A stretch of 64,000 nucleotides of DNA from an uncultured Olsenella sp. Lineage in GTDB: Bacteria; Actinomycetota; Coriobacteriia; Coriobacteriales; Atopobiaceae. This document shows, piece after piece, positions 1 to 64,000 of the stretch. The translations under genes and the position numbers were made by a program. The stretch is taken from contig OMVJ01000014.1 of assembly GCA_900314495.1 (NCBI GenBank), positions 1-64,000 of the forward strand. Direction: 5' to 3'. Numbering within the stretch: position 1 is the first letter of the stretch; every line of letters begins with the position of its first letter. The notes below the pieces were generated by a model. It ran no database searches, was not told the DNA's origin, and saw nothing but the letters and a program-made list of their open reading frames with translations.

Positions 1-60
1 AATGTTCTTTGCGAAGCATACACCTGCCGCAAGAAAACTTACCTGCACAGCATGCGGATA

Positions 61-396
61 TCATGGATTCTGTGTGGAAGTGGCTGAGCGAATCGAAGAA
101 AATTGAGTTGCGGGCAATGCCGCCTGCGCAGCGGTAACCCGAGACATGCGTGCGTTTGCCACCATGGGAATCACCATGGCCTGCGGCAGATGGTTGCGAC
201 CCATGAGCATCGTTACCACTCCCCGCTCCGCGAGCATGGCCTGACCCATGGTTGAGATTCTGATAGATGGCCCGTACGTGATGAGCAACTCCACCTGTTC
301 CACCGGCACGCTGGCGGTGCCCGCTTCCTGCTCGATCACGAGCTGGCCGTCGTGGACGTGTACCTCCGCGGGATGCTCAATCGTAACGATGCGCAT
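61..396 (-). pseudogene. cas1: Cas1 N-terminal remnant (type II-like CRISPR integrase)
   Basis: The 111-residue product opens like the N-terminal beta domain of type II Cas1: MRIVTIEHPAEVHVHDGQLV, then ISTMGQAMLAERGVV and GRNHLPQAMVIP. The last fits the Cas1 pattern in which a 'K/R-x-LP' strand precedes the catalytic domain. Full Cas1 is about 300 residues. Here the recognisable part ends near residue 95 and a short unrelated tail leads to a stop, so the helical catalytic domain with its Glu/His/Asp metal ligands is missing. A good ribosome binding site (AAAGGAG, 6 nt before ATG) survives. No cas9, cas2 or repeat array is seen in the window; the gene upstream is an unrelated membrane protein ending in its own terminator. 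Family assignment is from pattern recognition only. I read this as the relic of a lost CRISPR locus. Confidence 0.6.
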
Positions 397-423
397 GCCG
401 CTCTCCTTTACTCCCTCGATATG

Positions 424-445
424 AAAAGGCCCCCTTCCGGGGGCC
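424..445 (-). terminator. Rho-independent terminator of the 477-857 gene
   Basis: On the minus strand GGCCCCC-GGAA-GGGGGCC is followed directly by TTTT. It sits about 30 nt after the stop of the small membrane protein gene and just before the cas1 remnant. Confidence 0.8.
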
Positions 446-476
446 TCTGCACTTGGCTCTTTGCACGTTACCTGCG

Positions 477-857
477 CTACTTTGCCAGGTTCTTCTTGTT
501 AAGCGAGCGCGAGAAAATCATGAGCAGCAGCGCTAGCAGCACGCTGGTACATATCACGCAGTACGGCGGCACCTGGTCCGTGCCGGCCACGAAGTAGAGC
601 GCCACGCCCAGCGCCACCTGCACCAGCAGCAGCACCGTGGAGAGCGTGACCAGCTTCTTGATGGTGTTGGGCACGTTGGCAATGAGCGCGCCCTGCACGC
701 CCAAGTAGAGCGAAACCACGCCGGAAGCCACGGCAAAGCCGTACGCGGGGGCCATGCCGCTCACGAACAGCAGCACGAGGCTCACGACCGTGGCGGCAAG
801 GCCAAAGATGAGGGTGACGAGCGCAAGAATCTTGATGCGCTTGCTATCTGCAGACAA
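477..857 (-). CDS. Small four-helix membrane protein of unknown function
   Basis: A 126-residue protein with four hydrophobic stretches (roughly residues 8-32, 37-60, 67-90 and 97-115) and a basic C-terminus (SRSLNKKNLAK). It is therefore probably a four-pass inner-membrane protein with both ends inside. The start is TTG, chosen because AAAGGAG lies 5 nt upstream. A strong terminator follows. It stands alone between the tRNA cluster and the cas1 remnant, with no functional context. I do not recognise the family. Confidence 0.75.
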   Translation of the reverse strand: MSADSKRIKILALVTLIFGLAATVVSLVLLFVSGMAPAYGFAVASGVVSLYLGVQGALIANVPNTIKKLVTLSTVLLLVQVALGVALYFVAGTDQVPPYCVICTSVLLALLLMIFSRSLNKKNLAK

Positions 858-1003
858 ACCGGCTCCTTTCGCCGCGTCCCGCGCGACCGACTGCGCGCGA
901 GCCTGCCGAACGTTTCAACTGGCTTTTAGGATACCCGTTCATGGCACGAAACTTGTCGCGCCGCGGTCATTCGGCGCCATGCGCCGCTCATCGATGAAAC
1001 AGC

Positions 1004-1029
1004 AAAAGGCTCCGGATTCCTCCGGAGCC
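1004..1029 (-). terminator. Terminator of the tRNA cluster
   Basis: Minus-strand GGCTCCGG-AGGAAT-CCGGAGCC followed by TTTT, starting 10 nt after the CCA end of the last tRNA-Glu. Confidence 0.85.
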
Positions 1030-1038
1030 TTGAACGTT

Positions 1039-1115
1039 TGGTAGCCCGTAGCAGATTCGAACTGCTGATCTCCGCCTTGAGAGGGCGGCGTCCTAAACCG
1101 CTAGACGAACGGGCC
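1039..1115 (-). tRNA. tRNA-Glu (anticodon CUC), copy 2
   Basis: A 77-nt cloverleaf including an encoded CCA. The acceptor stem GGCCCGT pairs with ACGGGCT and the T arm carries GTTCGAATC. The anticodon stem CCGCC/GGCGG closes the loop CTCTCAA, giving anticodon CTC (Glu, GAG codons). It is identical to the copy at 1151-1227. Confidence 0.93.
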
Positions 1116-1150
1116 ATATGTAAAAGCCAGCAAGTGGCTCGTCTAAATCA

Positions 1151-1227
1151 TGGTAGCCCGTAGCAGATTCGAACTGCTGATCTCCGCCTTGAGAGGGCGG
1201 CGTCCTAAACCGCTAGACGAACGGGCC
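1151..1227 (-). tRNA. tRNA-Glu (anticodon CUC), copy 1
   Basis: Same 77-nt sequence as the downstream copy, including encoded CCA and anticodon CTC. The copies are 35 nt apart and probably co-transcribed with the tRNA-Gln upstream. Confidence 0.93.
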
Positions 1228-1245
1228 AAACCCTGCGAGGAAGAA

Positions 1246-1319
1246 TGGCTGGGCCTGAGAGAATCGAACTCCCACTGACAGAACCAGAATCTGCTGTCCT
1301 ACCGTTAGACGAAGGCCCA
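1246..1319 (-). tRNA. tRNA-Gln (anticodon CUG)
   Basis: A 74-nt cloverleaf with encoded CCA. The acceptor stem TGGGCCT pairs with AGGCCCA. The anticodon stem GCAGA/TCTGT closes the loop TTCTGGT, giving CTG (Gln, CAG codons). It is first in the three-tRNA cluster. A promoter should lie in the 130 nt upstream, but I could not place good -35/-10 boxes. Confidence 0.92.
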
Positions 1320-1394
1320 ATTGGTGATCAGACCGAATGCAAGCGCAAATCTTGATTTTTTCGAATCATCGCGGATTTGTGGAGTGAGCATGAA

Positions 1395-1426
1395 GCCCCA
1401 TGTCGTGTGGCACACGTGTATGGGGC
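1395..1426. other. Strong hairpin between the Cys-rich gene and the tRNA cluster
   Basis: GCCCCAT and ATGGGGC arms enclose an inner GTGTG-G-CACAC hairpin. It lies about 30 nt after the stop of the 85-aa gene. There is no clear T-run on either side, so it may be a terminator without a U tract or simply a structured spacer. Confidence 0.5.
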
Positions 1427-1454
1427 CGGCGCACAGCTTGCGCGTCACTAGCAG

Positions 1455-1712
1455 CTACTTGGCAATCCCCTTTTCTGGATTTCGTGGACGGAAGGCTGGG
1501 CAAACCCAATTGGTGCCCAGGTAGAGCTTGCCAAAGGGATCCACCGTAGGAAACAGGGAGTCGGGTTCCAGCGCAAAGTTCTTGAGCTCGCACTCGTGCG
1601 GGTTGCGATTGGTAAGCGTGTAGCCCTTGTCGCACGTGCCAAAGAACTCGTCGTTCTTCTCGCTGCGCTCAATCTTCGAGAACAGGCAGTCGGTGCAGTG
1701 ATACCCAGCCAT
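1455..1712 (-). CDS. Small Cys-rich protein of unknown function
   Basis: An 85-residue protein starting MAGYHCTDCLFSKIERSEKN. Cysteines occur as CxxC near the N-terminus (residues 6 and 9) and singly at about 27, 41 and 70, the last in NWVCPAF. The spacing suggests a small metal-binding (zinc ribbon-like) fold, though no family is recognised. GGGAGG lies 6 nt before the ATG. It stands alone between the cca gene and the tRNAs. It could be a conserved lineage-specific protein; I infer no function. Confidence 0.6.
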   Translation of the reverse strand: MAGYHCTDCLFSKIERSEKNDEFFGTCDKGYTLTNRNPHECELKNFALEPDSLFPTVDPFGKLYLGTNWVCPAFRPRNPEKGIAK

Positions 1713-1876
1713 GATTTGCCTCCCAAGCGCGGCGCGGTTTCACGGCGGACATCTTACTCCCCCGTCCAGGAAATCGCATCAAACACGCCCAGCCTTATCC
1801 AGAAAGGAACGAATTGCGCGTCATCTGTTCGGTGAGGGCCACCGTCGCACGGGAAGGCCAACGCACGACAGGCCAT

Positions 1877-1925
1877 CCGGGTGCCGCAGCGGCACCCGGG
1901 CGTCTCATCCGCTCTCTGATGAGAC
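1877..1925. terminator. Two back-to-back hairpins after cca
   Basis: CCGGGTGCC/GGCACCCGG (1877-1899) and GTCTCAT/ATGAGAC (1902-1925) are two consecutive perfect inverted repeats about 20 nt past the cca stop. Neither has a T-run, so termination is inferred from position only. Confidence 0.4.
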
Positions 1926-1945
1926 GCGAGAACCGTCCCCCCGTC

Positions 1946-3367
1946 TCACACCCGTGGCATGCCGGAGTACTCCTCCAGCCATGCCAGAAGCGCCTCGCGC
2001 TCGTTGGGGACCACGCCGTCCACCACGGCGACAAGCATGGCGTCCAGGAAGACGCCAATGCCCGGCCCGGGACGCATGCCGAACTCGCTCATGAGGTCGC
2101 GCCCGCCCACCGCAAGCTGCGACTCCTTGAACACCGGCCCGCGCGAGACCTCCTCCCGCACAAGCGCGGAAATCTGGTCCAGCGTCTGGATGAAGCCGTA
2201 CGCGCGCCACGACTTGCCAATGGCGTCGGCCCGCTTCAGGTCCAGCAACTCGTAGGTCAGGCGGGTCTCCTGGCCGGGGCACTCGTGACTGAACTTCTGC
2301 ATGGTACGGCGTACCGACCGCTGCGTCGCAAAGACGCGGTGATCGTGATAGCGCACCAAAAGCCGCGCGGGCACGGCAACCTCACGCCGAACGGCCAGCC
2401 GCCGCATGATGCGGTCCGCCATGCTGGCACCCACCACGGGGTGCTTGAAGAAGTGACCGCCACCCTCCGCGTCCAGGCTGAAGCAGACCGGCTTGGCAAC
2501 GTCGTGCAGGAAGGCCGCCCACTGAAGCTCCGGCCGGGCGAGCCCGCCCGTGAACTCCTGCACGCCCATGCAGACGCGGGCCGTGTGCTCCAGCACGTCA
2601 TAGAAGTGGTAGGGGTTGTGCTGGTCAAAGCCACGCATGGCCTGCAGCTCCGGCAGCGCGGCGCACATGACGTCGGTCTCGTTCATGAGGGCCCAGCCCA
2701 TCTTGCCGCAGCGCACGATGCCGTCCAGCTCTTGCCCAATGCGCTCCTGCGCAATGTAGGTGAGCTCAGGCGCGCACGCCACCAGCGCCTCCTGCGTGGC
2801 CGCCTCCACCGAGAAGCCCATGCGGGCGGCAAACCGCACCGCCCGCAGCACGCGCAGGGCGTCCTCCTCAAAGCGCTCCCGCGGCACGCCCACGGCGCGA
2901 ATGACTCGCAGGTTGAGGTCCCCTTCGCCACCAAAGGGGTCCAGCAGGCCGCGCGTTGGGTGCCAGGCCATGGCGTTCACCGTGAAATCGCGGCGAGCCA
3001 GGTCCTCACGCACGTCGCGCACGAAGCGAACCTCGTCGGGGTGGCGCAGGTCAGAGTACGTGCCCTCCACGCGGTAGGTGGTCACCTCCACGGGCTTGCC
3101 GTCCATGACCACGGTCACGGTTCCGTGCGCCGTGCCAGTCTCGTGCACGGGGAAGCCTGCCGCGGCAAAGGCGCGCTCCACCTCCTGCCAAGGGGCGGAA
3201 GTGGTGACATCCACGTCGTGCCCGGGCAGGCCGCGCAGGGCGTCGCGCACCCAGCCGCCCACGACCCAGGCTTCCCAGCCCGCGGATTCCAGCACGTCAA
3301 GCGCCTTCAGGGCGTAGGCGGGGCAGGCGGCGCCCAGCCCGTCATGCGAAATGTGACTCAGCGCCAA
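1946..3367 (-). CDS. cca: CCA-adding enzyme (tRNA nucleotidyltransferase, class II, with HD domain)
   Basis: Adds or repairs the 3' CCA end of tRNAs using CTP and ATP. The class II core is clear: GGWVRDALRG near residue 37, the catalytic carboxylate motif HDVDVTT near 50 and RRDFTVNAM near 125. A C-terminal HD-type domain (FLHDVAKP, later YHDH) places it in the HDIG-containing branch. The open frame extends to a TTG at 3466, but I prefer the TTG at 3367: a strong GGGGGAGG lies 5 nt before it and the upstream codons are low-complexity Ala-rich. This gives 473 residues, a normal length. All three tRNA genes in this window already encode CCA, so here the enzyme would mainly repair ends. It is single-gene and convergent with none of its neighbours. 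Confidence 0.95.
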   Translation of the reverse strand: MALSHISHDGLGAACPAYALKALDVLESAGWEAWVVGGWVRDALRGLPGHDVDVTTSAPWQEVERAFAAAGFPVHETGTAHGTVTVVMDGKPVEVTTYRVEGTYSDLRHPDEVRFVRDVREDLARRDFTVNAMAWHPTRGLLDPFGGEGDLNLRVIRAVGVPRERFEEDALRVLRAVRFAARMGFSVEAATQEALVACAPELTYIAQERIGQELDGIVRCGKMGWALMNETDVMCAALPELQAMRGFDQHNPYHFYDVLEHTARVCMGVQEFTGGLARPELQWAAFLHDVAKPVCFSLDAEGGGHFFKHPVVGASMADRIMRRLAVRREVAVPARLLVRYHDHRVFATQRSVRRTMQKFSHECPGQETRLTYELLDLKRADAIGKSWRAYGFIQTLDQISALVREEVSRGPVFKESQLAVGGRDLMSEFGMRPGPGIGVFLDAMLVAVVDGVVPNEREALLAWLEEYSGMPRV

Positions 3368-3557
3368 AGCAACCTCCCCCACCTTCGCGGAAACAGCAGC
3401 AATCTTCGCCGCAAGTATAGCGCGGGGCGCGCACGCGGCGGGCAGCCCCGCCAAAGCGGTCGGCAAAAGCGCCCCGTGAATGCGCCTGTATGCGCCACGT
3501 CAAATCCCCGCATCGTTGAAGCCAGCTCGCCCCTGGCGCGGGAACGAACGCCGCCCG

Positions 3558-3566
3558 TGATAGACT
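3558..3566 (+). promoter_or_regulatory. Possible extended -10 of the double peptidase gene
   Basis: TGATAGACT fits an extended -10 element (TG-N-TANNNT) 48 nt before the ATG. No good -35 is visible. Confidence 0.4.
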
Positions 3567-3613
3567 TTTGAACTGTTAAGCAAACCTAACCCCACAGCAC
3601 AAGGAGAACGCCC

Positions 3614-6475
3614 ATGGACGAACCCGTGCGCATCACCGCAGACGACCTCGCCTCCGCCAGCGCGGAATTCAACGCCGAACGCGCCAACATCGTGGCCAAG
3701 AACGCCGTCACCTCTGCTGGCCTGCGAAAGGCCGCCCGCGTGCCGGAGGGAGTGGCCGCCAACGCCCTCACCTTCGACGTGGAGGTCACGCAGGGCGAGC
3801 GCTGCGACCAGAAGCGGTCCGGCCGCTGCTGGATGTTCGCCAGCCTCAACACCATGCGCTACCGTACCATCAAGAAGTACAACCTCCGCACCTTTGAGCT
3901 GAGCCAGGCCTACCCCCTGTTCTGGGACAAGCTGGAGAAGTCCAACTGGTTCCTGCAGAACATCCTGGACACGCTTGACGAGCCCCTCTCCGGCAGGCTG
4001 GTCTCCTACCTGCTGATGGATCCCATCGGTGACGGCGGCCAATGGGACATGTTCCGCTCCCTCGTGAAGAAGTACGGCGTCGTCCCCAAGGAGGCCATGC
4101 CCGAGACCGAGTGCTCCAGCAACACGCGCGAGATGGACAGCTGCCTCACGCGCTACCTGCGCGGATGCGCCAAGCGCCTGCGCCAGTCCCACGAGGCGGG
4201 CGTGGGTATGGACGACCTTCTTGCCATGAAGAAGCAGATGATGGGCGACGTGTACCACCTGCTGGCCACCTGCCTGGGCGAGCCGCCCGCCCGCTTCAGC
4301 GTGCGCCTGCGCGACAAGGAGGGCAAGCTGGCGCTGGCCGGCACCTTCACGCCGCAGGAGTTCTTTGCGGAGGCCGTGGGCATGGAGCTGGACGACTACG
4401 TGTCTCTCATCAGCGCGCCGACGGCAGACAAGCCCTTCGGCCACGTGTACACCGTGAGCCGCCTGGGCAACGTGGTGGAGGACGGCGGCGTTCGCTACCT
4501 CAACCTTCCGCCCCAGGAGCTCAAGCGCATGGCCGTAGCCCAGCTCAAGGACGACCTACCCGTCTGGTTTGGCTGCGACGTGGCCCAGAGCTACCTGCGC
4601 GACGAGGGCATCATGGACACGGCAGCGCTGGACGTGGACACGCTGCTGGGCTTCCCCGTGGAGGGCTGCATGACCAAGGCGGAGCGCCTGGACTACCACG
4701 AGTCCCTCATGACGCACGCCATGGTGCTGGAGGGCGTGAACCTGGACGCCGACGGCAGCCCCACCCTGTGGAAGGTGGAGAACAGCTGGGGCAAGGAGCA
4801 CGGCCGCAACGGCTTCGACACCCTCTCTGACGCCTGGTTTGACGAGTACGTGTACCAGATCGTGGTGGACAAGAAGTACCTGACGGACGAGGAGCGCCAC
4901 GCGTACGAGACCGAGAAGGCCACCGTGCTGGAGCCCTGGGACCCCATGGGGTCTCTCGCCCGCTGCTACGCGGACGCGCCTGCGGAGGGCGCCGCGGCTG
5001 ACCCCGCTGCCATCAGCCCCGCCTGGGCCGCCGAGCAGGCGCAGGCCTTCCCCAAGGAGCGCGCCAACCGCGTGGCCCGCAACTCCGTCACCTACTCCAA
5101 CGTGTTGGCCGCGGCGCGCGACGCCTCCCGCATGCGCACCTACACAGACACCTACGGCGTGGCCACGCCCAAGACCGGCGACGTGACCAACCAGCGCCAG
5201 TCCGGCCGCTGCTGGATGTTCGCCTCCCTCAACGTGGCTCGCCAGGCAACCATGAAGCTACTGGACGTGGACAGCTTTGAGTTCAGCCAGGCCTACGGCA
5301 TGTTCTACGACAAGCTGGAGAAGGCCAACGCCATGCTGGAGTACGTGATCCAGACCGCGGACCTGCCCGAGGACTCCCGCGAGCTGGAGTGCATCTTCGA
5401 CTTGGGCCGCTCCGACGGCGGCTACTACAACTTTGCCATGAACCTCATTCTGAAGTACGGCCTGGTGCCCAAGTCCGCCATGCCGGAGTCCGCCGCCAGC
5501 AAGAACTCGCGCGAGATGAACGCCCAGCTGTCGCGCCTTCTGCACAAGGACGCCTCCATCCTGCGCCACGCGCACGCGGACGGCGAGACGGACGAACAGC
5601 TGCGCACCCGCAAGGCGGCCATGATGGCCGACGTGCACCGCCTCCTCTGCACCTGCCTGGGAGAGCCGCCCGTGACCTTTGACTTCGAGTGCAAGGTGGG
5701 CAAGGACGCGCAGGTGGACGCGGCCAAGCTGAGCCCCGTGGAGCCCGCCAAGGACGCGAAGGCCGCCGATGCCGCAGCCGACGCCACGGAGGGCGACAAG
5801 CCCGCGGACAAGCCCACGCAGATCCTGCGCGACCGCGGCATCACCCCGCAGCAGTTCCGCGAGCGCTACGTGCCCTTCGACGCCGCGGACTTCGTGGACC
5901 TTCTCTCCATTCCCAACCGGCGCTACCCCTTCGGCCACGTCTATCACATCACCCTGCTGGACTACGCGGGCGCACCGGTCCCCAACCGCTACCTCAACAC
6001 TGACCAGGCCGTGTTGGAGCAAGCGGCCATCGCCTCCCTCAAGGCCGGCGTGCCCGTGGCCTTTGCCTGCGACGTGCTGCAGGAGTTCCCGCGCCACATC
6101 AGCGACTTCAACTATGTTCTGGGCACCGACACCATGGACTTCGACGGCCTCTTCGGCATCGACTTCGGCATGTCCCGCCAGGACATGGCAGAGATCGGCG
6201 AGACCCGCCTCACGCACGAGATGACCCTGCAGGGCGTGGAGCTGGACGCAAGCGGCAACCCGCTGGCCTGGCGAGTGGAGAACAGCTGGGGCAAGGAGGC
6301 CGGCAAGGACGGCTACCTGATAATGACGGCGGACTGGTTCCGCACCTACGGCGGCAACGTGAGCGTGCGCCGCGAGTTCGTGCCGGCCGACGCCCTGCGG
6401 CTCTGGGACACCCTGCCCGCGGAGGACGTGCCGCAGTGGTCCGGCCTCGGCAGGTTCCTGGGCGCACGGGACTAG
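3614..6475 (+). CDS. Tandem fusion of two C1B cysteine aminopeptidases (PepC/bleomycin hydrolase family)
   Basis: The 953-residue protein holds two full papain-like C1B units; a PepC or bleomycin hydrolase alone is about 440-450 residues. Unit 1 (about 1-460) has oxyanion Gln66, nucleophile Cys72 in SGRCWMFASLN, His368 in MTHAM and Asn390 in VENSWGKE. Unit 2 (about 475-953) repeats this with Gln527, Cys533 in SGRCWMFASLN, His868 in LTHEM and Asn890 in VENSWGKE. Both look catalytically intact. Unit 2 carries an Ala/Asp/Lys-rich insertion near residues 710-745. No signal peptide is present, so it should be cytosolic and act on peptides. Family PepC enzymes form hexameric barrels with six active sites; a fused dimer could give a trimer of dimers, which is inference. 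AAGGAG precedes the ATG. It is monocistronic on the plus strand, convergent with a decayed lipoprotein gene. Confidence 0.93.
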   Translation: MDEPVRITADDLASASAEFNAERANIVAKNAVTSAGLRKAARVPEGVAANALTFDVEVTQGERCDQKRSGRCWMFASLNTMRYRTIKKYNLRTFELSQAYPLFWDKLEKSNWFLQNILDTLDEPLSGRLVSYLLMDPIGDGGQWDMFRSLVKKYGVVPKEAMPETECSSNTREMDSCLTRYLRGCAKRLRQSHEAGVGMDDLLAMKKQMMGDVYHLLATCLGEPPARFSVRLRDKEGKLALAGTFTPQEFFAEAVGMELDDYVSLISAPTADKPFGHVYTVSRLGNVVEDGGVRYLNLPPQELKRMAVAQLKDDLPVWFGCDVAQSYLRDEGIMDTAALDVDTLLGFPVEGCMTKAERLDYHESLMTHAMVLEGVNLDADGSPTLWKVENSWGKEHGRNGFDTLSDAWFDEYVYQIVVDKKYLTDEERHAYETEKATVLEPWDPMGSLARCYADAPAEGAAADPAAISPAWAAEQAQAFPKERANRVARNSVTYSNVLAAARDASRMRTYTDTYGVATPKTGDVTNQRQSGRCWMFASLNVARQATMKLLDVDSFEFSQAYGMFYDKLEKANAMLEYVIQTADLPEDSRELECIFDLGRSDGGYYNFAMNLILKYGLVPKSAMPESAASKNSREMNAQLSRLLHKDASILRHAHADGETDEQLRTRKAAMMADVHRLLCTCLGEPPVTFDFECKVGKDAQVDAAKLSPVEPAKDAKAADAAADATEGDKPADKPTQILRDRGITPQQFRERYVPFDAADFVDLLSIPNRRYPFGHVYHITLLDYAGAPVPNRYLNTDQAVLEQAAIASLKAGVPVAFACDVLQEFPRHISDFNYVLGTDTMDFDGLFGIDFGMSRQDMAEIGETRLTHEMTLQGVELDASGNPLAWRVENSWGKEAGKDGYLIMTADWFRTYGGNVSVRREFVPADALRLWDTLPAEDVPQWSGLGRFLGARD

Positions 6476-6514
6476 GACAGACAGCGCCGCGCAGACAGAG
6501 AAGACCGTGCGGGC

Positions 6515-7106
6515 GGCTCCGTCACCAGGGTCGGAGATCAGCTGGCCCTCGCCGCCCATGATTGCCACCACCTCCTCGTAGCTCATGCCTTCGGTGACCT
6601 TCTCGTACTGCTCTGCCGTCATGGGCGCGGCGGAGTCCGCACCCACCCCAAGCTGGGTCTTGTTGACCACCTTGTCGTCCATGAACATGACCTGCGCAAT
6701 GCCCCAGCTGTCGTCCTCCCAGCTGTACAGCCGCGACTCCGTGCCGCCGGACTCGCCATGTTGGTTCTTGCTGTAAACGGCCTCCCAGGTTCCCGTCAGC
6801 GCCCCCTCGTCTCCGGAGGCACTCCACGTGCCATCGCCCTCGTCGCCCCACATGGAGCACGAGGCAGACCCGTCATCCCCCCAGGGTGAGCACGGTGTTC
6901 AGGCCAAGCGCTCGAGCCCTGTCATACGCGTCGGCATCCACCTCGTTGCCGCTTGCGTCGACCAGGCTTACCGCTTCCCACGTGCCGGCGAAGCCATCAG
7001 TCGCGGCTGGCTCGCCCCCACACCCGCCGATGGTGCACGCCAGCATGACGGCCCCCAACACGGCAAGCAACCTCTTTGCGAGGCCTTCCAGCTTCAGTTC
7101 GAACAT
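6515..7106 (-). pseudogene. Decayed lipoprotein gene with BLIP-like repeats, frameshifted
   Basis: The ATG at 7106, with GGAGG upstream, begins MFELKLEGLAKRLLAVLGAV and leads to a lipobox ending IGGC, so a lipoprotein signal peptide is present. After GTWEAVSLVDASG the frame runs NTVLTLGG and stops. Removing one G from the run of six (near 6880-6886) restores the frame into DDGSASCSMWGDEGDGTW, then LYSWEDDSWGIAQVMF and EQYEKVTEGMSYEEVVAIMG. The latter motifs resemble the small repeated domain of beta-lactamase-inhibitor-like lipoproteins. The second repeat is cut off after GGEGQLISDPG, right at the 3' end of the convergent peptidase gene. One homopolymer indel plus 3' loss makes this a pseudogene, unless the G run is phase-variable or a sequencing error. 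Confidence 0.65.
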
Positions 7107-7169
7107 CGCAGCCTCCGTCCATTCGGGTACGAAATCTTGCCCAAATGTAGGTGGCAGCGCGCGAGCAGA

Positions 7170-7281
7170 CACTAGCTGCCAGCTAGGATTCCCCACGCGG
7201 CAGGCGTCTTGCCGTCCCAGCGGAAGCCATGGCATGGGGGGCACGGCACGAGGGGGCAGAAATCAGTGCTGGCAGCTAGTG
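7170..7281. repeat. 14-bp perfect inverted repeat around an 84-bp spacer
   Basis: CACTAGCTGCCAGC at 7170-7183 and its exact reverse complement at 7268-7281. The left arm also contains a 15-bp palindrome, CTAGCTG-C-CAGCTAG (7172-7186). It lies between the divergent lipoprotein pseudogene and the XRE-like gene, so an operator or a small mobile relic is possible. Confidence 0.55.
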
Positions 7282-7330
7282 CGGCAGGACGGGCTACGTC
7301 GTAGCATCCACGTCGACGGAGAGGACGAAC

Positions 7331-7663
7331 ATGAGCTCCACCACCGAACATCTCGAGCACCTGCTCGCACGCAAGCACCTGACCGCAGAGAGCGCGGTCC
7401 GCATGTCTGGCATCCCGGTGACGCGAGGCATGCGCATCTTTGGCTCGGAGTGCGCACCCCGCCGAGACGAGCTCCTCCGCATCGCCGCAGGCATGGCGCT
7501 GACCGCCGATGAGGCAAATGCGCTGCTGCGGGCGGCTGGCATTGCCCAGCTGGACCGCGACGTGCACAGGGATTCCGTCATAGGCCGAGGCCTTGACTCT
7601 GGTACGTCCCTGCAACGGCTAAACGAAGAACTGCGGAGGCTTGGCTTGGAGGGCATTCGGTAG
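7331..7663 (+). CDS. Small XRE/HTH-like DNA-binding protein
   Basis: A 110-residue protein. Residues about 15-55 (TAESAVRMSGIPVTRGMRI and the following PRRDELLRIAAGM) read like a helix-turn-helix of the XRE type: helix, SGIP turn, recognition helix, then the 'RDELLRIAAGMALTADEAN' supporting helices. Next come LLRAAGIAQL and a C-terminal DSVIGRGLDSG-LQRLNEEL segment. This architecture is seen in small Firmicutes/Actinobacteria regulators. GGAGAGGAC precedes the ATG. It is monocistronic, and the inverted repeats at 7170-7281 lie directly upstream and could be its operator. Family assignment is moderate; target genes are unknown. Confidence 0.6.
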   Translation: MSSTTEHLEHLLARKHLTAESAVRMSGIPVTRGMRIFGSECAPRRDELLRIAAGMALTADEANALLRAAGIAQLDRDVHRDSVIGRGLDSGTSLQRLNEELRRLGLEGIR

Positions 7664-7723
7664 GCGCGGGGACGGTCAAGCCGTGGCCAGCGACCATGGC
7701 TGCCGCATGACCAGGGCCATCCG

Positions 7724-8368
7724 CTAGAACTCTGCGAACCTCGGCTCGCCAACGGTGCACAGGTCGTCGCCGTTGGCGAGCTCCCTCATGGCCGCAACAA
7801 AGGCCTGCTCGTCCCCTGTGCGGAAGTTGGCCGTCAGCTGCACGTCCTCGGAGAAGATCGTGTCTCGCACCTTGCCGCGGCAGTCCGCCACAAGCCGCTC
7901 CACGCGTCCGTAGGCGGAGTAGGGCATGACCACCGTCACGCGCGTGACCAGGGTCATGGTCACCACCTTCTGCCCCGCCTGCGCCGCGGCCACGGCCTCC
8001 TGGGTCGCGGCGGTGTAGGCGCGCACCAGCCCGCCCGGCCCCAGCTTCACGCCGCCAAAGTAGCGCGTGACCACGCAGCACACGTCCTGCAGGCCCGCGC
8101 CGCGCAGCACCTCCAGCACGGGCTGCCCGGCGGTGCCCTGGGGCTCGCCGTCGTCAGACCGCTTCTCCCGCCCGTCGCTCAGAATCCACGCGGGCACGTT
8201 GTGGCGGGCGTCGTGGTGGCGCGCCCGCACGACGGATATGAACTCGTTGGCCTCCCGCTCGGACGTCACCTGGCAGAGCTGCGCAATGAAGCGGCTGCGC
8301 CTGTCCTCGAACTCCCCCTGCGCCTCACAGTCCCCGGCAAGGGTCAGGTACTCCGCCTTCTGCGCCAA
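7724..8368 (-). CDS. IMPACT/YigZ family protein
   Basis: A 215-residue protein of the UPF0029 (YigZ/IMPACT N-terminal) family. Visible hallmarks are RSRFIAQL near residue 23, the signature block SDDGEPQGTAGQPVLEVL, VVTRYFGGVKLGPGGLVRAY, and a C-terminal ferredoxin-like domain. Bacterial members are linked to translation or ribosome quality but have no settled reaction. I start at a TTG (8368) because AAGGAGG lies 6 nt upstream; the open frame continues further only as Ala/Arg-rich noise. It lies downstream of the EIIA gene, separated by that gene's terminator. Confidence 0.88.
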   Translation of the reverse strand: MAQKAEYLTLAGDCEAQGEFEDRRSRFIAQLCQVTSEREANEFISVVRARHHDARHNVPAWILSDGREKRSDDGEPQGTAGQPVLEVLRGAGLQDVCCVVTRYFGGVKLGPGGLVRAYTAATQEAVAAAQAGQKVVTMTLVTRVTVVMPYSAYGRVERLVADCRGKVRDTIFSEDVQLTANFRTGDEQAFVAAMRELANGDDLCTVGEPRFAEF

Positions 8369-8442
8369 GCTCTCCTCCTTCAACAACCGCTGTGCCGCAG
8401 CAACCACGCGGCAACAACGCCGCAACCACGCGGCCACCGCAC

Positions 8443-8478
8443 AAACAAGGGCCGACGCCATGAAGCAGGCGCCGGCCC
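8443..8478 (-). terminator. Terminator of the EIIA(Glc) gene
   Basis: Minus-strand GGCCGGCGCC-N8-GGCGTCGGCC (one internal mismatch) followed by a short T-rich stretch, about 25 nt after the stop. Confidence 0.55.
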
Positions 8479-8503
8479 AAAACGCACCGTCCGATGCGCA
8501 AGC

Positions 8504-9031
8504 CTACTTGGTGATCTTCAGGACCTGGGTGCCGGCCTGGACGTCGCCCGAGCCAACGGGCTCCACGGCAGCGTAGTCGTCCGTGTTGGTGATGACCGTG
8601 ATCACGACGTCGTTGTAGCCGGCGGCGGCAACCTTCGCGCGGTCGAACTTGAGCAGCGGGTCGCCCGCCTGGACCATCTCTTCCTTCTGGGTGTAGACCT
8701 CGAAGCCGTCACCCTTCATGTTGACCGTGTCGATGCCAACGTGAATGAGAACCTCCACGCCGTCATTGGAGAGCAGGCCCTGGGCGTGCGGCATGGCAGC
8801 GGTGATCTTGCCGGAAACCGGGGCGTACACGATGCCGTCCGACGGCTGGATGCCCACGGCCCTGCCCATGGCACCCGAGGCAAAGACGGGATCGGGAATC
8901 TCCTCCATGGGGATGAGCTTGCCCGTGGCGGCGGCATAGACGGCGTCTGCGCTCGGCGTCACGTCAAGCTTTGCAGGCTTGGAGGGCTTTGCCGGCTCCG
9001 CCTTCTTCTTGAACCTATCGAAAAAGCCCAT
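8504..9031 (-). CDS. crr: PTS EIIA component, glucose type (single domain)
   Basis: Phosphocarrier that accepts phosphate from HPr. The EIIA(Glc) core is complete: ATGKLIPMEEIPDPVFA, the AVGIQPSDG strand, VYAPVSGKI, the first active-site histidine in MPHAQGLLSNDG and the phosphorylated histidine in VLIHVGIDTV. An N-terminal amphipathic basic helix (MGFFDRFKKK) precedes a Pro/Lys linker, as in free-standing EIIA that touches the membrane. The ATG at 9031 is 8 nt after GAGGAG. No EIICB partner is next to it, so it must serve transporters elsewhere and may have a regulatory role. Confidence 0.93.
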   Translation of the reverse strand: MGFFDRFKKKAEPAKPSKPAKLDVTPSADAVYAAATGKLIPMEEIPDPVFASGAMGRAVGIQPSDGIVYAPVSGKITAAMPHAQGLLSNDGVEVLIHVGIDTVNMKGDGFEVYTQKEEMVQAGDPLLKFDRAKVAAAGYNDVVITVITNTDDYAAVEPVGSGDVQAGTQVLKITK

Positions 9032-9040
9032 CACGATCAC

Positions 9041-9320
9041 TCCTCTTTCTTGCGCCGCACGGCATGCGACTATCCGAAAGCCTTGAACATCGTTCTAGTC
9101 TAGCAGCAATGTCTTACCCACTATGCCCAAAACGTGTCATATGGAAGGCAAACCAAAAGCCGAGCGCACATTTGTTGCCGTTGGATGCATTCCCGTGCAA
9201 GTTTGGCGCAAGCCGTGGCGCGGCGGGCGGCCACGCCGGTGGCCTGGGGGGTATTCCGAGCAGCGCGAGGTACCGGCTGTGTGCAAACGAAGGTTTCGAC
9301 CCAGCGCGGCAAAACCGTGG
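9041..9320. other. Intergenic stretch between crr and rnpB
   Basis: About 280 bp with no convincing gene. It should hold the crr promoter (minus) and the upstream region of rnpB (plus). I see no clear repeat or conserved RNA element in it. Confidence 0.5.
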
Positions 9321-9326
9321 TAGAAT
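9321..9326 (+). promoter_or_regulatory. -10 box of rnpB
   Basis: TAGAAT lies about 9-12 nt before the expected 5' end of RNase P RNA. The -35 is not obvious. Confidence 0.55.
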
Positions 9327-9334
9327 CGCTTCCG

Positions 9335-9598
9335 CGAAGTGGGCCAGACGATCGCGGGGCTTGCGTTCCGTATGGGACGTGAGTCATGAGGAAAGTCCGG
9401 GCTCCACAGGGCAGGAAGCTGGCTAACGGCCAGGCGGGGTGACCCGACGGAAAGCGCCGCAGAAAAGAAGACTCCCGCTGCCTGCGCAAGCAGGTGAGAG
9501 AAAAGCTGAAACGGTGGTGCAAGAGACCACCAGCGTCGTGGCAACACGGCGGCTTGGCAAGCCCCTTCCGGAGCAAACGCAAATAGGAGCCAGCCGGC
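9335..9598 (+). ncRNA. rnpB: RNase P RNA, 5' part only (3' half missing)
   Basis: The 5' P1/P2 strand (AAGTGGGCCAG...) is followed by the hallmark GAGGAAAGTCCGGGCTCC (9388-9405, CR-I/P4 5' strand). Then come GCTGAAACGGTGGTGCAAGA and GACCACC (CR-II), GGCGGCTTGGCAAGCCCC, GGAGCAAACGC and AAATAGG (P11-P12 region). After about 9590 the match ends. The 'GGGTAGGNNGCTTGAG' segment and the 3' strand of P4, normally ACAGAA-CCCGGCTTA, are absent, and so is a partner for the P1 5' arm. I searched to 10044 by eye. The catalytic core cannot fold without them. The break coincides with a block of tandem repeats, so misassembly, a split gene or a second intact copy are all possible. Confidence 0.85.
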
Positions 9599-9611
9599 GC
9601 AGCCCCGCCGC

Positions 9612-9673
9612 CCGCGGCTCGTCCGAACCCCATCCACGGCGTCCGCGGCTCGTCCGAACCCCATCCACGGCGC
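9612..9673. repeat. 31-bp tandem repeat, two copies
   Basis: Units of 31 bp begin CCGCGGCTCGTCCGAACCCC at 9612 and 9643 and are identical except at the last base. They sit exactly where the rnpB sequence is lost. Confidence 0.85.
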
Positions 9674-9684
9674 AACCGAGACTC

Positions 9685-9820
9685 GCCCGAACTTGGTGTA
9701 CTCCAACTTCCGACAAAGCGAGGGCCGTTTCGGGCCAATCGTGTCCGAACTTGGTGTACTCCAGCTTCCGACCTGGCGAGGCCCATTTGGCGCCGATTTT
9801 GTCCGAAGCTGGTGTACACC
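9685..9820. repeat. 58-bp tandem palindromic repeat, two full copies plus one partial
   Basis: CCGAA(C/G)(T/C)TGGTGTAC starts at 9687, 9745 and 9803, spaced exactly 58 bp. Each unit contains a roughly 30-bp imperfect palindrome centred on GTAC: GTCCGAACTTGGTGTAC and its mirror, with C-C and T-T mismatches. The spacers between palindromes differ. It resembles dispersed extragenic palindromes rather than a coding repeat. Confidence 0.8.
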
Positions 9821-10044
9821 GCAAACGGCAAGCGCGCGTGGACACGCCGTCATGGCCAAGCTACGCGCCGCCACCCCTTGCACGACGACGGAACGGCAAC
9901 TGTGCACAAAAAGATGCCGCACCCCAGGCTGGGACGCGGCACCCACATGTTTGGCCAAAGCTTTACGAAGCCCTACCCCACTGCCATTGCGGACCACGGC
10001 GGGGCGCTCACTCGCGCGGTGCCCCACCCGCAGCAGACCGGAAG
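9821..10044. other. Intergenic stretch after the repeats
   Basis: About 220 bp between the 58-bp repeats and the end of divIVA. No gene, tRNA or RNase P 3' end is visible. GGGGCGCTCACTCGCGCGGTGCCCC near 10000-10024 can form a hairpin and may end divIVA transcription. Confidence 0.4.
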
Positions 10045-10782
10045 CTAGTCCAGGTCAGAGAACTCCTCGCCTGGCTTGGAAGCCATGGGAGCGGTTGCGA
10101 AGGGGGCTGCGGGCTGCGCGGTGGCAGCGGGAGCCTCAGGCGCGGCGGCGGGGGCGGGAGCCGGCTGGGCGGGGGCGGCAGGAGCGGGCGCTGCCTCCAC
10201 GGCGGCGGGGAAGACGGAGTCAGCGTCGTCCATGAAGTGCTGCAGCAGCTTCTTGTACTCGGCGCGGAAGTCCTCGCGGGACTGCTTCAGTCGGTCAATC
10301 TCGTCCAGCTCGTTCTGCTTCTCGGCCAGGGCCTGGCGAATGACCTCGCGGGCCTTCTGGTCGGCCTCGTTGCGAATGCGCTCGGCGTTGTCCTTAGCGT
10401 CGGCAACCAGCTTGTCGGCGCTCTTCTGAGCGACGATGAGGACCTGGGAGATCTGGTGCTCGGAGGCGGCCATGTCAACCGTGGAGGTGCTGGCGGCAGG
10501 CGCGGGAGCCGCGGAGGCGGCGGCAGCGGCCCTGGAGTTGGCCTCGGCAGCCTCGGCCTCGGCCTCGGCGACCTGCTGCTGCAGGACGGCGACCTGCGCC
10601 TGGGAGGACTGCAGCTGGGACTCGCTGGTGTTCAGGCGGCCCTTGAGGTCGGCGATCTTCTGCAGCATGGAGTCCACCTCGGTGGAGAGCTGCTCCAGGA
10701 AGTTGTCCACCTCCTCGGTGTCATAGCCATGCTTGGACGGGGAGAACGTGAGTTGTTCGATATCTGCAGGAGTGATAGCCAT
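10045..10782 (-). CDS. divIVA: DivIVA/Wag31-like polar growth and division protein
   Basis: Cytoplasmic coiled-coil scaffold that senses negative membrane curvature. The lipid-binding DivIVA head is clear: MAITPADIEQLTFSPSKHGYD with the following TEEVDNFLEQL. A coiled coil spans about residues 25-85, an Ala/Pro-rich linker about 85-105, and a second coiled coil about 107-185 (VAQKSADKLVADAKDNAERI). The C-terminal 55 residues are Ala/Pro-rich and disordered, ending GEEFSDLD. It is the last gene of the ftsZ-side cluster, after yggT, as usual in Gram-positive bacteria. ATG with AAAGGGACAAG upstream. Confidence 0.95.
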   Translation of the reverse strand: MAITPADIEQLTFSPSKHGYDTEEVDNFLEQLSTEVDSMLQKIADLKGRLNTSESQLQSSQAQVAVLQQQVAEAEAEAAEANSRAAAAASAAPAPAASTSTVDMAASEHQISQVLIVAQKSADKLVADAKDNAERIRNEADQKAREVIRQALAEKQNELDEIDRLKQSREDFRAEYKKLLQHFMDDADSVFPAAVEAAPAPAAPAQPAPAPAAAPEAPAATAQPAAPFATAPMASKPGEEFSDLD

Positions 10783-10917
10783 TTCTTGTCCCTTTCAACT
10801 GTACGCAGAGCGTTGCTTCCAGATTCTACAACCTCGCCTCGCACAAGTCTGCGTCATATCTTGCACGAGGCGCAACCACATACCCGCAACGCCACCCGGT
10901 GGCGCGCGCAGCGGGAC

Positions 10918-11187
10918 CTACAACAGAACGAGCAGCCTGACCACCAGCCTCAGAGCGAGCTCCAGCGCGATCATGGCAATCCAGGGCGAGAAGTCGATTC
11001 CCCCCAGAGGCGGGACCCAACGCCGGAAGAGGTTCACGTACGGGCTCACGAGGCTGTCGATGGCACCCTCCACATCCTGCAGGATTCCGCCGTTGGGGCG
11101 CGGAAACCAGGACATGATGCACCAGACGAGCACAAGAATCTCGTAGAACTGGACGAGCCCGTTCAGAAGCCTGATGAACGAATACAT
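10918..11187 (-). CDS. yggT: YggT/YlmG family membrane protein
   Basis: An 89-residue protein with two hydrophobic helices (about 5-25 and 68-88) flanking WFPRPNGGILQDVEGAIDSL and YVNLFRRWVPPLGGIDFSPW, the pattern of the YggT family. Members sit in division clusters and affect nucleoid or septum organisation; no reaction is known. It lies between proC and divIVA with short gaps and is probably co-transcribed. Confidence 0.9.
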   Translation of the reverse strand: MYSFIRLLNGLVQFYEILVLVWCIMSWFPRPNGGILQDVEGAIDSLVSPYVNLFRRWVPPLGGIDFSPWIAMIALELALRLVVRLLVLL

Positions 11188-11208
11188 GACGAACGACAGC
11201 CAGCCTTT

Positions 11209-12018
11209 CTAGTTGCCCGCCAGCTCGCGCGTGCGCGCGAGCGCGGCGTCAACCGCCTCGTAGGAGCCCTCCACAAGCAGGGGCTCCAGCTCATACAGCG
11301 CCGCCGCCGTCGTGCCGCCCGGGGACGTAACCTTCTCCACGTACTGCCTGGGATGCTCCCCCGTCTGCAGCAGCGACTTGGCGACGCCCAGCATGGTGGC
11401 CTCCACCATCTCGCGGCAGGCGGAAGCGGGAAGGCCCGCACGTATGCCCGCCCGCGTGAGGGCGTCCACGAAGAGCGCGAAGTAGGCGGGGCCGCAGCTC
11501 ACGACGGCACCCTCCGCGTCCAGCTGGTCCTCCCGCATGACCTGGGCGGAGCCCAGCGCGGCGAAGACGGACTGCACCAGCTGCACGTCGGCGGGAGTGG
11601 CGGTGGCGGCCGGCGCAAGGGCCGTGGCGCCGGAGAGCACCTGGATGGGCAGGTTGGGCATGGCGCGCACCACGCGGGAGCCGGGCATTGCCGCCTGCAG
11701 CGTCTTGAGGTTCACTCCCGCGGCAATGGAGACGACCAGCCTGCCGGCCAGAGCCTCGCTCAGCCCCTCCATGACGGCCCCCAGGACCTGCGGCTTGACG
11801 GCCAGGATGACCACGTCCGTCTGGCGCGCGGCCAGGTCCGCCGCGTCCGCGCAGACGACGCAGCCCAGCTTGGCCAGCGGGTCCGTCTTGTCGGTTTGAT
11901 GGTCGCACACGTACACGTTGGCGGCGGGCAGGGCGCCCGACGCCACCACGCCGCGCGCGATGGCCCCTCCCATGGAGCCCGTGCCGACTACGCCGATGGT
12001 TGCGGTGATCTTCCCCAT
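11209..12018 (-). CDS. proC: Pyrroline-5-carboxylate reductase
   Basis: Final step of proline synthesis: 1-pyrroline-5-carboxylate plus NAD(P)H gives proline. The N-terminal Rossmann motif is GVVGTGSMGGAIARG, followed by VILAVKPQVL and RAMPNLPIQV. The C-terminal dimer domain contains the family signature block around EKVTSPGGTTAAALYELE. At 269 residues it is full length. It starts 2 nt after the sepF stop, in the conserved sepF-proC-yggT-divIVA order. Confidence 0.95.
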   Translation of the reverse strand: MGKITATIGVVGTGSMGGAIARGVVASGALPAANVYVCDHQTDKTDPLAKLGCVVCADAADLAARQTDVVILAVKPQVLGAVMEGLSEALAGRLVVSIAAGVNLKTLQAAMPGSRVVRAMPNLPIQVLSGATALAPAATATPADVQLVQSVFAALGSAQVMREDQLDAEGAVVSCGPAYFALFVDALTRAGIRAGLPASACREMVEATMLGVAKSLLQTGEHPRQYVEKVTSPGGTTAAALYELEPLLVEGSYEAVDAALARTRELAGN

Positions 12019-12020
12019 GG

Positions 12021-12632
12021 CTAGGCCTGCGCGCTTCCGTTGGCGATGAGGCGCTCCACGTCCGCCCTGTTGAGCTCTATGCCGGCGGGCAGCACCGCGA
12101 AGGTGGTGGCGTCGATCTGCTGCACCTGGCCGTCGATGCCGAAGGAGAGGCCGAAGCAGAAGTCCAGGATGCGCGTGGCCACGGAGCTGGGAATCTGCGA
12201 GAGGATGATGACCACGGGCTGGTTGGTCTTCACGCGGCGCACCACGCCCTGCACGTCGTCGTAGGCGGCGGCGCGGAGCACGTACGGGGGCAGCTGGCCG
12301 GAGGCGTTCATCTTTCCGGCCCCGTCGTCGCGCGTGGCGTACGCCGGGCGCGCGCCGTCCTCGCGGCGGTAGCTGGGCGCATAGCCCGCGTCGTCCAGGT
12401 TCTGGCCCTCGTAGCTGGTGGGGCCGCCGGCGTTGTTGCTCACCGGGCGACCGGAGCGCGTGTACACGGAGACGGACTCCGCCTCCGGGCGCGGGGTGTT
12501 GCCCAGAAGGCCGCTCCCCTGCTCCTCGGGCTCGTCGTCATAGTCGTCCTCGTAGTAGTCGTCCTCGTAGTAGTCGTCGTCGTTCGAGTTCTTGCTCCCG
12601 AAGCGGTCGCGCAGGTTGTCCAACAGGCCCAT
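12021..12632 (-). CDS. sepF: SepF cell-division protein
   Basis: Membrane anchor for FtsZ in bacteria without FtsA or as its partner. The N-terminal amphipathic anchor is MGLLDNLRDRFGSKN, followed by an Asp/Tyr-rich acidic run (about 18-35) and a disordered linker to about residue 115. The folded SepF core (about 115-200) has VVRRVKTNQPVVIILSQIP, RILDFCFGLSFGIDG and TFAVLPAGIEL, including the conserved glycine dimer contact. At 203 residues it is typical. No ftsA is present in this cluster, so SepF is probably the main FtsZ tether. Confidence 0.95.
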   Translation of the reverse strand: MGLLDNLRDRFGSKNSNDDDYYEDDYYEDDYDDEPEEQGSGLLGNTPRPEAESVSVYTRSGRPVSNNAGGPTSYEGQNLDDAGYAPSYRREDGARPAYATRDDGAGKMNASGQLPPYVLRAAAYDDVQGVVRRVKTNQPVVIILSQIPSSVATRILDFCFGLSFGIDGQVQQIDATTFAVLPAGIELNRADVERLIANGSAQA

Positions 12633-12639
12633 GGTCTTG

Positions 12640-12727
12640 CCTTTCTCCTATGTGCTTTCGCGTCTGTCGTGCGTTTGTGCTGCGTGCGTTGTCTTGCGTG
12701 TTGCGAGCCCCGTGCCGGGTTCCCGGC
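12640..12727 (-). promoter_or_regulatory. A/C-rich leader upstream of sepF
   Basis: Read on the minus strand the 90 nt before sepF are rich in A and C and carry CGCAGCACAAACGCACGAC. This nearly matches a motif in the ftsZ and ftsL leaders. AGGAGAAAGG provides the ribosome binding site. Confidence 0.5.
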
Positions 12728-13459
12728 CTAGGCCAGTGCGTAGTTGGGGTCGAAGACGGTCCGTCCCAGCCTGACCAGGGTGGACCCCTCCTCGACGGCA
12801 ATCTGGAAGTCGTCGCTCATGCCGCACGAGAGGATGGGGAGTTCAAGCCCCGTCCTTCCCCGCAGCTCCACCTCCAGCTCGCGCAGGCCGCTGAAGGTGC
12901 TGCGGGCGGCGTCCGGGTCGTGCGCGGGCGCCATCGTCATGAGGCCCATGAGCTCCATGTTGGGAAGCCCGGCCAGGCGCTCCGCGGCCTCCCGCGCCGC
13001 GTCGGGCGTGAAGCCGGACTTGGACTCCTCGCCCGAGACGTTGACCTCGATCAGGAAGCGCGTGGTCACGCCGTGGCTGACCGAGCGCTTGCTGATGGCG
13101 TTGGCCAGGTGCTCCGATGAGACCGAGTGGACCAGCGCCACCTTGCCCACCACCTGGTTGATCTTGTTGGTCTGGAGGTTGCCGATCATGTCGAAGCGGG
13201 CGGCAGCCATCTCCGGGTGCTGCGCGGCACCCGCGAGCTTACGCGTCAGCTCCTGTGGGCGGTTCTCGCCGAAGGCGCGGTAGCCCTGCCTCCAGGCGCA
13301 GAGCACCTCGTCCGGCCCGACCGTCTTGGAAACCGCGAGCAGCATGACCTCGCCGGCATCCCTGCCCGCGCGGGCCGCGCTGGCCTGGATGCGCTCAAGG
13401 ATGCGCGCGCGGCGCTCCCCCAAGAACTCCTCGTACCTCTGTAGATCCTCAGCGGACAT
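12728..13459 (-). CDS. yggS: YggS/YlmE family PLP-binding protein (PLP homeostasis)
   Basis: Fold-type III PLP protein without known enzymatic activity; family members control vitamin B6 and amino-acid pools. The PLP lysine lies in LLAVSKTVGPDEV near residue 40, followed by FGENRPQEL, FDMIGNLQTNK, SVSSEHLANAI and the phosphate-binding C-terminal SCGMSDDFQIAVEEGST. The start is the ATG at 13459, 5 nt after the pgeF stop; an earlier ATG at 13465 overlaps that stop. Full length at 243 residues. Position between pgeF and sepF is conserved. Confidence 0.93.
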   Translation of the reverse strand: MSAEDLQRYEEFLGERRARILERIQASAARAGRDAGEVMLLAVSKTVGPDEVLCAWRQGYRAFGENRPQELTRKLAGAAQHPEMAAARFDMIGNLQTNKINQVVGKVALVHSVSSEHLANAISKRSVSHGVTTRFLIEVNVSGEESKSGFTPDAAREAAERLAGLPNMELMGLMTMAPAHDPDAARSTFSGLRELEVELRGRTGLELPILSCGMSDDFQIAVEEGSTLVRLGRTVFDPNYALA

Positions 13460-13464
13460 CCGCA

Positions 13465-14313
13465 TCAGCTCCGTTGCGTCTTGTCCCCCGCTTGCGCGGG
13501 CCTTGCTTCCACCGGCGGCACGAACGCCAGGGCGCCGTGCCTGCCGCATGCGCCACCCTCGGCGCGATACGAAAAGAACCTACCCGTGCTGGAGGCGGTG
13601 GATGCGCTCACGGAGGCAATCTGCTCCGAAGCAACACCTTCCGCCGCCAGCGTCTGACGAATGCAGGCCTCCAGGTCCAGGTGGCGGGGCGATGCCTCCG
13701 CGACGGGGCCGAACTCCGCCACGAACCTGTCCATGAGGTCCTGCGAGACCTCGTAGTCCGCGGCGCCGATGTGGGGCCCCACGTAGGCCCGCACCTGGGA
13801 CGCCTGCGCGCCCGCTGCCTTGCACAGGACGCGCAGGGCCTTGGCCGAGATGTGCGCCACCGTGCCGCGCCAGCCCGAGTGGACGACCGCGAAGGCGCTC
13901 CGGGCCACCAGCACCACCGGCACACAGTCCGCGAAGCACAGCAGTACAGGCACGCCGGCGGCCGTGCAGACCACGGCGTCGGCCCCCTCGCGCGCCTCCT
14001 GCTGCGCGCGGGACACCTCCCGGGCGTCCGCGGAGGCCACTACCACCACGTGGTCGCCGTGCACCTGCCTGGGGTTCACGAGGTTTGCCGCCAGGCCCTC
14101 GGCACCAAGCGCGGCCAGCGCGCGACGGCGGTTCTCCGCCACCGCGGCCGCATCGTCGCCGCAGGCGTCGCCCAGGTTGAGCGACGCGTATTTCCCCGTG
14201 GAGACACCCCCCGTCCGCTCCGTGTAAGCGAACGTGACCCCGCCCGGACGACTCTCGTCGCCGATCAGGGTCACGCCATGGGAGGTGAATCTGCTCAGCC
14301 CAGGCTCACCCAT
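13465..14313 (-). CDS. pgeF: PgeF/YfiH multicopper-oxidase-like peptidoglycan editing factor
   Basis: Family proteins act as purine nucleoside phosphorylases and, in E. coli, remove wrongly made muropeptide precursors. The zinc site is visible as NPRQVHGDHVV, FADCVPVVLV and VVHSGWRGTVA. YVGPHIGAADYEV and a C-terminal SYRAEGGACGRHGALAF complete the family pattern. At 282 residues it is a full-length single domain. It follows ftsZ by 9 nt and precedes yggS, a standard arrangement. Confidence 0.93.
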   Translation of the reverse strand: MGEPGLSRFTSHGVTLIGDESRPGGVTFAYTERTGGVSTGKYASLNLGDACGDDAAAVAENRRRALAALGAEGLAANLVNPRQVHGDHVVVVASADAREVSRAQQEAREGADAVVCTAAGVPVLLCFADCVPVVLVARSAFAVVHSGWRGTVAHISAKALRVLCKAAGAQASQVRAYVGPHIGAADYEVSQDLMDRFVAEFGPVAEASPRHLDLEACIRQTLAAEGVASEQIASVSASTASSTGRFFSYRAEGGACGRHGALAFVPPVEARPAQAGDKTQRS

Positions 14314-14322
14314 GCTCAGCGC

Positions 14323-15468
<1,146 letters not shown>

Positions 15469-15728
15469 TGTTCCTCCTTGTGGCGACGGTCTGGGGCCTG
15501 CGCCGATTCCCTTTCGGTACTTGTTCGAGTGTGCTGCGTGTGATTCGTGTACGTGCGTGGTGCCTTGGTGCGGTAGTGCTGGTGCGGGGGTAGTGCGTTT
15601 TTGGTGCGATGGTGGTGCGTTTGAGCTGCGTTGGTGGTTCGTTTGTGATGCGTTCTTGCTGCGGTTTTGTTGAGAACGCCGAGGTAAAACCCTCAACCTC
15701 AGGTCAACCTCAACGCCTCTCACAAAGC
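15469..15728 (-). promoter_or_regulatory. Long A/C-rich 5' leader of ftsZ
   Basis: From the predicted start of transcription to the ATG are about 260 nt. The proximal 180 nt (15500-15680) are strikingly A/C-rich on the minus strand and built from CGCA, CACC and AACGCA words. They contain CGCAGCTCAAACGCACCACC, which recurs before ftsL. The part just after the start carries GCGTTGAGGTTGACC and TGAGGTTGAGGG direct repeats. Confidence 0.6.
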
Positions 15729-15733
15729 GCGTA

Positions 15734-15762
15734 ATAATTGCACGCCCAAAATCCTGCGTCAA
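15734..15762 (-). promoter_or_regulatory. Promoter of ftsZ
   Basis: -35 TTGACG (15757-15762), 17-nt spacer, -10 AATTAT (15734-15739) on the minus strand: a near-consensus housekeeping promoter. Confidence 0.8.
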
Positions 15763-15891
15763 GACATTTGTTGAAATTATGGAACGCGCAGGTAGATGGG
15801 GTTGTCATCACGTGTTGGGAATCTAAATCTCAACTTGAGGTTTACCCGGCCTCCACCCCTGCTTGAGGCTTCAACCCTCAAGCGCCAAACC
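15763..15891 (-). promoter_or_regulatory. ftsQ-ftsZ spacer with GAGG/TTGA inverted repeats
   Basis: Contains CTTGAGG-N7-CCTCAAG and CTCAA-G-TTGAG palindromes plus further TTGAGG words. They lie just upstream of the ftsZ promoter, so they could be operators; the regulator is unknown. Confidence 0.5.
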
Positions 15892-17127
15892 CTAAAGGCC
15901 AGAGGCAGCCTCGTCGGAGGCGGCGTCCGCCGACGCGTCACCAGAGTCTGGCGCACCGTCCCCCGCGGAGTCCTCGTCGTCCTTCAGGGTGAAGGTGTCG
16001 GCATAGCCGTCGCCGTCAGTGTCCAGCGAGGTGTAGTTGTCCACGTAGCCGTCGCCGTCCTCGTCCACCATGGTGTCGTCGCCGGAGATGGTGGACGTGA
16101 AGGCGTTGGTTCCGTCGGCCTCGAAGGAGGACGTGCCGGCGGCGCCGGTCCCCTGCTGGATGTCCTGCGAATCCAGCCGCCGGTAGGTTGGCTTGGCGGG
16201 CGCACGCACGTTGATGAAGCTGATCTGCCCCTGGTAGGTGCTGAGAATCTGCCGTACCGCGGACTCCTTGGAGTCTGCGTTGGCCGTCGTCCCCAGCGAG
16301 ACCTCCACGCCGCTCGAGAGCGTGCACGAGAGCGCGTCCGCGCTGGGGGCCGAGTAGCTGGCCACCTGCCCCGCAAAGTCGTCCGGGAACTGCCCCTGCA
16401 GGGACTCCACGGCGAGTATGGACTCGTCCGTGCACTCGCTGCCCGCCACGGGGCTCACGCTGGAGGGGACGTCGGAGACCAGCACGGCGCCCATGGAGCT
16501 GGCTATGCCCAGGGCGGCGTCCGCCGTGGAGAGGCCGTCCGCCACGTCCACCCTTACGGGCTCCACCCAAACGTTGTCCGCGCCCAGATACCAGGCCATG
16601 TTGCCGGAGCTCATGACGACCACGTAGCCAATCTTGCGCTCCACCACGGTGACCTTCAGGGTGTCGGGGAACTCGCGCGAGATCACGACGGTCCCCACCC
16701 ACGGGTTGCGCCTCAGGTTCTGCGTGATGCGGTCCGTGTCCACGTTCAGCAGGGTGGCACCCTTCTCCACCGCCGCCAGCTGGGCGATCTTCTGGGCGCT
16801 CACGTGCTCCGTCTCGGCCGCGTCGATGTGCTCTATCTGGAAGGCGGACGTGCGTGAGAGCGCGGAGACCCCCACCACACCCACGATGAGCAGAATGGCC
16901 AGGACGCTCACCACGATGATGAGGATCCTGACGAGCTTCCCGCCGTCCAGCCTCTTGCCGCGGGACGCGCCCATGACGGACTCGTCCACCTCCAGCCCGT
17001 CGCTCGGCAGGCCGCCCTTGGGGACCCCCCGGCCATGAATCTTGCCAGAGAGGCCCCTCAGGGAGGTGCCCACCACGCTGGAGCCCCCCGCGGACTTCTT
17101 GTTGGGCTTCTTGAACGGAAATGCCAT
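15892..17127 (-). CDS. ftsQ: FtsQ/DivIB with an acidic, Ca-binding-like C-terminal tail
   Basis: Bitopic division protein linking early and late divisome parts. A basic cytoplasmic segment (1-65) is followed by one membrane helix (about 66-89) and a POTRA domain (about 95-165: FQIEHIDAAETEHVSAQKI, NPWVGTVVISREFPDTLKV). The FtsQ beta domain ends near residue 320. Residues 350-411 are unusual: two D-x-D-G-D-G-Y motifs at 355-361 and 369-375 resemble EF-hand, dockerin or thrombospondin type-3 calcium loops, then an Asp/Ala/Ser-rich tail. Family members normally end near the beta domain. It lies between murC and ftsZ, the usual position. Confidence 0.92.
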   Translation of the reverse strand: MAFPFKKPNKKSAGGSSVVGTSLRGLSGKIHGRGVPKGGLPSDGLEVDESVMGASRGKRLDGGKLVRILIIVVSVLAILLIVGVVGVSALSRTSAFQIEHIDAAETEHVSAQKIAQLAAVEKGATLLNVDTDRITQNLRRNPWVGTVVISREFPDTLKVTVVERKIGYVVVMSSGNMAWYLGADNVWVEPVRVDVADGLSTADAALGIASSMGAVLVSDVPSSVSPVAGSECTDESILAVESLQGQFPDDFAGQVASYSAPSADALSCTLSSGVEVSLGTTANADSKESAVRQILSTYQGQISFINVRAPAKPTYRRLDSQDIQQGTGAAGTSSFEADGTNAFTSTISGDDTMVDEDGDGYVDNYTSLDTDGDGYADTFTLKDDEDSAGDGAPDSGDASADAASDEAASGL

Positions 17128-17166
17128 GCTCTCGTTCGCTTCCGGTGCCTACGGGCCCGCCGGCCC

Positions 17167-18585
17167 CTAGGCCTGCTTCTGCTGGCGGGCCTTCATGGCC
17201 TTGATGAAGGAGGGGCCGATGGAGGTGACGTCGCCCGCGCCCTGGGTAATCACCAGGTCGCCGGGACGCACGATGTCGCACAGGTGCTCCACCAGCTCCT
17301 TGCGGTTGGGGATGTAGGTGACGTCGTCCACGCCGCCCGCGGCCGTCACCTTGTTGGCCACCGTCTTGCCCGAGATGCCGGGAATGGGCATCTCGCCGGC
17401 GGAGAACACGTCCATGACCAGGAGCACGTCGCACTTGTCGAAGGCGTGGGCGAACATGTCCTGCAGGGCCTCCGTACGGGAGTAGCGGTGGGGCTGGAAG
17501 ACGGTGACAATGCGCCCGAACTGCAGGTCAGACGCGGCCGCCAGCGTTGCCTGGATCTCCGTGGGGTGGTGGCCGTAGTCGTCCACCACCGTGACGCCCG
17601 CGACGTCGCCCACGTGGGTGAAGCGGCGACGGGCGCCCTTGAACTCGCTCAGGGCCAGGGCAGCCTTGTCAACGGGCAGGCCCAGCACGTCGGCCACGGC
17701 GATGGCCGCAGTGGCGTTGAGCACGTTGTGCCGGCCAGGGTTGGACGAGATGGTGACGCGCGCCCGCGCGCCGGAGGGGGTGGTCACGCTCAGGTGGCTC
17801 TCCAGCTTGTGGTGCGTCTCGTCCTCGGTGCACACGTAGTCGTTGTCCGCGTTGAAGCCGTAGGTGACGACCCTGCGGCCGGTGGAGCGGGCGAGCTCCG
17901 CGTAGTGCGGCTCGTCGCCCATGATGACGACCGTGCCGTCCTCGCCCACCAGGCTCATGAACTTGCAGAAGGTCTTCTCGATGTTCTCAAGCGTGCCGTA
18001 GTGGTCCAGGTGGTCGGCCTCAATGTTGGTGATCACGGCGATGTGGGGGTCCAGGTAAAGGAAGGATCCGTCGGACTCGTCCGCCTCGCACACGAAGTAG
18101 CCACCGTTGCCGTTGCGACCGTTGGTGTCGTAGCCCTCCACCACGGCGCCGATGAGGAACGACGGGTCCAGGCCCAGCTTGTCCAGCATGGTTGCCACCA
18201 TGGAGCTGGTGGTGGACTTGCCGTGCGTGCCGGCAACCGCCACGGTGGTGGCGCCGGCGCCCAGGGCAGCCAGCATCTTGGCGCGCGGCCACACGGGAAT
18301 GCCCAGCTCGCGGGCGCGAACCAGCTCCGGGTTGGTCTCGGGGATGGCCGTGGAGATGACCACCACGTCCGGGTCCTCGCGGTCGATGGTGGAGGCCTCG
18401 TGGCCTATGTGCACGTCCACGCCCGCGGCCTCCAGCTCGCGCACGTAGTGCGACTCCTTGAGGTCGGAGCCCGTGACCTTGCAGCCGCGCTCGTGCAGCA
18501 CCAGGGCGATGCCGCTCATGCCGGCCCCGCCGATGCCGATGAAGTGCACGCTCTTGAAGCCGTTCTCTTGATTCTGGTCTGCCAT
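17167..18585 (-). CDS. murC: UDP-N-acetylmuramate--L-alanine ligase
   Basis: Adds L-Ala to UDP-MurNAc using ATP in the cytosol. The N-terminal UDP-binding Rossmann domain has VHFIGIGGAGMSGIAL (about 13-28); the ATP P-loop is AGTHGKSTTSS (118-128). Also visible are CEADESDGSFL, NIEADHLDHYGT and the family HHPTEIQATL near the C-terminal domain. 472 residues. ATG at 18585, with GGGGGGTTTGAG upstream; the upstream leader is A/C-rich, as before other division genes here. Between murG and ftsQ. Confidence 0.97.
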   Translation of the reverse strand: MADQNQENGFKSVHFIGIGGAGMSGIALVLHERGCKVTGSDLKESHYVRELEAAGVDVHIGHEASTIDREDPDVVVISTAIPETNPELVRARELGIPVWPRAKMLAALGAGATTVAVAGTHGKSTTSSMVATMLDKLGLDPSFLIGAVVEGYDTNGRNGNGGYFVCEADESDGSFLYLDPHIAVITNIEADHLDHYGTLENIEKTFCKFMSLVGEDGTVVIMGDEPHYAELARSTGRRVVTYGFNADNDYVCTEDETHHKLESHLSVTTPSGARARVTISSNPGRHNVLNATAAIAVADVLGLPVDKAALALSEFKGARRRFTHVGDVAGVTVVDDYGHHPTEIQATLAAASDLQFGRIVTVFQPHRYSRTEALQDMFAHAFDKCDVLLVMDVFSAGEMPIPGISGKTVANKVTAAGGVDDVTYIPNRKELVEHLCDIVRPGDLVITQGAGDVTSIGPSFIKAMKARQQKQA

Positions 18586-18649
18586 CTCAAACCCCCCAAT
18601 GGGTTGAAGTCCGTATGTGTACGTATGTGTGCGCGTGGAAGCCACGCCG

Positions 18650-19774
18650 CTACCTCAGCGCCGCGCTCTCCACCTGGTCTGCCAGGGACGCCGCGGCGCG
18701 GTCCTGGCCCAGCCCCCTTGCCGCCGCCCGCATGGCGTCACGGCACTGGGCGTCGTCCACCAGGCGGAGCAGGCCCTCCGCAAAGGCGGGAGTGTCTATG
18801 TCTTCGTCCTTGAGCAGCACCGCGGCGCCGGCGTCCACCAGGTAGCGCGCGTTGGTGGTCTGGTGGTCCGCCGTCGCCAGCGGGTACGGCACCAGCATGG
18901 AGGGCACCGCAAGGGCCGCGATCTCCGCGATGGAAGAGGCTCCAGCGCGCGAGAGCACCACGTCCGCCGCGGCCAGCGCCTCGCCCATGTTGTCTATGTA
19001 GGGCATGACGCGCCAGCGCGCCTGCTCCTCCTTGGTGAGGGCCAGGGAGGCCACCACGGGCTCGTAAAGGTCCTTACCCGTGGAATGGACCACATAGACG
19101 TCCGGGCGGCCCAGGAGCTCGCCCTTGAGGGCCACAAGGCCCTCGTTGAGGTGCTTGGCACCCAGGGAGCCGCCAAAGACCAGGAGCATGGTCTTGCCCT
19201 CGGGGACCCCGAAGGCCTGCCTGCCCGCCTGGCGGCTTGCGTTGATGACGCTCCTGCGCACGGGGTTGCCCGTCACGACGACGGCGGTCTTGGCACCGAT
19301 GTGGTCCTTGAAGGCCGCCATGGCCTGGGGAAGCGAGACGCACACGGACGTGGCGCCCTTGGCTGCCGTCTTGTTGGCCAGCCCGGGGACGGAGTTCTGC
19401 TCGTGCAGCACGTACGGCACCTCGTGCCTGCGGCACCACGACATGAGCGGCATCTCCACGTAGGCGCCGAAGCCCACCGCAACGTCCGGCGCACCCGAGG
19501 CCCTGAAGTCCGCATCCAGGACGCCCTCCGCGCGCCGCATGCGCACCAAGGCGGAGACGACCGTCCAGGGACGCGCGCGGTCGAAGCCGGTAACGCGAAT
19601 GGGCTTGAAGTCGAAGCCGGCAGCGGGTACGAGCGTGCCCTCCAGCTTCTGCGTCTGGCCGAAGAACGTAACGTGGTGGCCGCGCTCCCTCAGCTCCTCC
19701 GCCAGCGCGAGCGCCGGGTTGATGTGTCCCGCTGTACCACCGGCGGCAATGGCGACCTCGAGCTTATCTGCCAC
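18650..19774 (-). CDS. murG: Lipid II synthase (undecaprenyl-PP-MurNAc-pentapeptide GlcNAc transferase)
   Basis: Peripheral membrane glycosyltransferase that converts lipid I to lipid II with UDP-GlcNAc. The N-terminal donor/acceptor loop AAGGTAGHINPALAL, HEQNSVPGLANK, GNPVR, FGGSLGAKHLN and the C-terminal SRAGASSIAEIAAL plus DHQTTNARYL motifs are all intact. 374 residues, full length. It begins 2 nt after the ftsW stop and is followed after 64 nt by murC. Confidence 0.97.
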   Translation of the reverse strand: MADKLEVAIAAGGTAGHINPALALAEELRERGHHVTFFGQTQKLEGTLVPAAGFDFKPIRVTGFDRARPWTVVSALVRMRRAEGVLDADFRASGAPDVAVGFGAYVEMPLMSWCRRHEVPYVLHEQNSVPGLANKTAAKGATSVCVSLPQAMAAFKDHIGAKTAVVVTGNPVRRSVINASRQAGRQAFGVPEGKTMLLVFGGSLGAKHLNEGLVALKGELLGRPDVYVVHSTGKDLYEPVVASLALTKEEQARWRVMPYIDNMGEALAAADVVLSRAGASSIAEIAALAVPSMLVPYPLATADHQTTNARYLVDAGAAVLLKDEDIDTPAFAEGLLRLVDDAQCRDAMRAAARGLGQDRAAASLADQVESAALR

Positions 19775-19776
19775 GC

Positions 19777-21345
19777 CTACCTCCTTCTTTCCTCACGGCG
19801 ACGGCCCCTCACGAGGGTGTCGCTGGTCCTGAGCCTGTCCGCGGGATCCTGGCCGGCAAGGCCGACCCGCCCATGGCGACCACTGGCGGCCGCCCCTGGC
19901 TGGTAGCCGCCCTCCACCACATGGAGGTGGCTGCGCCCCGCGCGCACATCCACCCCATTATCGCTTGTGGGGGCGGAGGAGGGGCGCTCGCGAAGGTTCG
20001 TCACGTACGCATCACGCCCCTGAACGCGCGCCGGGGAGCCCGTCAGCCGGGCCGAGCGCGGCATCGCCTCCCCCGCGCGAGACAGGCCTACGTCGTGGTG
20101 GTAGCCGTAGGGGTCGTCCTCGTCCACCACGCGCAGGGTCTGGCGCCTGCGGTCCGCCGCCGTCTGCGGCAGCTCCGAGTGCATGGAGACGGAGAGCACC
20201 AGCCCCGCCAGCATGAGGCAGGCCGTGATGGAGGAGCCGCCGTACGAGATGAAGGGCACCGGCTTGCCCGAAAGCGGGAAGATGCCCAGCACTCCGCTCA
20301 CGTTGATCAGGAGCTGCACCAGGTAGAGCGTGGTGCAGCCTCCCGCGATGAGGCGGCCCGAGAGGTCCGGCGCCTGCTCGGCAACCTTGTAGCCCGCCCA
20401 GCACAGGAGCCCGAAGGCGACGAGCGTGGCCACGGTGCCCACCAGGCCCAGCTCCTCCCCTATGACGGCGAAGATGAAGTCGTTGTGGGGCATGGGCAGG
20501 TACGAGTACTTCTGGTGCGAGAAGCCCAGCCCCGTGCCCAGGAGCCCGCCCCGGGAGAAGGCGTAGAAGCCCTGCATGAGCTGGTAGCCCGCGTCCAGCG
20601 GGTCCTCCTCCGGGTGGAGCATGATCTCCACGCGCTGGCGCGAGTAGTCGTCCCCGAAGACCAGCAGGAGTGCGCCCAGGGCCAGGGCCAGCGCGGTGCC
20701 GGCGATCCACTTGCCGGGCACGCCGGCAAGGTATGCCATGGCTATGAGCGTTATGCCCACTATGCCCGTGGTGCCCTTGTCGGGCTGGAACAGAATGAGC
20801 GCGACGGGCAGGCCCACGAAGAGCGCGCCATACCCCGCGGCATGCATGAGGTCCATGTCACCGTCCTGCAGGTACCGCTCTATGAGGTTGGCAGCGGTGA
20901 AGACCACGGTCACCTTGGCGAACTCCGACGGCTGCATGGTGTAGCCGCCAATGTTGAGCCAACGCGTGGCACCGTAGGCGCTCGCACCCCTGAACTTCAC
21001 CAGGACCAGGAGGACCGTCACGGCCACCCACGCCAGGGCGAGCAGGATGCGGTAGGCCCGGCTCCTGTAGTCCAGCGCGGCAAGGACCACCGCCGCGACG
21101 GCACCAACCAGCGCGAACGTCGCCTGCTTCACGCCGTAGTAGTCCGCCGCGATGTCCTCCGCGTTCAGCGCGATGATGGAGGACGCGGAGTAGACCATGA
21201 GTATGCCGAAGAGCGTGAGCCCCAGCACCGTCACGGCGAAGACGATTCTCGGCACCATGATGCGGGCGGGCACGCCCAGGATGGCGCGCTCCCCGCCCGT
21301 GCCCCTGCTCCCCCTCTGCCGCACGCGCGCGCCGGCGTACGCCAC
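19777..21345 (-). CDS. ftsW: FtsW lipid II polymerase (SEDS glycosyltransferase)
   Basis: Polytopic SEDS protein that polymerises septal peptidoglycan with FtsI. Multiple membrane helices run from about residue 30 to 400, with the SEDS hallmarks GATRWLNIGGYTMQPSEFAK, LILFQPDKGTTGI, HNDFIFAVIGEELG and GKPVPFISYGGSS. A long charged cytoplasmic tail of about 120 residues follows. I start at the GTG at 21345, whose first base is the last base of the murD TAG stop (TAGTG), implying translational coupling; this gives 522 residues. An alternative start is the ATG before VPRIVFAVTV. Confidence 0.95.
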   Translation of the reverse strand: MAYAGARVRQRGSRGTGGERAILGVPARIMVPRIVFAVTVLGLTLFGILMVYSASSIIALNAEDIAADYYGVKQATFALVGAVAAVVLAALDYRSRAYRILLALAWVAVTVLLVLVKFRGASAYGATRWLNIGGYTMQPSEFAKVTVVFTAANLIERYLQDGDMDLMHAAGYGALFVGLPVALILFQPDKGTTGIVGITLIAMAYLAGVPGKWIAGTALALALGALLLVFGDDYSRQRVEIMLHPEEDPLDAGYQLMQGFYAFSRGGLLGTGLGFSHQKYSYLPMPHNDFIFAVIGEELGLVGTVATLVAFGLLCWAGYKVAEQAPDLSGRLIAGGCTTLYLVQLLINVSGVLGIFPLSGKPVPFISYGGSSITACLMLAGLVLSVSMHSELPQTAADRRRQTLRVVDEDDPYGYHHDVGLSRAGEAMPRSARLTGSPARVQGRDAYVTNLRERPSSAPTSDNGVDVRAGRSHLHVVEGGYQPGAAASGRHGRVGLAGQDPADRLRTSDTLVRGRRREERRR

Positions 21346-22784
21346 TAGCGGATCGCCCCCGCGCCCAGCATCTTGGAGGACACCAGGTCCTTGAAGACGC
21401 GGCCGCGCTCCTCGAAGCCGCTGAACTCGTCGAAGGACGAGCAGGCAGGCGAGAGCAGCACCGTGTCGCCGGGCTCCGCCACCGCAATGCCGGCGTCCAG
21501 CGCCTGCGCCATGTGCGGGGCGCGAAGCACGCGGAGGCCCATGTCTGCGCCCGCGTCCTCCATTGCCTTCGCCATGCGGGGCGCGGCGTCGCCGTAGCAC
21601 ACCGCCACCTTGCAGCGCGCCGCCACGGCGTGCGCCAGGCTGCCCAGGTCGGTCCCCTTGTCGTGCCCGCCCAGGAGCACTATCACCTTGCCGGGGGTGA
21701 AGGCGGTGAGCGCCTTCTCAACGGCGTCGGTGTTGGTTGCCTTGGAGTCGTTCACGAACTGGACGCCGCCCATCTCGCCGCACGGCTCTATGCGATGCTC
21801 CAGGGCTCGGAATGAGAGCAGCCCGTGGCACACGGCCTTCTCGGCCACGCCGACCTCCAGTGCTATGACAGAGGCCGCCAGCGCGTTCTGCAGGTTGTGC
21901 TCGCCCTTGATGGGCAGGTTGCCAACGGAGACGAGCTCGTGCTCCACGCCGTCCAGGCGCACGACCAGCCTGCCCTGGCGCGCGAACGCCGCGCAGGTGG
22001 TGCCGGGGTCGGAGTGCACGTTGAGGTGGCACACGCGCAGGCCGCGGCCCTCCAGCCGCGCGATGATGGCGCGGCACCACTCGTCCTCGTCCGAGACGAC
22101 GGCGAGGTCGGACGCCGCCAGGTTGCGGAAGACCTTCTCCTTGGCCGCGGCGTAGTTCTGGAGCGTCTTGTGCCACTCCACGTGGTCGGGCGTCACGTTG
22201 AGCAGGCAGGCAACGCGCGGGTGAAGCCGCCGCGTAGTGGCCAGCTGGAAACTGGAGAGCTCCGCCACGAACCAGGTGCCGAAGCCGCGCCCGCCCACCT
22301 GGCCGGTTGCCACGGTGCCGATGTTGCCCACGGTCTGTGCGGAGAGGCCGTCGGCCCGCAGCAGCTCCGCCGTCAGCGTGGTCGTGGTGGTCTTGCCGTT
22401 GGTGCCGGTGATGGCCACCCAGCGGTCCGGGCTCTCGCGCCAGGCGAACTCCGGCTCGCCGATGACCTCGCTGGCGTGCTCCCGCGCGGAGGCGAAGAAG
22501 GCGGAGAACTCCGAGATGCCGGGCGAGGCCACCGCGAGGTCGTAGGAGCCGTCCAGCTCCTCCGTGCCCACGACGACGCGCACGCCACGCCCCTGCAGCC
22601 GCTCTGCCTCCTTGCCCATCCTTGACTTGCCGCCGCCATAGACGGTCACCGAGTCCACGCGGTTGCCGAGCTGGCCGGCCAGGTAGTCGGCGACCACCAC
22701 TCCCGTCTTGCCGATTCCCAGCACGCAGACGTTACCCAAGTGCTCGCGCGACTGTCCGTCGACGGGGTTCCCATGCACTGACAT
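21345..22784 (-). CDS. murD: UDP-N-acetylmuramoylalanine--D-glutamate ligase
   Basis: Adds D-Glu to UDP-MurNAc-Ala. Nucleotide fold with VCVLGIGKTGVVVADYL (about 19-35), P-loop ITGTNGKTTTTT (125-136), AELSSFQL, NVTPDHVEWHKT, FVNDSKATNTDA and GGHDKGTDL near the C-terminal domain. 479 residues, normal. Between mraY and ftsW; the stop overlaps the ftsW start. Confidence 0.97.
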   Translation of the reverse strand: MSVHGNPVDGQSREHLGNVCVLGIGKTGVVVADYLAGQLGNRVDSVTVYGGGKSRMGKEAERLQGRGVRVVVGTEELDGSYDLAVASPGISEFSAFFASAREHASEVIGEPEFAWRESPDRWVAITGTNGKTTTTTLTAELLRADGLSAQTVGNIGTVATGQVGGRGFGTWFVAELSSFQLATTRRLHPRVACLLNVTPDHVEWHKTLQNYAAAKEKVFRNLAASDLAVVSDEDEWCRAIIARLEGRGLRVCHLNVHSDPGTTCAAFARQGRLVVRLDGVEHELVSVGNLPIKGEHNLQNALAASVIALEVGVAEKAVCHGLLSFRALEHRIEPCGEMGGVQFVNDSKATNTDAVEKALTAFTPGKVIVLLGGHDKGTDLGSLAHAVAARCKVAVCYGDAAPRMAKAMEDAGADMGLRVLRAPHMAQALDAGIAVAEPGDTVLLSPACSSFDEFSGFEERGRVFKDLVSSKMLGAGAIR

Positions 22785-22815
22785 AGCTGCCTCCTTGGCG
22801 CTGACTTGCGAATGG

Positions 22816-23847
22816 CTAGCGAAGTTGGAAGTACAGGGCGAAGCCCAGCGACGCGAATGCCGCGGAGACGATCCAGAAGCGGATGACGACCTTGGTCTCG
22901 CTCCAGCCCTTCTTCTCGAAGTGGTGATGGATGGGCGCCATGAGGAAGACGCGCTTCCCTGTGGACTTGAAGCTCACCACCTGGATGATCACGGAGAGGG
23001 CCTCCGCTATGAAGAGGCCGCCCATGATGAGGGAGGTGACCTCCGTCTTGGTGAGCACGGCCAGGGCGGCGAAGGCGGCACCCAGGGCCAGCGAGCCCGT
23101 GTCGCCCATGAAGATGGAGGCCGGGTAGCAGTTGTACCAGAGGAAGCCCACGCAGGCGCCCGCGATGGAGGCGGCCAGTATGGCCAGCGAGAGCTCGTCG
23201 TAGTTGAAGGCGACCATGCTCATGACCAGCATGACCACGAGCACCGTGCCGCCCGCAAGGCCGTCCAGGCCGTCCGTAAGGTTGACGGCGTTGGAGAGGC
23301 CCGCCATGAGCAGGAACACGAAGAAGATGTAGAGCCAGGGGATGTTCAGGCTGCCGCCGCCCACGCTGAGGGTGGTGGTGAGCACGCCCAAGTCTATGGT
23401 GAGGCCGCCCGGGAAGCGCACCAGGGGGTCTATGCCCACCCAGTTTATGGCCGCCAGGCAGAAGACGACGGAGATGGTGACCAGGCCGACCATCTTCTGC
23501 GTGGGCGTGAGGCCCAGGGAGCGCTTGTGGGCCACGGACTCTATGTCGTCCAGGAGGCCCAGCGAGCCCGTCACCAGCATGGCGAGCATGGCGCAGATGA
23601 GGTCTGGCGTCCACGGGGACATGATGGCGCAGGTAACGACCACCGCCAGCAGCATGACCACGCCGCCCATGGTGGGCGTGCCCTGCTTCACGAGGTGGCG
23701 CTTGGGGCCGTCCGCCCTGACCTGCTGGCCGATCTTCTCGTGCTTCATGAGGCGGATGAAGAAGGGCATGAGGACCATGACGACTATTGCCGCGAGGCCC
23801 GCCGAGAGGAACACCTGGTAGGTTGGGTATGCCGGATTGCCGATCAT
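22816..23847 (-). CDS. mraY: Phospho-MurNAc-pentapeptide translocase (lipid I synthase)
   Basis: Integral membrane enzyme that transfers phospho-MurNAc-pentapeptide to undecaprenyl phosphate. About ten membrane helices. Family motifs: KQGTPTMGG near residue 55, the Asp pair SLGLLDDIESVAHKRSLGL, NAVNLTDGLDGLAGGT, FMGDTGSLALG and the C-terminal LMAPIHHHFEKKGWSE. 343 residues. Its ATG overlaps the murF stop (ATGA), so the two are translationally coupled. Confidence 0.97.
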   Translation of the reverse strand: MIGNPAYPTYQVFLSAGLAAIVVMVLMPFFIRLMKHEKIGQQVRADGPKRHLVKQGTPTMGGVVMLLAVVVTCAIMSPWTPDLICAMLAMLVTGSLGLLDDIESVAHKRSLGLTPTQKMVGLVTISVVFCLAAINWVGIDPLVRFPGGLTIDLGVLTTTLSVGGGSLNIPWLYIFFVFLLMAGLSNAVNLTDGLDGLAGGTVLVVMLVMSMVAFNYDELSLAILAASIAGACVGFLWYNCYPASIFMGDTGSLALGAAFAALAVLTKTEVTSLIMGGLFIAEALSVIIQVVSFKSTGKRVFLMAPIHHHFEKKGWSETKVVIRFWIVSAAFASLGFALYFQLR

Positions 23848-25289
23848 CTGCTGAGAACCTCCTTGGCGAATACGTCCAGACCCGCCGCGCGGGATGCCTT
23901 CACGAGCACGAGGTCGCGCTCGTCGAAGACCGGGACCATGGTTTCCACCGCGCTCCGCACGTCGGGGAAGGTCTCCAGGTGGTCCTCCGAGAAGCCCATG
24001 GTCCTGGCGGCGAAGGCCATGGTGGCGGCGTCCTGGCCGCCGATGATCACCAGCAGGTCTATGGGCTTGGCCGCGGCGTAGGCGCCAATGTAGCCGTGCA
24101 GCCGCTGGGCCTCCTGGCCCAGCTCGCCCACCTCGCCCAGGACGGCGACGCGCCGGCCCTCGCACCGCATGGAGCAGAGCACGTCCAGGGCGGCGGCGAT
24201 GGAGCTGGGGCTTGCGTTGTAGGAGTCGTCTATCACGCGCGGGGTGCCGGGCCTCTGGACGACCTCCAGCCGCATGTGGGTTGCCCTCATGCGCTGGATG
24301 GCGGCGATGGCGGCGGCGCGGTCCACGCCCAGGCGCCACACGATGCCCATGGCCGAGAGGAAGTCCGACACCATGTGCCTGCCGGGGACCGTCAGGCTCA
24401 CGTGCTGCCCCAGGCCGTCCGGGAAGGCCACGTCAAAGGAGGGCAGGCCCTCCTCGTCTATGCGCACGTCCTGGGCGCGCACGTCATCCTGGCGCGAGTA
24501 GCCCACGCGCAGCACGTCCACGCCCGCGGGCGCGGCGAACTCATCCGCAATGAAGGGGGCGAAGTCGTCCTCCCCCGTAAGGACCAGGCAGGGCAGGACG
24601 CTGCCGTCCGCCTTGGGCTCCATGCCGGCCAGGACCTCCGCCTTGGCGCGGGCGATGTTCTGGCGCGAGCCCAGGTTGCCTATGTGGCTGGTGCCCACGT
24701 TGGTGATGACCGCCACGTTGGGACGCGCCGCGCGGCTTATGCGCGTAAGCTCGCCCGCGTGGTTCATGCCCATCTCCACCACAAGGAGCTGGGCGTCCTC
24801 TGGCGCGGCGAAGATGGTGAGGGGCACGCCTATGAGGTTGTTGAAGTTGCCCGCCGTGGCGTGCACCCGAAGGCCGGCGCCCAGGCCCGCGGCAAGCATC
24901 TCCTTGGTGGTGGTCTTGCCCACGGAGCCCGTTACGCCCACCACCGTCCACTGCGGGTTGCGGCGGCGCCACTCACCAGCCAGGCGCAGCATGAACTCCT
25001 CGCCGTCGTCGGCCTGGGCACGCATCACGGCGGCGCCGCTGGCCTTGGCGACGGAGAGCAGCTCCTGCGTGGGCTCCGCCGTGAGGACCACTGCCGCGGC
25101 CCCGGCCCGTACCGCCGCAGGAGCGAAGTCGTTGCCGTCCACGCGCTCGCCGGGGAAGGCCACGAAGAGCGACCCCTCCCCCACCTTGCGCGAATCTATC
25201 TGTACGTTGGTGACGACCGTCTGGGCGGGCCCCGCAACCAGCGTCGCCCCCGTTGCGGCGGCAACGTCCCCAACCGCTATGCGAATCAT
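23844..25289 (-). CDS. murF: UDP-MurNAc-tripeptide--D-Ala-D-Ala ligase
   Basis: Adds D-Ala-D-Ala to the UDP-MurNAc tripeptide. The N-terminal substrate domain (IDSRKVGEGSLFVAFPGERVDG split across about 31-52) is followed by P-loop GVTGSVGKTTTKEM (118-131), VEMGMNHAGEL, NVGTSHIGNLGS and RVIDDSYNASPSS. 481 residues. It directly follows ftsI; murE, which usually lies between them, is absent. Confidence 0.96.
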   Translation of the reverse strand: MIRIAVGDVAAATGATLVAGPAQTVVTNVQIDSRKVGEGSLFVAFPGERVDGNDFAPAAVRAGAAAVVLTAEPTQELLSVAKASGAAVMRAQADDGEEFMLRLAGEWRRRNPQWTVVGVTGSVGKTTTKEMLAAGLGAGLRVHATAGNFNNLIGVPLTIFAAPEDAQLLVVEMGMNHAGELTRISRAARPNVAVITNVGTSHIGNLGSRQNIARAKAEVLAGMEPKADGSVLPCLVLTGEDDFAPFIADEFAAPAGVDVLRVGYSRQDDVRAQDVRIDEEGLPSFDVAFPDGLGQHVSLTVPGRHMVSDFLSAMGIVWRLGVDRAAAIAAIQRMRATHMRLEVVQRPGTPRVIDDSYNASPSSIAAALDVLCSMRCEGRRVAVLGEVGELGQEAQRLHGYIGAYAAAKPIDLLVIIGGQDAATMAFAARTMGFSEDHLETFPDVRSAVETMVPVFDERDLVLVKASRAAGLDVFAKEVLSR

Positions 25290-25307
25290 CCAATCACCCC
25301 TCGCAGC

Positions 25308-27101
25308 CTAAGACTCTGGCTGTACCCCCCTGTCAGCAAGGGCCTCACTCATGATAGCCGAGAAGACCGGCGCCGCGGAGGTTGCCGCGTGCTCGGAAGT
25401 CTCGTATAGGCCGACATAGCATAGCACCTGGGCATCGCCCGCCGGCCCGTATCCGATCATCGACGAGAGGTACTTGCCCTTGACGTAGCCGCCCTTCTCG
25501 CTTGCCTGCTCGCCGGTGCCGGTCTTGCCTGCAATGTCGTAGCCCGTCACCTGCGCCTCCACGGCCGTGCCGTCGGTGACCACGGTCCGCAGCATGTCCG
25601 TGACCTCCTCCGCCGTCTGGGACGAGACCGACTGCCCCACGCTTGGCCAGTCCACGGCCTTGCCGTTCCTGGACACCAGGAAGTGGGGCGTGCGCAGCGT
25701 CCCTCCGTCCGCGATGGAGCCCACGGCCTTCACCATCTGCACCATGGGCACGGCCAGCCCCTGGCCGAACGACATGGAGCCCAGGGTGGAGCCAACGTAG
25801 TCCTGCAGCTGCGTTACCAGACCGGCGGACTCGCCCGGGTAGTCAATGCCGGTGGCGGTGCCAATCTGGAACTTGTTGACGCCCTCCGCAAAGGTCTGGG
25901 CGCCAATGGCGTCCTGGGCGACGGTCGCGGCGCCCGTGTTGGACGAGCGGCGCAGGATCTCGCGCAGGTCCATGCGCATGGTCTTGCTGCGGTCGTCGTC
26001 GTCCTGAACGATGTCGGAGCCAACCACCACGGTCGGCGGAACGCTGAAGGTGGTGTAGGTGTCCACGGAGCCCGACTCCAGGCCGATCGCGGCCGTGAGC
26101 ACCTTGAAGATGGAGCCCGGCTCGTAGGAGGACGAGACCAGCTTGAGGTTGAAGGCCTCCTGGGAGGCGTCGACCGTGTCGTTGAGGTCCAGGTAGGGCG
26201 TGGAGCAGGCGGCCAGGATCTCGCCCGTGGAGGGGTCGGTCACCATGCAGAAGCCGGACTCTGCCTTGTAGGTGCTCACGCCCCCCTGCACCTGCTCCTC
26301 CGCAACCTTCTGTATGTCCACGTCAAGGGACACCACCAGGTCGTCGCCGTCCACCGGCTCCTTTATGGATGTGTTGCCGCCCGCGACGGGCGTGCCGTCG
26401 CGGCCCGAGTCCTGGGAGATGCTGCCGTCTATGCCCCTGAGCAGGTCGTTGTACTGCAGCTCCAGACCCGTGAGGCCGTTACCGTCCGTGTCCACCATGC
26501 CTATGACCTGCCCCGCGATCTGCCCGTAGGGGTAGACGCGCTTGGTGGCCTTCAACAGGTAAATGCCCGTGCAGCCCGCCTCCCGCAGCTTCTTGCGCGC
26601 CTCCTCGGCCTTCTCTTTGTCGGCCTTCCTCACCAGGTAGGCGAAGGAGGAGTCCTGCTGCATGGTCTGCATGTAGGCGCTGCCGTCGCTGTTGAACTCC
26701 TCCGCAAGGATCTGGGCGGACACGGCGGGCAGGTTCACCTCCTGCGGGTCGCAGTAGATGTCGTAGCACCCCTCGCTCATGGCGAGGATGTTGCCGTTGC
26801 GGTCGTAGATTGTGCCGCGCCTGGCCTGAAGGGCCACGGGCACGCCACGCGTGTTCTCTATGCTGCTGAGGTCCACCACGCGCACCGCCTGCAGGGCCAC
26901 CAGGCGTGCCGCCATGCCCGCCAGGGCAATCATCAGGATGACGAAGATGACCTGCAGCCTGCGCGCGCCCGGCCCGAACATGAAGCCGGTACCGTCCTCG
27001 CGCGGCACCCGCGAGCCATACCTCGTACGAGAGGCCTCGTCGTACGAGGCCTCTGCGCGGTCACGCCGCCTGCGGCGGCTCTGTTCGTGTCTGCTTTCCA
27101 C
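25308..27101 (-). CDS. ftsI: FtsI/PBP class B septal transpeptidase
   Basis: Bitopic penicillin-binding protein that cross-links septal peptidoglycan with FtsW. A highly basic cytoplasmic tail (RRRRRDR) precedes one membrane helix (about 49-70), then the pedestal domain (ARRGTIYDRNGNILA). The transpeptidase has S330-I-F-K333 in YEPGSIFKVL, S386-S-N388 and K526-T-G-T-G. All catalytic motifs are intact. 597 residues. Lies after ftsL-like and before murF. Confidence 0.96.
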   Translation of the reverse strand: MESRHEQSRRRRRDRAEASYDEASRTRYGSRVPREDGTGFMFGPGARRLQVIFVILMIALAGMAARLVALQAVRVVDLSSIENTRGVPVALQARRGTIYDRNGNILAMSEGCYDIYCDPQEVNLPAVSAQILAEEFNSDGSAYMQTMQQDSSFAYLVRKADKEKAEEARKKLREAGCTGIYLLKATKRVYPYGQIAGQVIGMVDTDGNGLTGLELQYNDLLRGIDGSISQDSGRDGTPVAGGNTSIKEPVDGDDLVVSLDVDIQKVAEEQVQGGVSTYKAESGFCMVTDPSTGEILAACSTPYLDLNDTVDASQEAFNLKLVSSSYEPGSIFKVLTAAIGLESGSVDTYTTFSVPPTVVVGSDIVQDDDDRSKTMRMDLREILRRSSNTGAATVAQDAIGAQTFAEGVNKFQIGTATGIDYPGESAGLVTQLQDYVGSTLGSMSFGQGLAVPMVQMVKAVGSIADGGTLRTPHFLVSRNGKAVDWPSVGQSVSSQTAEEVTDMLRTVVTDGTAVEAQVTGYDIAGKTGTGEQASEKGGYVKGKYLSSMIGYGPAGDAQVLCYVGLYETSEHAATSAAPVFSAIMSEALADRGVQPES

Positions 27102-27127
27102 GAGAAGAAGCTTAGCGCCCGGGCGGG

Positions 27128-27745
27128 CTACTCGGCGTAGGAGTCGTAGCTTTGCGCAGCATCCCCAGAACCCTCCGGGGATTCGAATGCGCCTTCGGAG
27201 TCTGAGTCCTCATAGTAGTAGGACCCATCCCCCTCCGAGAAGTCGCCCTCCGAGGACTCCTCCCCCTCCGCGGCAGACTCGTCGGTCGCGGCCTCGGCAG
27301 GCTTGGCGGCAGTCATGGCCGCGGCGCTGTTGGCCTCCGCGTAGGTGGAGGACGAGACCGCCTCCGTGCCCGGCGCGTACACCATGCCGTAGTTCTGGGT
27401 GGCAATGCGAATTATGCGGTCCGCGCTCCGCAGGAGGGACCGCTCGGACGCAAGGTCGTCTGTGAGGGACTCCGCGTCGCGGATGTCCGAGCTCAGCGAC
27501 ACGTTGTCCTCCATGAGGGCGACGGCGGTGGTCGTAAGGGACACGCGAATCCACCCGATGGCGAACAGGAACACGAGCGCGCCGCACACGACGGCGGCCC
27601 GCACCAGGAACTCGCGGGACACGCCCCTTCTGGCGTCCTCGTCCAGGTGGCCGCCCTCGACCACGACGAACGGGTCCTGCCAGGCATCCTGCCTGGCGGC
27701 CTCCCGCCGTGTGAGGTCAAAGGCCTCTGATCCCTGGTACCTCAT
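27128..27745 (-). CDS. ftsL: FtsL-like bitopic division protein with acidic tail
   Basis: The 205-residue protein has a cytoplasmic N-terminus, one membrane helix (about 46-66) and a short extracytoplasmic heptad region (LMEDNVSLSSDIRDAESLTD, RSLLRSADRIIRIATQ), the layout of FtsL/DivIC-type proteins. The call rests on this and on position between rsmH and ftsI; FtsL sequences diverge strongly. The last 60 residues are rich in Glu, Ser, Asp and Tyr (EEDSEGDF-like, SYYYEDSDSEG), longer than usual for FtsL. The ATG at 27745 has only a weak GACGGGA upstream. Confidence 0.8.
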   Translation of the reverse strand: MRYQGSEAFDLTRREAARQDAWQDPFVVVEGGHLDEDARRGVSREFLVRAAVVCGALVFLFAIGWIRVSLTTTAVALMEDNVSLSSDIRDAESLTDDLASERSLLRSADRIIRIATQNYGMVYAPGTEAVSSSTYAEANSAAAMTAAKPAEAATDESAAEGEESSEGDFSEGDGSYYYEDSDSEGAFESPEGSGDAAQSYDSYAE

Positions 27746-27894
27746 CGTTCCCGTCCTGTCCTGGGAATTACCCAAATCGTTTGTGCTTCGAGGGTGGTGC
27801 GTTTGAGCTGCGAATTGCTGCGGTGCTGGTGTGACGGTCGTACAGTTGCGGTTCGTGGTGGCTGCACACGGCCCTGCGGCCGGATGTGCCACAC
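27746..27894 (-). promoter_or_regulatory. A/C-rich leader between rsmH and ftsL
   Basis: 150 nt without a gene. On the minus strand it reads A/C-rich and contains CGCAGCTCAAACGCACCACC, 20 nt identical to the ftsZ leader. I see no terminator. Confidence 0.6.
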
Positions 27895-28869
27895 CTATGC
27901 GTCGGTGACGTCGAGCTTGACCGCCACGCGCATGAGGGCGCTACGCGCCCGGGGGTTGGCGCCAACCTCCTCGTCGCTGGCGACGAGGGGCTTCCTTGTC
28001 TTGACCTTGACTATCGGCACATGCCCGCACACGCAGGCGGGAAGCTCAGGCGGGCAGATGCAACCCTGCGAGAGCTCACCGAACACGTGCTTGACGATGC
28101 GGTCCTCCAGCGAGTGGTACGAGATGACGCAGATGCGCCCGCCCGTGTTTGCCCACCGGACTGCCGCCCGCAGGCCCCGCTCCAGGACGTCGAGCTCCTG
28201 GTTGACCTCAATGCGCAGGGCCTGGAAGGTCTTGCGCGCAGGGTGGCCGCCGTGGCGGCGGTCCTTGGCGGGGATGGCGCGCTTGATCACGTCCACGAGT
28301 TGGAAGGTCGTCTGGATGGGGGCCTTCTCCCTCGCGCGCGCGATCTGGCGGGCAATGCCCTGGGCGTGCTTCTCGTCCCCGTATACGCGCAGGACCCGGG
28401 CGAGGTCGACTTCGTCGTAGGTGTTCACGACCTCAGCGGCGGTCAGGGTGTTGTTCCCCGGGTCCATGCGCATATCAAGCGGGGCATCCTCGTTGTACGA
28501 GAAACCCCTTTCGGGAATGTCCAGTTGGGGCGATGAGACCCCAATGTCAAAGAGGAAGCAGTCGACGCCGGGCACCTGGGCCTGAACGAGAAGATCGTCC
28601 AGGTCGCCGAAGTTGCCCTTGAGGAAGCGGTGAGCCGCCTCGGGCACCTCGCGCTCGAAGCGCTCCCCGGCGGCCGCCAGCGCCATGTCGTCCTGGTCAA
28701 TGCCCAAAGAAAGCCCCGCGGGCGCAACCCTCCTGGCCAGTTCGACCGAATGGCCCGCACCCCCCAGGGTGCAGTCACAAACGGTCTCCCCCGGCTGGGG
28801 GTCGAGCTCGCGGAGCACCTCCCCGAGCATGACCGGCACGTGCCGATATTCGCTTGTCAAGCCGATCAC
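27895..28869 (-). CDS. rsmH: 16S rRNA (cytosine1402-N4)-methyltransferase
   Basis: SAM-dependent methylation of 16S rRNA C1402. The start region EYRHVPVMLGEVLREL is the family N-terminus. SAM motif CDCTLGGAGHSVEL (about 31-44), FDIGVSSPQLDIPERGFSY, PLDMRMD and CVISYHSLEDRIVKHVF are all present. 324 residues. Ten nt after mraZ, as in most dcw clusters. A Cys cluster (CICPPELPACVCGH) near residue 270 looks like the small metal-binding insert seen in many RsmH proteins. Confidence 0.97.
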   Translation of the reverse strand: MIGLTSEYRHVPVMLGEVLRELDPQPGETVCDCTLGGAGHSVELARRVAPAGLSLGIDQDDMALAAAGERFEREVPEAAHRFLKGNFGDLDDLLVQAQVPGVDCFLFDIGVSSPQLDIPERGFSYNEDAPLDMRMDPGNNTLTAAEVVNTYDEVDLARVLRVYGDEKHAQGIARQIARAREKAPIQTTFQLVDVIKRAIPAKDRRHGGHPARKTFQALRIEVNQELDVLERGLRAAVRWANTGGRICVISYHSLEDRIVKHVFGELSQGCICPPELPACVCGHVPIVKVKTRKPLVASDEEVGANPRARSALMRVAVKLDVTDA

Positions 28870-28878
28870 TCCCTCGCA

Positions 28879-29322
28879 CTAGTCATCGAAGAGCAGGCCG
28901 TCCAGGTCGTTCTCGTAGCTCTCCTGCTCCTCCTGCCACCTCTGGGTGTTCCACACCTCGAAGTGGTCCCAGTCGCCGATCACCGTGACGTCCTTGACCA
29001 GGCCCAGGCCCTCGCGCTTGCCCGGCTGGTAGGAGTCGAGCTTGCCGAGTGCGATGCGCCCAGCCGAATCGACGTCAAGCTGAACCGTCGAAGCCGAGAT
29101 TCCGCGCCTGAGCCTCACGTCCTTGCGGCTTCGGGCGTCAAAGTGATGCCCGTCGCGCTCGAACAGCGACTCCACCCACGCGCGGTAGTTCTCGGGAGTG
29201 AATCCGTACAGGCAATCGTTGAAGGGGATCAGGCAGACGCTTTCGCCAAGCTCCTTGCGGAAGTCCGCCGGAAGCGTGAGACGAAGCTTGGCGTCCAGAT
29301 TGCAGCGCTTGGCGCCAAACAT
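28879..29322 (-). CDS. mraZ: MraZ transcriptional regulator of the division cluster
   Basis: AbrB-like double-domain DNA-binding protein that autoregulates the dcw cluster. First repeat: CNLDAKLRLTLPADFRKEL near residue 7; second: VQLDVDSAGRIALGKL near 80. 147 residues, normal. First gene of the cluster, preceded by a promoter carrying two direct repeats that look like its own operator. GGAGGAGGGGAC precedes the ATG. Confidence 0.96.
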   Translation of the reverse strand: MFGAKRCNLDAKLRLTLPADFRKELGESVCLIPFNDCLYGFTPENYRAWVESLFERDGHHFDARSRKDVRLRRGISASTVQLDVDSAGRIALGKLDSYQPGKREGLGLVKDVTVIGDWDHFEVWNTQRWQEEQESYENDLDGLLFDD

Positions 29323-29375
29323 GTCCCCTCCTCCGGAATCTGCGGGATGGTCCCTCCCCCGACCGCGTGCTGAAA

Positions 29376-29415
29376 ACTATAACACCTTGCCCCACATTCA
29401 AACACTTTGCCCCCA
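29376..29415 (-). promoter_or_regulatory. mraZ promoter with two MraZ-box-like direct repeats
   Basis: Minus strand: GGGGCAAAGTGTT and GGGGCAAGGTGTT are spaced exactly 20 bp apart and overlap the -35 region of a TATAGT -10 (29376-29381). MraZ proteins are known to bind short G-rich direct repeats in their own promoter, so autoregulation is likely. Confidence 0.7.
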
Positions 29416-29900
29416 AACTGACTCATGAACGGTCGCGCGAGGGCCTCGCGACACCACGAGATGTTGTGGTTGGCGCATTTCGAAGACACAACGCCCCAGC
29501 AAATTTCCCCTGCGCTGGTTGTGACGAATTTATGGAGGAGGCTTGAAGGAGGCGGCGGGGCCGGCAACGGGATGCCCAAGCCGCCGTGACCGCGTTGGCA
29601 CTCCCGTATTCAACACTTACATCTTTGATGTGTTTTACCCTGTTTAACGTGTATTTTTCAACGCGGTAGCATTCGTCTGTGACCGCAGCAACGGTGCTTG
29701 TCTGCCGCCTTGGGGCGCACACGGCTGCGGAGTGGAAGTATCCCGCCGGAAAACACGTAGCAGGCCGCCCTGTGGTGGGACGCCGTCCCACCCTGACGTG
29801 GGAGGGAATCCCAACGCTCGCAGGCGCAATCCCCAACGGAATTGGACATCAACTGCCCCGCCGATAACGAACCTGGCATGCGCTACTGGGGGCCCATCGG

Positions 29901-30002
29901 ATTCTTGTACACCTCAAAGCCCCCGAGGTCCCGTTATCGTTCTTCAATCCTGCGGAAACGCAGCACGCCAAGACCACAAACGGCTTTGAGGTGTACAAGA
30001 TT
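29901..30002. mobile_element. MITE-like element with 18-bp inverted repeats
   Basis: CTTGTACACCTCAAAGCC (29904-29921) and its exact reverse complement (29982-29999) enclose 60 bp. ATT flanks both ends as a direct repeat (29901-29903 and 30000-30002), as expected of a 3-bp target duplication. No coding capacity. It could instead be an invertible or structured element, since xerD lies next to it. Confidence 0.5.
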
Positions 30003-30027
30003 TCCTGACCCCTAAAGTACGGGCACA

Positions 30028-30064
30028 AGAAGTCGGCCATCGCATGTCCTGCGGCCTTCTTTTT
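30028..30064 (+). terminator. Terminator-like hairpin on the plus strand
   Basis: AGAA-GTC-GGCC pairs with GGCC-TTCT around a 14-nt loop and runs into TTTTT on the plus strand. No plus-strand gene is recognised upstream. Confidence 0.4.
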
Positions 30065-30133
30065 GTTATCGGTTGCGTCTATAACTGGCGGAGAATCCGT
30101 CCAAGCAAGCTGCGACACCTGCCTGGAAGGCAC

Positions 30134-31048
30134 CTAGGGTGCACTCGGGTGAACGTGCGCGCGCGGGTGCGCCGTCAGGTAGTCCCACCTCACGTGGGCG
30201 CGGTCCACGTGCGAGTATATCTGGGTGGTGGAGATGCTGGAGTGGCCCAGAAGCTCCTGCACCACCCTCAGGTCCGCCCCGCCCTCAAGCAGGTGCGTGG
30301 CGAAGCTGTGCCGCAGGGTGTGGGGGTGAATGCCCTCTATGCCAACGTATGAGCCGTACTTCCGTACGATGGTGTCAACGGACATGCGCGTCAGCCTGCC
30401 GCCCCGGGCGTTCAGGAACACCGCGGACTCCGGCCGACCGGCCTTCAGGAGCTGGGGGCGCCACTGGCCAAGATAGGCCTCCACGGACTCCTTGGCGCTG
30501 CCAAGCAGCGGGACCACCCGCTCCTTGGAGCCCTTGCCAAACACCCGCACGACCTCCTCCTGCAGGTACACGTCTCGCACGTTCAGGCCGCACAGCTCAG
30601 ACACCCTGAGCCCGCAGCCGTACAGAACCTCAAGTATCGTGCGGTCGCGCTGGCCCGCGGGCGTCTGGGGAAAGCTCTGGTCCAGCAGCCGAGCCGCCTG
30701 GGAAATAGATATGACGTCAGGAAGCCTCTCCGGCTTCTTCGGCAGGGGCAGGTCTGCTGTCGGAAAGTTCTGGGTGATCTGCTCCGTAACCATGAACCGA
30801 TGGAAGCCCTTGACGGCCGAAAGCGCCCGTTGCACGGAGGAGCTTGCCTTGCCCTCGTCCACGAGCTGGGCGGCAAACCCCTCCACGTCCTGGCGGGTAA
30901 CGTAACCGGGCGCGGTCACGCCGCGCCCGGACAGGTATTCAAGGTAGCGGGCCAAATCGCGCCCGTATGCCTCTATGGTGTTCTCAGAGCTGCCGCGCTC
31001 GATTATCAGGTACCCCAGATACTCGTCGCGGGCCTGGGCAAGGTCCAT
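30134..31048 (-). CDS. xerD: Site-specific tyrosine recombinase XerD
   Basis: Resolves chromosome dimers at dif. N-terminal SAM-like domain (about 1-90, [19 protein letters not shown]) and catalytic domain with Arg148 ([11 protein letters not shown]), Lys172 ([10 protein letters not shown]), His243-x-x-Arg246 ([14 protein letters not shown]), His269 (LLGHSSI) and nucleophile Tyr278 (TTQIYSHV). 304 residues, complete. XerD rather than XerC is inferred from sequence style and the pyrG/recN neighbourhood. Starts 16 nt after pyrG. Confidence 0.92.
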
Positions 31049-31064
31049 GAGCAGGCCAGTCCGC

Positions 31065-32720
31065 CTAGTCGGGGTTCACCTCGTGACGGTCAACACCCTC
31101 GTGTCGGGCGATGGCGGCACGAACGAACTCGCGGAACAGCGGGGAGGGATTCGTGGGACGGCTCTTGAACTCCGGGTGCGCCTGGGAGGCAACGAACCAG
31201 GGGTGCATGTTCTCGGGAAGCTCCACCATCTCCACCAGGCGCTCGTCGGGCGAGAGGCCGCCAATGACAAGGCCCGCCTCCTGCAGCTGCTTGCGGAACG
31301 CGTTGTTGACCTCGTAGCGGTGACGGTGACGCTCGTAAACCAGGTCCTCGCCGTAGGCCTCCTTGGCCAGCGGCCCGACGACCTTGCAGGGGTAGGCGCC
31401 AAGTCGCATGGTGCCGCCCTTGGCGTCGATGTCCTTCTGGTCGGGCATGAGGTCGATGACCGGGTACTCGCAGTCGGGGGCGAACTCGGTGGAGTTGGCA
31501 CCGGGCATGCCCGCCACGTTGCGTGCGAACTCCGCCACGGCAACCTGCAGGCCAAGGCAGACGCCGAGGTACGGGATCTTCTCCGTGCGCGCCTTGGTGG
31601 CAGAGAGGATCTTGCCTTCCACGCCGCGCTGGCCGAAGCCGCCCGGCACGAGTATGCCGTCCGCACCGCCCAGCACCTCGTTGATGTTCTCGGGCGTGAG
31701 CTCCTCGCCGTCCACCAGCGTGATGTTGACGTGGCGGCCATAGTAGACGCCGGAGTGGTGCAGGGCCTCGATGACGGAGAGGTAGGCGTCGGGAAGCTGG
31801 GTGTACTTGCCCACCACCTTGATCTCCGTAACGTCGTCGTTGGCGTTGGCGCGGTGCATGCGGTCCGTGAACGAGACCCACTCCGTCATGTCACGCTCGC
31901 GCGGGTCAAGGCCGAGCTTCTCGCAAACCTTGAGGTCAAAGCCCTGGTCGGCCAGGTGCATGGGCACGTCGTAGATGGAGGGGCAGTCGGAGTTCTCGAA
32001 GACGCAGTCCTCCGTCACGTCGCAGAACTGGGCGATCTTGGCACGGATGGGCTCCTCCACCTCGTGGTCGGAACGGCAGACGATGAAGTCCGGCTGCAGG
32101 CCCATGGAGCGCAGCTCCTTGACGGAGTGCTGGGTGGGCTTGGTCTTGACCTCGTGCGCTGCGGCGATGTAGGGCACCAGCGACACGTGGATGATAAGGA
32201 CGTTGCCACGGCCCTTCTCCTTGCGGAACTGGCGGATGGCCTCCACGAAGGACTGGCCCTCGATGTCGCCGATGGTGCCGCCGAGCTCCGTGATCACGAC
32301 GTCGGCCTGGGTCTGCTCCTCGATGCGCAGGAAGCGAGACTTGATCTCGTTGGTGACGTGCGGGATGACCTGCACGGTGCCGCCCAGGAAGTCGCCGGCG
32401 CGCTCGCGGTTGATGAGCGTCTGGTAGATGAGGCCCGTGGTGAAGTTGGACTGGCGCGTGAGGTTCTCGTCGATGAAGCGCTCGTAGTGACCGAGGTCAA
32501 GGTCGGTCTCCTTGCCGTCCTCAGTCACGAAGACCTCGCCGTGCTGGAACGGCGACATGGTGCCCGGGTCAACATTGAGATACGGGTCCGCCTTCTGCAT
32601 CATGACCTTGTAGCCACGTGCCTTCAGAAGCCGACCAAGCGAAGCGGCAGTGATGCCCTTGCCAAGGGACGAGACAACGCCGCCGGTAACGAAGATGTGT
32701 TTGGTGATGTGCTGGGCCAC
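31065..32720 (-). CDS. pyrG: CTP synthase
   Basis: Converts UTP, ATP and glutamine to CTP. The N-terminal synthase domain begins [18 protein letters not shown] and contains [20 protein letters not shown] and [11 protein letters not shown]. The C-terminal class I glutaminase domain has PGGFGQRG, the nucleophile in YLGVCLGLQ and the His-Glu in [11 protein letters not shown] start at the GTG at 32720, where GGAAGG lies 10 nt upstream; an in-frame ATG at 32753 has no Shine-Dalgarno. About 551 residues. Operon with xerD downstream. Confidence 0.96.
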
Positions 32721-32875
32721 TGTACAACGACCTTCCCGTATGGAGTCCTGCATCTCTACGGGTCTTCATGATACAGCCACGCAGAGACAAATTCCCGCTC
32801 GTAAGCTTTCAAACTTAATCCCGCCATTACACGAACACACGGAACGCCCTTGGAACCAACGACCGAGGCGCGACC

Positions 32876-34510
32876 CTAGGGCTGGCCGCCCGCCTCCTCC
32901 AGCATCCCGCGCGCATGAGCGAGGGATGCCTCGGAGTCGTCACCGGAGAGCATGCGAGCGATCTCCCTCACGCGCTCCTCCCCGGCAATGGGCCGAATGT
33001 GCGTCTCCGGCACGGCGGCGTCCGACTTGGAGACCACGTAGTGGTCCGCCGCCATGACCGCGACCTGCGCCAGGTGCGTCACCACGATGACCTGGTGCGT
33101 CTTGGCAAGGCTTGCAAGGACTCGCGCCAGCGCCACCGCCGTGGCACCGCCCACGCCGGCGTCAACCTCGTCGAACACCAGCGTCTCAGTGGCGTCCGCC
33201 TCCCCCAGGACCACCTTGCAGGCAAGCATGACGCGGGACACCTCGCCTCCGGAGGCTATCTTGCGCAGGGGGCGCGCGCTCAGCCCGGCCCCGGGCCGGT
33301 ACATGAGCTCCACCTTGCTGGGACCGACGCTCGTCCACTGCTCCCGCGGCAGGCGCTCGCTGGCAACTTCCAAGCGGGCGGTGCCCATCTCCAGGAAGCG
33401 CATCTGCTCGGTGACCGCCTGGGCAAGCCGTGGGGCACCCTCGTTCCTGACGGCGTCGAGTGCGTCCGCCTTGCCGGCAAGAACGGATTCCGCCCGCCTC
33501 AGCTCTTTCTTCGCCTTCCTCAGGAGCTCGTCGCCGTTCTGCGCGGCGTCAACGACTGCCGCTGCCTCCTCCCGACGCCTGAAGACGTCGTCCATGCCAG
33601 GGCCATACGCGCGCATGAGCCCCTGGAACTGCGCCATGCGCGCCTGCAGCGCCTCCAACTGCTCGGGGTCAAACTCCACCGAGTCACGGTAGTCTCGCAG
33701 CTCCGACGCCACGTCCTCGATGTCTATGAGTGCGCTCTCGAGGGACTCTGCATAGTTGCCAAGCGAGGAGTCGAACCTTGCCGCCTCCCGCAGGGACGCG
33801 ATGGCGGACTGCAGCTCGTCGGTCACGCCCTCATCGCCCACGAGCGCCTCTCGGGAGCCCTCCGCCGCCCGGAGCAGCGCCTCCGCGTGCTCGGCCCTTG
33901 GAAGGGTCTCCTCCATCTCCTCGTACTCGCCCTGCTTTGGGTTGACCTCGTCGATCCTTCGGACGATGAACGCGGCCTCGTCCAGCTCCTCCGAGGCGGA
34001 ACGGCGCATCTCCCTCACGCGCCTCAGCTCCCGCTCGGCGGCCTTGCATTCCTTCAGCGCGGCGGCAAACTCCTTGCGCGCGTCCAAGGCGGTCTGGCCC
34101 AGCCAGGAATCCACCAGCTGCACGTGGCTGGCAACCTGCAGGAGCTTCTGGTGCTCGTGCTGGCCGCAGAGGTCAATGCTCGAGCCCACCCCCTCTGCCA
34201 GCTCCCGAACGGAGGAGATGTGCCCGTCAATGGAGACCCTGCCACGCCCGTCGGACGAGACCCTTCGTTGCACGACCGTTCCATCCGGGTCACCGTTCCG
34301 CAGGTAGAAGCGCCCCTCCACGCATAGTGCGGGGGCGCCCTCGCGAACGGACGAGGCGTCGGCGCGCTCTCCCATGAGCAGCTTGATCGCAGAGAGAAGC
34401 GCGCTCTTGCCGGTTCCCGTCTCGCCCGTCAGGACCGTGAGGCCGGGCCCGGGGTTGATGGTCGCGTCGTGAATGAGCGCGACGTCCGAGACGTGGAGTT
34501 CATCGATCAT
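32876..34510 (-). CDS. recN: DNA repair ATPase RecN
   Basis: SMC-like ATPase of double-strand break repair. Walker A is LTGETGTGKSALLSAI near residue 26; a long coiled-coil middle spans about 150-370; the C-terminal half has KIASGGEVSRVMLACK (ABC signature), LVFDEVDAGVGG (Walker B) and VIVVTHLAQVAVMA. 544 residues, slightly short of typical. Its ATG overlaps the nadK stop (TAATG). Confidence 0.95.
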   Translation of the reverse strand: MIDELHVSDVALIHDATINPGPGLTVLTGETGTGKSALLSAIKLLMGERADASSVREGAPALCVEGRFYLRNGDPDGTVVQRRVSSDGRGRVSIDGHISSVRELAEGVGSSIDLCGQHEHQKLLQVASHVQLVDSWLGQTALDARKEFAAALKECKAAERELRRVREMRRSASEELDEAAFIVRRIDEVNPKQGEYEEMEETLPRAEHAEALLRAAEGSREALVGDEGVTDELQSAIASLREAARFDSSLGNYAESLESALIDIEDVASELRDYRDSVEFDPEQLEALQARMAQFQGLMRAYGPGMDDVFRRREEAAAVVDAAQNGDELLRKAKKELRRAESVLAGKADALDAVRNEGAPRLAQAVTEQMRFLEMGTARLEVASERLPREQWTSVGPSKVELMYRPGAGLSARPLRKIASGGEVSRVMLACKVVLGEADATETLVFDEVDAGVGGATAVALARVLASLAKTHQVIVVTHLAQVAVMAADHYVVSKSDAAVPETHIRPIAGEERVREIARMLSGDDSEASLAHARGMLEEAGGQP

Positions 34511-35361
34511 TACTTGCCCGCCTTGCCGTAGAACACCCGCGAGACGGAGCCGTAGAAGCCCTTGTCACTGTAATCCAGCAGCAGAATGTCACCCTGGCCG
34601 CGACGGACGGTGGCCCGCCTGAGTGTGGCACCCTGCCCCAGCGGCTGACCGTCCGCAAACACGCAGCGCTCTGCCGGCCGATCCTCGCTCATGGTGACCT
34701 CCACGACGTCGGTGGGAGCGGTGAGGAAGGCGCGCGCCATGATGGTATGGGGAGCGATGGGAACGCAGAGCATGCCCGCGAACTCCGGGGTCACGATGGG
34801 ACCGCCCGCGGCGAGCGCGTAACCGGTGGACCCGGTTGCCGTGGAGACGATGAACCCGTCGCCGCGCAGGCGGTCAATGTAGTTGCCCGAGACGTCTACG
34901 TCGAACTCGATGACGTCACCTCGGCTGCCCCGGGTAATGGAGACCTCGTTCAGCGCGAACTGATGCGCGATCGTGGTCGACCCGTCCGGCCAGTCCAGCT
35001 CCGCCTCCACATCCAACGTTGCCCGGTGAGAAACGTGCATGCCGCCCGCGAGGGCATCACCCACCGCAGAGAGCATCTGCCCGGGGCCGGCGCTTGTGAG
35101 GAAGCCCAGGTGACCGTAGGAGATTCCAATGAGCGGGACCTGCGTATATCCAATGATCCGCGCGGCGCGCAGCAACGTCCCGTCACCGCCGAGCGACACC
35201 ACCAGGCCGTAATCCTTTATGTCAAAGTCCTCCGAGGGCGCCTGGCTCCCCTTTGCCGCAATAAGACACTGCACGCCGCGGTTGCCAAGCCAGCAACTCA
35301 ACCGATGCGCATCCGTGATGGCATCCCCGCGGGAATAGTTGGGAACGACGAGCACCTTCAT
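34510..35361 (-). CDS. nadK: NAD kinase
   Basis: Phosphorylates NAD to NADP. The GGDGTLL motif (58-64) and GISYGHLGFLT, NEVSITRG and TATGSTGYALAAGGPIV identify it. 283 residues from the ATG at 35361, which has GGAGGTGG upstream. Sits between tlyA and recN, a conserved cluster in Gram-positive bacteria. Confidence 0.95.
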   Translation of the reverse strand: MKVLVVPNYSRGDAITDAHRLSCWLGNRGVQCLIAAKGSQAPSEDFDIKDYGLVVSLGGDGTLLRAARIIGYTQVPLIGISYGHLGFLTSAGPGQMLSAVGDALAGGMHVSHRATLDVEAELDWPDGSTTIAHQFALNEVSITRGSRGDVIEFDVDVSGNYIDRLRGDGFIVSTATGSTGYALAAGGPIVTPEFAGMLCVPIAPHTIMARAFLTAPTDVVEVTMSEDRPAERCVFADGQPLGQGATLRRATVRRGQGDILLLDYSDKGFYGSVSRVFYGKAGK

Positions 35362-35442
35362 TGGAACCACCTCCGGCTTCGAATGCCCCGAGTATACCAT
35401 GCTGCGGGCCAACCGTACAAGTGTTCGCCAACAATACGAACC

Positions 35443-36261
35443 CTATTTGGCAACAGCTCCATCGTACACAACGGAATGCAGATCAAGGTCGTGATTGGCG
35501 CCACCCAACACCCCAAGCAACAGGTACTCTACGTTGCCCTTGTGCCCCGTGATGGGGGACGGGCACGCACCCCGCAGACCAAGGCCAAGCTCCACGAAGG
35601 AAGCGGCCACGTCCTTCAGCGCCTGCAGCCGGACGGAGCTCTCGCGCACGATGCCGCCCTCCCCCACCTGCTCGCGGGGGGCCTCGAACTGCGGCTTGAC
35701 CAGGGTGAGGAAGGAGCCTCCGTCCCGCAGCATCTCTCTCACGGCGGGAAGGACGGTCGCGACGGACGTGAACGAGACGTCGCAGACCGCCAGGTCGATG
35801 GTACCCGCCCCGCCAAGCCGCGGCACGTCCACCATGTTGGTGCGCTCCAGGAGCGTCACGCGCGAGTCCTGCCTGAGCGACCAGTCGAACTGCGCGTACC
35901 CCACGTCCACAGCCAGGACCGTGGCGGCGCCACGCCGCAGCAGGCAATCGGTGAAGCCGCCCGTGGAACAACCCACGTCCAGGCAGGCACTACCCGCGGG
36001 GTCAACGCCAAACGCCTCGAGCCCGCGCTCCAACTTGAGACCGCCGCGACTCACGTAGGGCAGCTGGCCACGCACGTGCAGGAAGATGCCGGGTTTCACC
36101 TGCTCTCCCGGAGCAGCAAAGCGATGGTCCGTGGTAGAGACGTCACCCGCCATGACGGCCCGCATGGCGTCGTCGCGGCTGGCAAAGAAGCCCTGGGCAA
36201 CCAGCTCTTCGTCCAGGCGTCGCCTCCCGGCAGAACGGCCGCCCCTACCGCGGCTTGTCAT
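35443..36261 (-). CDS. tlyA: TlyA family rRNA methyltransferase
   Basis: 16S/23S rRNA 2'-O-methyltransferase (hemolysin A family). Basic N-terminus MTSRGRGGRSAGRRRLDEEL leads into an S4-like RNA-binding domain (LVAQGFFASRDDAMRAVMAG). The FtsJ-like SAM domain has CLDVGCSTGGFTDCLLRRGA and AVDVGYAQF, with VKPQFEAPREQ near the end. 272 residues. The ATG at 36261 lies inside the end of xseB (17-nt overlap). Confidence 0.93.
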   Translation of the reverse strand: MTSRGRGGRSAGRRRLDEELVAQGFFASRDDAMRAVMAGDVSTTDHRFAAPGEQVKPGIFLHVRGQLPYVSRGGLKLERGLEAFGVDPAGSACLDVGCSTGGFTDCLLRRGAATVLAVDVGYAQFDWSLRQDSRVTLLERTNMVDVPRLGGAGTIDLAVCDVSFTSVATVLPAVREMLRDGGSFLTLVKPQFEAPREQVGEGGIVRESSVRLQALKDVAASFVELGLGLRGACPSPITGHKGNVEYLLLGVLGGANHDLDLHSVVYDGAVAK

Positions 36262-36481
36262 CGGCAGCGTCCTCCTGTGCGGCCGCGGCTGCCTCCTGGG
36301 GCGACACCTCCGCGGTGTCCACCATGTCAACGGCCTTGGAGCCCAGGGCAATGGCCTCGTCAAAGAGGTCGAGGGACCTCTCCAGCGAGACGCCCTTGTC
36401 GCGCACCTGACCCACAATCTCGTCCAAGCGGCCGGAAATCTGGTCGAAGGTAGTGTATTGGGAGGTGTCCACCTTTGCCAT
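36245..36481 (-). CDS. xseB: Exodeoxyribonuclease VII small subunit
   Basis: A 78-residue protein with the XseB helical-hairpin signature FDQISGRLDEIVGQVRDKG and SLERSLDLFDEAIALGSKA, plus an Ala/Glu-rich tail. XseB binds the large subunit XseA to form the exonuclease. ATG at 36481, right after the nusB stop. xseA, usually adjacent, is not here: nusB lies directly upstream and tlyA overlaps downstream. Confidence 0.88.
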   Translation of the reverse strand: MAKVDTSQYTTFDQISGRLDEIVGQVRDKGVSLERSLDLFDEAIALGSKAVDMVDTAEVSPQEAAAAAQEDAADDKPR

Positions 36482-36483
36482 GG

Positions 36484-37122
36484 CTACTCTACCGTCTCGG
36501 TTTCCCCGGCGGCAAAGCCAGGCTCGTCCGCGGCGTCTTCGCCCTCGTCCCAAGACGCGGGAACGTACGCCTCGAAGCCACCATCATCCGCGTCGGGCCA
36601 GCCGGCCTCGGCATCCTGTTCGAAGGCCCCCTCTGCCTCAGGCTCATCGCTGGCCTCGGGCTCCGGCTCGTCGGGAATGGCCTCGCGCGCCTCCGCAACG
36701 ACGTCAGCCCCGCCGTCCATCTTCCTGGCAACCTTACCAAGCAGCCCGTTTATGAAGCGTGATGACTCAGCCGTGCCATAGGCCTTCGCAAGCTCAACAC
36801 TCTCGTCAATGGTGACCGCAACGGCCACCTCGTCCACGGCGAGCATCTCGTACAGGGCAAGGCGCAGGAGGTTCCTGTCAACCGCCGGCATGCGCCTGAT
36901 GCTCCAGTTGGTGGAGGTCATGGCAATGATCTTGTCCAAGTCGGAGCGCATGGCGTCGGCACCACGCGCCAGCATCTCACCAAAGGGGTCAAGCGGACCC
37001 TGCGAAAGCGCATAGTTACCCGCTAGCACGTCGTCAACGGTACGCCCCGTCGCCTCCGCCTGGAACAGAAGCTGAAGAGCCTGGCTGCGCGCGAGCGTGC
37101 GCCCATAGAATTCCTTTGCCAC
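36484..37122 (-). CDS. nusB: Transcription antitermination factor NusB with acidic tail
   Basis: Binds boxA RNA with S10 in rRNA antitermination. The NusB fold spans about 8-140 (RTLARSQALQLLFQAEATG, RMPAVDRNLLRLALYEML, SVELAKAYGTAESSRFINGLLGKVAR in part). Residues about 145-212 are an Asp/Glu/Ala/Pro-rich extension that ordinary NusB (about 140 residues) lacks. Begins 6 nt after the asp23-like gene. Confidence 0.93.
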   Translation of the reverse strand: MAKEFYGRTLARSQALQLLFQAEATGRTVDDVLAGNYALSQGPLDPFGEMLARGADAMRSDLDKIIAMTSTNWSIRRMPAVDRNLLRLALYEMLAVDEVAVAVTIDESVELAKAYGTAESSRFINGLLGKVARKMDGGADVVAEAREAIPDEPEPEASDEPEAEGAFEQDAEAGWPDADDGGFEAYVPASWDEGEDAADEPGFAAGETETVE

Positions 37123-37128
37123 TCGGTG

Positions 37129-37491
37129 CTACTCCTTGGGGAAAACGAGGTTGTCGATGCAGACGTCAACGGACTCTGCCGGGACGCCAATCTGCTCCTC
37201 CACGGCAGCGTTGACGGCCTGCCGAACGTCGGCGGCAAGCTTCGTGAACGGGTAACCGTAGAAGACGGACAGGTGAACGGAGACATGGAGCTTTCCGTCC
37301 TCCCCGCTGCACTCCACGGTGGGCATGCCCGTGGACGTCTTGGGTGCGAAGACGGAGATGAGGCTCGAGGCAAACACGCCGTTGCCGACCGATGCCACGC
37401 CTTCGACCTTCTCTGCCGCAGCGGTGACAATGGCCCTCACGACGTTCTTTGAAATCCCGATGCCAGAGATCACGAGCTCATTCTGTTCCAT
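37129..37491 (-). CDS. Asp23/Gls24 family protein
   Basis: A 120-residue alkaline-shock/Gls24-type protein: ELVISGIGISKNVVRAIVTA, AEKVEGVASVGNGVF and LHVSVHLSVFYGYPFTKLAA. In Gram-positive bacteria these sit between efp and nusB and are linked to envelope stress. ATG at 37491 chosen for AAAGGA 6 nt upstream. First gene of the nusB operon, with its own promoter. Confidence 0.9.
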   Translation of the reverse strand: MEQNELVISGIGISKNVVRAIVTAAAEKVEGVASVGNGVFASSLISVFAPKTSTGMPTVECSGEDGKLHVSVHLSVFYGYPFTKLAADVRQAVNAAVEEQIGVPAESVDVCIDNLVFPKE

Positions 37492-37547
37492 GAGCATTCC
37501 TTTCGTAGCGGCGAGGAGCACCCCGTCGACCATCAATTCAAGTCTTC

Positions 37548-37553
37548 AGTATA
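37548..37553 (-). promoter_or_regulatory. -10 box for the asp23-nusB operon
   Basis: TATACT on the minus strand, about 50 nt before the ATG; -35 poor (TGGCCG). Confidence 0.5.
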
Positions 37554-37596
37554 AACGTTGCGTGGCACGCGGCCAGACGCCGAACCGAAAGCACGG

Positions 37597-37632
37597 CAGA
37601 AAAGACCGCCCGCGTCACAGGAAGGCGCGGGC
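37597..37632 (-). terminator. Terminator of efp
   Basis: Minus-strand CCGCCCGC-N13-GCGGGCGG followed by TCTTTTCT, about 25 nt after the efp stop. Confidence 0.85.
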
Positions 37633-37657
37633 GGCACAAAGAGCGCTGAGTTCCGAG

Positions 37658-38221
37658 CTAGACGCGGGAGACGAACTTGCCGGTGCGGGTGTCAACCTTG
37701 ATGCGCTCGCCCTGGTTGAGGTACATGGGAACCTGCACGGTTGCGCCAGTCTCCACGGTTGCGGGCTTGGTGCCACCCTGAACGGTGTCACCCTTGAAGC
37801 CGGGGTCGGTCTGGGTGATCTCCACCTCAACGAAGATGGGAGGATCCACCTCGTACAGCACGTCGTTAGCGTACTGGAGCAGGCAGGTGTCGTTCTCCTT
37901 CATGAACTTGGCGTTGTCGCCGATGAGGGCCTCCTCCACGGGAATCTGCTCGTAGGTCTCGGAGTCCATGAACCAGTAGGCGTTACCGTCGTTGTACAGG
38001 TACTGCATCTCGCGCGTGCGCATGTTCACGCTCTCGAAGTGGGCAGACTGCTGGAAGTTCTCCTCGTTCACACGGCCGGTACGGATGTCGCGATACTTGG
38101 TGCGCACGTAGGTGTTGCCCTTGCCAGGCTTGACGTGCTGCGCCTCCAGAATGATGCAGTCCTTGCCGTTGATGTTGACGCCAAGGCCCTTCTTAAGATC
38201 GGTGATGCCCAGAGCTGCCAC
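37658..38221 (-). CDS. efp: Elongation factor P
   Basis: Relieves ribosome stalling at polyproline. Three-domain EF-P: GITDLKKGLGVNINGKDCII, the loop HVKPGKGNTYVRTK with the conserved lysine at its tip, and a C-terminal OB domain ending RIKVDTRTGKFVSRV. 187 residues from a GTG at 38221, with AAGGAG 6 nt upstream. No modification enzyme is next to it. Own promoter and terminator. Confidence 0.95.
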   Translation of the reverse strand: MAALGITDLKKGLGVNINGKDCIILEAQHVKPGKGNTYVRTKYRDIRTGRVNEENFQQSAHFESVNMRTREMQYLYNDGNAYWFMDSETYEQIPVEEALIGDNAKFMKENDTCLLQYANDVLYEVDPPIFVEVEITQTDPGFKGDTVQGGTKPATVETGATVQVPMYLNQGERIKVDTRTGKFVSRV

Positions 38222-38276
38222 GAAAATCTCCTTCACTTGCGCCCACGGGGTGGGCGAGAAAACACATACGAGGGAT

Positions 38277-38282
38277 AGTATA
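38277..38282 (-). promoter_or_regulatory. -10 box of efp
   Basis: TATACT on the minus strand, about 56 nt before the GTG. A GCCCAC/GTGGGC hairpin lies in the leader at 38241-38255. Confidence 0.5.
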
Positions 38283-38331
38283 GTCCAATGCTGCCACTGC
38301 ACGCGACCGCCAACGAAGGTCCACATCCGGC

Positions 38332-38736
38332 TCAGTTCTTGCGCTGGAACACGTCCTTCAGCTTGCCGCCGTAGAACTTTGCCACGTCCACCATGTTCTG
38401 GGACCTGAGCAGGCGGTCGGCGGGAACGTGCTCCCTAATGGCCCGCAGCGTAGCCTTGTTGTCCCGAGTGGAGAAGGCATAGTGGCCGTTGTGCAGCGTG
38501 AAGACCACCCAGCGGTTGATCCTCTTCCCCACCACCGAGGCGGAGATGTAGTCCACCTCCGTCCAGGGTATCTGGATGTAGTCCTTGGCGTTCTTCTCGT
38601 TGTAGTACTCCAGGGCCTTGTTGCCCACCTGCATGAAGCCGAATGACCCAAGCCCCAGGAAGGATTGGGCCTTCACCTCGTACTCTACCTGGTCGTTCTG
38701 CGATGGCGCAGCCTCTTGTCCGGTGACCAGTCTCAT
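38332..38736 (-). CDS. manO: ManO/DUF956 family protein of the mannose PTS operon
   Basis: A 134-residue protein with the DUF956 pattern VEYEVKAQSFLGLGSFGFMQ, YIQIPWTEVDYISASVVGK and FSTRDNKATLRAI. DUF956 genes follow mannose PTS operons in Firmicutes and are thought to modulate the transporter (related to ManO). CGGAGG lies upstream of the ATG. It is separated from manZ by a strong hairpin, so expression may be lower than that of the transporter. Confidence 0.88.
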   Translation of the reverse strand: MRLVTGQEAAPSQNDQVEYEVKAQSFLGLGSFGFMQVGNKALEYYNEKNAKDYIQIPWTEVDYISASVVGKRINRWVVFTLHNGHYAFSTRDNKATLRAIREHVPADRLLRSQNMVDVAKFYGGKLKDVFQRKN

Positions 38737-38755
38737 AGAAACCTCCGTTGGAATG

Positions 38756-38790
38756 AAAGTGGGTCGCACCCGCCAGGGGATGCGACCCAC
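38756..38790 (-). terminator. Intercistronic terminator/attenuator between manZ and manO
   Basis: Minus-strand GTGGGTCGCA-N12-TGCGACCCAC then TTTCATT. A 10-bp perfect stem with a modest T-run; partial readthrough into manO is likely. Confidence 0.75.
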
Positions 38791-38826
38791 TCAGAGTAAA
38801 CCGCTACAGCGGATTACCGCAAGGCA

Positions 38827-39744
38827 TTACATGAAGCCGAAGAAGCGGCCGCAGATACCGACGGCGAACAGCGCGAGGATGATCACGATCGGGGAGACGT
38901 TCTTCTTCAGCAGCCAGCAGCAGAGCATGGTCAGGCCGACGGCGGCCAGGCCAGGAACCAGCTGGTCCAGGTTGCCCTGAAGGGTGGTCACCTTTGCCTG
39001 GTTCAGGCCGGTTGCGCCGAGGGAGGCGTACTGCTCGAGGGCAGACTTGATGCCCTCGGTACCAGCGGGCAGGGCATCCCAGTCAATGTAGGCGCCCTCA
39101 GACTGCTGCACGGTGGAGACGACCGGGGTGAACTTGATGGACACCCAGCGCTCGACCAGTGCGCCGATGATGAACATACCCAGGATGGAGGCACCCTCGG
39201 TGATCTTGCCCAGCATGCCGCCGGAGAGGTCCTTGGCGATGGAGGTACCCACGTTGTAGCCAAACTCCTGCGTGTACCACAGGAAGGCCATGCGGATGAT
39301 GTTCCATGCGACGAAGAACAGGATGGGGCCGACGATGCTGCCGGAGAGGGCCATAGAGGCACCAAGGGCACCAAGGATCGGGCGGATGGTGAACCAGAAG
39401 ACGGGGTCGCCGACGCCGGCGAGCGGGCCCATCATACCGACCTTGACGCCCTGGATGGCGGCGTCGTCGACGGCGGCACCGTTGGCACGCTCCTCCTCAA
39501 GGGCGAGCGTGACGCCGATGACGGGGGCGGAGACGTACGGGTGCGTGTTGTAGAACTCCAGGTGACGCTTCAGGGCCGCGGACTGGTCCTCCTGCGAGGA
39601 GTACAGAGCCTTGATCGCGGGGATCATTGCGTAGCACCAACCGCCGTTCTGCATACGCTCGTAGTTCCAAGAGCCCTGCAGGAACTGGTGGCGCCACCAA
39701 ACAGCCAAACGGGTCTGCTTGGAAAGCTTGATTTCTTCTGCCAT
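38827..39744 (-). CDS. manZ: PTS mannose-family EIID membrane component
   Basis: Membrane partner of EIIC in mannose-family sugar uptake. EIID hallmarks: RHQFLQGSWNYERMQNGGW, AIKALYSSQEDQSAALKRHL, FYNTHPYVSAPVIGVTLALE and KVGMMGPLAGVGDPVFWFTI. Several membrane helices, especially residues 140-200 and 265-300. 305 residues. Confidence 0.96.
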   Translation of the reverse strand: MAEEIKLSKQTRLAVWWRHQFLQGSWNYERMQNGGWCYAMIPAIKALYSSQEDQSAALKRHLEFYNTHPYVSAPVIGVTLALEEERANGAAVDDAAIQGVKVGMMGPLAGVGDPVFWFTIRPILGALGASMALSGSIVGPILFFVAWNIIRMAFLWYTQEFGYNVGTSIAKDLSGGMLGKITEGASILGMFIIGALVERWVSIKFTPVVSTVQQSEGAYIDWDALPAGTEGIKSALEQYASLGATGLNQAKVTTLQGNLDQLVPGLAAVGLTMLCCWLLKKNVSPIVIILALFAVGICGRFFGFM

Positions 39745-39773
39745 GTTTTCACACTCCTTAGTGGCTCAGGGAT

Positions 39774-40595
39774 TTACTCGTAGTCGTTCAGGATGTCGCC
39801 CAGCGGGTCGGCAGAGCCGCCGCCGTTGCCGGAGCCAGCCTGCTCCTTGGCGTAGTCCTTGAGACCAAGGTAGATGAGGGCAAGGCAGACGCCGATGACA
39901 CCAAGGGCGATGAGCGTGAGCTGGGAGATGGCAGCGACAACGAAGCCGAGGGCGAAGAAGGGCCAGGTCTCGTTGGTGGCCATCATGTTGATGACCATGG
40001 CGTAGCCGACTGCGGCGACCATGCCACCGCCGACGGCCATGCCGCCGGACAGCCATGCGGGCATGGCATCCAGGACGGCCTTGACGGCGTCAGCGGGGAT
40101 GAAGCACAGGGCGGCAGCGGGGACGGCGATGCGTACGCCCTGCAGGCAGATGGCAGCGATCTGGATGGCGTCGATGGTACCCATCTTGTCCTGCTCGGCC
40201 GCGGCGTCCATGGCGTGGACCATGGGGATTGCGATGGTACGGACGAGCATGGTCAGGAAGAGGCCAGCGACGGACAGGGGCACTGCCATGGCGATGGAGG
40301 TGTTGATTGCGGTGGTGGCGTCAGCGCCGGTGTTGAGGGCGATGACCATGAGGATTGCGGAGGCAACGGAGGCGAGGGCCGCGTCAGGGGCGACGGCGGC
40401 GCCGACGTTTGCCCAGCCAAGCGCGATCATCTGGAGCGAGCCGCCCAGCATGATGCCCTCAGTGGGGTGACCGGTCACGATGCCGATGAGCGTGCACGCA
40501 ACCAGCGGCTGATGGAACTCGAACTCGTCGAGGATGCCCTCCATGCCAGCGAGGAAGGCAACGAGCACAACGAGAATTACGTTGAAAAATGGCAT
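39774..40595 (-). CDS. manY: PTS mannose-family EIIC membrane component
   Basis: Sugar-conducting channel part of the mannose-family PTS. FHQPLVACTLIGIVTGHPTE and GIMLGGSLQMIALGWANVGA with AVAPDAALASVASAILM are classic EIIC motifs. Multiple membrane helices; cytoplasmic C-tail with Gly/Asn-rich stretch. 273 residues. Between manX and manZ. Confidence 0.96.
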   Translation of the reverse strand: MPFFNVILVVLVAFLAGMEGILDEFEFHQPLVACTLIGIVTGHPTEGIMLGGSLQMIALGWANVGAAVAPDAALASVASAILMVIALNTGADATTAINTSIAMAVPLSVAGLFLTMLVRTIAIPMVHAMDAAAEQDKMGTIDAIQIAAICLQGVRIAVPAAALCFIPADAVKAVLDAMPAWLSGGMAVGGGMVAAVGYAMVINMMATNETWPFFALGFVVAAISQLTLIALGVIGVCLALIYLGLKDYAKEQAGSGNGGGSADPLGDILNDYE

Positions 40596-40610
40596 TTTTT
40601 CCCTCCCCTG

Positions 40611-41618
40611 TTACTGGTTCTGAGCGGCGAGCTCGGACTTGGCCTTGCTGATCATGCTGTCGAAGTTCTCCGGCGAGTCCGCGGGGACCTTGCGCACGTC
40701 GAACTCCACGCCATGGGCCTTGATCTTCTCGAGCGTGTCGATGTCCTCGGGACCCATTGCGATTGCGTTGGTCACGACGACCTTGCCGACAGAGTGTGCC
40801 ATGGAGCCCAGGTTGACCTTCTTGATGTCAACACCGCCCTCGATGGCGCGGAGCAGATCCTGCGGGGTCTCGAACAGGAGCATGGCCTTGGTGGCACCAA
40901 AGCGCGGGTCCTTGGAGACCTCGATGATCTTGCTGACGGGAACGACGTGGGCCTTGACTCCTGGAGGCGCGGCCTGCTCGATCATGGACTTGCGCAGGTC
41001 GTCGTGGGCGACTGCGTCGGAGCACACGATGATGCGGTCCGGCTGGGTCATCTTGGTCCACGTGGTCGCAACCTGGCCGTGGAGCAGACGGGTGTCCACG
41101 CGGGCAAGCACAATCTTGATGTGGCCGTCGCCCAGGACGGTTCCCGGCGGGATGCTGCCCGTGGGCACCGCAGCAGGCGCCGCAGCGGGAGCCGCCGCAG
41201 CGGCATCCTCGGGCTGGAGGCTCTCCGGCTTGACCTTCACGCCAGCCTTTGCCTCGGGGTAAATCTCTTGCGCGACAGCGACCGCCGTATCGGCCCCCAT
41301 ACGAGCCCCGTAGGCCGAGACAAGCATGGGCAGGCTGAGGCCGGTGACGGCGACCCAGTCTTCCTTCTTCTCCTCGTCGAGGATGCGGGAAATCTGGTTG
41401 AACGGGGTGCCACCCCACAGATCGACGAGGAACAGAACGTGCTCCTGGTCGTCAAAGGTGGCAATTGCATCGAGCAGCTTCTTGTGCATGTCGTCAGGGC
41501 CCATGTCAGGCGTGAGCACGACTGCCGCGACGTTCTCCTGCGGTCCGAAGATCATGCTGCCCGACTCCTTGATGCCCGCGGCGAACGCGCCGTGGCTTGC
41601 CAGAACAATGCTTACCAT
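40611..41618 (-). CDS. manX: PTS mannose-family EIIAB fusion
   Basis: Carries phosphate from HPr to the incoming sugar. EIIA domain (about 1-130) with phospho-His9 in VLASHGAFAAG and DLWGGTPFNQIS; an Ala/Pro-rich linker (about 138-160); EIIB domain with the second phospho-His in RVDTRLLHGQVATTW. 335 residues. First gene of the operon manX-manY-manZ-(manO), read from its own promoter. Confidence 0.96.
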   Translation of the reverse strand: MVSIVLASHGAFAAGIKESGSMIFGPQENVAAVVLTPDMGPDDMHKKLLDAIATFDDQEHVLFLVDLWGGTPFNQISRILDEEKKEDWVAVTGLSLPMLVSAYGARMGADTAVAVAQEIYPEAKAGVKVKPESLQPEDAAAAAPAAAPAAVPTGSIPPGTVLGDGHIKIVLARVDTRLLHGQVATTWTKMTQPDRIIVCSDAVAHDDLRKSMIEQAAPPGVKAHVVPVSKIIEVSKDPRFGATKAMLLFETPQDLLRAIEGGVDIKKVNLGSMAHSVGKVVVTNAIAMGPEDIDTLEKIKAHGVEFDVRKVPADSPENFDSMISKAKSELAAQNQ

Positions 41619-41718
41619 CCAACTCCCTCCTTCACTTTCTCTTGCCTTCCAACAGAACTGTGCAGGCTGTGGTCACAATTTCTACGGCTTTGTTCCACAG
41701 CTCCTTCACACGCGCTTC

Positions 41719-41748
41719 ATTATAGGGCGATGTGTAACGCACCCGCAA
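41719..41748 (-). promoter_or_regulatory. Promoter of the mannose PTS operon
   Basis: -35 TTGCGG (41743-41748), 18-nt spacer, perfect -10 TATAAT (41719-41724) on the minus strand, 100 nt before manX. Confidence 0.8.
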
Positions 41749-41814
41749 TACGATTTGTACATTTTTTTCGGGTCTTGATTATTGACTCGCATGACTAGTT
41801 GGTGTGTGGGAACG

Positions 41815-41852
41815 TTCTCAGCATACGAGTGCAGAGAATTGCTTAAGCATTC
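41815..41852. promoter_or_regulatory. Inverted repeats upstream of the mannose PTS promoter
   Basis: TTCTCAGCA-N6-TGCAGAGAA (one mismatch) and the adjacent GAATTGCTTAAGCATTC lie about 70-100 bp upstream of the -35. They may be operator sites, or the end of the pepP transcript; no T-run follows. Confidence 0.45.
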
Positions 41853-41897
41853 CGTAATGAGACGGCTCCATCGGTTTTCAACTCGGCGAAGGCGTGT

Positions 41898-43022
41898 CTA
41901 CTCCCCCACTATTTGTAGCTCGTGGGTGGACTGCGTGAAGCGCTCGTAGCCCTGCTCGGTCATCACACCAAAGTCCTCTATGCGCACTCCAAAGCGGCCA
42001 GGGAGGTAAATGCCAGGCTCGTCCGTGATGACGGCACCCACGGGAATCTCCCCCGTGTACCTGCGGCCAAAGTAGGGCATCTCGTGAATCTGCAGGCCAA
42101 CGCCGTGGCCAAGGCCGTGCTTGAAGTAGTCACCGTAGCCGGCGTCCGTGATGGTCTTCACGGCCAGGTTGTGGATGTCCCTGCCAATGCAGCCAGGCTT
42201 GGCGGCCTGGCCGCAAACCTCGTTGGTGTGACGCACAATGTCGTACACGCGGCGCTGCTCCTCCGTAGGCTGGCCCACGCACACGGTGCGCGTCATGTCG
42301 GAGTGGTAGTCGTGGTAGCCGGCGCCGTAGTCCATGACAATCATGTCCCCGGGCTTCACCACGTAGTCGCTGGGACGGGCGTGGGGGTTGGCACCGTTGG
42401 GACCCGCAGCCACGATCGTCTCGAACGAGAGGGCGTCCGCCCCGTGCGAGAACATGTAGTTCTCCATCTCGTTCTTGATCTGCATTTCGGTCATGCCAGG
42501 CTTGATGTAGCCGCAGATGTGGGTGAAGGTGGCGTCGGTTATGCTCTGCGCGTGGCGCATGAGCTCAATCTCCTCGCTGTCCTTCACAATGCGGAGCTTG
42601 GCTATGTCCTCGTGCATACGGGGCAGCATGGGGGCCACGGACGCCTGCGCAAGCTCGTGGCAGAAGTCCTCGTAAAAGGCCAGCGTCAGCGAGTCCTCAA
42701 CGGCAACCACGCGGGACCGCGCCTCCACGACGCGCTGGGCAGTCCAGTAGGCGGGCTCCACAATGTCCATGTCAATCTTCCAGAGGGTCGCGTCGCCCAT
42801 GCGGTCCAGGAACATGCCGTAATAGCGCGAGTCAGTGTGCAGCCACAGGGCATCCGCGGTAACGAAGGCCGTGTGGGCCACCTCGTCGTCGAAGACCCGC
42901 TGCGCCCCGGTCAGCCACCTAAGGTCGGGGTTGTTGCGAATGACCACGGCATCGTAGCCGCGCTGGTCCATGAGGGCGCGCAGGCGCGCGACCCTCTCCA
43001 CGTACACGCTCATGTCTGGCAT
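41898..43022 (-). CDS. M24 metallopeptidase (Xaa-Pro aminopeptidase/dipeptidase)
   Basis: Creatinase-like N-terminal domain (VIRNNPDLRWLTG) and a pita-bread catalytic domain. The two-metal site is intact: Asp pair in MDYGAGYHDYHSDMTRTV, His in GHGVGLQIHE, Glu in TDEPGIYLPG and Glu in VRIEDFGV. Likely cleaves Xaa-Pro bonds in the cytosol; aminopeptidase (PepP) versus prolidase (PepQ) cannot be told apart here. 374 residues from the ATG at 43022 (GGGAG upstream). Confidence 0.92.
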   Translation of the reverse strand: MPDMSVYVERVARLRALMDQRGYDAVVIRNNPDLRWLTGAQRVFDDEVAHTAFVTADALWLHTDSRYYGMFLDRMGDATLWKIDMDIVEPAYWTAQRVVEARSRVVAVEDSLTLAFYEDFCHELAQASVAPMLPRMHEDIAKLRIVKDSEEIELMRHAQSITDATFTHICGYIKPGMTEMQIKNEMENYMFSHGADALSFETIVAAGPNGANPHARPSDYVVKPGDMIVMDYGAGYHDYHSDMTRTVCVGQPTEEQRRVYDIVRHTNEVCGQAAKPGCIGRDIHNLAVKTITDAGYGDYFKHGLGHGVGLQIHEMPYFGRRYTGEIPVGAVITDEPGIYLPGRFGVRIEDFGVMTEQGYERFTQSTHELQIVGE

Positions 43023-43096
43023 GCTTTCTCCCATCGGGTCGCAGGCTGCGGCCCCACTCCTCTTTGCGTCACTTTACGGATGACGCCCTGCAGGCA

Positions 43097-44215
43097 CTAC
43101 TCCGTCGCCGCCTCCGTCGCATGTGCGGAGCACCAGGCGTCGGTGTGCTCGCACAGCAGGTCGTCGTCCACCGCCGTAAGCCTCACGCGGCCTATTGCCT
43201 GCGGAAGCTCCAGCATGAAGCGGTTGGTGCGACGGAAGCACTCCTCCCTCAGCGCCTGGCGCATCAGGCCTGGCTCCACGTCGCAGGCGGGCGTCTGGCC
43301 CAGGCCCAAGGCCTCCAGCAGGTCGTCCTGGGCAAACACGTCGTCCACTGGCAGCCTGCCCATGCCGGCAGACACGCGGGCGAAGAAGCGCAGGCCCTCC
43401 GCCAACAGCATGGAGGCGGGGACGCCCGCGGGAACAAGCGGCCTCATCGCACGCACGAACGTGCTCCCGTACGAGACGGACTGGCGCAGCGCAATGGAAG
43501 TGCTGGAGACCAGCCTGCCACGGCCCTTGACGCAGTCCCCCAGAACGGTGACGAGTGCCTGCACGTCTCCCGCCATGAGGTCTTCCGCGTTGTCCCACAG
43601 GCGCGAGAACTCCTTCTCGCCCGCGGCCATGGCCGTCGCCACCATGATGCCGCGTGCCAGGCGCGAGGTTTCCGCATCCTCATCGCGAGAAACCACGTCG
43701 GTATCGCAGAACATGCGACGGCAGGAGGGGCGCCCCTTCACCATCTGCGGCAGGCCGGCGCAGTCCAGCGCCCGCGGCGTTGCGGCAGACTCCACGAAGG
43801 CATCCAGGTCCATGGGGTACAGGGCAAGCGGCATGCCGCCGCACCACACGTCGCAGGCGAAGGAGGCAACGGACAGAAGGCCGACCGAGCCCGCGGCAAA
43901 CACCACGTCGTCCTTGGTGATGTGGGCATGGCCCATGGCGGCAAGGAGGCCGGTGGCGCTTTCCATGCATGGTTCCTGGGACTCCGAGACCCAATCGGTG
44001 ACCTTGTAACCGCCGCCGATGAGCCCCCGGCGCACCAGAACCAGCACGTCCTCCGGCAGGTCCGGCCCATAAACCAGCAGGCAGCGGGGGTCCTTGCCAC
44101 TCACACCCCGCATGAAGGTGGAAATCTGGTCCGTCGCGCCCGCGCCGATGCGCACGTCCACGGAGCCACCGGGGATGGATACCCATTGCCTCGCGATATC
44201 GGGTCCGTCCGTCAT
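43097..44215 (-). CDS. Degenerate 3-dehydroquinate synthase (AroB)-like protein
   Basis: The 372-residue protein keeps the AroB layout and the position behind aroK, but the active site is gone. The NAD-site block GGGVVGDLAGF is AAGSVGLLSVASF; the DSSVGGKTG motif is MDLDAFVESA. The region of GHTFGHALE reads YGSTFVRAMRPL, and HGEAVAIG reads PASMLLAEG, so both metal-ligand histidines are missing. The Glu of GEVIKYG is replaced too (RGIMVATAM). Dehydroquinate synthesis is therefore unlikely. ATG at 44215 overlaps the aroK stop (ATGA). Possible roles: structural partner of AroK or a new function. Homology to AroB is inferred from pattern and synteny. Confidence 0.7.
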   Translation of the reverse strand: MTDGPDIARQWVSIPGGSVDVRIGAGATDQISTFMRGVSGKDPRCLLVYGPDLPEDVLVLVRRGLIGGGYKVTDWVSESQEPCMESATGLLAAMGHAHITKDDVVFAAGSVGLLSVASFACDVWCGGMPLALYPMDLDAFVESAATPRALDCAGLPQMVKGRPSCRRMFCDTDVVSRDEDAETSRLARGIMVATAMAAGEKEFSRLWDNAEDLMAGDVQALVTVLGDCVKGRGRLVSSTSIALRQSVSYGSTFVRAMRPLVPAGVPASMLLAEGLRFFARVSAGMGRLPVDDVFAQDDLLEALGLGQTPACDVEPGLMRQALREECFRRTNRFMLELPQAIGRVRLTAVDDDLLCEHTDAWCSAHATEAATE

Positions 44216-44751
44216 AGAAGGCCCTCCTCCCACAGCAGGCTCCCCGCTTCCTGGGCAACCTGGCCAAAGTCCTTGTTCCTGATGTTGATCACGTAGTCCG
44301 CAACCTGGGCGAAGAGCGGACGCCTGTGCTCGTACAGCTTGCGGGCCTCCTCGACGGTGCGGAAGTCGGGGCGCTTCTCGGGGTGCTGGATCTGCCGCAG
44401 GGAGTCCTCAAGCGAGCCGTCAAGGTACACGACAACACCCATCTCGTGCATGAGGTCGCAGTTGGCGGGCCGCTCCACAATGCCGCCCCCGCAGCTTACC
44501 AGCAGGGACTTGCTCCCCCGCAGACGGCGCAGCACCTCCGTCTCCGCGTCGCGAAACGCAGCCTCGCCATCCTCGCAGAAGCACTGGCTGACCGACTTGC
44601 ACAGCAGGCGCTCCGCCATGCGGTCCGTGTCCACATAGCGCCGACGGTACAGCCGCCCCAGGTTCCTGGCCAGCGTCGACTTGCCCGCCCCAAGGAACCC
44701 TACGAAGAAGATGTGATCGCACCCGTCGTGAGTGATGTACCCCTCTGTCAT
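44212..44751 (-). CDS. aroK: Shikimate kinase
   Basis: Phosphorylates shikimate with ATP. P-loop FFVGFLGAGKSTLARNLG (about 15-32), DTDRMAE for shikimate binding, FRDAETEVL, SCGGGIVERP and the lid REHRRPLF-like EHRRPLFAQVAD. 179 residues, complete. Downstream of mltG; translationally coupled to the AroB-like gene. Confidence 0.9.
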   Translation of the reverse strand: MTEGYITHDGCDHIFFVGFLGAGKSTLARNLGRLYRRRYVDTDRMAERLLCKSVSQCFCEDGEAAFRDAETEVLRRLRGSKSLLVSCGGGIVERPANCDLMHEMGVVVYLDGSLEDSLRQIQHPEKRPDFRTVEEARKLYEHRRPLFAQVADYVINIRNKDFGQVAQEAGSLLWEEGLL

Positions 44752-44878
44752 GACCGCCTAGAAGATTTCCCGCCTACGTGTTCAACGGGGTCGATTCTAG
44801 CACCCGCGCCATACCCCGCGAAGAGTCCGCGGGGCACACCACGCTCACCACAGAAGTCACGCCGCGGGACACGGCGGG

Positions 44879-46513
44879 CTAATCGGAAGTACTGGCACCG
44901 TTGACCGCATTCAGATGCTCGTCGTACGTCTCGGAGAACACGTGCTCGGAGTCCGTGATCCAGAAGTACAGGTAGTTGGTCTCTGCGGGCGCGAGCGCAG
45001 CCTGGACGGACGCCAGGCTGGGGCTGCAGATGGGCGTTGGCGGGAGGCCCTTGTACAGGTAGGTGTTGTAGGGGCTGTCGGTCTGGAGGTCGTCAGCCGT
45101 GACCTCCCCACCCGTCACATAGCCCATGGTCGCATCACTCTGCAGCGCCATGCCCGCCTTCAGACGGTTGTAGAAGACGGAGGCGATCTTCACCCTGTCG
45201 TCGTCGTTCAGGGCTTCCTTCTCGATGATGGAGGCAAGCGTAAGCACGTCATAGTCCGTCATGGTCACGCCGTACTGGTCCTTTATGGTGGCCTCCGCCG
45301 TAGCGAAGTCCAGCGATGCGACCTCGCTCTGGTACTGGTCCAGCATGGCGCGAATGGCGTCGTCCGCGGTGGGAGACTCCTTCGTCAGCTTGTAGGTCTT
45401 GCCGAAGAGGAAGCCCTCCAGCGAGTCGTCCTGCGCTGCCGAGAGGAAGGTGTAGTCGGCAGAATAGTTGGACGCCTTTGCCTGCGCCAGGAAGTCCTCC
45501 TGGGAGATTCCCAGCTGGTCGCTCAGGGTCTCCGCAGTCTTCTGCACCGTGAGGCCCTCCGCCACGGTAACCTGGCCCTTGGTGGAATTTGGCCCCGCAA
45601 CCAGCTGCTTCACGACGTCCGAGGCGTCGGACCCGGTCACGAAGTCGTACAGGCCGCTCTTCATGCTTGACTCGGCGCCCTGGGCCTGAACGGCCTTGTT
45701 GAAGTCGTTGCCGTTTGTGATGACGCCGTTCTCCAACAGGATATTCAGGACATCACGGCCGCTCGCACCGTCCGGAATCTCGATAGTGACATCCTGGCCC
45801 GGCTCCACGTCAGTCCTGGGGGCAATCTGATCTCCCAACAGGTAGCGACGGGCAACGAAGCCGCCGCCCGCAAGCACCACGGCAAGGATGACCAGCGTCA
45901 CCACCACCGCGCGGCGGGAGTACGAGTTCTTCTTCTGGGGGGCGGCGTGCTTGCCCGGAGCATTGCGGCGAGCCTTGGCCTGGGGTTGCGCGGCATGTGC
46001 GGCCCCGACTGCGGGGGTGGTACGCACCGCCTGGCTCGGACGCGCCGCCTTGACGGGACGAACGGCACCCGTAGCGCCCGAGACGGGCCTCGTGGCCTTG
46101 GTGCTTCCGGCCGACGGGCGGGCAGAACGCGCCTCTGCCGAGACGGGACGCGCCGAGCGCGTGGTACCAGTGGGACGCTGCTGCGTGCGCTGCTGGGGCC
46201 TAGACGCACCTTGGGAGGCCGCATGGCTGGACGCTTGCTGCCTTGAGGCCGCCTTGGGCTGACGCACCGCGCCACCCTTGGAGGCGGTTCCGCGCGCACC
46301 CTGAGCCACCCTGCCAGTTTGGGAATTCGCCAGGCGCACAGACCCAGTGGAACCCGCGGTGCCAGCCTGCTTTGGGCGCGTGGCCTGCCCTTGCTGTGCC
46401 GAGCGCCGCCTAGCGGGCTGCGGCTGGGACGTCCTTCTCTGTGCGCGGCCATGCTCCTGCGCCTCGCCCGAGAAGTGCACGCCCCCCTGCTGGTTTCCGT
46501 TGTGAGTAGCCAT
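44879..46513 (-). CDS. mltG: MltG-like endolytic transglycosylase with a long basic cytoplasmic region
   Basis: Cleaves nascent peptidoglycan glycan strands near the membrane. One membrane helix at about 201-220; then a LysM-like segment (VTIEIPDGASGRDVLNILLE) and the YceG/MltG catalytic domain with ASIIEKEA (catalytic Glu), IASVFYNRL, LQSDATMGYVTG, SPYNTYLYKGLPPTPICSPS and FWITDSEHVFSETYDEH. The first 200 residues are Arg/Ala/Gln/Ser-rich and disordered, with four imperfect repeats of about ten residues around ARPV/TRPV/VRPV (residues 120-160). Ordinary MltG has only a few tens of residues there. Downstream of ruvX, a common arrangement. Confidence 0.93.
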   Translation of the reverse strand: MATHNGNQQGGVHFSGEAQEHGRAQRRTSQPQPARRRSAQQGQATRPKQAGTAGSTGSVRLANSQTGRVAQGARGTASKGGAVRQPKAASRQQASSHAASQGASRPQQRTQQRPTGTTRSARPVSAEARSARPSAGSTKATRPVSGATGAVRPVKAARPSQAVRTTPAVGAAHAAQPQAKARRNAPGKHAAPQKKNSYSRRAVVVTLVILAVVLAGGGFVARRYLLGDQIAPRTDVEPGQDVTIEIPDGASGRDVLNILLENGVITNGNDFNKAVQAQGAESSMKSGLYDFVTGSDASDVVKQLVAGPNSTKGQVTVAEGLTVQKTAETLSDQLGISQEDFLAQAKASNYSADYTFLSAAQDDSLEGFLFGKTYKLTKESPTADDAIRAMLDQYQSEVASLDFATAEATIKDQYGVTMTDYDVLTLASIIEKEALNDDDRVKIASVFYNRLKAGMALQSDATMGYVTGGEVTADDLQTDSPYNTYLYKGLPPTPICSPSLASVQAALAPAETNYLYFWITDSEHVFSETYDEHLNAVNGASTSD

Positions 46514-46524
46514 GGTACATCCTT

Positions 46525-46938
46525 CTATGAGCGCCTGGCATCAAGCCAAGACTGCAAGAACAGCGAGGCAGCGACCATGTCCACCTTCCCACGCATATTC
46601 TTTTCGCTGAGGCCTTCCTCCCGAAGGATACGCTTGGCCTCTGCGGACGAGAGACGCTCGTCCCAAAACTCCAGAGGAAGACCGCAGGAGTCAGCTATGG
46701 AGCGCGCCTGGGTCATTACCCTCTGGGCTTGGGGGCCATCTTCCCCCGCCATGGTCTTGGGCCTGCCGCACACCAGAACGTCCGGCTCGTAGTCCTCCAG
46801 TACGCGACGGAAGGTGCGGGCTCGTTGCAACACCTCGTTGGCAGGGAGCACGCACACGGGGGAGGCAATGGACCCAGACGCATCGCTCACGGCAATGCCG
46901 ATGCGCTTCTCGCCTATGTCCAGAGCCAGTGCCCGCAT
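46525..46938 (-). CDS. ruvX: RuvX/YqgF family Holliday-junction resolvase-like nuclease
   Basis: RNase H-fold protein, 137 residues. LALDIGEKRIGIAVSD carries the first catalytic Asp; VCGRPKTMAGEDGPQA, FWDERLSSAEA and a C-terminal DMVAASLFLQSWL complete the active site. Family members act in rRNA processing or DNA junction cleavage. Between alaS and mltG in the conserved alaS-ruvX-mltG order. Confidence 0.95.
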   Translation of the reverse strand: MRALALDIGEKRIGIAVSDASGSIASPVCVLPANEVLQRARTFRRVLEDYEPDVLVCGRPKTMAGEDGPQAQRVMTQARSIADSCGLPLEFWDERLSSAEAKRILREEGLSEKNMRGKVDMVAASLFLQSWLDARRS

Positions 46939-46968
46939 GCGCGCCCCCAGTAAGATTGGTGGTTGCCG

Positions 46969-49617
46969 CTAGGCGCCGAGCAGCTCGCGCGCGGCGGCGA
47001 GGGCGTCGTCGATGCCAGCCGCGTCCTTGCCGCCCGCCTGCGCCATGTTGGGCCTGCCGCCGCCGCGGCCGCCCACCTTGCCCGCAATCTGCTTCACTAC
47101 GTTGCCCGCGTTGAAGCCCGCGGCAACAGCGGCGTCCGTGCCGGCAGCAAGAAGGGCCACCTTGCCGTCGGGTGACTGCGAGGCAATGACGCAGGCGCTG
47201 GCCTCGCCCAGCTTGTCGCGAAGGGTGTCCCAGGCGCTGCGCAGGTCCTTGCCGCCCAGGCCGTCAATGCGCGCGACAACGGCCTTGTAGCCGCCCAGGT
47301 CAACGGCACCGTTCACGGCATCGCCGATCTTGTTGGAGGAACCGCCGGTGACGGCGGCCTGAAGCTTCTTCTCCGCGTCCTTGAGCTCGCCCTGCAGCTG
47401 CTCCACGCGCGAGGCGACGTCTGCGGGACGGCACTTGAGGGCGGCCGCCACCTCGTCGAACTGCGCAAGGCGCTCGTCCACGTACTCGATGGCACCCATG
47501 GAGGTCACGGCCTCAATGCGGCGGGCGTTGGAGCCCACGGACCCCTCCGAGACGATCTTGAAGAGGCCGATCTCCGCCGTGTTGCGCACGTGGGTGCCGC
47601 CGCAGAACTCGCGGCTGAAGGGGTCCATTGCCTCCTCGCCTACGGAGACCACGCGAACGACGTCGCCGTACTTCTCGCCGAAGAGGGCGGTCGCGCCCAT
47701 CTCCTTGGCCTCGTCAATGCTGCAGACCGCGGTGACGACGGGCTTGGCGGCGAAGATCTCTGCGTTGACCATGCCCTCCACGCGGTCCAGCTCGTCCTTG
47801 GTCATGGCCTCGAAGTGGGTGAAGTCAAAGCGAAGGCGGTCGGGAGCCACCAGGGAGCCGGCCTGGTTCACGTGGTCGCCCAAGACCTTCTTGAGGGCGG
47901 CGTCCAGCAGGTGGGTGGCCGTGTGGTTGCGGCGAATGAGCTCGCGACGGCCGTGGTCAACCGTGGCGGTCACGACCTCGCCCAGGCGGAACTCGCCCTT
48001 GTCGACCACGCCCACGTGCGCGACCAGCTTGTCGTGGTGCTTGGAATCGTTGACGCGGACGGAGCCAGAGAGGGTCTCCAGCTCGCCGGTGTCGCCAATC
48101 TGGCCGCCCATCTCGCCGTAGAAGGGGGTCTTGTCCAGCACGACCTCCACCTCGTCGCCCTCGATGGCGTAGTCCACGGACTGGCCGTCCTTCACGATGG
48201 CGACCACGCGGCAGCCGCGGGTGCGGTCCTTCTCGTAGCCAACGAACTCGGTCTCGGCAATGCGGTCGTTGAGGGAGGTCCAGACGTCGTTGAAGGTGCC
48301 CCAGGCGTCGCGATTGGCGCTCTTGCGGGCGCGCTCCTTCTGCTCCTCCATTGCCTTGTTGAAGGCGTCCATGTCAACCTGGTGGCCGCCGTCGCCCGCA
48401 ATCTCGCGCGTGAGGTCAATGGGGAAGCCGTAGGTGTCGTGCAGCTTGAAGGCAACGTCGCCGCTCAGGACCTGACCCTCGCCCAGCTTCTGCAGCTCTG
48501 CGGCAAGCAAGACCTCGCCCGCGTCCAGCGTGCCCGAGAAGCGCTCCTCCTCGGCGTTGATGATGCCGTCGATGAGGGCCTGGTTCTCCGTCAGCTGCGG
48601 GTAGACGGCGCCCATGAGGCGCGTGACCTCGTGCGCGTACTTGGTGAGGAAGGCACCCTTGATGCCCATGAGGCGGCCGTGGTACACGGCGCGGCGGAGG
48701 AGGCGGCGCAGCACGTAGCCGCGACCCTCGTTGGAGGGCAGGATGCCGTCGCCGATCATGAACGTGACGGCGCGGGAGTGGTCGGCCACGATGCGCAGGC
48801 TCTTGTCCGTCTTGCCGGAGACGTGGTACTCCACGCCTGCCAGCTCCTCGCCAAGGCCAATGAGGGTGCGCAGGACGTCGCCCTCGTAGTTGGAGCCCTC
48901 GTGCTGCATGATGGCGGCCATGCGCTCCAGGCCCATGCCGGTGTCGATGTTGCGGTGCGGCAGGTCGGGCAGGGAACCGTCCTCCTGACGGTCGTACTGG
49001 GTGAAGACCAGGTTCCAGAACTCCAGGAAGCGGTCGCCGTCGTCGCCGGGCTTCTCGCCCTCGAAGTCGGGGCCCTGGTCAAAGTAGATCTCCGAGCATG
49101 GGCCGCAGGGGCCGGTGGGGCCGGCCGCCCAGAAGTTGTCCTCCTCGCCCAGGCGGGAGATGTGGTCGTACGGGACGCCCTGGGCGTGCCACAGCTCAAT
49201 GGCCTCGTCGTCGTCCTCGAAGACCGTCATGTACAGGCGATCCTTGGGAAGGCCCAGGTGCTCGGGCTCCGTCATGAACTCGTAGGCCCAGGCAATGGCG
49301 TCGGCCTTGGAGTAGCCGCCGAACGAGAAGTTGCCCAGCATCTCGAAGAACGAGAGGTGACGGGCGTCACCAATGTTGTCGATGTCGTTGGTGCGCAGGC
49401 ACTTCTGGCAGGAGCAGGCGCCAATCTCCTGCATGGTCTTGGAGCCCTGGTAGTACTCCTTGAACTGGTTCATGCCGGCGTTTGCCAGCAGCAGGGACGG
49501 GTCATCGGGGACGAGCGAGGAGGAGGGGTAGAGCTTGCAGCCCTTGCCCTCGAAGAACTTCAGGAAGTCCTCACGAATCTCCGCCGTAGTCATGGTCTTG
49601 TAGTCTTCAGTGCGCAT
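46969..49617 (-). CDS. alaS: Alanyl-tRNA synthetase
   Basis: Class II synthetase, 882 residues, all domains. Aminoacylation domain with FFEGKGCKLYPSSSLVPDDP and RTNDIDNIGDARHLSFFEML; the editing domain with HTATHLLDAAL and CGGTHVRNTAEIG (Zn ligands); and a C-terminal DHHA1-like domain rich in Gly (GGRGGGRPNMAQAG). No T-box or tRNA-like leader is seen upstream. Confidence 0.98.
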   Translation of the reverse strand: MRTEDYKTMTTAEIREDFLKFFEGKGCKLYPSSSLVPDDPSLLLANAGMNQFKEYYQGSKTMQEIGACSCQKCLRTNDIDNIGDARHLSFFEMLGNFSFGGYSKADAIAWAYEFMTEPEHLGLPKDRLYMTVFEDDDEAIELWHAQGVPYDHISRLGEEDNFWAAGPTGPCGPCSEIYFDQGPDFEGEKPGDDGDRFLEFWNLVFTQYDRQEDGSLPDLPHRNIDTGMGLERMAAIMQHEGSNYEGDVLRTLIGLGEELAGVEYHVSGKTDKSLRIVADHSRAVTFMIGDGILPSNEGRGYVLRRLLRRAVYHGRLMGIKGAFLTKYAHEVTRLMGAVYPQLTENQALIDGIINAEEERFSGTLDAGEVLLAAELQKLGEGQVLSGDVAFKLHDTYGFPIDLTREIAGDGGHQVDMDAFNKAMEEQKERARKSANRDAWGTFNDVWTSLNDRIAETEFVGYEKDRTRGCRVVAIVKDGQSVDYAIEGDEVEVVLDKTPFYGEMGGQIGDTGELETLSGSVRVNDSKHHDKLVAHVGVVDKGEFRLGEVVTATVDHGRRELIRRNHTATHLLDAALKKVLGDHVNQAGSLVAPDRLRFDFTHFEAMTKDELDRVEGMVNAEIFAAKPVVTAVCSIDEAKEMGATALFGEKYGDVVRVVSVGEEAMDPFSREFCGGTHVRNTAEIGLFKIVSEGSVGSNARRIEAVTSMGAIEYVDERLAQFDEVAAALKCRPADVASRVEQLQGELKDAEKKLQAAVTGGSSNKIGDAVNGAVDLGGYKAVVARIDGLGGKDLRSAWDTLRDKLGEASACVIASQSPDGKVALLAAGTDAAVAAGFNAGNVVKQIAGKVGGRGGGRPNMAQAGGKDAAGIDDALAAARELLGA

Positions 49618-49752
49618 GGTTCTCCTAGGTCCTTAGGCGGCGCGTCGCGCCACATACGTTTCTATGATAGGACTTTTGACCAACGTACACGGCGTGACAT
49701 GACACGCATGAAGAGTTCAAGCAGCCACCCCAGCCAAGATCTAAAGGTCCTC

Positions 49753-50250
49753 TCACACGTTTGCGCGAAGAACCTGAAGGGCATCGCTGGGCATGAGGGC
49801 GGGTACAGACGCCTTCCTGAGCAGCTGCGCGTCGCTAGTCACCAAGTAGTCGGCATTCGCCCTTTTGGCCGCGGCAAGAATCAAGTTGTCCTCAAAGTCC
49901 TGATTCACCGAACGATACTTTGCGGCAAACCACACATCCGATTGGTCAGCCCCCACGGCAGTAGCGAGCTCACGCATGTTATTGATGCAGCCCCAAGACA
50001 ACTCATTAATGCTCGCCGCCAAGGCGTCATCCACCACCCTTCCCTCGCGTCGGTAGATGGACTTTGCACTTCGTCCAATGAGATAGAACACATCTTTTAT
50101 GGAGTTCGTGGCATAGAGAATGGTACAACCCCTGAATAGGCACTCTTTCACCACGCTCGCGGCAACATCATGTCCTTTGCGCCACCCCAAGTAGTTGTCG
50201 AGCCAGACGTTCGTATCAAGCAGAAGGACCAAGCCGTCAGAGTCGCTCAT
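49753..50250 (-). CDS. PIN-domain ribonuclease toxin
   Basis: A 165-residue PIN nuclease. Acidic residues: Asp in LLLDTNVWLDNYL (about 9-21), a central DVFYLIGRS region, and NQDFEDNLILAAAKRANADY with LVTSDAQLL near the end. These are the expected four acidic positions for Mg2+-dependent RNA cleavage. Its start overlaps the antitoxin stop by 4 nt, the usual coupled TA layout. Target RNA unknown. Confidence 0.88.
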   Translation of the reverse strand: MSDSDGLVLLLDTNVWLDNYLGWRKGHDVAASVVKECLFRGCTILYATNSIKDVFYLIGRSAKSIYRREGRVVDDALAASINELSWGCINNMRELATAVGADQSDVWFAAKYRSVNQDFEDNLILAAAKRANADYLVTSDAQLLRKASVPALMPSDALQVLRANV

Positions 50251-50588
50251 TCGTCCCCCTCCGCGTAGCGCTCAAGATACTCTTCGTCCCACAACTCGTC
50301 GACCGTCGGACCATCCTCGCCGGAAGGCAAGGCTATGCCTTGGCTCAAGAAGAAGTTCTCAAACAGATTGGCACCCTCGTCAGCCAGCTTCACCTTGTCC
50401 GAAGGTTCATATGTTGCCGAGAGAAGCTCTCGCAGGACCTCCCTCTTCTCTGCTCCGCCACTCGCAAGGTCATAGAGTTTTCTGACAGCTTCTGTTGCTG
50501 TATAGCCAATCGAAGCGAGAAAATCATCTCCACGTCGTTTTTTCTCAGCGTTGATTCGTACATTCATCTGGGTCATCGCGGCAGTCAT
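50247..50588 (-). CDS. RelB/DinJ-type ribbon-helix-helix antitoxin
   Basis: A 113-residue protein with a ribbon-helix-helix N-terminus (TQMNVRINAEKKRRGDDFLA, then IGYTATEAVRKLYDLA) like DinJ/RelB antitoxins and an acidic C-terminus that probably wraps the toxin. AAGGAG 6 nt before the ATG. It lies upstream of a PIN toxin rather than the RelE/YafQ toxin usual for this antitoxin type. It probably represses its own promoter. Confidence 0.82.
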   Translation of the reverse strand: MTAAMTQMNVRINAEKKRRGDDFLASIGYTATEAVRKLYDLASGGAEKREVLRELLSATYEPSDKVKLADEGANLFENFFLSQGIALPSGEDGPTVDELWDEEYLERYAEGDE

Positions 50589-50611
50589 GTCATTCTCCTT
50601 GCTATCATAAC

Positions 50612-50650
50612 GACGTGATTGATATACAACATATCACGACACATGATATC
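50612..50650. promoter_or_regulatory. Operator-like palindromes at the toxin-antitoxin promoter
   Basis: ATATCA-N7-TGATAT (50631-50649) and an overlapping GTGAT-TG-ATAT / ATATCAC repeat lie just upstream of a TATGAT -10 candidate. This is a likely autoregulatory site for the antitoxin. Confidence 0.6.
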
Positions 50651-50689
50651 AAGCAAGGATTGGCAACGCGTAGCCAATGCTGGCCTACC

Positions 50690-52048
50690 TCACGCCTGCC
50701 CAGCTTCATCATTGTGGTGCCGCGCGCGCCTGCTGCGTTCGCGGCGTCTACGCAAGAACACGCGAACAGCATCGGGCCAGGAAAGCTTTACGCCCTCGGG
50801 CTTCTCCGCAGTCGCGGGCCGCCACGGCTCGTCGGAATCCACCAGAAGCGTGCTGTTGAAGAACTGGTCGTCGTCAAGCGCGTCAAACTCGGGCTGGATG
50901 TTTCCCTCCCCGTCGTGGAAGGGCGTGGACTTGAAGAGCGCTCCATCGTACGAGACCAGCTGCCTGCCCGTTCGCTTCTCGAAGTAATAGACGAAGACGC
51001 TGCGGATGGCGGCCGTGAGCGGTATGGCAAGGGCCATGCCAAGAATCCCACCCAGCGAGTTGCCCACGATGAGGCCCACCAGGGAAAGGATGGGGTGCAC
51101 CTGCACGGACGACTGCATGACCAAGGGTGACACCAGGTTGTCCGTCACGTTCTGGGCGATGACCGAGACGACGATGGACGCAAGGGCCAACATGGGACTC
51201 TGCGAGAGCGCCAGCAGGGCTGCAAGAGCAGCAGCCAGCCACGGCCCGATGACGGGCACGAAGTGGAATATGCCCACGGTGATGCCCATGAGCCCCGCAA
51301 AGGGGTGCCCAATGAGCATGAACCCCAGGAAGGAAAGGAGACCACCCACCGTGGAGGTGATCACGATGCCCCGCATGTAGCCGCCCATTGACCGGGTGAT
51401 GACGGCCAGGAGGATGGATGCGTCATGGCTGCGGCTCGGGCCCACTATCTTGTACAGCTCACGCGCAATCCTTGGGTAGTCTTTGGCAAACCAATAGGCC
51501 AGCACGAGGCCCAGGAAGATGATGAAGATGTTGTTGACCGTGGCCACCACGTTGCTGACCAGGCCAGACGAGAGCTTCTCCGCGGCGTTGGACGCCGCCG
51601 TCGTTCCCAGGCGGGAGAAGGCGTCAACCGCCTGATCCAGGCTCTGCTGCACGTCTGCCGTATCCGCCGTACCGTTGTGCTCCCAAAAGCTGGCGATGGC
51701 GTCCTGCACCTGCTGGGCGTAGGACGGCACGTTCTTCAGGACCTCAATCAGCTGCGTGACGAAGGGGGGACCAAGCAGCGCGAGTACGGCAATGAAGACC
51801 GCCAGCACCACGACAAGCGCTATGAAGGCTGCCAAGGCGCGCCCCACATGGTGGCGTTCCAGCGCGTTGGTGATGGGACTCATGATGAAGCCAACCACCA
51901 CACCCACCAGCACGAGCTGCAGCGCCGGGGCAATCAGGCCCAGGAGCCGGAGCACAATGATCACGAGGACAATGCAGCCGATGCCCGCCCAGGCACGCAT
52001 GCCAAGGCGCTTGGCCGTTTGGACTCCCCTTTGCTGATCACCGTCCAT
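50690..52048 (-). CDS. AI-2E family permease-like membrane protein
   Basis: A 452-residue polytopic protein of the AI-2E/PerM family: seven or eight helices, with VVVGFIMSPITNALE, FIIFLGLVLAYWFAKDYPRI, GIFHFVPVIGPWLAA and TDNLVSPLVMQSSVQVHPI in the conserved order. Members export small molecules or act as Na+/H+ antiporters; substrate not predictable. The C-terminal 90 residues are charged and end in an RRRRERSRRARHH tail. Start at the ATG 52048 (GGGAG upstream). Last gene of the sigB-like operon, after a 58-nt gap. Confidence 0.87.
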   Translation of the reverse strand: MDGDQQRGVQTAKRLGMRAWAGIGCIVLVIIVLRLLGLIAPALQLVLVGVVVGFIMSPITNALERHHVGRALAAFIALVVVLAVFIAVLALLGPPFVTQLIEVLKNVPSYAQQVQDAIASFWEHNGTADTADVQQSLDQAVDAFSRLGTTAASNAAEKLSSGLVSNVVATVNNIFIIFLGLVLAYWFAKDYPRIARELYKIVGPSRSHDASILLAVITRSMGGYMRGIVITSTVGGLLSFLGFMLIGHPFAGLMGITVGIFHFVPVIGPWLAAALAALLALSQSPMLALASIVVSVIAQNVTDNLVSPLVMQSSVQVHPILSLVGLIVGNSLGGILGMALAIPLTAAIRSVFVYYFEKRTGRQLVSYDGALFKSTPFHDGEGNIQPEFDALDDDQFFNSTLLVDSDEPWRPATAEKPEGVKLSWPDAVRVFLRRRRERSRRARHHNDEAGQA

Positions 52049-52106
52049 CGTCGAGTGCTCCCATCGCCACGCGGCAGTCATCCACGCCAGGCAAGATGCG
52101 CCAACC

Positions 52107-52982
52107 CTAGTGCATGAGGCCTTCCGGATCGATCTTCTCCTGCACCTTTTTGAGCGTACGCCTGAGCAGGCGCGAAACCTGCACCTGGGAGACGCCCAGC
52201 TTCTTGGCAATCTCCACCTGGGTCAGGCCGTCAATGAAGCGCATGCGGATGACCTCCTGCTCGCGCGGAGAGAAGTCCTTGATGGCATCCTCTATGACCA
52301 TGCGGTCGTCGGAGGAAGCCAGGTCCTCGTCCACGGTGGCGTAATGGTCAATCACGGAGGGCGTCTCGTCGTCCTCGTCGCCACCGCCCGCCTCCAGCGG
52401 CACGGACGTGTAGGCGGAGGAGGACTCCATTGCCTCCAGCACCTCGTCCACGCTTGCACCAATGTGGCTGGCAATCTCCTCCACGGAAGGCGAGCGCTGC
52501 AGCTCGTTCGTGAGCTCGTCAGTTGCCTGGTTGACCTTGGAGGAAAGCTCCTGCAGCCTGCGCGGCACGCGCACGGACCACCCTCGGTCACGGAAGTGAC
52601 GCTTGATCTCTCCCATGATGGTAGGCGTGGCATACGTGGTGAACTCAAGCCCGCGCGAGGGGTCAAACCGGTCGATGGCCTTGATGAGCCCGATGGTACC
52701 CACCTGCACCAGGTCTTCCAGCGGCTCTCCCCTGTTCTTGAACTTGGAGGCCAGGAAACGAACGAGGTTGAGGTGGTTGACTATGAGCTGCTGGCGGGCC
52801 TCCTCGTCGCCCTCCTCCTTGTAGCGACGAAAGAGCTCCCGCGTGCGGTCCTTGTCCCACGCAAGCTTGTTCTTGGAGGCGCGACGTGCCAGCCTCCTCT
52901 GCGCCTTGGCCTCGCTGCTTCGCGCGTCCAGCGTGCGCGTCTCCAGCTCCTCCGGCTCGGTCTCGTTCTGGCTATCGGGCAT
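52107..52982 (-). CDS. SigB/SigF-type alternative sigma factor
   Basis: Sigma-70 family, group 3. Region 2: NHLNLVRFLASKFKNRGEPL, DLVQVGTIGLIKAIDRFDPS, FTTYATPTIMGEIKRHFRDR. Region 3: VRVPRRLQELSSKVNQA. Region 4: FSPREQEVIRMRFIDGLTQ, IAKKLGVSQVQVSRLLRRTL. 291 residues. This is the general-stress/sporulation type (SigB, SigF). It overlaps the RsbW-like gene upstream by 11 nt. No RsbV anti-anti-sigma gene is next to it. Confidence 0.93.
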   Translation of the reverse strand: MPDSQNETEPEELETRTLDARSSEAKAQRRLARRASKNKLAWDKDRTRELFRRYKEEGDEEARQQLIVNHLNLVRFLASKFKNRGEPLEDLVQVGTIGLIKAIDRFDPSRGLEFTTYATPTIMGEIKRHFRDRGWSVRVPRRLQELSSKVNQATDELTNELQRSPSVEEIASHIGASVDEVLEAMESSSAYTSVPLEAGGGDEDDETPSVIDHYATVDEDLASSDDRMVIEDAIKDFSPREQEVIRMRFIDGLTQVEIAKKLGVSQVQVSRLLRRTLKKVQEKIDPEGLMH

Positions 52983-53358
52983 CCTGGCCTGCCGTCCTCT
53001 TCACCACGTGAAGATTCGTGCCGTCCTCAGACACCTCGTACTCGTCGCACACGGCGGAGAGGAGCAGCTCGGCAAGGTCCAGGGACTCCAGGAGCTCGTC
53101 GTCCTGCTCCACGGCCTCGCTGTCACCAAGCGAGAAGTCCATGACCATGGACCCGTTGGCAAGCGCAAACGAGATGTCGCACTGCGGCGGACGCGTTGCG
53201 CATGCGAACACGAACGCCTCCTCGGCAGCCATGCGAACGTCCTCAACGTTGTCCACGCTCATCTGGGCCACAACGGCAAGGTTGGACGCCATCATTCGCA
53301 CCGAGCGCGCATACGCCGCCTCGGCGGGGACGCTCAACGTAACGGTCTGCTGCTCCAT
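52972..53358 (-). CDS. RsbW-like anti-sigma regulatory protein with degenerate ATP site
   Basis: A 128-residue GHKL-fold protein directly before the SigB-like gene, hence a probable anti-sigma factor. Ordinary RsbW has an N-box with an Asn (like EACNNAIEH). Here the equivalent helix reads VRMAAEEAFVFACATR with no Asn, and the GTG/GLG lid is not seen (CDEYEVSEDGTNLHVVKR). ATP binding and RsbV phosphorylation are therefore doubtful. The ATG at 53358 is preceded by an in-frame GTG at 53367 that overlaps the upstream stop. Confidence 0.7.
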   Translation of the reverse strand: MEQQTVTLSVPAEAAYARSVRMMASNLAVVAQMSVDNVEDVRMAAEEAFVFACATRPPQCDISFALANGSMVMDFSLGDSEAVEQDDELLESLDLAELLLSAVCDEYEVSEDGTNLHVVKRTAGQDAR

Positions 53359-53366
53359 GCCACCCA

Positions 53367-53912
53367 CTACTCCGCACTCTTCTCGTCCGAGTTGTTCTCG
53401 TCATACGTGACGTAGCCCTGGCTGGCATTCTTGGCGGGCTCTTCCTTCTGGGGAGCCGGCTCCTCGGCGGAAGCGGGTGCGGTCTCACCCTCCAGCTTCT
53501 GCTGAGGGGCACCCTTGCCCCTGCCAGATATCTTGCCAATGACGCCCGCCACGCTGTTTGCGGTGTTGTCCGCCACCTTGCTGACCGTGGTGGTCACGTT
53601 GGACGCCGTGTTGGTCATGGTGGAGACGTCCGAGAGGATGTCGTTAAGGCTTGCCATGTCCACCGTGGCCACGTCCACCGCGGTTCCCGCCTTGTCCAGC
53701 AGGGGCTGCACCTGCTTCACGGCTGGCTGGAGGTCGTCCATCATGCCGTCAACCTTCTGGATGATTGGCTGCATCTGCTCGATGGTGTCGTTCGCGTTCT
53801 TGGAGACCTCCTCCACGACGGCACGGCTCTTCTTGAACAGGAGGCCGAGCTCGACCAGCGCGAAGATGCCGGCAATGACCAGAATTATGAGGAAAATCTG
53901 CAGGGGATCCAT
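53367..53912 (-). CDS. Bitopic membrane protein with long coiled coil (DUF948-like)
   Basis: An N-terminal membrane helix (about 6-26: IFLIILVIAGIFALVELGLL) is followed by a Val/Asp/Gln-rich alpha-helical stretch (about 35-120, QMQPIIQKVDGMMDDLQPAV, ASNVTTTVSKVADNTANSV) and a Pro/Glu/Lys-rich tail. This matches DUF948-like proteins of general-stress operons. Function unknown. ATG 53912, AAGGA 7 nt upstream. Between rarA and the RsbW-like gene. Confidence 0.7.
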   Translation of the reverse strand: MDPLQIFLIILVIAGIFALVELGLLFKKSRAVVEEVSKNANDTIEQMQPIIQKVDGMMDDLQPAVKQVQPLLDKAGTAVDVATVDMASLNDILSDVSTMTNTASNVTTTVSKVADNTANSVAGVIGKISGRGKGAPQQKLEGETAPASAEEPAPQKEEPAKNASQGYVTYDENNSDEKSAE

Positions 53913-54016
53913 TTCCAAGTCCTTCCAGGGACGTCTTCCAACGGCACCTCGGCGCCAACATTAGCAACCATTTTACCCATTCACGTGCAGCATCATTCAG
54001 GTCTGGCGCAGATGGC

Positions 54017-55360
54017 CTATTGGTGGCCGCCCGCACCCTCCGCGCGGTCGCGCGCCGACGCCTCTATTCGCCAGGACTCCCAGCCGCGGGTGGGATGCCA
54101 GAAGTCACCGCGGTGCAGCCCGTCGGGCAGGTACTGTTGCTCCACCCAACCCGTGGGGTAGTCGTGAGGGTACAGGTAGGGGCCGTAGGACTCAGACCCT
54201 GGGCGGTGACGGTCGCGCAGGTTGTTGGGAACCTCCCGGCGCGGACCCTCCCGAACCTCCCTCAGGGCGGCATCGATGGAGGCCTCGCACGCGTTGCTCT
54301 TGGGAGCCAACGCGTTGTAGATTGCCGCCTGTGCCAGGTTTATGCGGCATTCTGGATAGCCGATGACCTCCGCCGCCTTGAACGCCGCCTCTGCAACCAT
54401 CAGCGCCTGCGGGTCTGCGTTGCCTATGTCCTCGCTCGCGCAGATCATGATGCGCCGGGCAATGAACTTGGGGTCCTCGCCCGCGTCGATCATGCGCGCC
54501 AACCAGTAGACCACGGCATCCGGGTCGCTCCCCCGCATGGACTTGATGAAGGCGGAGATTATGTCGTAGTGCATGTCGCCGGACTTGTCGTACGCCAAAC
54601 CCGCCCGGGGGTTGGCCTCCAGAACATGCTTCGCGGTGATGGCCAACGGGTGCGCGGGGCTCGCCTCCGCAGGGTCGCCCGTGGGAAGCGCCATCTGGCT
54701 CGCCAGCTCAAGTGAGGTCAGTGCCGCGCGCCCGTCGCCTCCGGCCAGCGTCACAATCTCGTTCAGGGCGGCCTCATCCAGCGTGAACGCACCCGCCAGC
54801 CCGTCCTTGGACTCCACCGCGCGCCGCACCAGGGCTCTAACGTCCTCGTCCTGCAGGGGTTCCAGCTCCACCACGCGAGACCTGCTTATGAGCGCCTGGT
54901 TCACCTCAAAGTAGGGGTTCTCCGTCGTCGCGCCAACCAGCACCACCGTGCGGTTCTCCACCGCGTGAAGAAGCGCGTCCTGCTGGGAGCGGCTGAAGCG
55001 GTGAATCTCGTCCACGAACAGAATCGTCCTGCGACCGCTGGAGAGCAGCCGCCGATCGGCAGCGTCAATCTCACGCCGAAGGTCTTTGACCGTGCCCGTA
55101 ACGGCAGACACCTCAACGAACTCCGCGTGCGTGGTGTTCGCAATGATGCGAGCAAGCGTGGTCTTGCCCGTACCCGCCGGCCCATACAGAATGACCGACG
55201 ACAACGTGTCGTGCTCGATGGCACGCCGCAGCCACGAGCCCTCCCCGACCGCACGCTCTTGCCCCACATAATCCGCCATGGTTTGGGGGCGCATGCGCAC
55301 GGCCAGCGGGGCATTACGGTTCCGCTTGTTGCGCTCCTGGGCGCTGAACAGGTTCTCCAC
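54017..55360 (-). CDS. rarA: Replication-associated recombination protein A (MgsA/RarA)
   Basis: AAA+ ATPase at stalled forks. N-terminal PLAVRMRPQTMADYVGQE, Walker A LYGPAGTGKTTLARII, Walker B ILFVDEIHRFSRSQQDALL, sensor GATTENPYFEVNQALISRSR, and the C-terminal domain with DKSGDMHYDIISAFIKSMRG, MICASEDIGNADP and ECRINLAQA. 447 residues. Starts 1 nt after the dGTPase-like gene. Confidence 0.95.
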   Translation of the reverse strand: MENLFSAQERNKRNRNAPLAVRMRPQTMADYVGQERAVGEGSWLRRAIEHDTLSSVILYGPAGTGKTTLARIIANTTHAEFVEVSAVTGTVKDLRREIDAADRRLLSSGRRTILFVDEIHRFSRSQQDALLHAVENRTVVLVGATTENPYFEVNQALISRSRVVELEPLQDEDVRALVRRAVESKDGLAGAFTLDEAALNEIVTLAGGDGRAALTSLELASQMALPTGDPAEASPAHPLAITAKHVLEANPRAGLAYDKSGDMHYDIISAFIKSMRGSDPDAVVYWLARMIDAGEDPKFIARRIMICASEDIGNADPQALMVAEAAFKAAEVIGYPECRINLAQAAIYNALAPKSNACEASIDAALREVREGPRREVPNNLRDRHRPGSESYGPYLYPHDYPTGWVEQQYLPDGLHRGDFWHPTRGWESWRIEASARDRAEGAGGHQ

Positions 55361-55361
55361 G

Positions 55362-56606
55362 CTAAGCCCTCACGCCGTCGAAGTAGCCACGGTGCGGGAA
55401 GAGGTCGCGCGCGTCTGGGAACAATGACTCGCACGCCGCAATGAAGTACTCGTCCGTCATGGACGAGATGTAGTCCACCACGCACATGTCGGGGTTGGCC
55501 TCCCAGTCGTAAGCGCGGCCGTACGGTGCCAGGTGGCGCTCCAAGGGCAGCACGTGGTGCTGGAAGACGGCCGCACCCTCGTCGCCGGCGGCAAGGGCCT
55601 TCAGCTCGTGGTCGTACAGGCGGGCGAACATGTCGCCCACCTGCTTGCCGAAGTCGCTGTTGACCTCCGCGGAGCCGTAGATCTTCTCGTAGTTCTCGCG
55701 CTTGGCACGCTTGAGCTCCAGGAAGCCCTCCTCGCTCATCTGGATGCAGGACTTGCCAACGCTGTGCTCAACAACGTCCGCGATGAAGGCCGAAAGCGCC
55801 CAGGCGTTGTAGGCGCCACCCAGGCCGTCGTCGAAGGACTCCTCCGTGCAGATTCCAGACCGTATGGCGTCCTGCCGGTCCTTGCCCACGTAGGCAATGA
55901 TGTCCGAGATGCGCACCACGCAGCCTTCCAGCGTCATGGGCCGCAGGTGCCCAATGGCGTCGTCACCGGACTCCCAGCAACCCCGGACCACACGGTCAAA
56001 GGTGTCGAAGTCCTTGAGGCCGCTGGTCTCGAACACCTGCTGCTCGAACTCCCCGTTGTGGCAGATGACGCCGTCAAGCGTCTGCAGCGCCAGGTTGCGG
56101 CCATAGGTCACGTCCAGCACGCGCACGCTCTGCACGTTGTGGAAGAACCAGCGGCCAGTGCGCGCATGGAACACGTCGTTCAGGTAGCGCTCCCCGGTGT
56201 GGCCAAAGGGGGTGTGGCCAATGTCATGCCCCAGGGCTATGGCCTCAATGAGGTCCAGGTTCAGGCCCAGCGCGCGGCCGATGTCGCGCGCCACGCGGGC
56301 GACCAGCTGCACGTGCAGACCGCGGCGGGAAAGGTCGTCGTTGGCACGGAACGAGAACACCTGCGTCTTGCCGTCCAGGCGGTTGTAGGCAGGCATGTGT
56401 ACTATCTTCTCCGCGTCACGCACGAAGGCGGGGCGCAGCAAGGTATCACGGTCGCGCTCAGCCGGGTCGCGCCGAATGGCCGACGCGTTCTTGCACGCGA
56501 AGGGGCTGAGCTCACCCTTGGAAAGAATCTCTTGCACGCGCTCGCTTGCCTGGGGGGAGAGTTCCCCCCTGAGGCCGGGCGCCATCTTGTTGGTGTTGGT
56601 TTGCAT
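55362..56606 (-). CDS. dGTP triphosphohydrolase-like HD protein
   Basis: HD-domain dNTPase, 414 residues. Motifs: FVRDAEKIVHMPAYNRLDGK, THVF-like TQVFSF, RLHVQLVARVARDIGRALGL-like, and the metal site GHDIGHTPFGHTGERYL with ICHNGEFEQQ. It hydrolyses dNTPs to nucleosides and PPPi, or regulates dNTP pools. Upstream of rarA. Confidence 0.92.
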   Translation of the reverse strand: MQTNTNKMAPGLRGELSPQASERVQEILSKGELSPFACKNASAIRRDPAERDRDTLLRPAFVRDAEKIVHMPAYNRLDGKTQVFSFRANDDLSRRGLHVQLVARVARDIGRALGLNLDLIEAIALGHDIGHTPFGHTGERYLNDVFHARTGRWFFHNVQSVRVLDVTYGRNLALQTLDGVICHNGEFEQQVFETSGLKDFDTFDRVVRGCWESGDDAIGHLRPMTLEGCVVRISDIIAYVGKDRQDAIRSGICTEESFDDGLGGAYNAWALSAFIADVVEHSVGKSCIQMSEEGFLELKRAKRENYEKIYGSAEVNSDFGKQVGDMFARLYDHELKALAAGDEGAAVFQHHVLPLERHLAPYGRAYDWEANPDMCVVDYISSMTDEYFIAACESLFPDARDLFPHRGYFDGVRA

Positions 56607-56728
56607 GCACGCTCCTCACGTCGCGTGTGTGGTAGTTTTCTTTGCCGACTACCCTACCGCAAGAGGGGGACATGTGTTCGAATTTGTGGAGACGCCTCCA
56701 CAGTCCTGTAAAACTGCGGGCTCAAGGC
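56607..56728. other. Intergenic hairpin region upstream of the dGTPase-like gene
   Basis: 120 bp. GTGGAG-ACGC-CTCCAC (56686-56701) forms a perfect hairpin, but no T-run follows on either strand. It may terminate the SGNH-GNAT transcript or be regulatory. Confidence 0.35.
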
Positions 56729-58663
56729 CTAGGACCGCGCGTCTGCCTCTGCGTCCACGCCGCGCTCGCCAGGGTGCGACGCGCTCACGAAGCACTGCTC
56801 CGTCGCAGCGTTGGTGGTGAGCCCCAGCGACTTCTGCAGCTTGAGGGACGCCTTGTTGTAGGGGTAGACCTCCGTCCAAGGCGTCTGGCCAAGCTCCAGG
56901 CAGGCGTTGATCTTGGTCGCCTCCAGCGCGCGGCCCCAGCCGCGGCGCCTATGTCCCGGGAAGACCTCCAACATGCCGATGGAACCCTCGGGGTGCTCGC
57001 CCACAAAGCCCACAAGCTCCTGTGAGTCTCCCTCGCCCTCGAAGGCCCCGAAGAAGGCACCCTTGGCAAGCAGGGCCTCCAGCTCCCCCGCCGCAAGCCA
57101 TTGGGCAAAGGCGTAGTGCTCGCGAACCTGGTCTGCAAACTCCACGCTCAGGGGGCGAATTCCCTCCGCAAGCTTGGCCGCGACCTTGGCCGGTCGGTCC
57201 TTCTGGTACACGCACAGGTGGTAGGGGTCCACCACGTCAAAGCCCATAAGGTCCATAACCGCGCGTTCCAGCCCCGGCTCGCACACCGTGACCAGGGTCG
57301 GCTCTGCCAAAGATCCCAGCACAGCCAGGCCCAGCTCGTGGTCGGGCGCGTAGATTACCTGGTTGCCGTCGGTCACGCGTGCGAGCACGCAGCCCTCGTC
57401 CGCAAAGAGCACCTGCGCCACCCCGCGGCGAATCTCCTCCGCAAGGGCGAACGCCCTCAGGGGGGCGCCCTCCAGCACCTGCAGCGCCCGGGAGCGGCGT
57501 TCCTCCGCGCTGGTGAACAGGGTCTGGAAGGCCACGTACAGCCTGCCCGCCATCTGCGCCGCACCGGCAGCGTTGGGGTGGTCCTCGTCCGAGAAGTACG
57601 CCCCGTCGTGGTCCACCAGCTTTGTGCCCTTGGCAACGCGCATTTGGCCGTGGGGCCGAACCGCCCGCGCAATCATGCGGTTGACCTCCGAAAAGCAGCT
57701 GCCCGCATGCGTGGGGAAGGTGGCCTCGTCGTGCCAGAGGGGCTCCGCCACCACGGTCGGTACGTCCGGCCACGCGCGGGACACCTCGCCAAGGAAGAGG
57801 GACACGTCCCGCTCCGTCCGCGTGACGCCGCACGGCTCAAAGCGGTAGTTGGTGCCGTACTCAACGACTATGCGCGCCGGGCTCACCAGCTCGTCAAGGC
57901 CAGTCACGCTCCCCTGCTGAAAGACCTGACCGTACAGGCCCTGGTTCAGCACGTCCATGCCCAGACGCTCCGCCAGGCGCACGGGAAAGCTCAGCGCGGG
58001 GTCGTCGCAGGTGAAGCCCTGCGCAATTGAGTCACCCAGCACCAAGAGGCAGGGCCTTTGCTCCACGGGCTCCAGGGTCAGGCCGTCCGTCCAAACCGAC
58101 CCAACGGAACACCCGCGCAGGCAGGGAAGCCAGATGGTCACCTCGTGCAAGGCGCCGAAGCCAGGCAGCGGCGGCATGCCGTCCGGCCCCTCCCCGGGGT
58201 CAGACAGGTTGAATATGACCAGCTCCGTGCCGGCGAGCTCCCGAAGCCCCGGGAAGCCCTTGCCCAAGGTGACGGGGAATCGCACCGGCAGGTGGCGCCC
58301 GTTCACGTCACACGAGACGCCGTCGTGCATGCCGCGGTGGGGAACTCCCTCCGCGTGGTCCAGCTGTGCCCTCGTTCCGCGCGGCTCCGCGTCCATGCGC
58401 AGCGAGAGAGCCACCTCGGAGCCGTCCGTCCTGAATCGCAGGCACACGCCCGCCGTTGACCGCGCCATCTGGCGGAAGAGGCCCGGATGCCAGGCCATGC
58501 AGCTGGTAAGGACGCGCATCTGCCCCGGCGTGAAGCGCTGCGGGCGCACCCAGCCGCCTGGCTCGCGCGTGGTGCCCACCACGCCGTGGAGGAAGTCCCC
58601 CGCCGAGGCCCGCGTGAGCAGGTCCCTGTCCTCCGCCGAACCAAGATACTCGAGCAGTGCCAT
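56729..58663 (-). CDS. SGNH-hydrolase / GNAT acetyltransferase fusion
   Basis: A 644-residue protein with no signal peptide. An N-terminal jelly-roll-like segment (1-200) precedes an SGNH/GDSL hydrolase: block I LVLGDSIAQG with Ser212, block III YGTNYR (270-273), and the C-terminal DxxH (Asp359, His362 in DEDHPN). A linker to about 530 is unassigned (it contains VIYAPDHELGLAVLG). The C-terminus is a GNAT domain (about 545-625) with FPGHRRRGWGRAL, the acetyl-CoA loop, and YPYNKASLKLQKSLGL. Such fusions may deacetylate and acetylate the same class of substrate, such as a glycan or acyl carrier; this is inference. Between the GH1 gene and the dGTPase-like gene. Confidence 0.8.
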   Translation of the reverse strand: MALLEYLGSAEDRDLLTRASAGDFLHGVVGTTREPGGWVRPQRFTPGQMRVLTSCMAWHPGLFRQMARSTAGVCLRFRTDGSEVALSLRMDAEPRGTRAQLDHAEGVPHRGMHDGVSCDVNGRHLPVRFPVTLGKGFPGLRELAGTELVIFNLSDPGEGPDGMPPLPGFGALHEVTIWLPCLRGCSVGSVWTDGLTLEPVEQRPCLLVLGDSIAQGFTCDDPALSFPVRLAERLGMDVLNQGLYGQVFQQGSVTGLDELVSPARIVVEYGTNYRFEPCGVTRTERDVSLFLGEVSRAWPDVPTVVAEPLWHDEATFPTHAGSCFSEVNRMIARAVRPHGQMRVAKGTKLVDHDGAYFSDEDHPNAAGAAQMAGRLYVAFQTLFTSAEERRSRALQVLEGAPLRAFALAEEIRRGVAQVLFADEGCVLARVTDGNQVIYAPDHELGLAVLGSLAEPTLVTVCEPGLERAVMDLMGFDVVDPYHLCVYQKDRPAKVAAKLAEGIRPLSVEFADQVREHYAFAQWLAAGELEALLAKGAFFGAFEGEGDSQELVGFVGEHPEGSIGMLEVFPGHRRRGWGRALEATKINACLELGQTPWTEVYPYNKASLKLQKSLGLTTNAATEQCFVSASHPGERGVDAEADARS

Positions 58664-58819
58664 GCGGTGTTCCCCTACGTCCTAGCCTCGCGCCAAACCC
58701 ATGCCAGCCAAGTGCCGAAAAAGCGCCTGAATCCTGAACATTCTACCGATTGCCAGGCCTGCGCCGCAATTCCGCATGCCATGGGCACAACCCCCCGCAA
58801 ACGCCGCGCGGGCTCGCCC
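58664..58819. other. Spacer between the GH1 gene and the SGNH-GNAT gene
   Basis: 156 bp without a gene; no clear terminator or promoter is seen. Confidence 0.4.
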
Positions 58820-60933
<2,114 letters not shown>

Positions 60934-60934
60934 G

Positions 60935-61738
60935 CTACTCGCCCTCTTTTACCTCGGCGTAGAACTCCTGCCCGTCGTCCAGCCGCAACATAAGGACGCG
61001 GCCCCAACCGGCGCCGCCAGCGGCACCGCAGTCTATGGCCCACCTGTCGGCAACCCCTCCGGTTGCCTCGCAGGCACCCACGCGCAGCATCTGGCAGCGG
61101 CCATCCTCGTCCCGCGCGGGACGGTCAATCACGTCGGCAAGCGGTTCCACGTAGGGAACGGGCGTGTGGCCGGCAATGACAATGGGCCCATCGCCGCTCT
61201 GGTCCAGAAGGCCCGTCGACTGGCCCCAGAAGTCCTCGCGCATCCAGAGCACGTCCTCCGCGTCCTGGGACTTGAGCAGCGCCTCCACAGAGGCCTCGCT
61301 CCAGCATTTGCGCGCGCTAAACCCATACGGACGCAGGCCCGCGTGCACCAGAATGTACATACGCCCGCCAACGGTCACGTAACCAGAAAGCGGCAGGGCC
61401 TTCGCCCACGCGAAGACGTCGTCGTACTCCGCGGGGGTCAACTTGTCCAGCTGCTTCCAGGTGGGCGCTCCCCCGTTGATGCCCCAGTTCAGGCCCGACA
61501 TGGAGTCGCGCAGCTGAGGGTCAAGGTAGGAAAGCATGAGGTCCTCGTGGTTGCCCATAAGGACGTGCACGTTGGGAATGGAACGGACCGTGGAGATGAC
61601 GCCCAAGGGGTCGGGGCCGCGGTCAATCATGTCGCCCAGGCACCAAACCTGGTCCTCGTCCAGCGGCGAGACCTCAAACAAGAGGCGCTGCAGCGTCTTG
61701 TTGTGGCCGTGCACGTCCGAGAACACATACGTCGCCAT
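60935..61738 (-). CDS. Calcineurin-like metallophosphatase
   Basis: A PPP-type phosphatase of about 267 residues: VFSDVHGHNKTL, GDMIDRGPDP, GNHEDLMLSYL and the second histidines in LVHAGLRPYG and IAGHTPVPYV bind the di-metal centre. This resembles bacterial ApaH/Ser-Thr phosphatase-like enzymes; substrate unclear. GGGAGGGACG upstream of the ATG at 61738. Operon with the glycosylase gene. Confidence 0.9.
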   Translation of the reverse strand: MATYVFSDVHGHNKTLQRLLFEVSPLDEDQVWCLGDMIDRGPDPLGVISTVRSIPNVHVLMGNHEDLMLSYLDPQLRDSMSGLNWGINGGAPTWKQLDKLTPAEYDDVFAWAKALPLSGYVTVGGRMYILVHAGLRPYGFSARKCWSEASVEALLKSQDAEDVLWMREDFWGQSTGLLDQSGDGPIVIAGHTPVPYVEPLADVIDRPARDEDGRCQMLRVGACEATGGVADRWAIDCGAAGGAGWGRVLMLRLDDGQEFYAEVKEGE

Positions 61739-61828
61739 GAGCGTCCCTCCCTTGGGAAGCAACCATAACTCAAAACGGGGCGGCTACACAACCGCAGCCG
61801 TCCCACGTGCGCAGATTCGCATTCGTTC

Positions 61829-62338
61829 CTAGTGACGTGCCCTCGACCGCACGAACGCGCGCCTGTACCACCAGGCCGGAGGGGACCCCACCTCCACCAC
61901 GCGGCCCGGCCGGTGCCCGCCGCGCTCGCATGCCCGCACTTCCGTCTCGATCTGCGCCATGCTTCTGTCGAAGCGTCCCTTCTTCAGCCGGCACTCCCAC
62001 ACAACGATGACCGTCCATCCCGCGGCAACAAGCTGGGCGTTGTCGCGGGCGTCACGGGATTGGTTGCGCGCGAACTTCTCGCGCCAGAACTCCACGTTCG
62101 TCTTGGGAAGGGCAAGGTTGCAGTGGGGGCATCGGTGCCAAAAGCACCCGTTCACGAAGATGGCGACCCTTCGCCCCGGGTAGCAGATGTCCGGCTTGCC
62201 CGGTGCCTTCTTCCAGTGCAGCCGGTATCCCGAGAGGCCCGCCTCGCGCAGCGCGCGACGCACCTCCAGCTCGGGCTTCGTGTTCTTGCTCTTGTTTGCC
62301 TGCATCACGTGATGCGTGGCAAGGCTTACCTCAGGCAT
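61829..62338 (-). CDS. vsr: Very short patch repair endonuclease (Vsr)
   Basis: Nicks the T of T:G mismatches that arise by deamination of 5-methylcytosine. MQANKSKNTKPELEVRRALR, PGKPDICYPGRRVAIFVNGC with the zinc/active segment CFWHRCPHC, and WEREKFARNQSRD-like FWREKFARNQSRDARDN are characteristic. About 170 residues. No Dcm-type methyltransferase is next to it, and none is in the window. Start uncertain (ATG at 62338 or the internal ATG before QANKSK). Confidence 0.88.
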   Translation of the reverse strand: MPEVSLATHHVMQANKSKNTKPELEVRRALREAGLSGYRLHWKKAPGKPDICYPGRRVAIFVNGCFWHRCPHCNLALPKTNVEFWREKFARNQSRDARDNAQLVAAGWTVIVVWECRLKKGRFDRSMAQIETEVRACERGGHRPGRVVEVGSPPAWWYRRAFVRSRARH

Positions 62339-62380
62339 GGGTCGCCAGCCAGGCCTTTGCCGCACGGGAGCACCCGCAGC

Positions 62381-64000
62381 TCACTCGCCACGGGCCATCT
62401 CCTCCGCGTCCCTCACAATGTCCTCCGGCGTGAAGTGGTATATTTTCAGGAACTCGTCCGCGGGAACCCGGTCCAGGAACTCCTTCTTGCCACCGTAGCA
62501 GTTCACCCGCACGTGCGTCTTGCCGTAGTAGCGCGCCACCTTCTCGCCAAAGCCGCCGCACAGTATGCCCGGCTCCAGAGTCACAACAAGGTCGTGAGAC
62601 TTCGCCAGCTGGTCCAGCAGGGGCTCGTCAAAGCTGGAGTAGTTGAGAGCCTCCACAACCGTGGCCTCCACGCTGTCGCGCTCCCTAAAGAGGTCCGCCG
62701 CCTGGCAAGCAAGGTCTATGGTCGCGCCAATGGAGAGTATGGCCAGCTGCCGCCCCTTGCGCACCACGTGCCAGGCGCTCGGACGCTCTGGGTCAAACCC
62801 ACAGCTGCCCGCAGAGATGAGCAGCTCCGGCACGCGGATGACCACCGGTCGCTCGCGCTGGTCGATGGACCACTCCAGCATGCGGAGGTACTCCTCCTTG
62901 GTTGCCGGCGCCAGGCACGTGAGGCCCGGGACGTTGCCCGTTGTCACAATGTCCGTGGTTCCGGCGTGCGTGGCATCAATGTCATAGAAGCCCGCACCAA
63001 ACACCAGAATCGTGGCCGGGCAACGGTTGAGGCCCAGCTCCTGAATAAGCTGGTCGAACGACCGCTGCAGGAAGGTGGCCATTACCAGGAACACCGGCTT
63101 GGCGCCACCACGCGCTAGGCCCGAAACGAAAGCAACCCCGTGCTGCTCCGCAATGCCAACGTCCACGAACTGCTTGCCGCACGCAGCCCGGAACTCCGGT
63201 GTGAGGCCAACCCCACCGGGAGCCCCCGCGTTAACGGCGACGACCGAGGGATCCGCCGCCATCTTCCGCGCCAGCAGGTCCCGCGTGAGAGACTGGAAGG
63301 TCTCCCCCTCCGGGGCATGCCAAGACTGCGCGTGAACGGAGTGCGCCTCCTCCTTGTGCTCCTCCGCCCAGGCAAGCCCCTTGCCCTTCAGGGTATGGAT
63401 GTGCACCACAATGGGGTGATCAATGTCTTTGACCTCGCGAAACACGTTGACGAGGGCCTGGACGTCGTTGCCAGCCTCCACGTAGCGGTAGTCCAGCCCC
63501 ATGGCGCGGAACAGGTTGTTGGAGGATTCGCCGTTGGTGCGGCGAAGCTCCGCCAGACCGTCGTATATGCCGCCAGAGTTGGGCGCAATGGACATCTCGT
63601 TGTCATTGAAGACAACAATGAGGTTGGATCCCACGACCGCCGCGTTGTCCAGCCCCTCGAAGGCCTCCCCGCCAGAGAGCGAGCCGTCACCCAGCACGGC
63701 AATCACGTTGTGGCGCAGGCCCAACAGGTCCCGGGCCTTGGCCATGCCACACGCCAGGCTCACCGCCTGCGAGGTGTGGCCAGCGCGGAAGATGTCGAAT
63801 TCGGACTCGCCGGGGTTGGTGAAGCCGGAGAACTCGCCGTAGTGGGCCGAGTCAAGGTAGGCGCGCTTGCGGCCCGTCAACATCTTATGTGCGTACGACT
63901 GGTGCGACACATCAAAGATGAGCTTGTCCTCAGGCGTGTTGAACACGTAGTGAAGGGCGATGGCACACTCAACAAACCCAAGGTTGGAGCCCATGTGCCC
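62381..64000 (-). CDS. dxs: 1-deoxy-D-xylulose-5-phosphate synthase, 5' end beyond the window
   Basis: First step of the MEP isoprenoid pathway: pyruvate plus glyceraldehyde-3-phosphate gives DXP, with TPP. The window end cuts the N-terminus: the first visible residues are GHMGSNLGFVECAIAL. TPP motif VLGDGSLSGGEAFEGLDN with NDNEMSI; IHTLKGKGLAWAE; catalytic pyrimidine-domain GIAEQHGVAFVSGLARGG; and the C-terminal GGFGEKVARYY. About 540 residues are visible, so the complete protein is near 580-600, a shorter Dxs variant. Confidence 0.9.
   Translation of the reverse strand, partial: GHMGSNLGFVECAIALHYVFNTPEDKLIFDVSHQSYAHKMLTGRKRAYLDSAHYGEFSGFTNPGESEFDIFRAGHTSQAVSLACGMAKARDLLGLRHNVIAVLGDGSLSGGEAFEGLDNAAVVGSNLIVVFNDNEMSIAPNSGGIYDGLAELRRTNGESSNNLFRAMGLDYRYVEAGNDVQALVNVFREVKDIDHPIVVHIHTLKGKGLAWAEEHKEEAHSVHAQSWHAPEGETFQSLTRDLLARKMAADPSVVAVNAGAPGGVGLTPEFRAACGKQFVDVGIAEQHGVAFVSGLARGGAKPVFLVMATFLQRSFDQLIQELGLNRCPATILVFGAGFYDIDATHAGTTDIVTTGNVPGLTCLAPATKEEYLRMLEWSIDQRERPVVIRVPELLISAGSCGFDPERPSAWHVVRKGRQLAILSIGATIDLACQAADLFRERDSVEATVVEALNYSSFDEPLLDQLAKSHDLVVTLEPGILCGGFGEKVARYYGKTHVRVNCYGGKKEFLDRVPADEFLKIYHFTPEDIVRDAEEMARGE

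What the first reader, a model, noticed from the sequence alone, without database searches (positions are those of the whole stretch)
43097..44215. AroB-like protein that has lost its metal ligands, coupled to shikimate kinase
It keeps AroB length and synteny with aroK, but the GxGEVIKYG, GHTFGHALE and HGEAVAIG motifs are replaced (RGIMVATAM, YGSTFVRAMRPL, PASMLLAEG). The NAD and phosphate motifs are degraded too. It is a full-length, uninterrupted ORF overlapping aroK, so selection has kept the frame. That suggests a new role, such as an AroK partner.
Basis: partly seen in the sequence, partly recalled or inferred. Interest (0 to 1): 0.65.

Follow-up and report, generated by a model that had tools for sequence, protein, structure and literature searches.

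The report
Conserved dead copy of dehydroquinate synthase
A gut and rumen bacterial group keeps, in nearly every species, a full-length but catalytically stripped copy of a shikimate-pathway enzyme that selection still protects even where the neighbouring kinase or the whole pathway is gone, so it must do some other, still unknown, job.

Summary
The minus-strand ORF 44215-43097 (372 aa) has a confident DHQS (AroB) fold but has lost all three metal ligands, the NAD motif and 10 of 11 DAHP-pocket residues. It is not a broken aroB. The same genome has a canonical aroB in a complete aromatic operon, which also carries an AroE-AroK fusion. Orthologues ('psiDHQS') occur in 139 of 140 Atopobiaceae genomes, in Collinsella (Coriobacteriaceae) and in one sister family. 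The sampled members keep 2-5 of 20 catalytic/NAD positions, whereas 30 canonical AroBs keep 20 of 20. Outgroup Coriobacteriia carry a normal aroB at the same alaS-ruvX-mltG-aroK-aroB-pepQ-efp locus, so this is most simply the ancestral aroB, stripped after the operon copy took over. Purifying selection is clear (dN/dS about 0.05-0.2). The 'AroK partner' idea is weakened: 13 genomes in 7 genera lost the neighbouring aroK yet keep the protein under similar constraint, and a few genomes without a detectable shikimate pathway also keep it. However, aroK and psiDHQS show the strongest rate covariation, and one genome keeps only this pair. Best reading: a DHQS-fold pseudoenzyme with a non-catalytic binding or regulatory role; ligand and partner are unknown.

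The parts
43097..44215 (-). psiDHQS CDS: 372-aa DHQS-fold protein without DHQS catalytic residues
   Evidence: translation; profile to DHQS E 4.8e-21; AF2 pLDDT 95.3; VIA-align Z 38.5 to DHQS 5eks
43646..43648 (-). codon of I190, at the place of metal ligand Glu (E187 of own AroB)
   Evidence: alignment
43463..43465 (-). codon of S251, at the place of metal ligand His (H250 of own AroB)
   Evidence: alignment
43415..43417 (-). codon of A267, at the place of metal ligand His (H266 of own AroB)
   Evidence: alignment
43484..43522 (-). R232 to R244: the only DAHP-pocket positions still basic and conserved (K229->R, R243 kept)
   Evidence: R 0.85 and 0.95 in 40 orthologues; pocket list from PMC6262012
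43385..43399 (-). E273-G-L-R276-F277: non-catalytic motif (AEGMRF) shared with aroK-linked AroBs, absent from operon AroBs
   Evidence: link 1.00, operon 0.00
44212..44751 (-). aroK, shikimate kinase with its motifs intact; overlaps psiDHQS by 4 bp (ATGA)
   Evidence: PF01202 E 8e-36; motif table
41898..43034 (-). pepQ-type M24 Xaa-Pro peptidase, conserved downstream neighbour
   Evidence: PF00557 E 3e-67; synteny
44879..46513 (-). mltG, conserved upstream neighbour
   Evidence: PF02618; synteny
46525..46938 (-). ruvX, conserved upstream neighbour
   Evidence: PF03652
46969..49617 (-). alaS, conserved upstream neighbour
   Evidence: ORF; synteny
37658..38326 (-). efp (elongation factor P), end of the conserved cluster; here separated from pepQ by PTS genes
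   Evidence: PF09285/PF01132/PF08207

Best explanation
The gene encodes a pseudoenzyme ('psiDHQS'). SHOWN by sequence: it is a complete DHQS-fold protein that lacks the residues by which DHQS binds the catalytic metal, NAD and DAHP. It sits at the ancestral aroB place of the alaS-ruvX-mltG-aroK-aroB-pepQ-efp cluster. It is conserved and under purifying selection across Atopobiaceae and Coriobacteriaceae, alongside a canonical aroB elsewhere. INFERRED history: the common ancestor gained or assembled a second, complete aromatic operon (DAHP synthase-tyrA-aroB-aroA-aroC-pheA-aroE/aroK). This relieved the cluster aroB of catalysis; aroE and aroC left the cluster, and the old AroB lost its catalytic residues but kept a second, non-catalytic property. 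INFERRED mechanism: a DHQS-like dimer acting as a binding or regulatory protein. It would use the helical C-terminal domain (E273/R276/F277, D297, H357, W361, residues already present in the catalytically intact cluster AroBs) and the remaining basic pair R232/R244, perhaps with an anionic metabolite as ligand. AroK may be one partner where present, but the core role needs neither that AroK nor, in a few genomes, the shikimate pathway. The stated confidence is for the whole; the pseudoenzyme part alone is about 0.95, the mechanism alone about 0.35.
For: Homology and fold. Catalytic loss: of 20 catalytic/NAD positions, 30 canonical AroBs keep 20/20 and 40 psi proteins keep 2-5; pocket residues taken from PMC6262012. 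Canonical aroB plus AroE-AroK fusion in the same genome. Universality: 139/140 Atopobiaceae, Collinsella, one f7 genome. Locus orthology: outgroup L075 holds alaS-ruvX-mltG-aroE-aroC-aroK-aroB-pepQ-efp, and Eggerthellaceae and termite Coriobacteriia hold canonical aroB there; 17 residues shared with linked AroBs only against 4 with operon AroBs only. One clade of hosts: pepQ tree 100*. Purifying selection: dN/dS 0.05-0.2, 0.15-0.19 in the aroK-less genus. No relaxation after aroK loss: psi/pepQ divergence ratio 1.8-2.7 against 2.05-2.8. Present without a detectable pathway: G034 (94% complete), G009 (86%), G042 (94%).
Against: No ligand, partner or phenotype is known, so the mechanism is inference. 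The tree alone does not fix where psi joins: psi grouped with operon AroB is not rejected (p-AU 0.39). Pathway-less genomes are drafts, and because the pathway is one contiguous operon, a single gap could remove it from G009 or G161. G034 and G042 psi are very divergent. G082 (98% complete) has no psi, so it is not strictly essential, unless that stretch is missing or withheld. dN/dS is a simple pairwise NG86 estimate in high-GC genomes and rises to 0.3-0.7 for distant pairs with saturated or biased dS.
Confidence: 0.6

Rival explanations
1. AroK partner: psiDHQS is a dedicated activator, stabiliser or scaffold subunit of the neighbouring AroK, produced by coupled translation.
For: ATGA overlap; adjacent in most genomes; strongest rate covariation of ten gene pairs, partial r 0.65; f7 genome G042 keeps aroK+psi without aroB, aroC or aroE; linked AroKs share a derived RPD lid motif in both psi-bearing families.
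Against: 13 genomes in 7 genera lack that aroK and keep psi with unrelaxed divergence where measured; three of them have no detectable shikimate kinase at all; the linked aroK is redundant with the AroE-AroK fusion. The covariation permutation is not phylogeny-aware, and ruvX-psi is also high (0.51).
Confidence: 0.2
2. A new enzyme: the fold was repurposed, with a new active site built from the conserved Arg/Glu/Asp/Cys/Trp positions, acting on another substrate.
For: psi-specific conserved residues Q10, R63, W124, C125, R232, S238, R332, R345; two DHQS-pocket basic positions remain.
Against: No conserved metal-ligand set and no NAD motif; several of the most conserved residues are inherited from cluster AroBs rather than new; no match to any family of known different activity.
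Confidence: 0.13
3. Prozyme: psiDHQS forms a heterodimer with the canonical operon AroB and activates or regulates it, like T. brucei AdoMetDC prozyme.
For: Both occur together in most genomes (133/140 over the aroB cut-off); DHQS is dimeric (PMC9074039).
Against: psi and own AroB are about 21% identical and appear to come from different AroB lineages; psi persists in G034, G009 and G042, which lack canonical aroB.
Confidence: 0.07
4. A decaying relic of aroB kept only by operon position or translational coupling.
For: It evolves faster than its neighbours (mean distance 1.28 against 0.36-1.03); catalytic residues lost.
Against: No broken copies seen: two apparent splits are N-run misassemblies. 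dN/dS is 0.05-0.2; 139/140 genomes; new conserved positions.
Confidence: 0.03

Closest known systems
3-dehydroquinate synthase (AroB, TIGR01357 / PF01761+PF24621)
   Same: Length, whole fold (Z 38.5), profile homology E 4.8e-21, ancestral locus beside aroK
   Different: All three metal ligands, the NAD glycine motif and 10 of 11 DAHP-pocket residues lost; scores 19.9 bits against the 305 cut-off
Sugar phosphate cyclases (DOI synthase 2gru, EEVS 4p53, DDGS 5tpr)
   Same: Same fold (Z 31.8-35.3)
   Different: These are metal/NAD enzymes; the fit is no better than to DHQS, and psi lacks the metal and NAD motifs
Plant shikimate kinase-like SKL1/SKL2 (PMC2593004, PMC12203367)
   Same: Duplicate of a shikimate-pathway enzyme without the original activity, kept for another function
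   Different: Kinase fold, plants, demonstrated phenotype
T. brucei AdoMetDC prozyme (PMC5201418)
   Same: Catalytically dead paralogue kept by selection
   Different: Prozyme pairs with its active paralogue; psiDHQS persists in genomes without one
C. albicans Aro1 inactive DHQase domain (PMC9074039)
   Same: Dead shikimate-pathway module retained
   Different: Domain of a fusion protein in fungi; another enzyme of the pathway

Membership tests
3-dehydroquinate synthase (AroB) | DHQS fold over the full length | tested here: met
   AF2 model pLDDT 95.3; Z 38.5, 349 residues aligned to 5eks; profile E 4.8e-21
3-dehydroquinate synthase (AroB) | Metal ligands Glu, His, His | tested here: not met
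   I190, S251, A267 in the window protein; the set is absent in the 40 psi orthologues aligned
3-dehydroquinate synthase (AroB) | NAD motif GGGxxxD and GE..K | tested here: not met
   GSVGLLS; E76, K79 and D112 replaced
3-dehydroquinate synthase (AroB) | DAHP pocket residues (11 listed in PMC6262012) | tested here: not met
   only R244 kept, K229->R232
3-dehydroquinate synthase (AroB) | Score over NCBIfam TIGR01357 cut-off | tested here: not met
   19.9 against 305 bits
3-dehydroquinate synthase (AroB) | Catalysis DAHP -> DHQ | not testable with these tools
   needs assay
Sugar phosphate cyclase paralogues (EEVS, DOIS, DDGS) | Metal and NAD sites | tested here: not met
   same residues absent; no family hit
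Pseudoenzyme (dead paralogue under selection) | Catalytic residues lost, fold kept | tested here: met
Pseudoenzyme (dead paralogue under selection) | Active paralogue in same genome | tested here: met
   own aroB 340.8 bits on C39, 20/20 positions
Pseudoenzyme (dead paralogue under selection) | Purifying selection on the frame | tested here: met
   dN/dS 0.05-0.2
Pseudoenzyme (dead paralogue under selection) | Measured lack of activity and known non-catalytic role | not testable with these tools
   needs biochemistry
Obligate AroK subunit | Never kept without the neighbouring AroK | tested here: not met
   13 genomes in 7 genera keep psi without it

The most novel reading that the evidence does not exclude
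The ancestral aroK-linked AroB of Coriobacteriia was bifunctional, with an unrecognised non-catalytic role in its C-terminal domain. When a second aroB took over catalysis, the old copy shed catalysis and became a clade-wide housekeeping protein independent of the shikimate pathway. A half-stripped copy in another family (L072, 14/20 residues) would show the same process under way a second time.
Probability: 0.3. Interest if true: 0.8.

Novelty: new variant of a known kind. Interest (0 to 1): 0.6.

Why it matters
Eight literature searches of the open library found no description of a retained pseudo-DHQS. Here one is fixed in two families of human- and animal-associated bacteria (Olsenella, Atopobium, Collinsella). 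Genomes exist for every stage: normal aroB at the locus, a half-stripped copy, a fully stripped copy with aroK, without aroK, and without a detectable pathway. That makes it a good natural series for asking how an enzyme turns into a non-catalytic protein and whether a hidden second function came first. Practically, annotation pipelines and metabolic models should not count it as aroB.

Tried and rejected
Relic or pseudogene: rejected (selection, universality). Split genes in Collinsella vaginalis L120 and G027 L070 looked like disruptions but carry runs of N, so they are assembly errors. Clean tree proof that psi comes from the linked rather than the operon aroB: the quick trees separate operon AroBs (99-100*), but an AU test does not reject psi with operon (p 0.39); the origin claim therefore rests on locus and shared residues. 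Looked for psi loss in G082 at contig ends: the cluster was not there, left open. Papers on Olsenella or Collinsella aroB, pseudo-DHQS: none relevant.

Full report
What is there. The ORF lies on the minus strand, ATG 44215 to stop 43097, 372 aa. Its start overlaps the aroK stop as ATGA, so the two are probably translationally coupled. A single-sequence Pfam scan sees nothing at E<=1, and NCBIfam aroB gives 19.9 bits against a cut-off of 305. A profile of 29 orthologues (A1) finds DHQS structures (3qbd, E 4.8e-21). AlphaFold gives pLDDT 95.3 and pTM 0.93, and the model is a DHQS: Z 38.5, 349 residues, against about 26 for glycerol dehydrogenases.

What is missing. Against 30 canonical AroBs of the order, which keep all 20 catalytic/NAD positions, 40 psi proteins keep 2-5. 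The E, H, H metal ligands are I190, S251 and A267. GGGVTGD has become GSVGLLS. Of the 11 DAHP-pocket residues listed for M. tuberculosis and S. aureus DHQS (PMC6262012), only the Arg is kept (R244), and one Lys is a conserved Arg (R232).

Canonical genes elsewhere. The genome has a normal aroB on contig 39 (340.8 bits). It lies in an operon of DAHP synthase, tyrA, aroB, aroA, aroC, chorismate mutase-prephenate dehydratase and an AroE-AroK fusion. The window's aroK is thus also a second shikimate kinase; its motifs are intact.

Distribution. The family is Atopobiaceae by the names that came. psiDHQS is found in 139 of 140 genomes: one search counts 140 matches, but in G082 the match is the canonical aroB. 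It is also in Collinsella and relatives (f10) and one genome of a sister family (f7). A pepQ tree puts these hosts in one clade with 100* support. Outside that clade the same alaS-ruvX-mltG-(aroE-aroC)-aroK-X-pepQ-efp locus holds a canonical aroB (L075; L128, L129, L131, L132, L134, L136, L138).

Origin. Locus identity says psi is the ancestral cluster aroB. 17 positions are shared by psi and cluster AroBs but rare (0-17%) in operon AroBs, and 4 show the reverse. The trees separate operon AroBs strongly, but the AU test does not reject psi with operon AroB, so the tree alone is not decisive. In an outgroup family, G040 carries both an operon aroB and, at the mltG-X-pepQ place, a copy with 14 of 20 residues that has lost the metal Glu and one metal His (L072): an apparently independent, half-way case.

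Selection. NG86 dN/dS of close pairs is 0.05-0.16, against about 0.02-0.12 for the linked aroK of the same genomes. It is a real gene, evolving faster than its neighbours.

Is it an AroK partner? For: overlap, adjacency, the best rate covariation (partial r 0.65), and an f7 genome that keeps aroK+psi without aroB, aroC or aroE. Against: G020, G021, G024, G036, G062-G067, G009, G011 and G034 (7 genera) have no aroK beside psi. In the seven loci read in full, a YqeG-like HAD phosphatase, with or without a type IV prepilin peptidase, sits between mltG and psi (families checked in two loci); the other six show no aroK in the stretch held. In the seven loci measured psi is not relaxed: the psi/pepQ divergence ratio is 1.8-2.7 against 2.05-2.8, and dN/dS is 0.15-0.19 within genus g20 for four of the six species. 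G034 (1.0 Mb, 94% complete) and G009 (86%) have no detectable kinase, aroC, aroE or canonical aroB. The protein therefore outlives both the neighbouring kinase and, apparently, the pathway; draft incompleteness tempers the second point.

How it may work (inference). The most conserved residues now are not catalytic ones. They are a C-terminal-domain set (E273, R276, F277, D297, H357, W361) already present in the catalytically intact cluster AroBs, a psi-specific set (Q10, R63, W124, C125, R332, R345) and the pocket pair R232/R244. The simplest reading is that the cluster AroB had a second, non-catalytic property; after the operon AroB appeared, only that property was kept. I commit to a dimeric binding/regulatory protein, ligand possibly anionic, partner unknown; the pseudoenzyme part is about 95% sure, this mechanism about 35%.

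Known parallels. Plant SKL1/SKL2 (PMC2593004), T. brucei prozyme (PMC5201418) and the dead DHQase domain of C. albicans Aro1 (PMC9074039). No paper on a pseudo-DHQS was found.

Noticed in passing
L072:5293-6396 (G040, outgroup family f5): AroB-like copy at the mltG-X-pepQ place that keeps 14 of 20 catalytic/NAD positions (metal Glu and one metal His lost) in a genome that also has a canonical operon aroB: an apparently independent, half-stripped case.
   Followed up: partly
L104:13985-15274 (own genome C39) and L062:11696-12976: Shikimate dehydrogenase-shikimate kinase (AroE-AroK) fusion ending a complete aromatic operon in Atopobiaceae and Coriobacteriaceae.
   Followed up: partly
L101:3059-3601 (G042, family f7): AroK with GDG in place of GGG in the shikimate-binding loop, beside psiDHQS, in a genome with no detectable aroB, aroC or aroE: perhaps a kinase with another substrate.
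   Followed up: partly
window 44212-44751 and orthologues: psi-linked AroKs of Atopobiaceae and Collinsella carry RPD(F/L) where outgroup AroKs have RPL(L/F) in the lid region.
   Followed up: no
L071:3556-4517, L080:7916-8985, L069:4030-5202: YqeG-like HAD phosphatase and type IV prepilin peptidase (PF01478) sit between mltG and psiDHQS in lineages without the linked aroK.
   Followed up: partly
window 38332-41618: Mannose/sorbose-family PTS genes (EIIAB, with membrane-protein-like ORFs between) inserted between pepQ and efp, which are neighbours in most relatives.
   Followed up: no
L120 (Collinsella vaginalis NZ_LT838843) and L070 (G027): Scaffolds with runs of N that scramble the alaS-mltG-aroK-psi order: misassemblies that mimic gene disruption.
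   Followed up: yes
G082 (genus g27): Only Atopobiaceae genome searched without psiDHQS (98% complete, 2 contigs); the cluster is not at the contig ends read. True loss or missing sequence is unresolved.
   Followed up: partly
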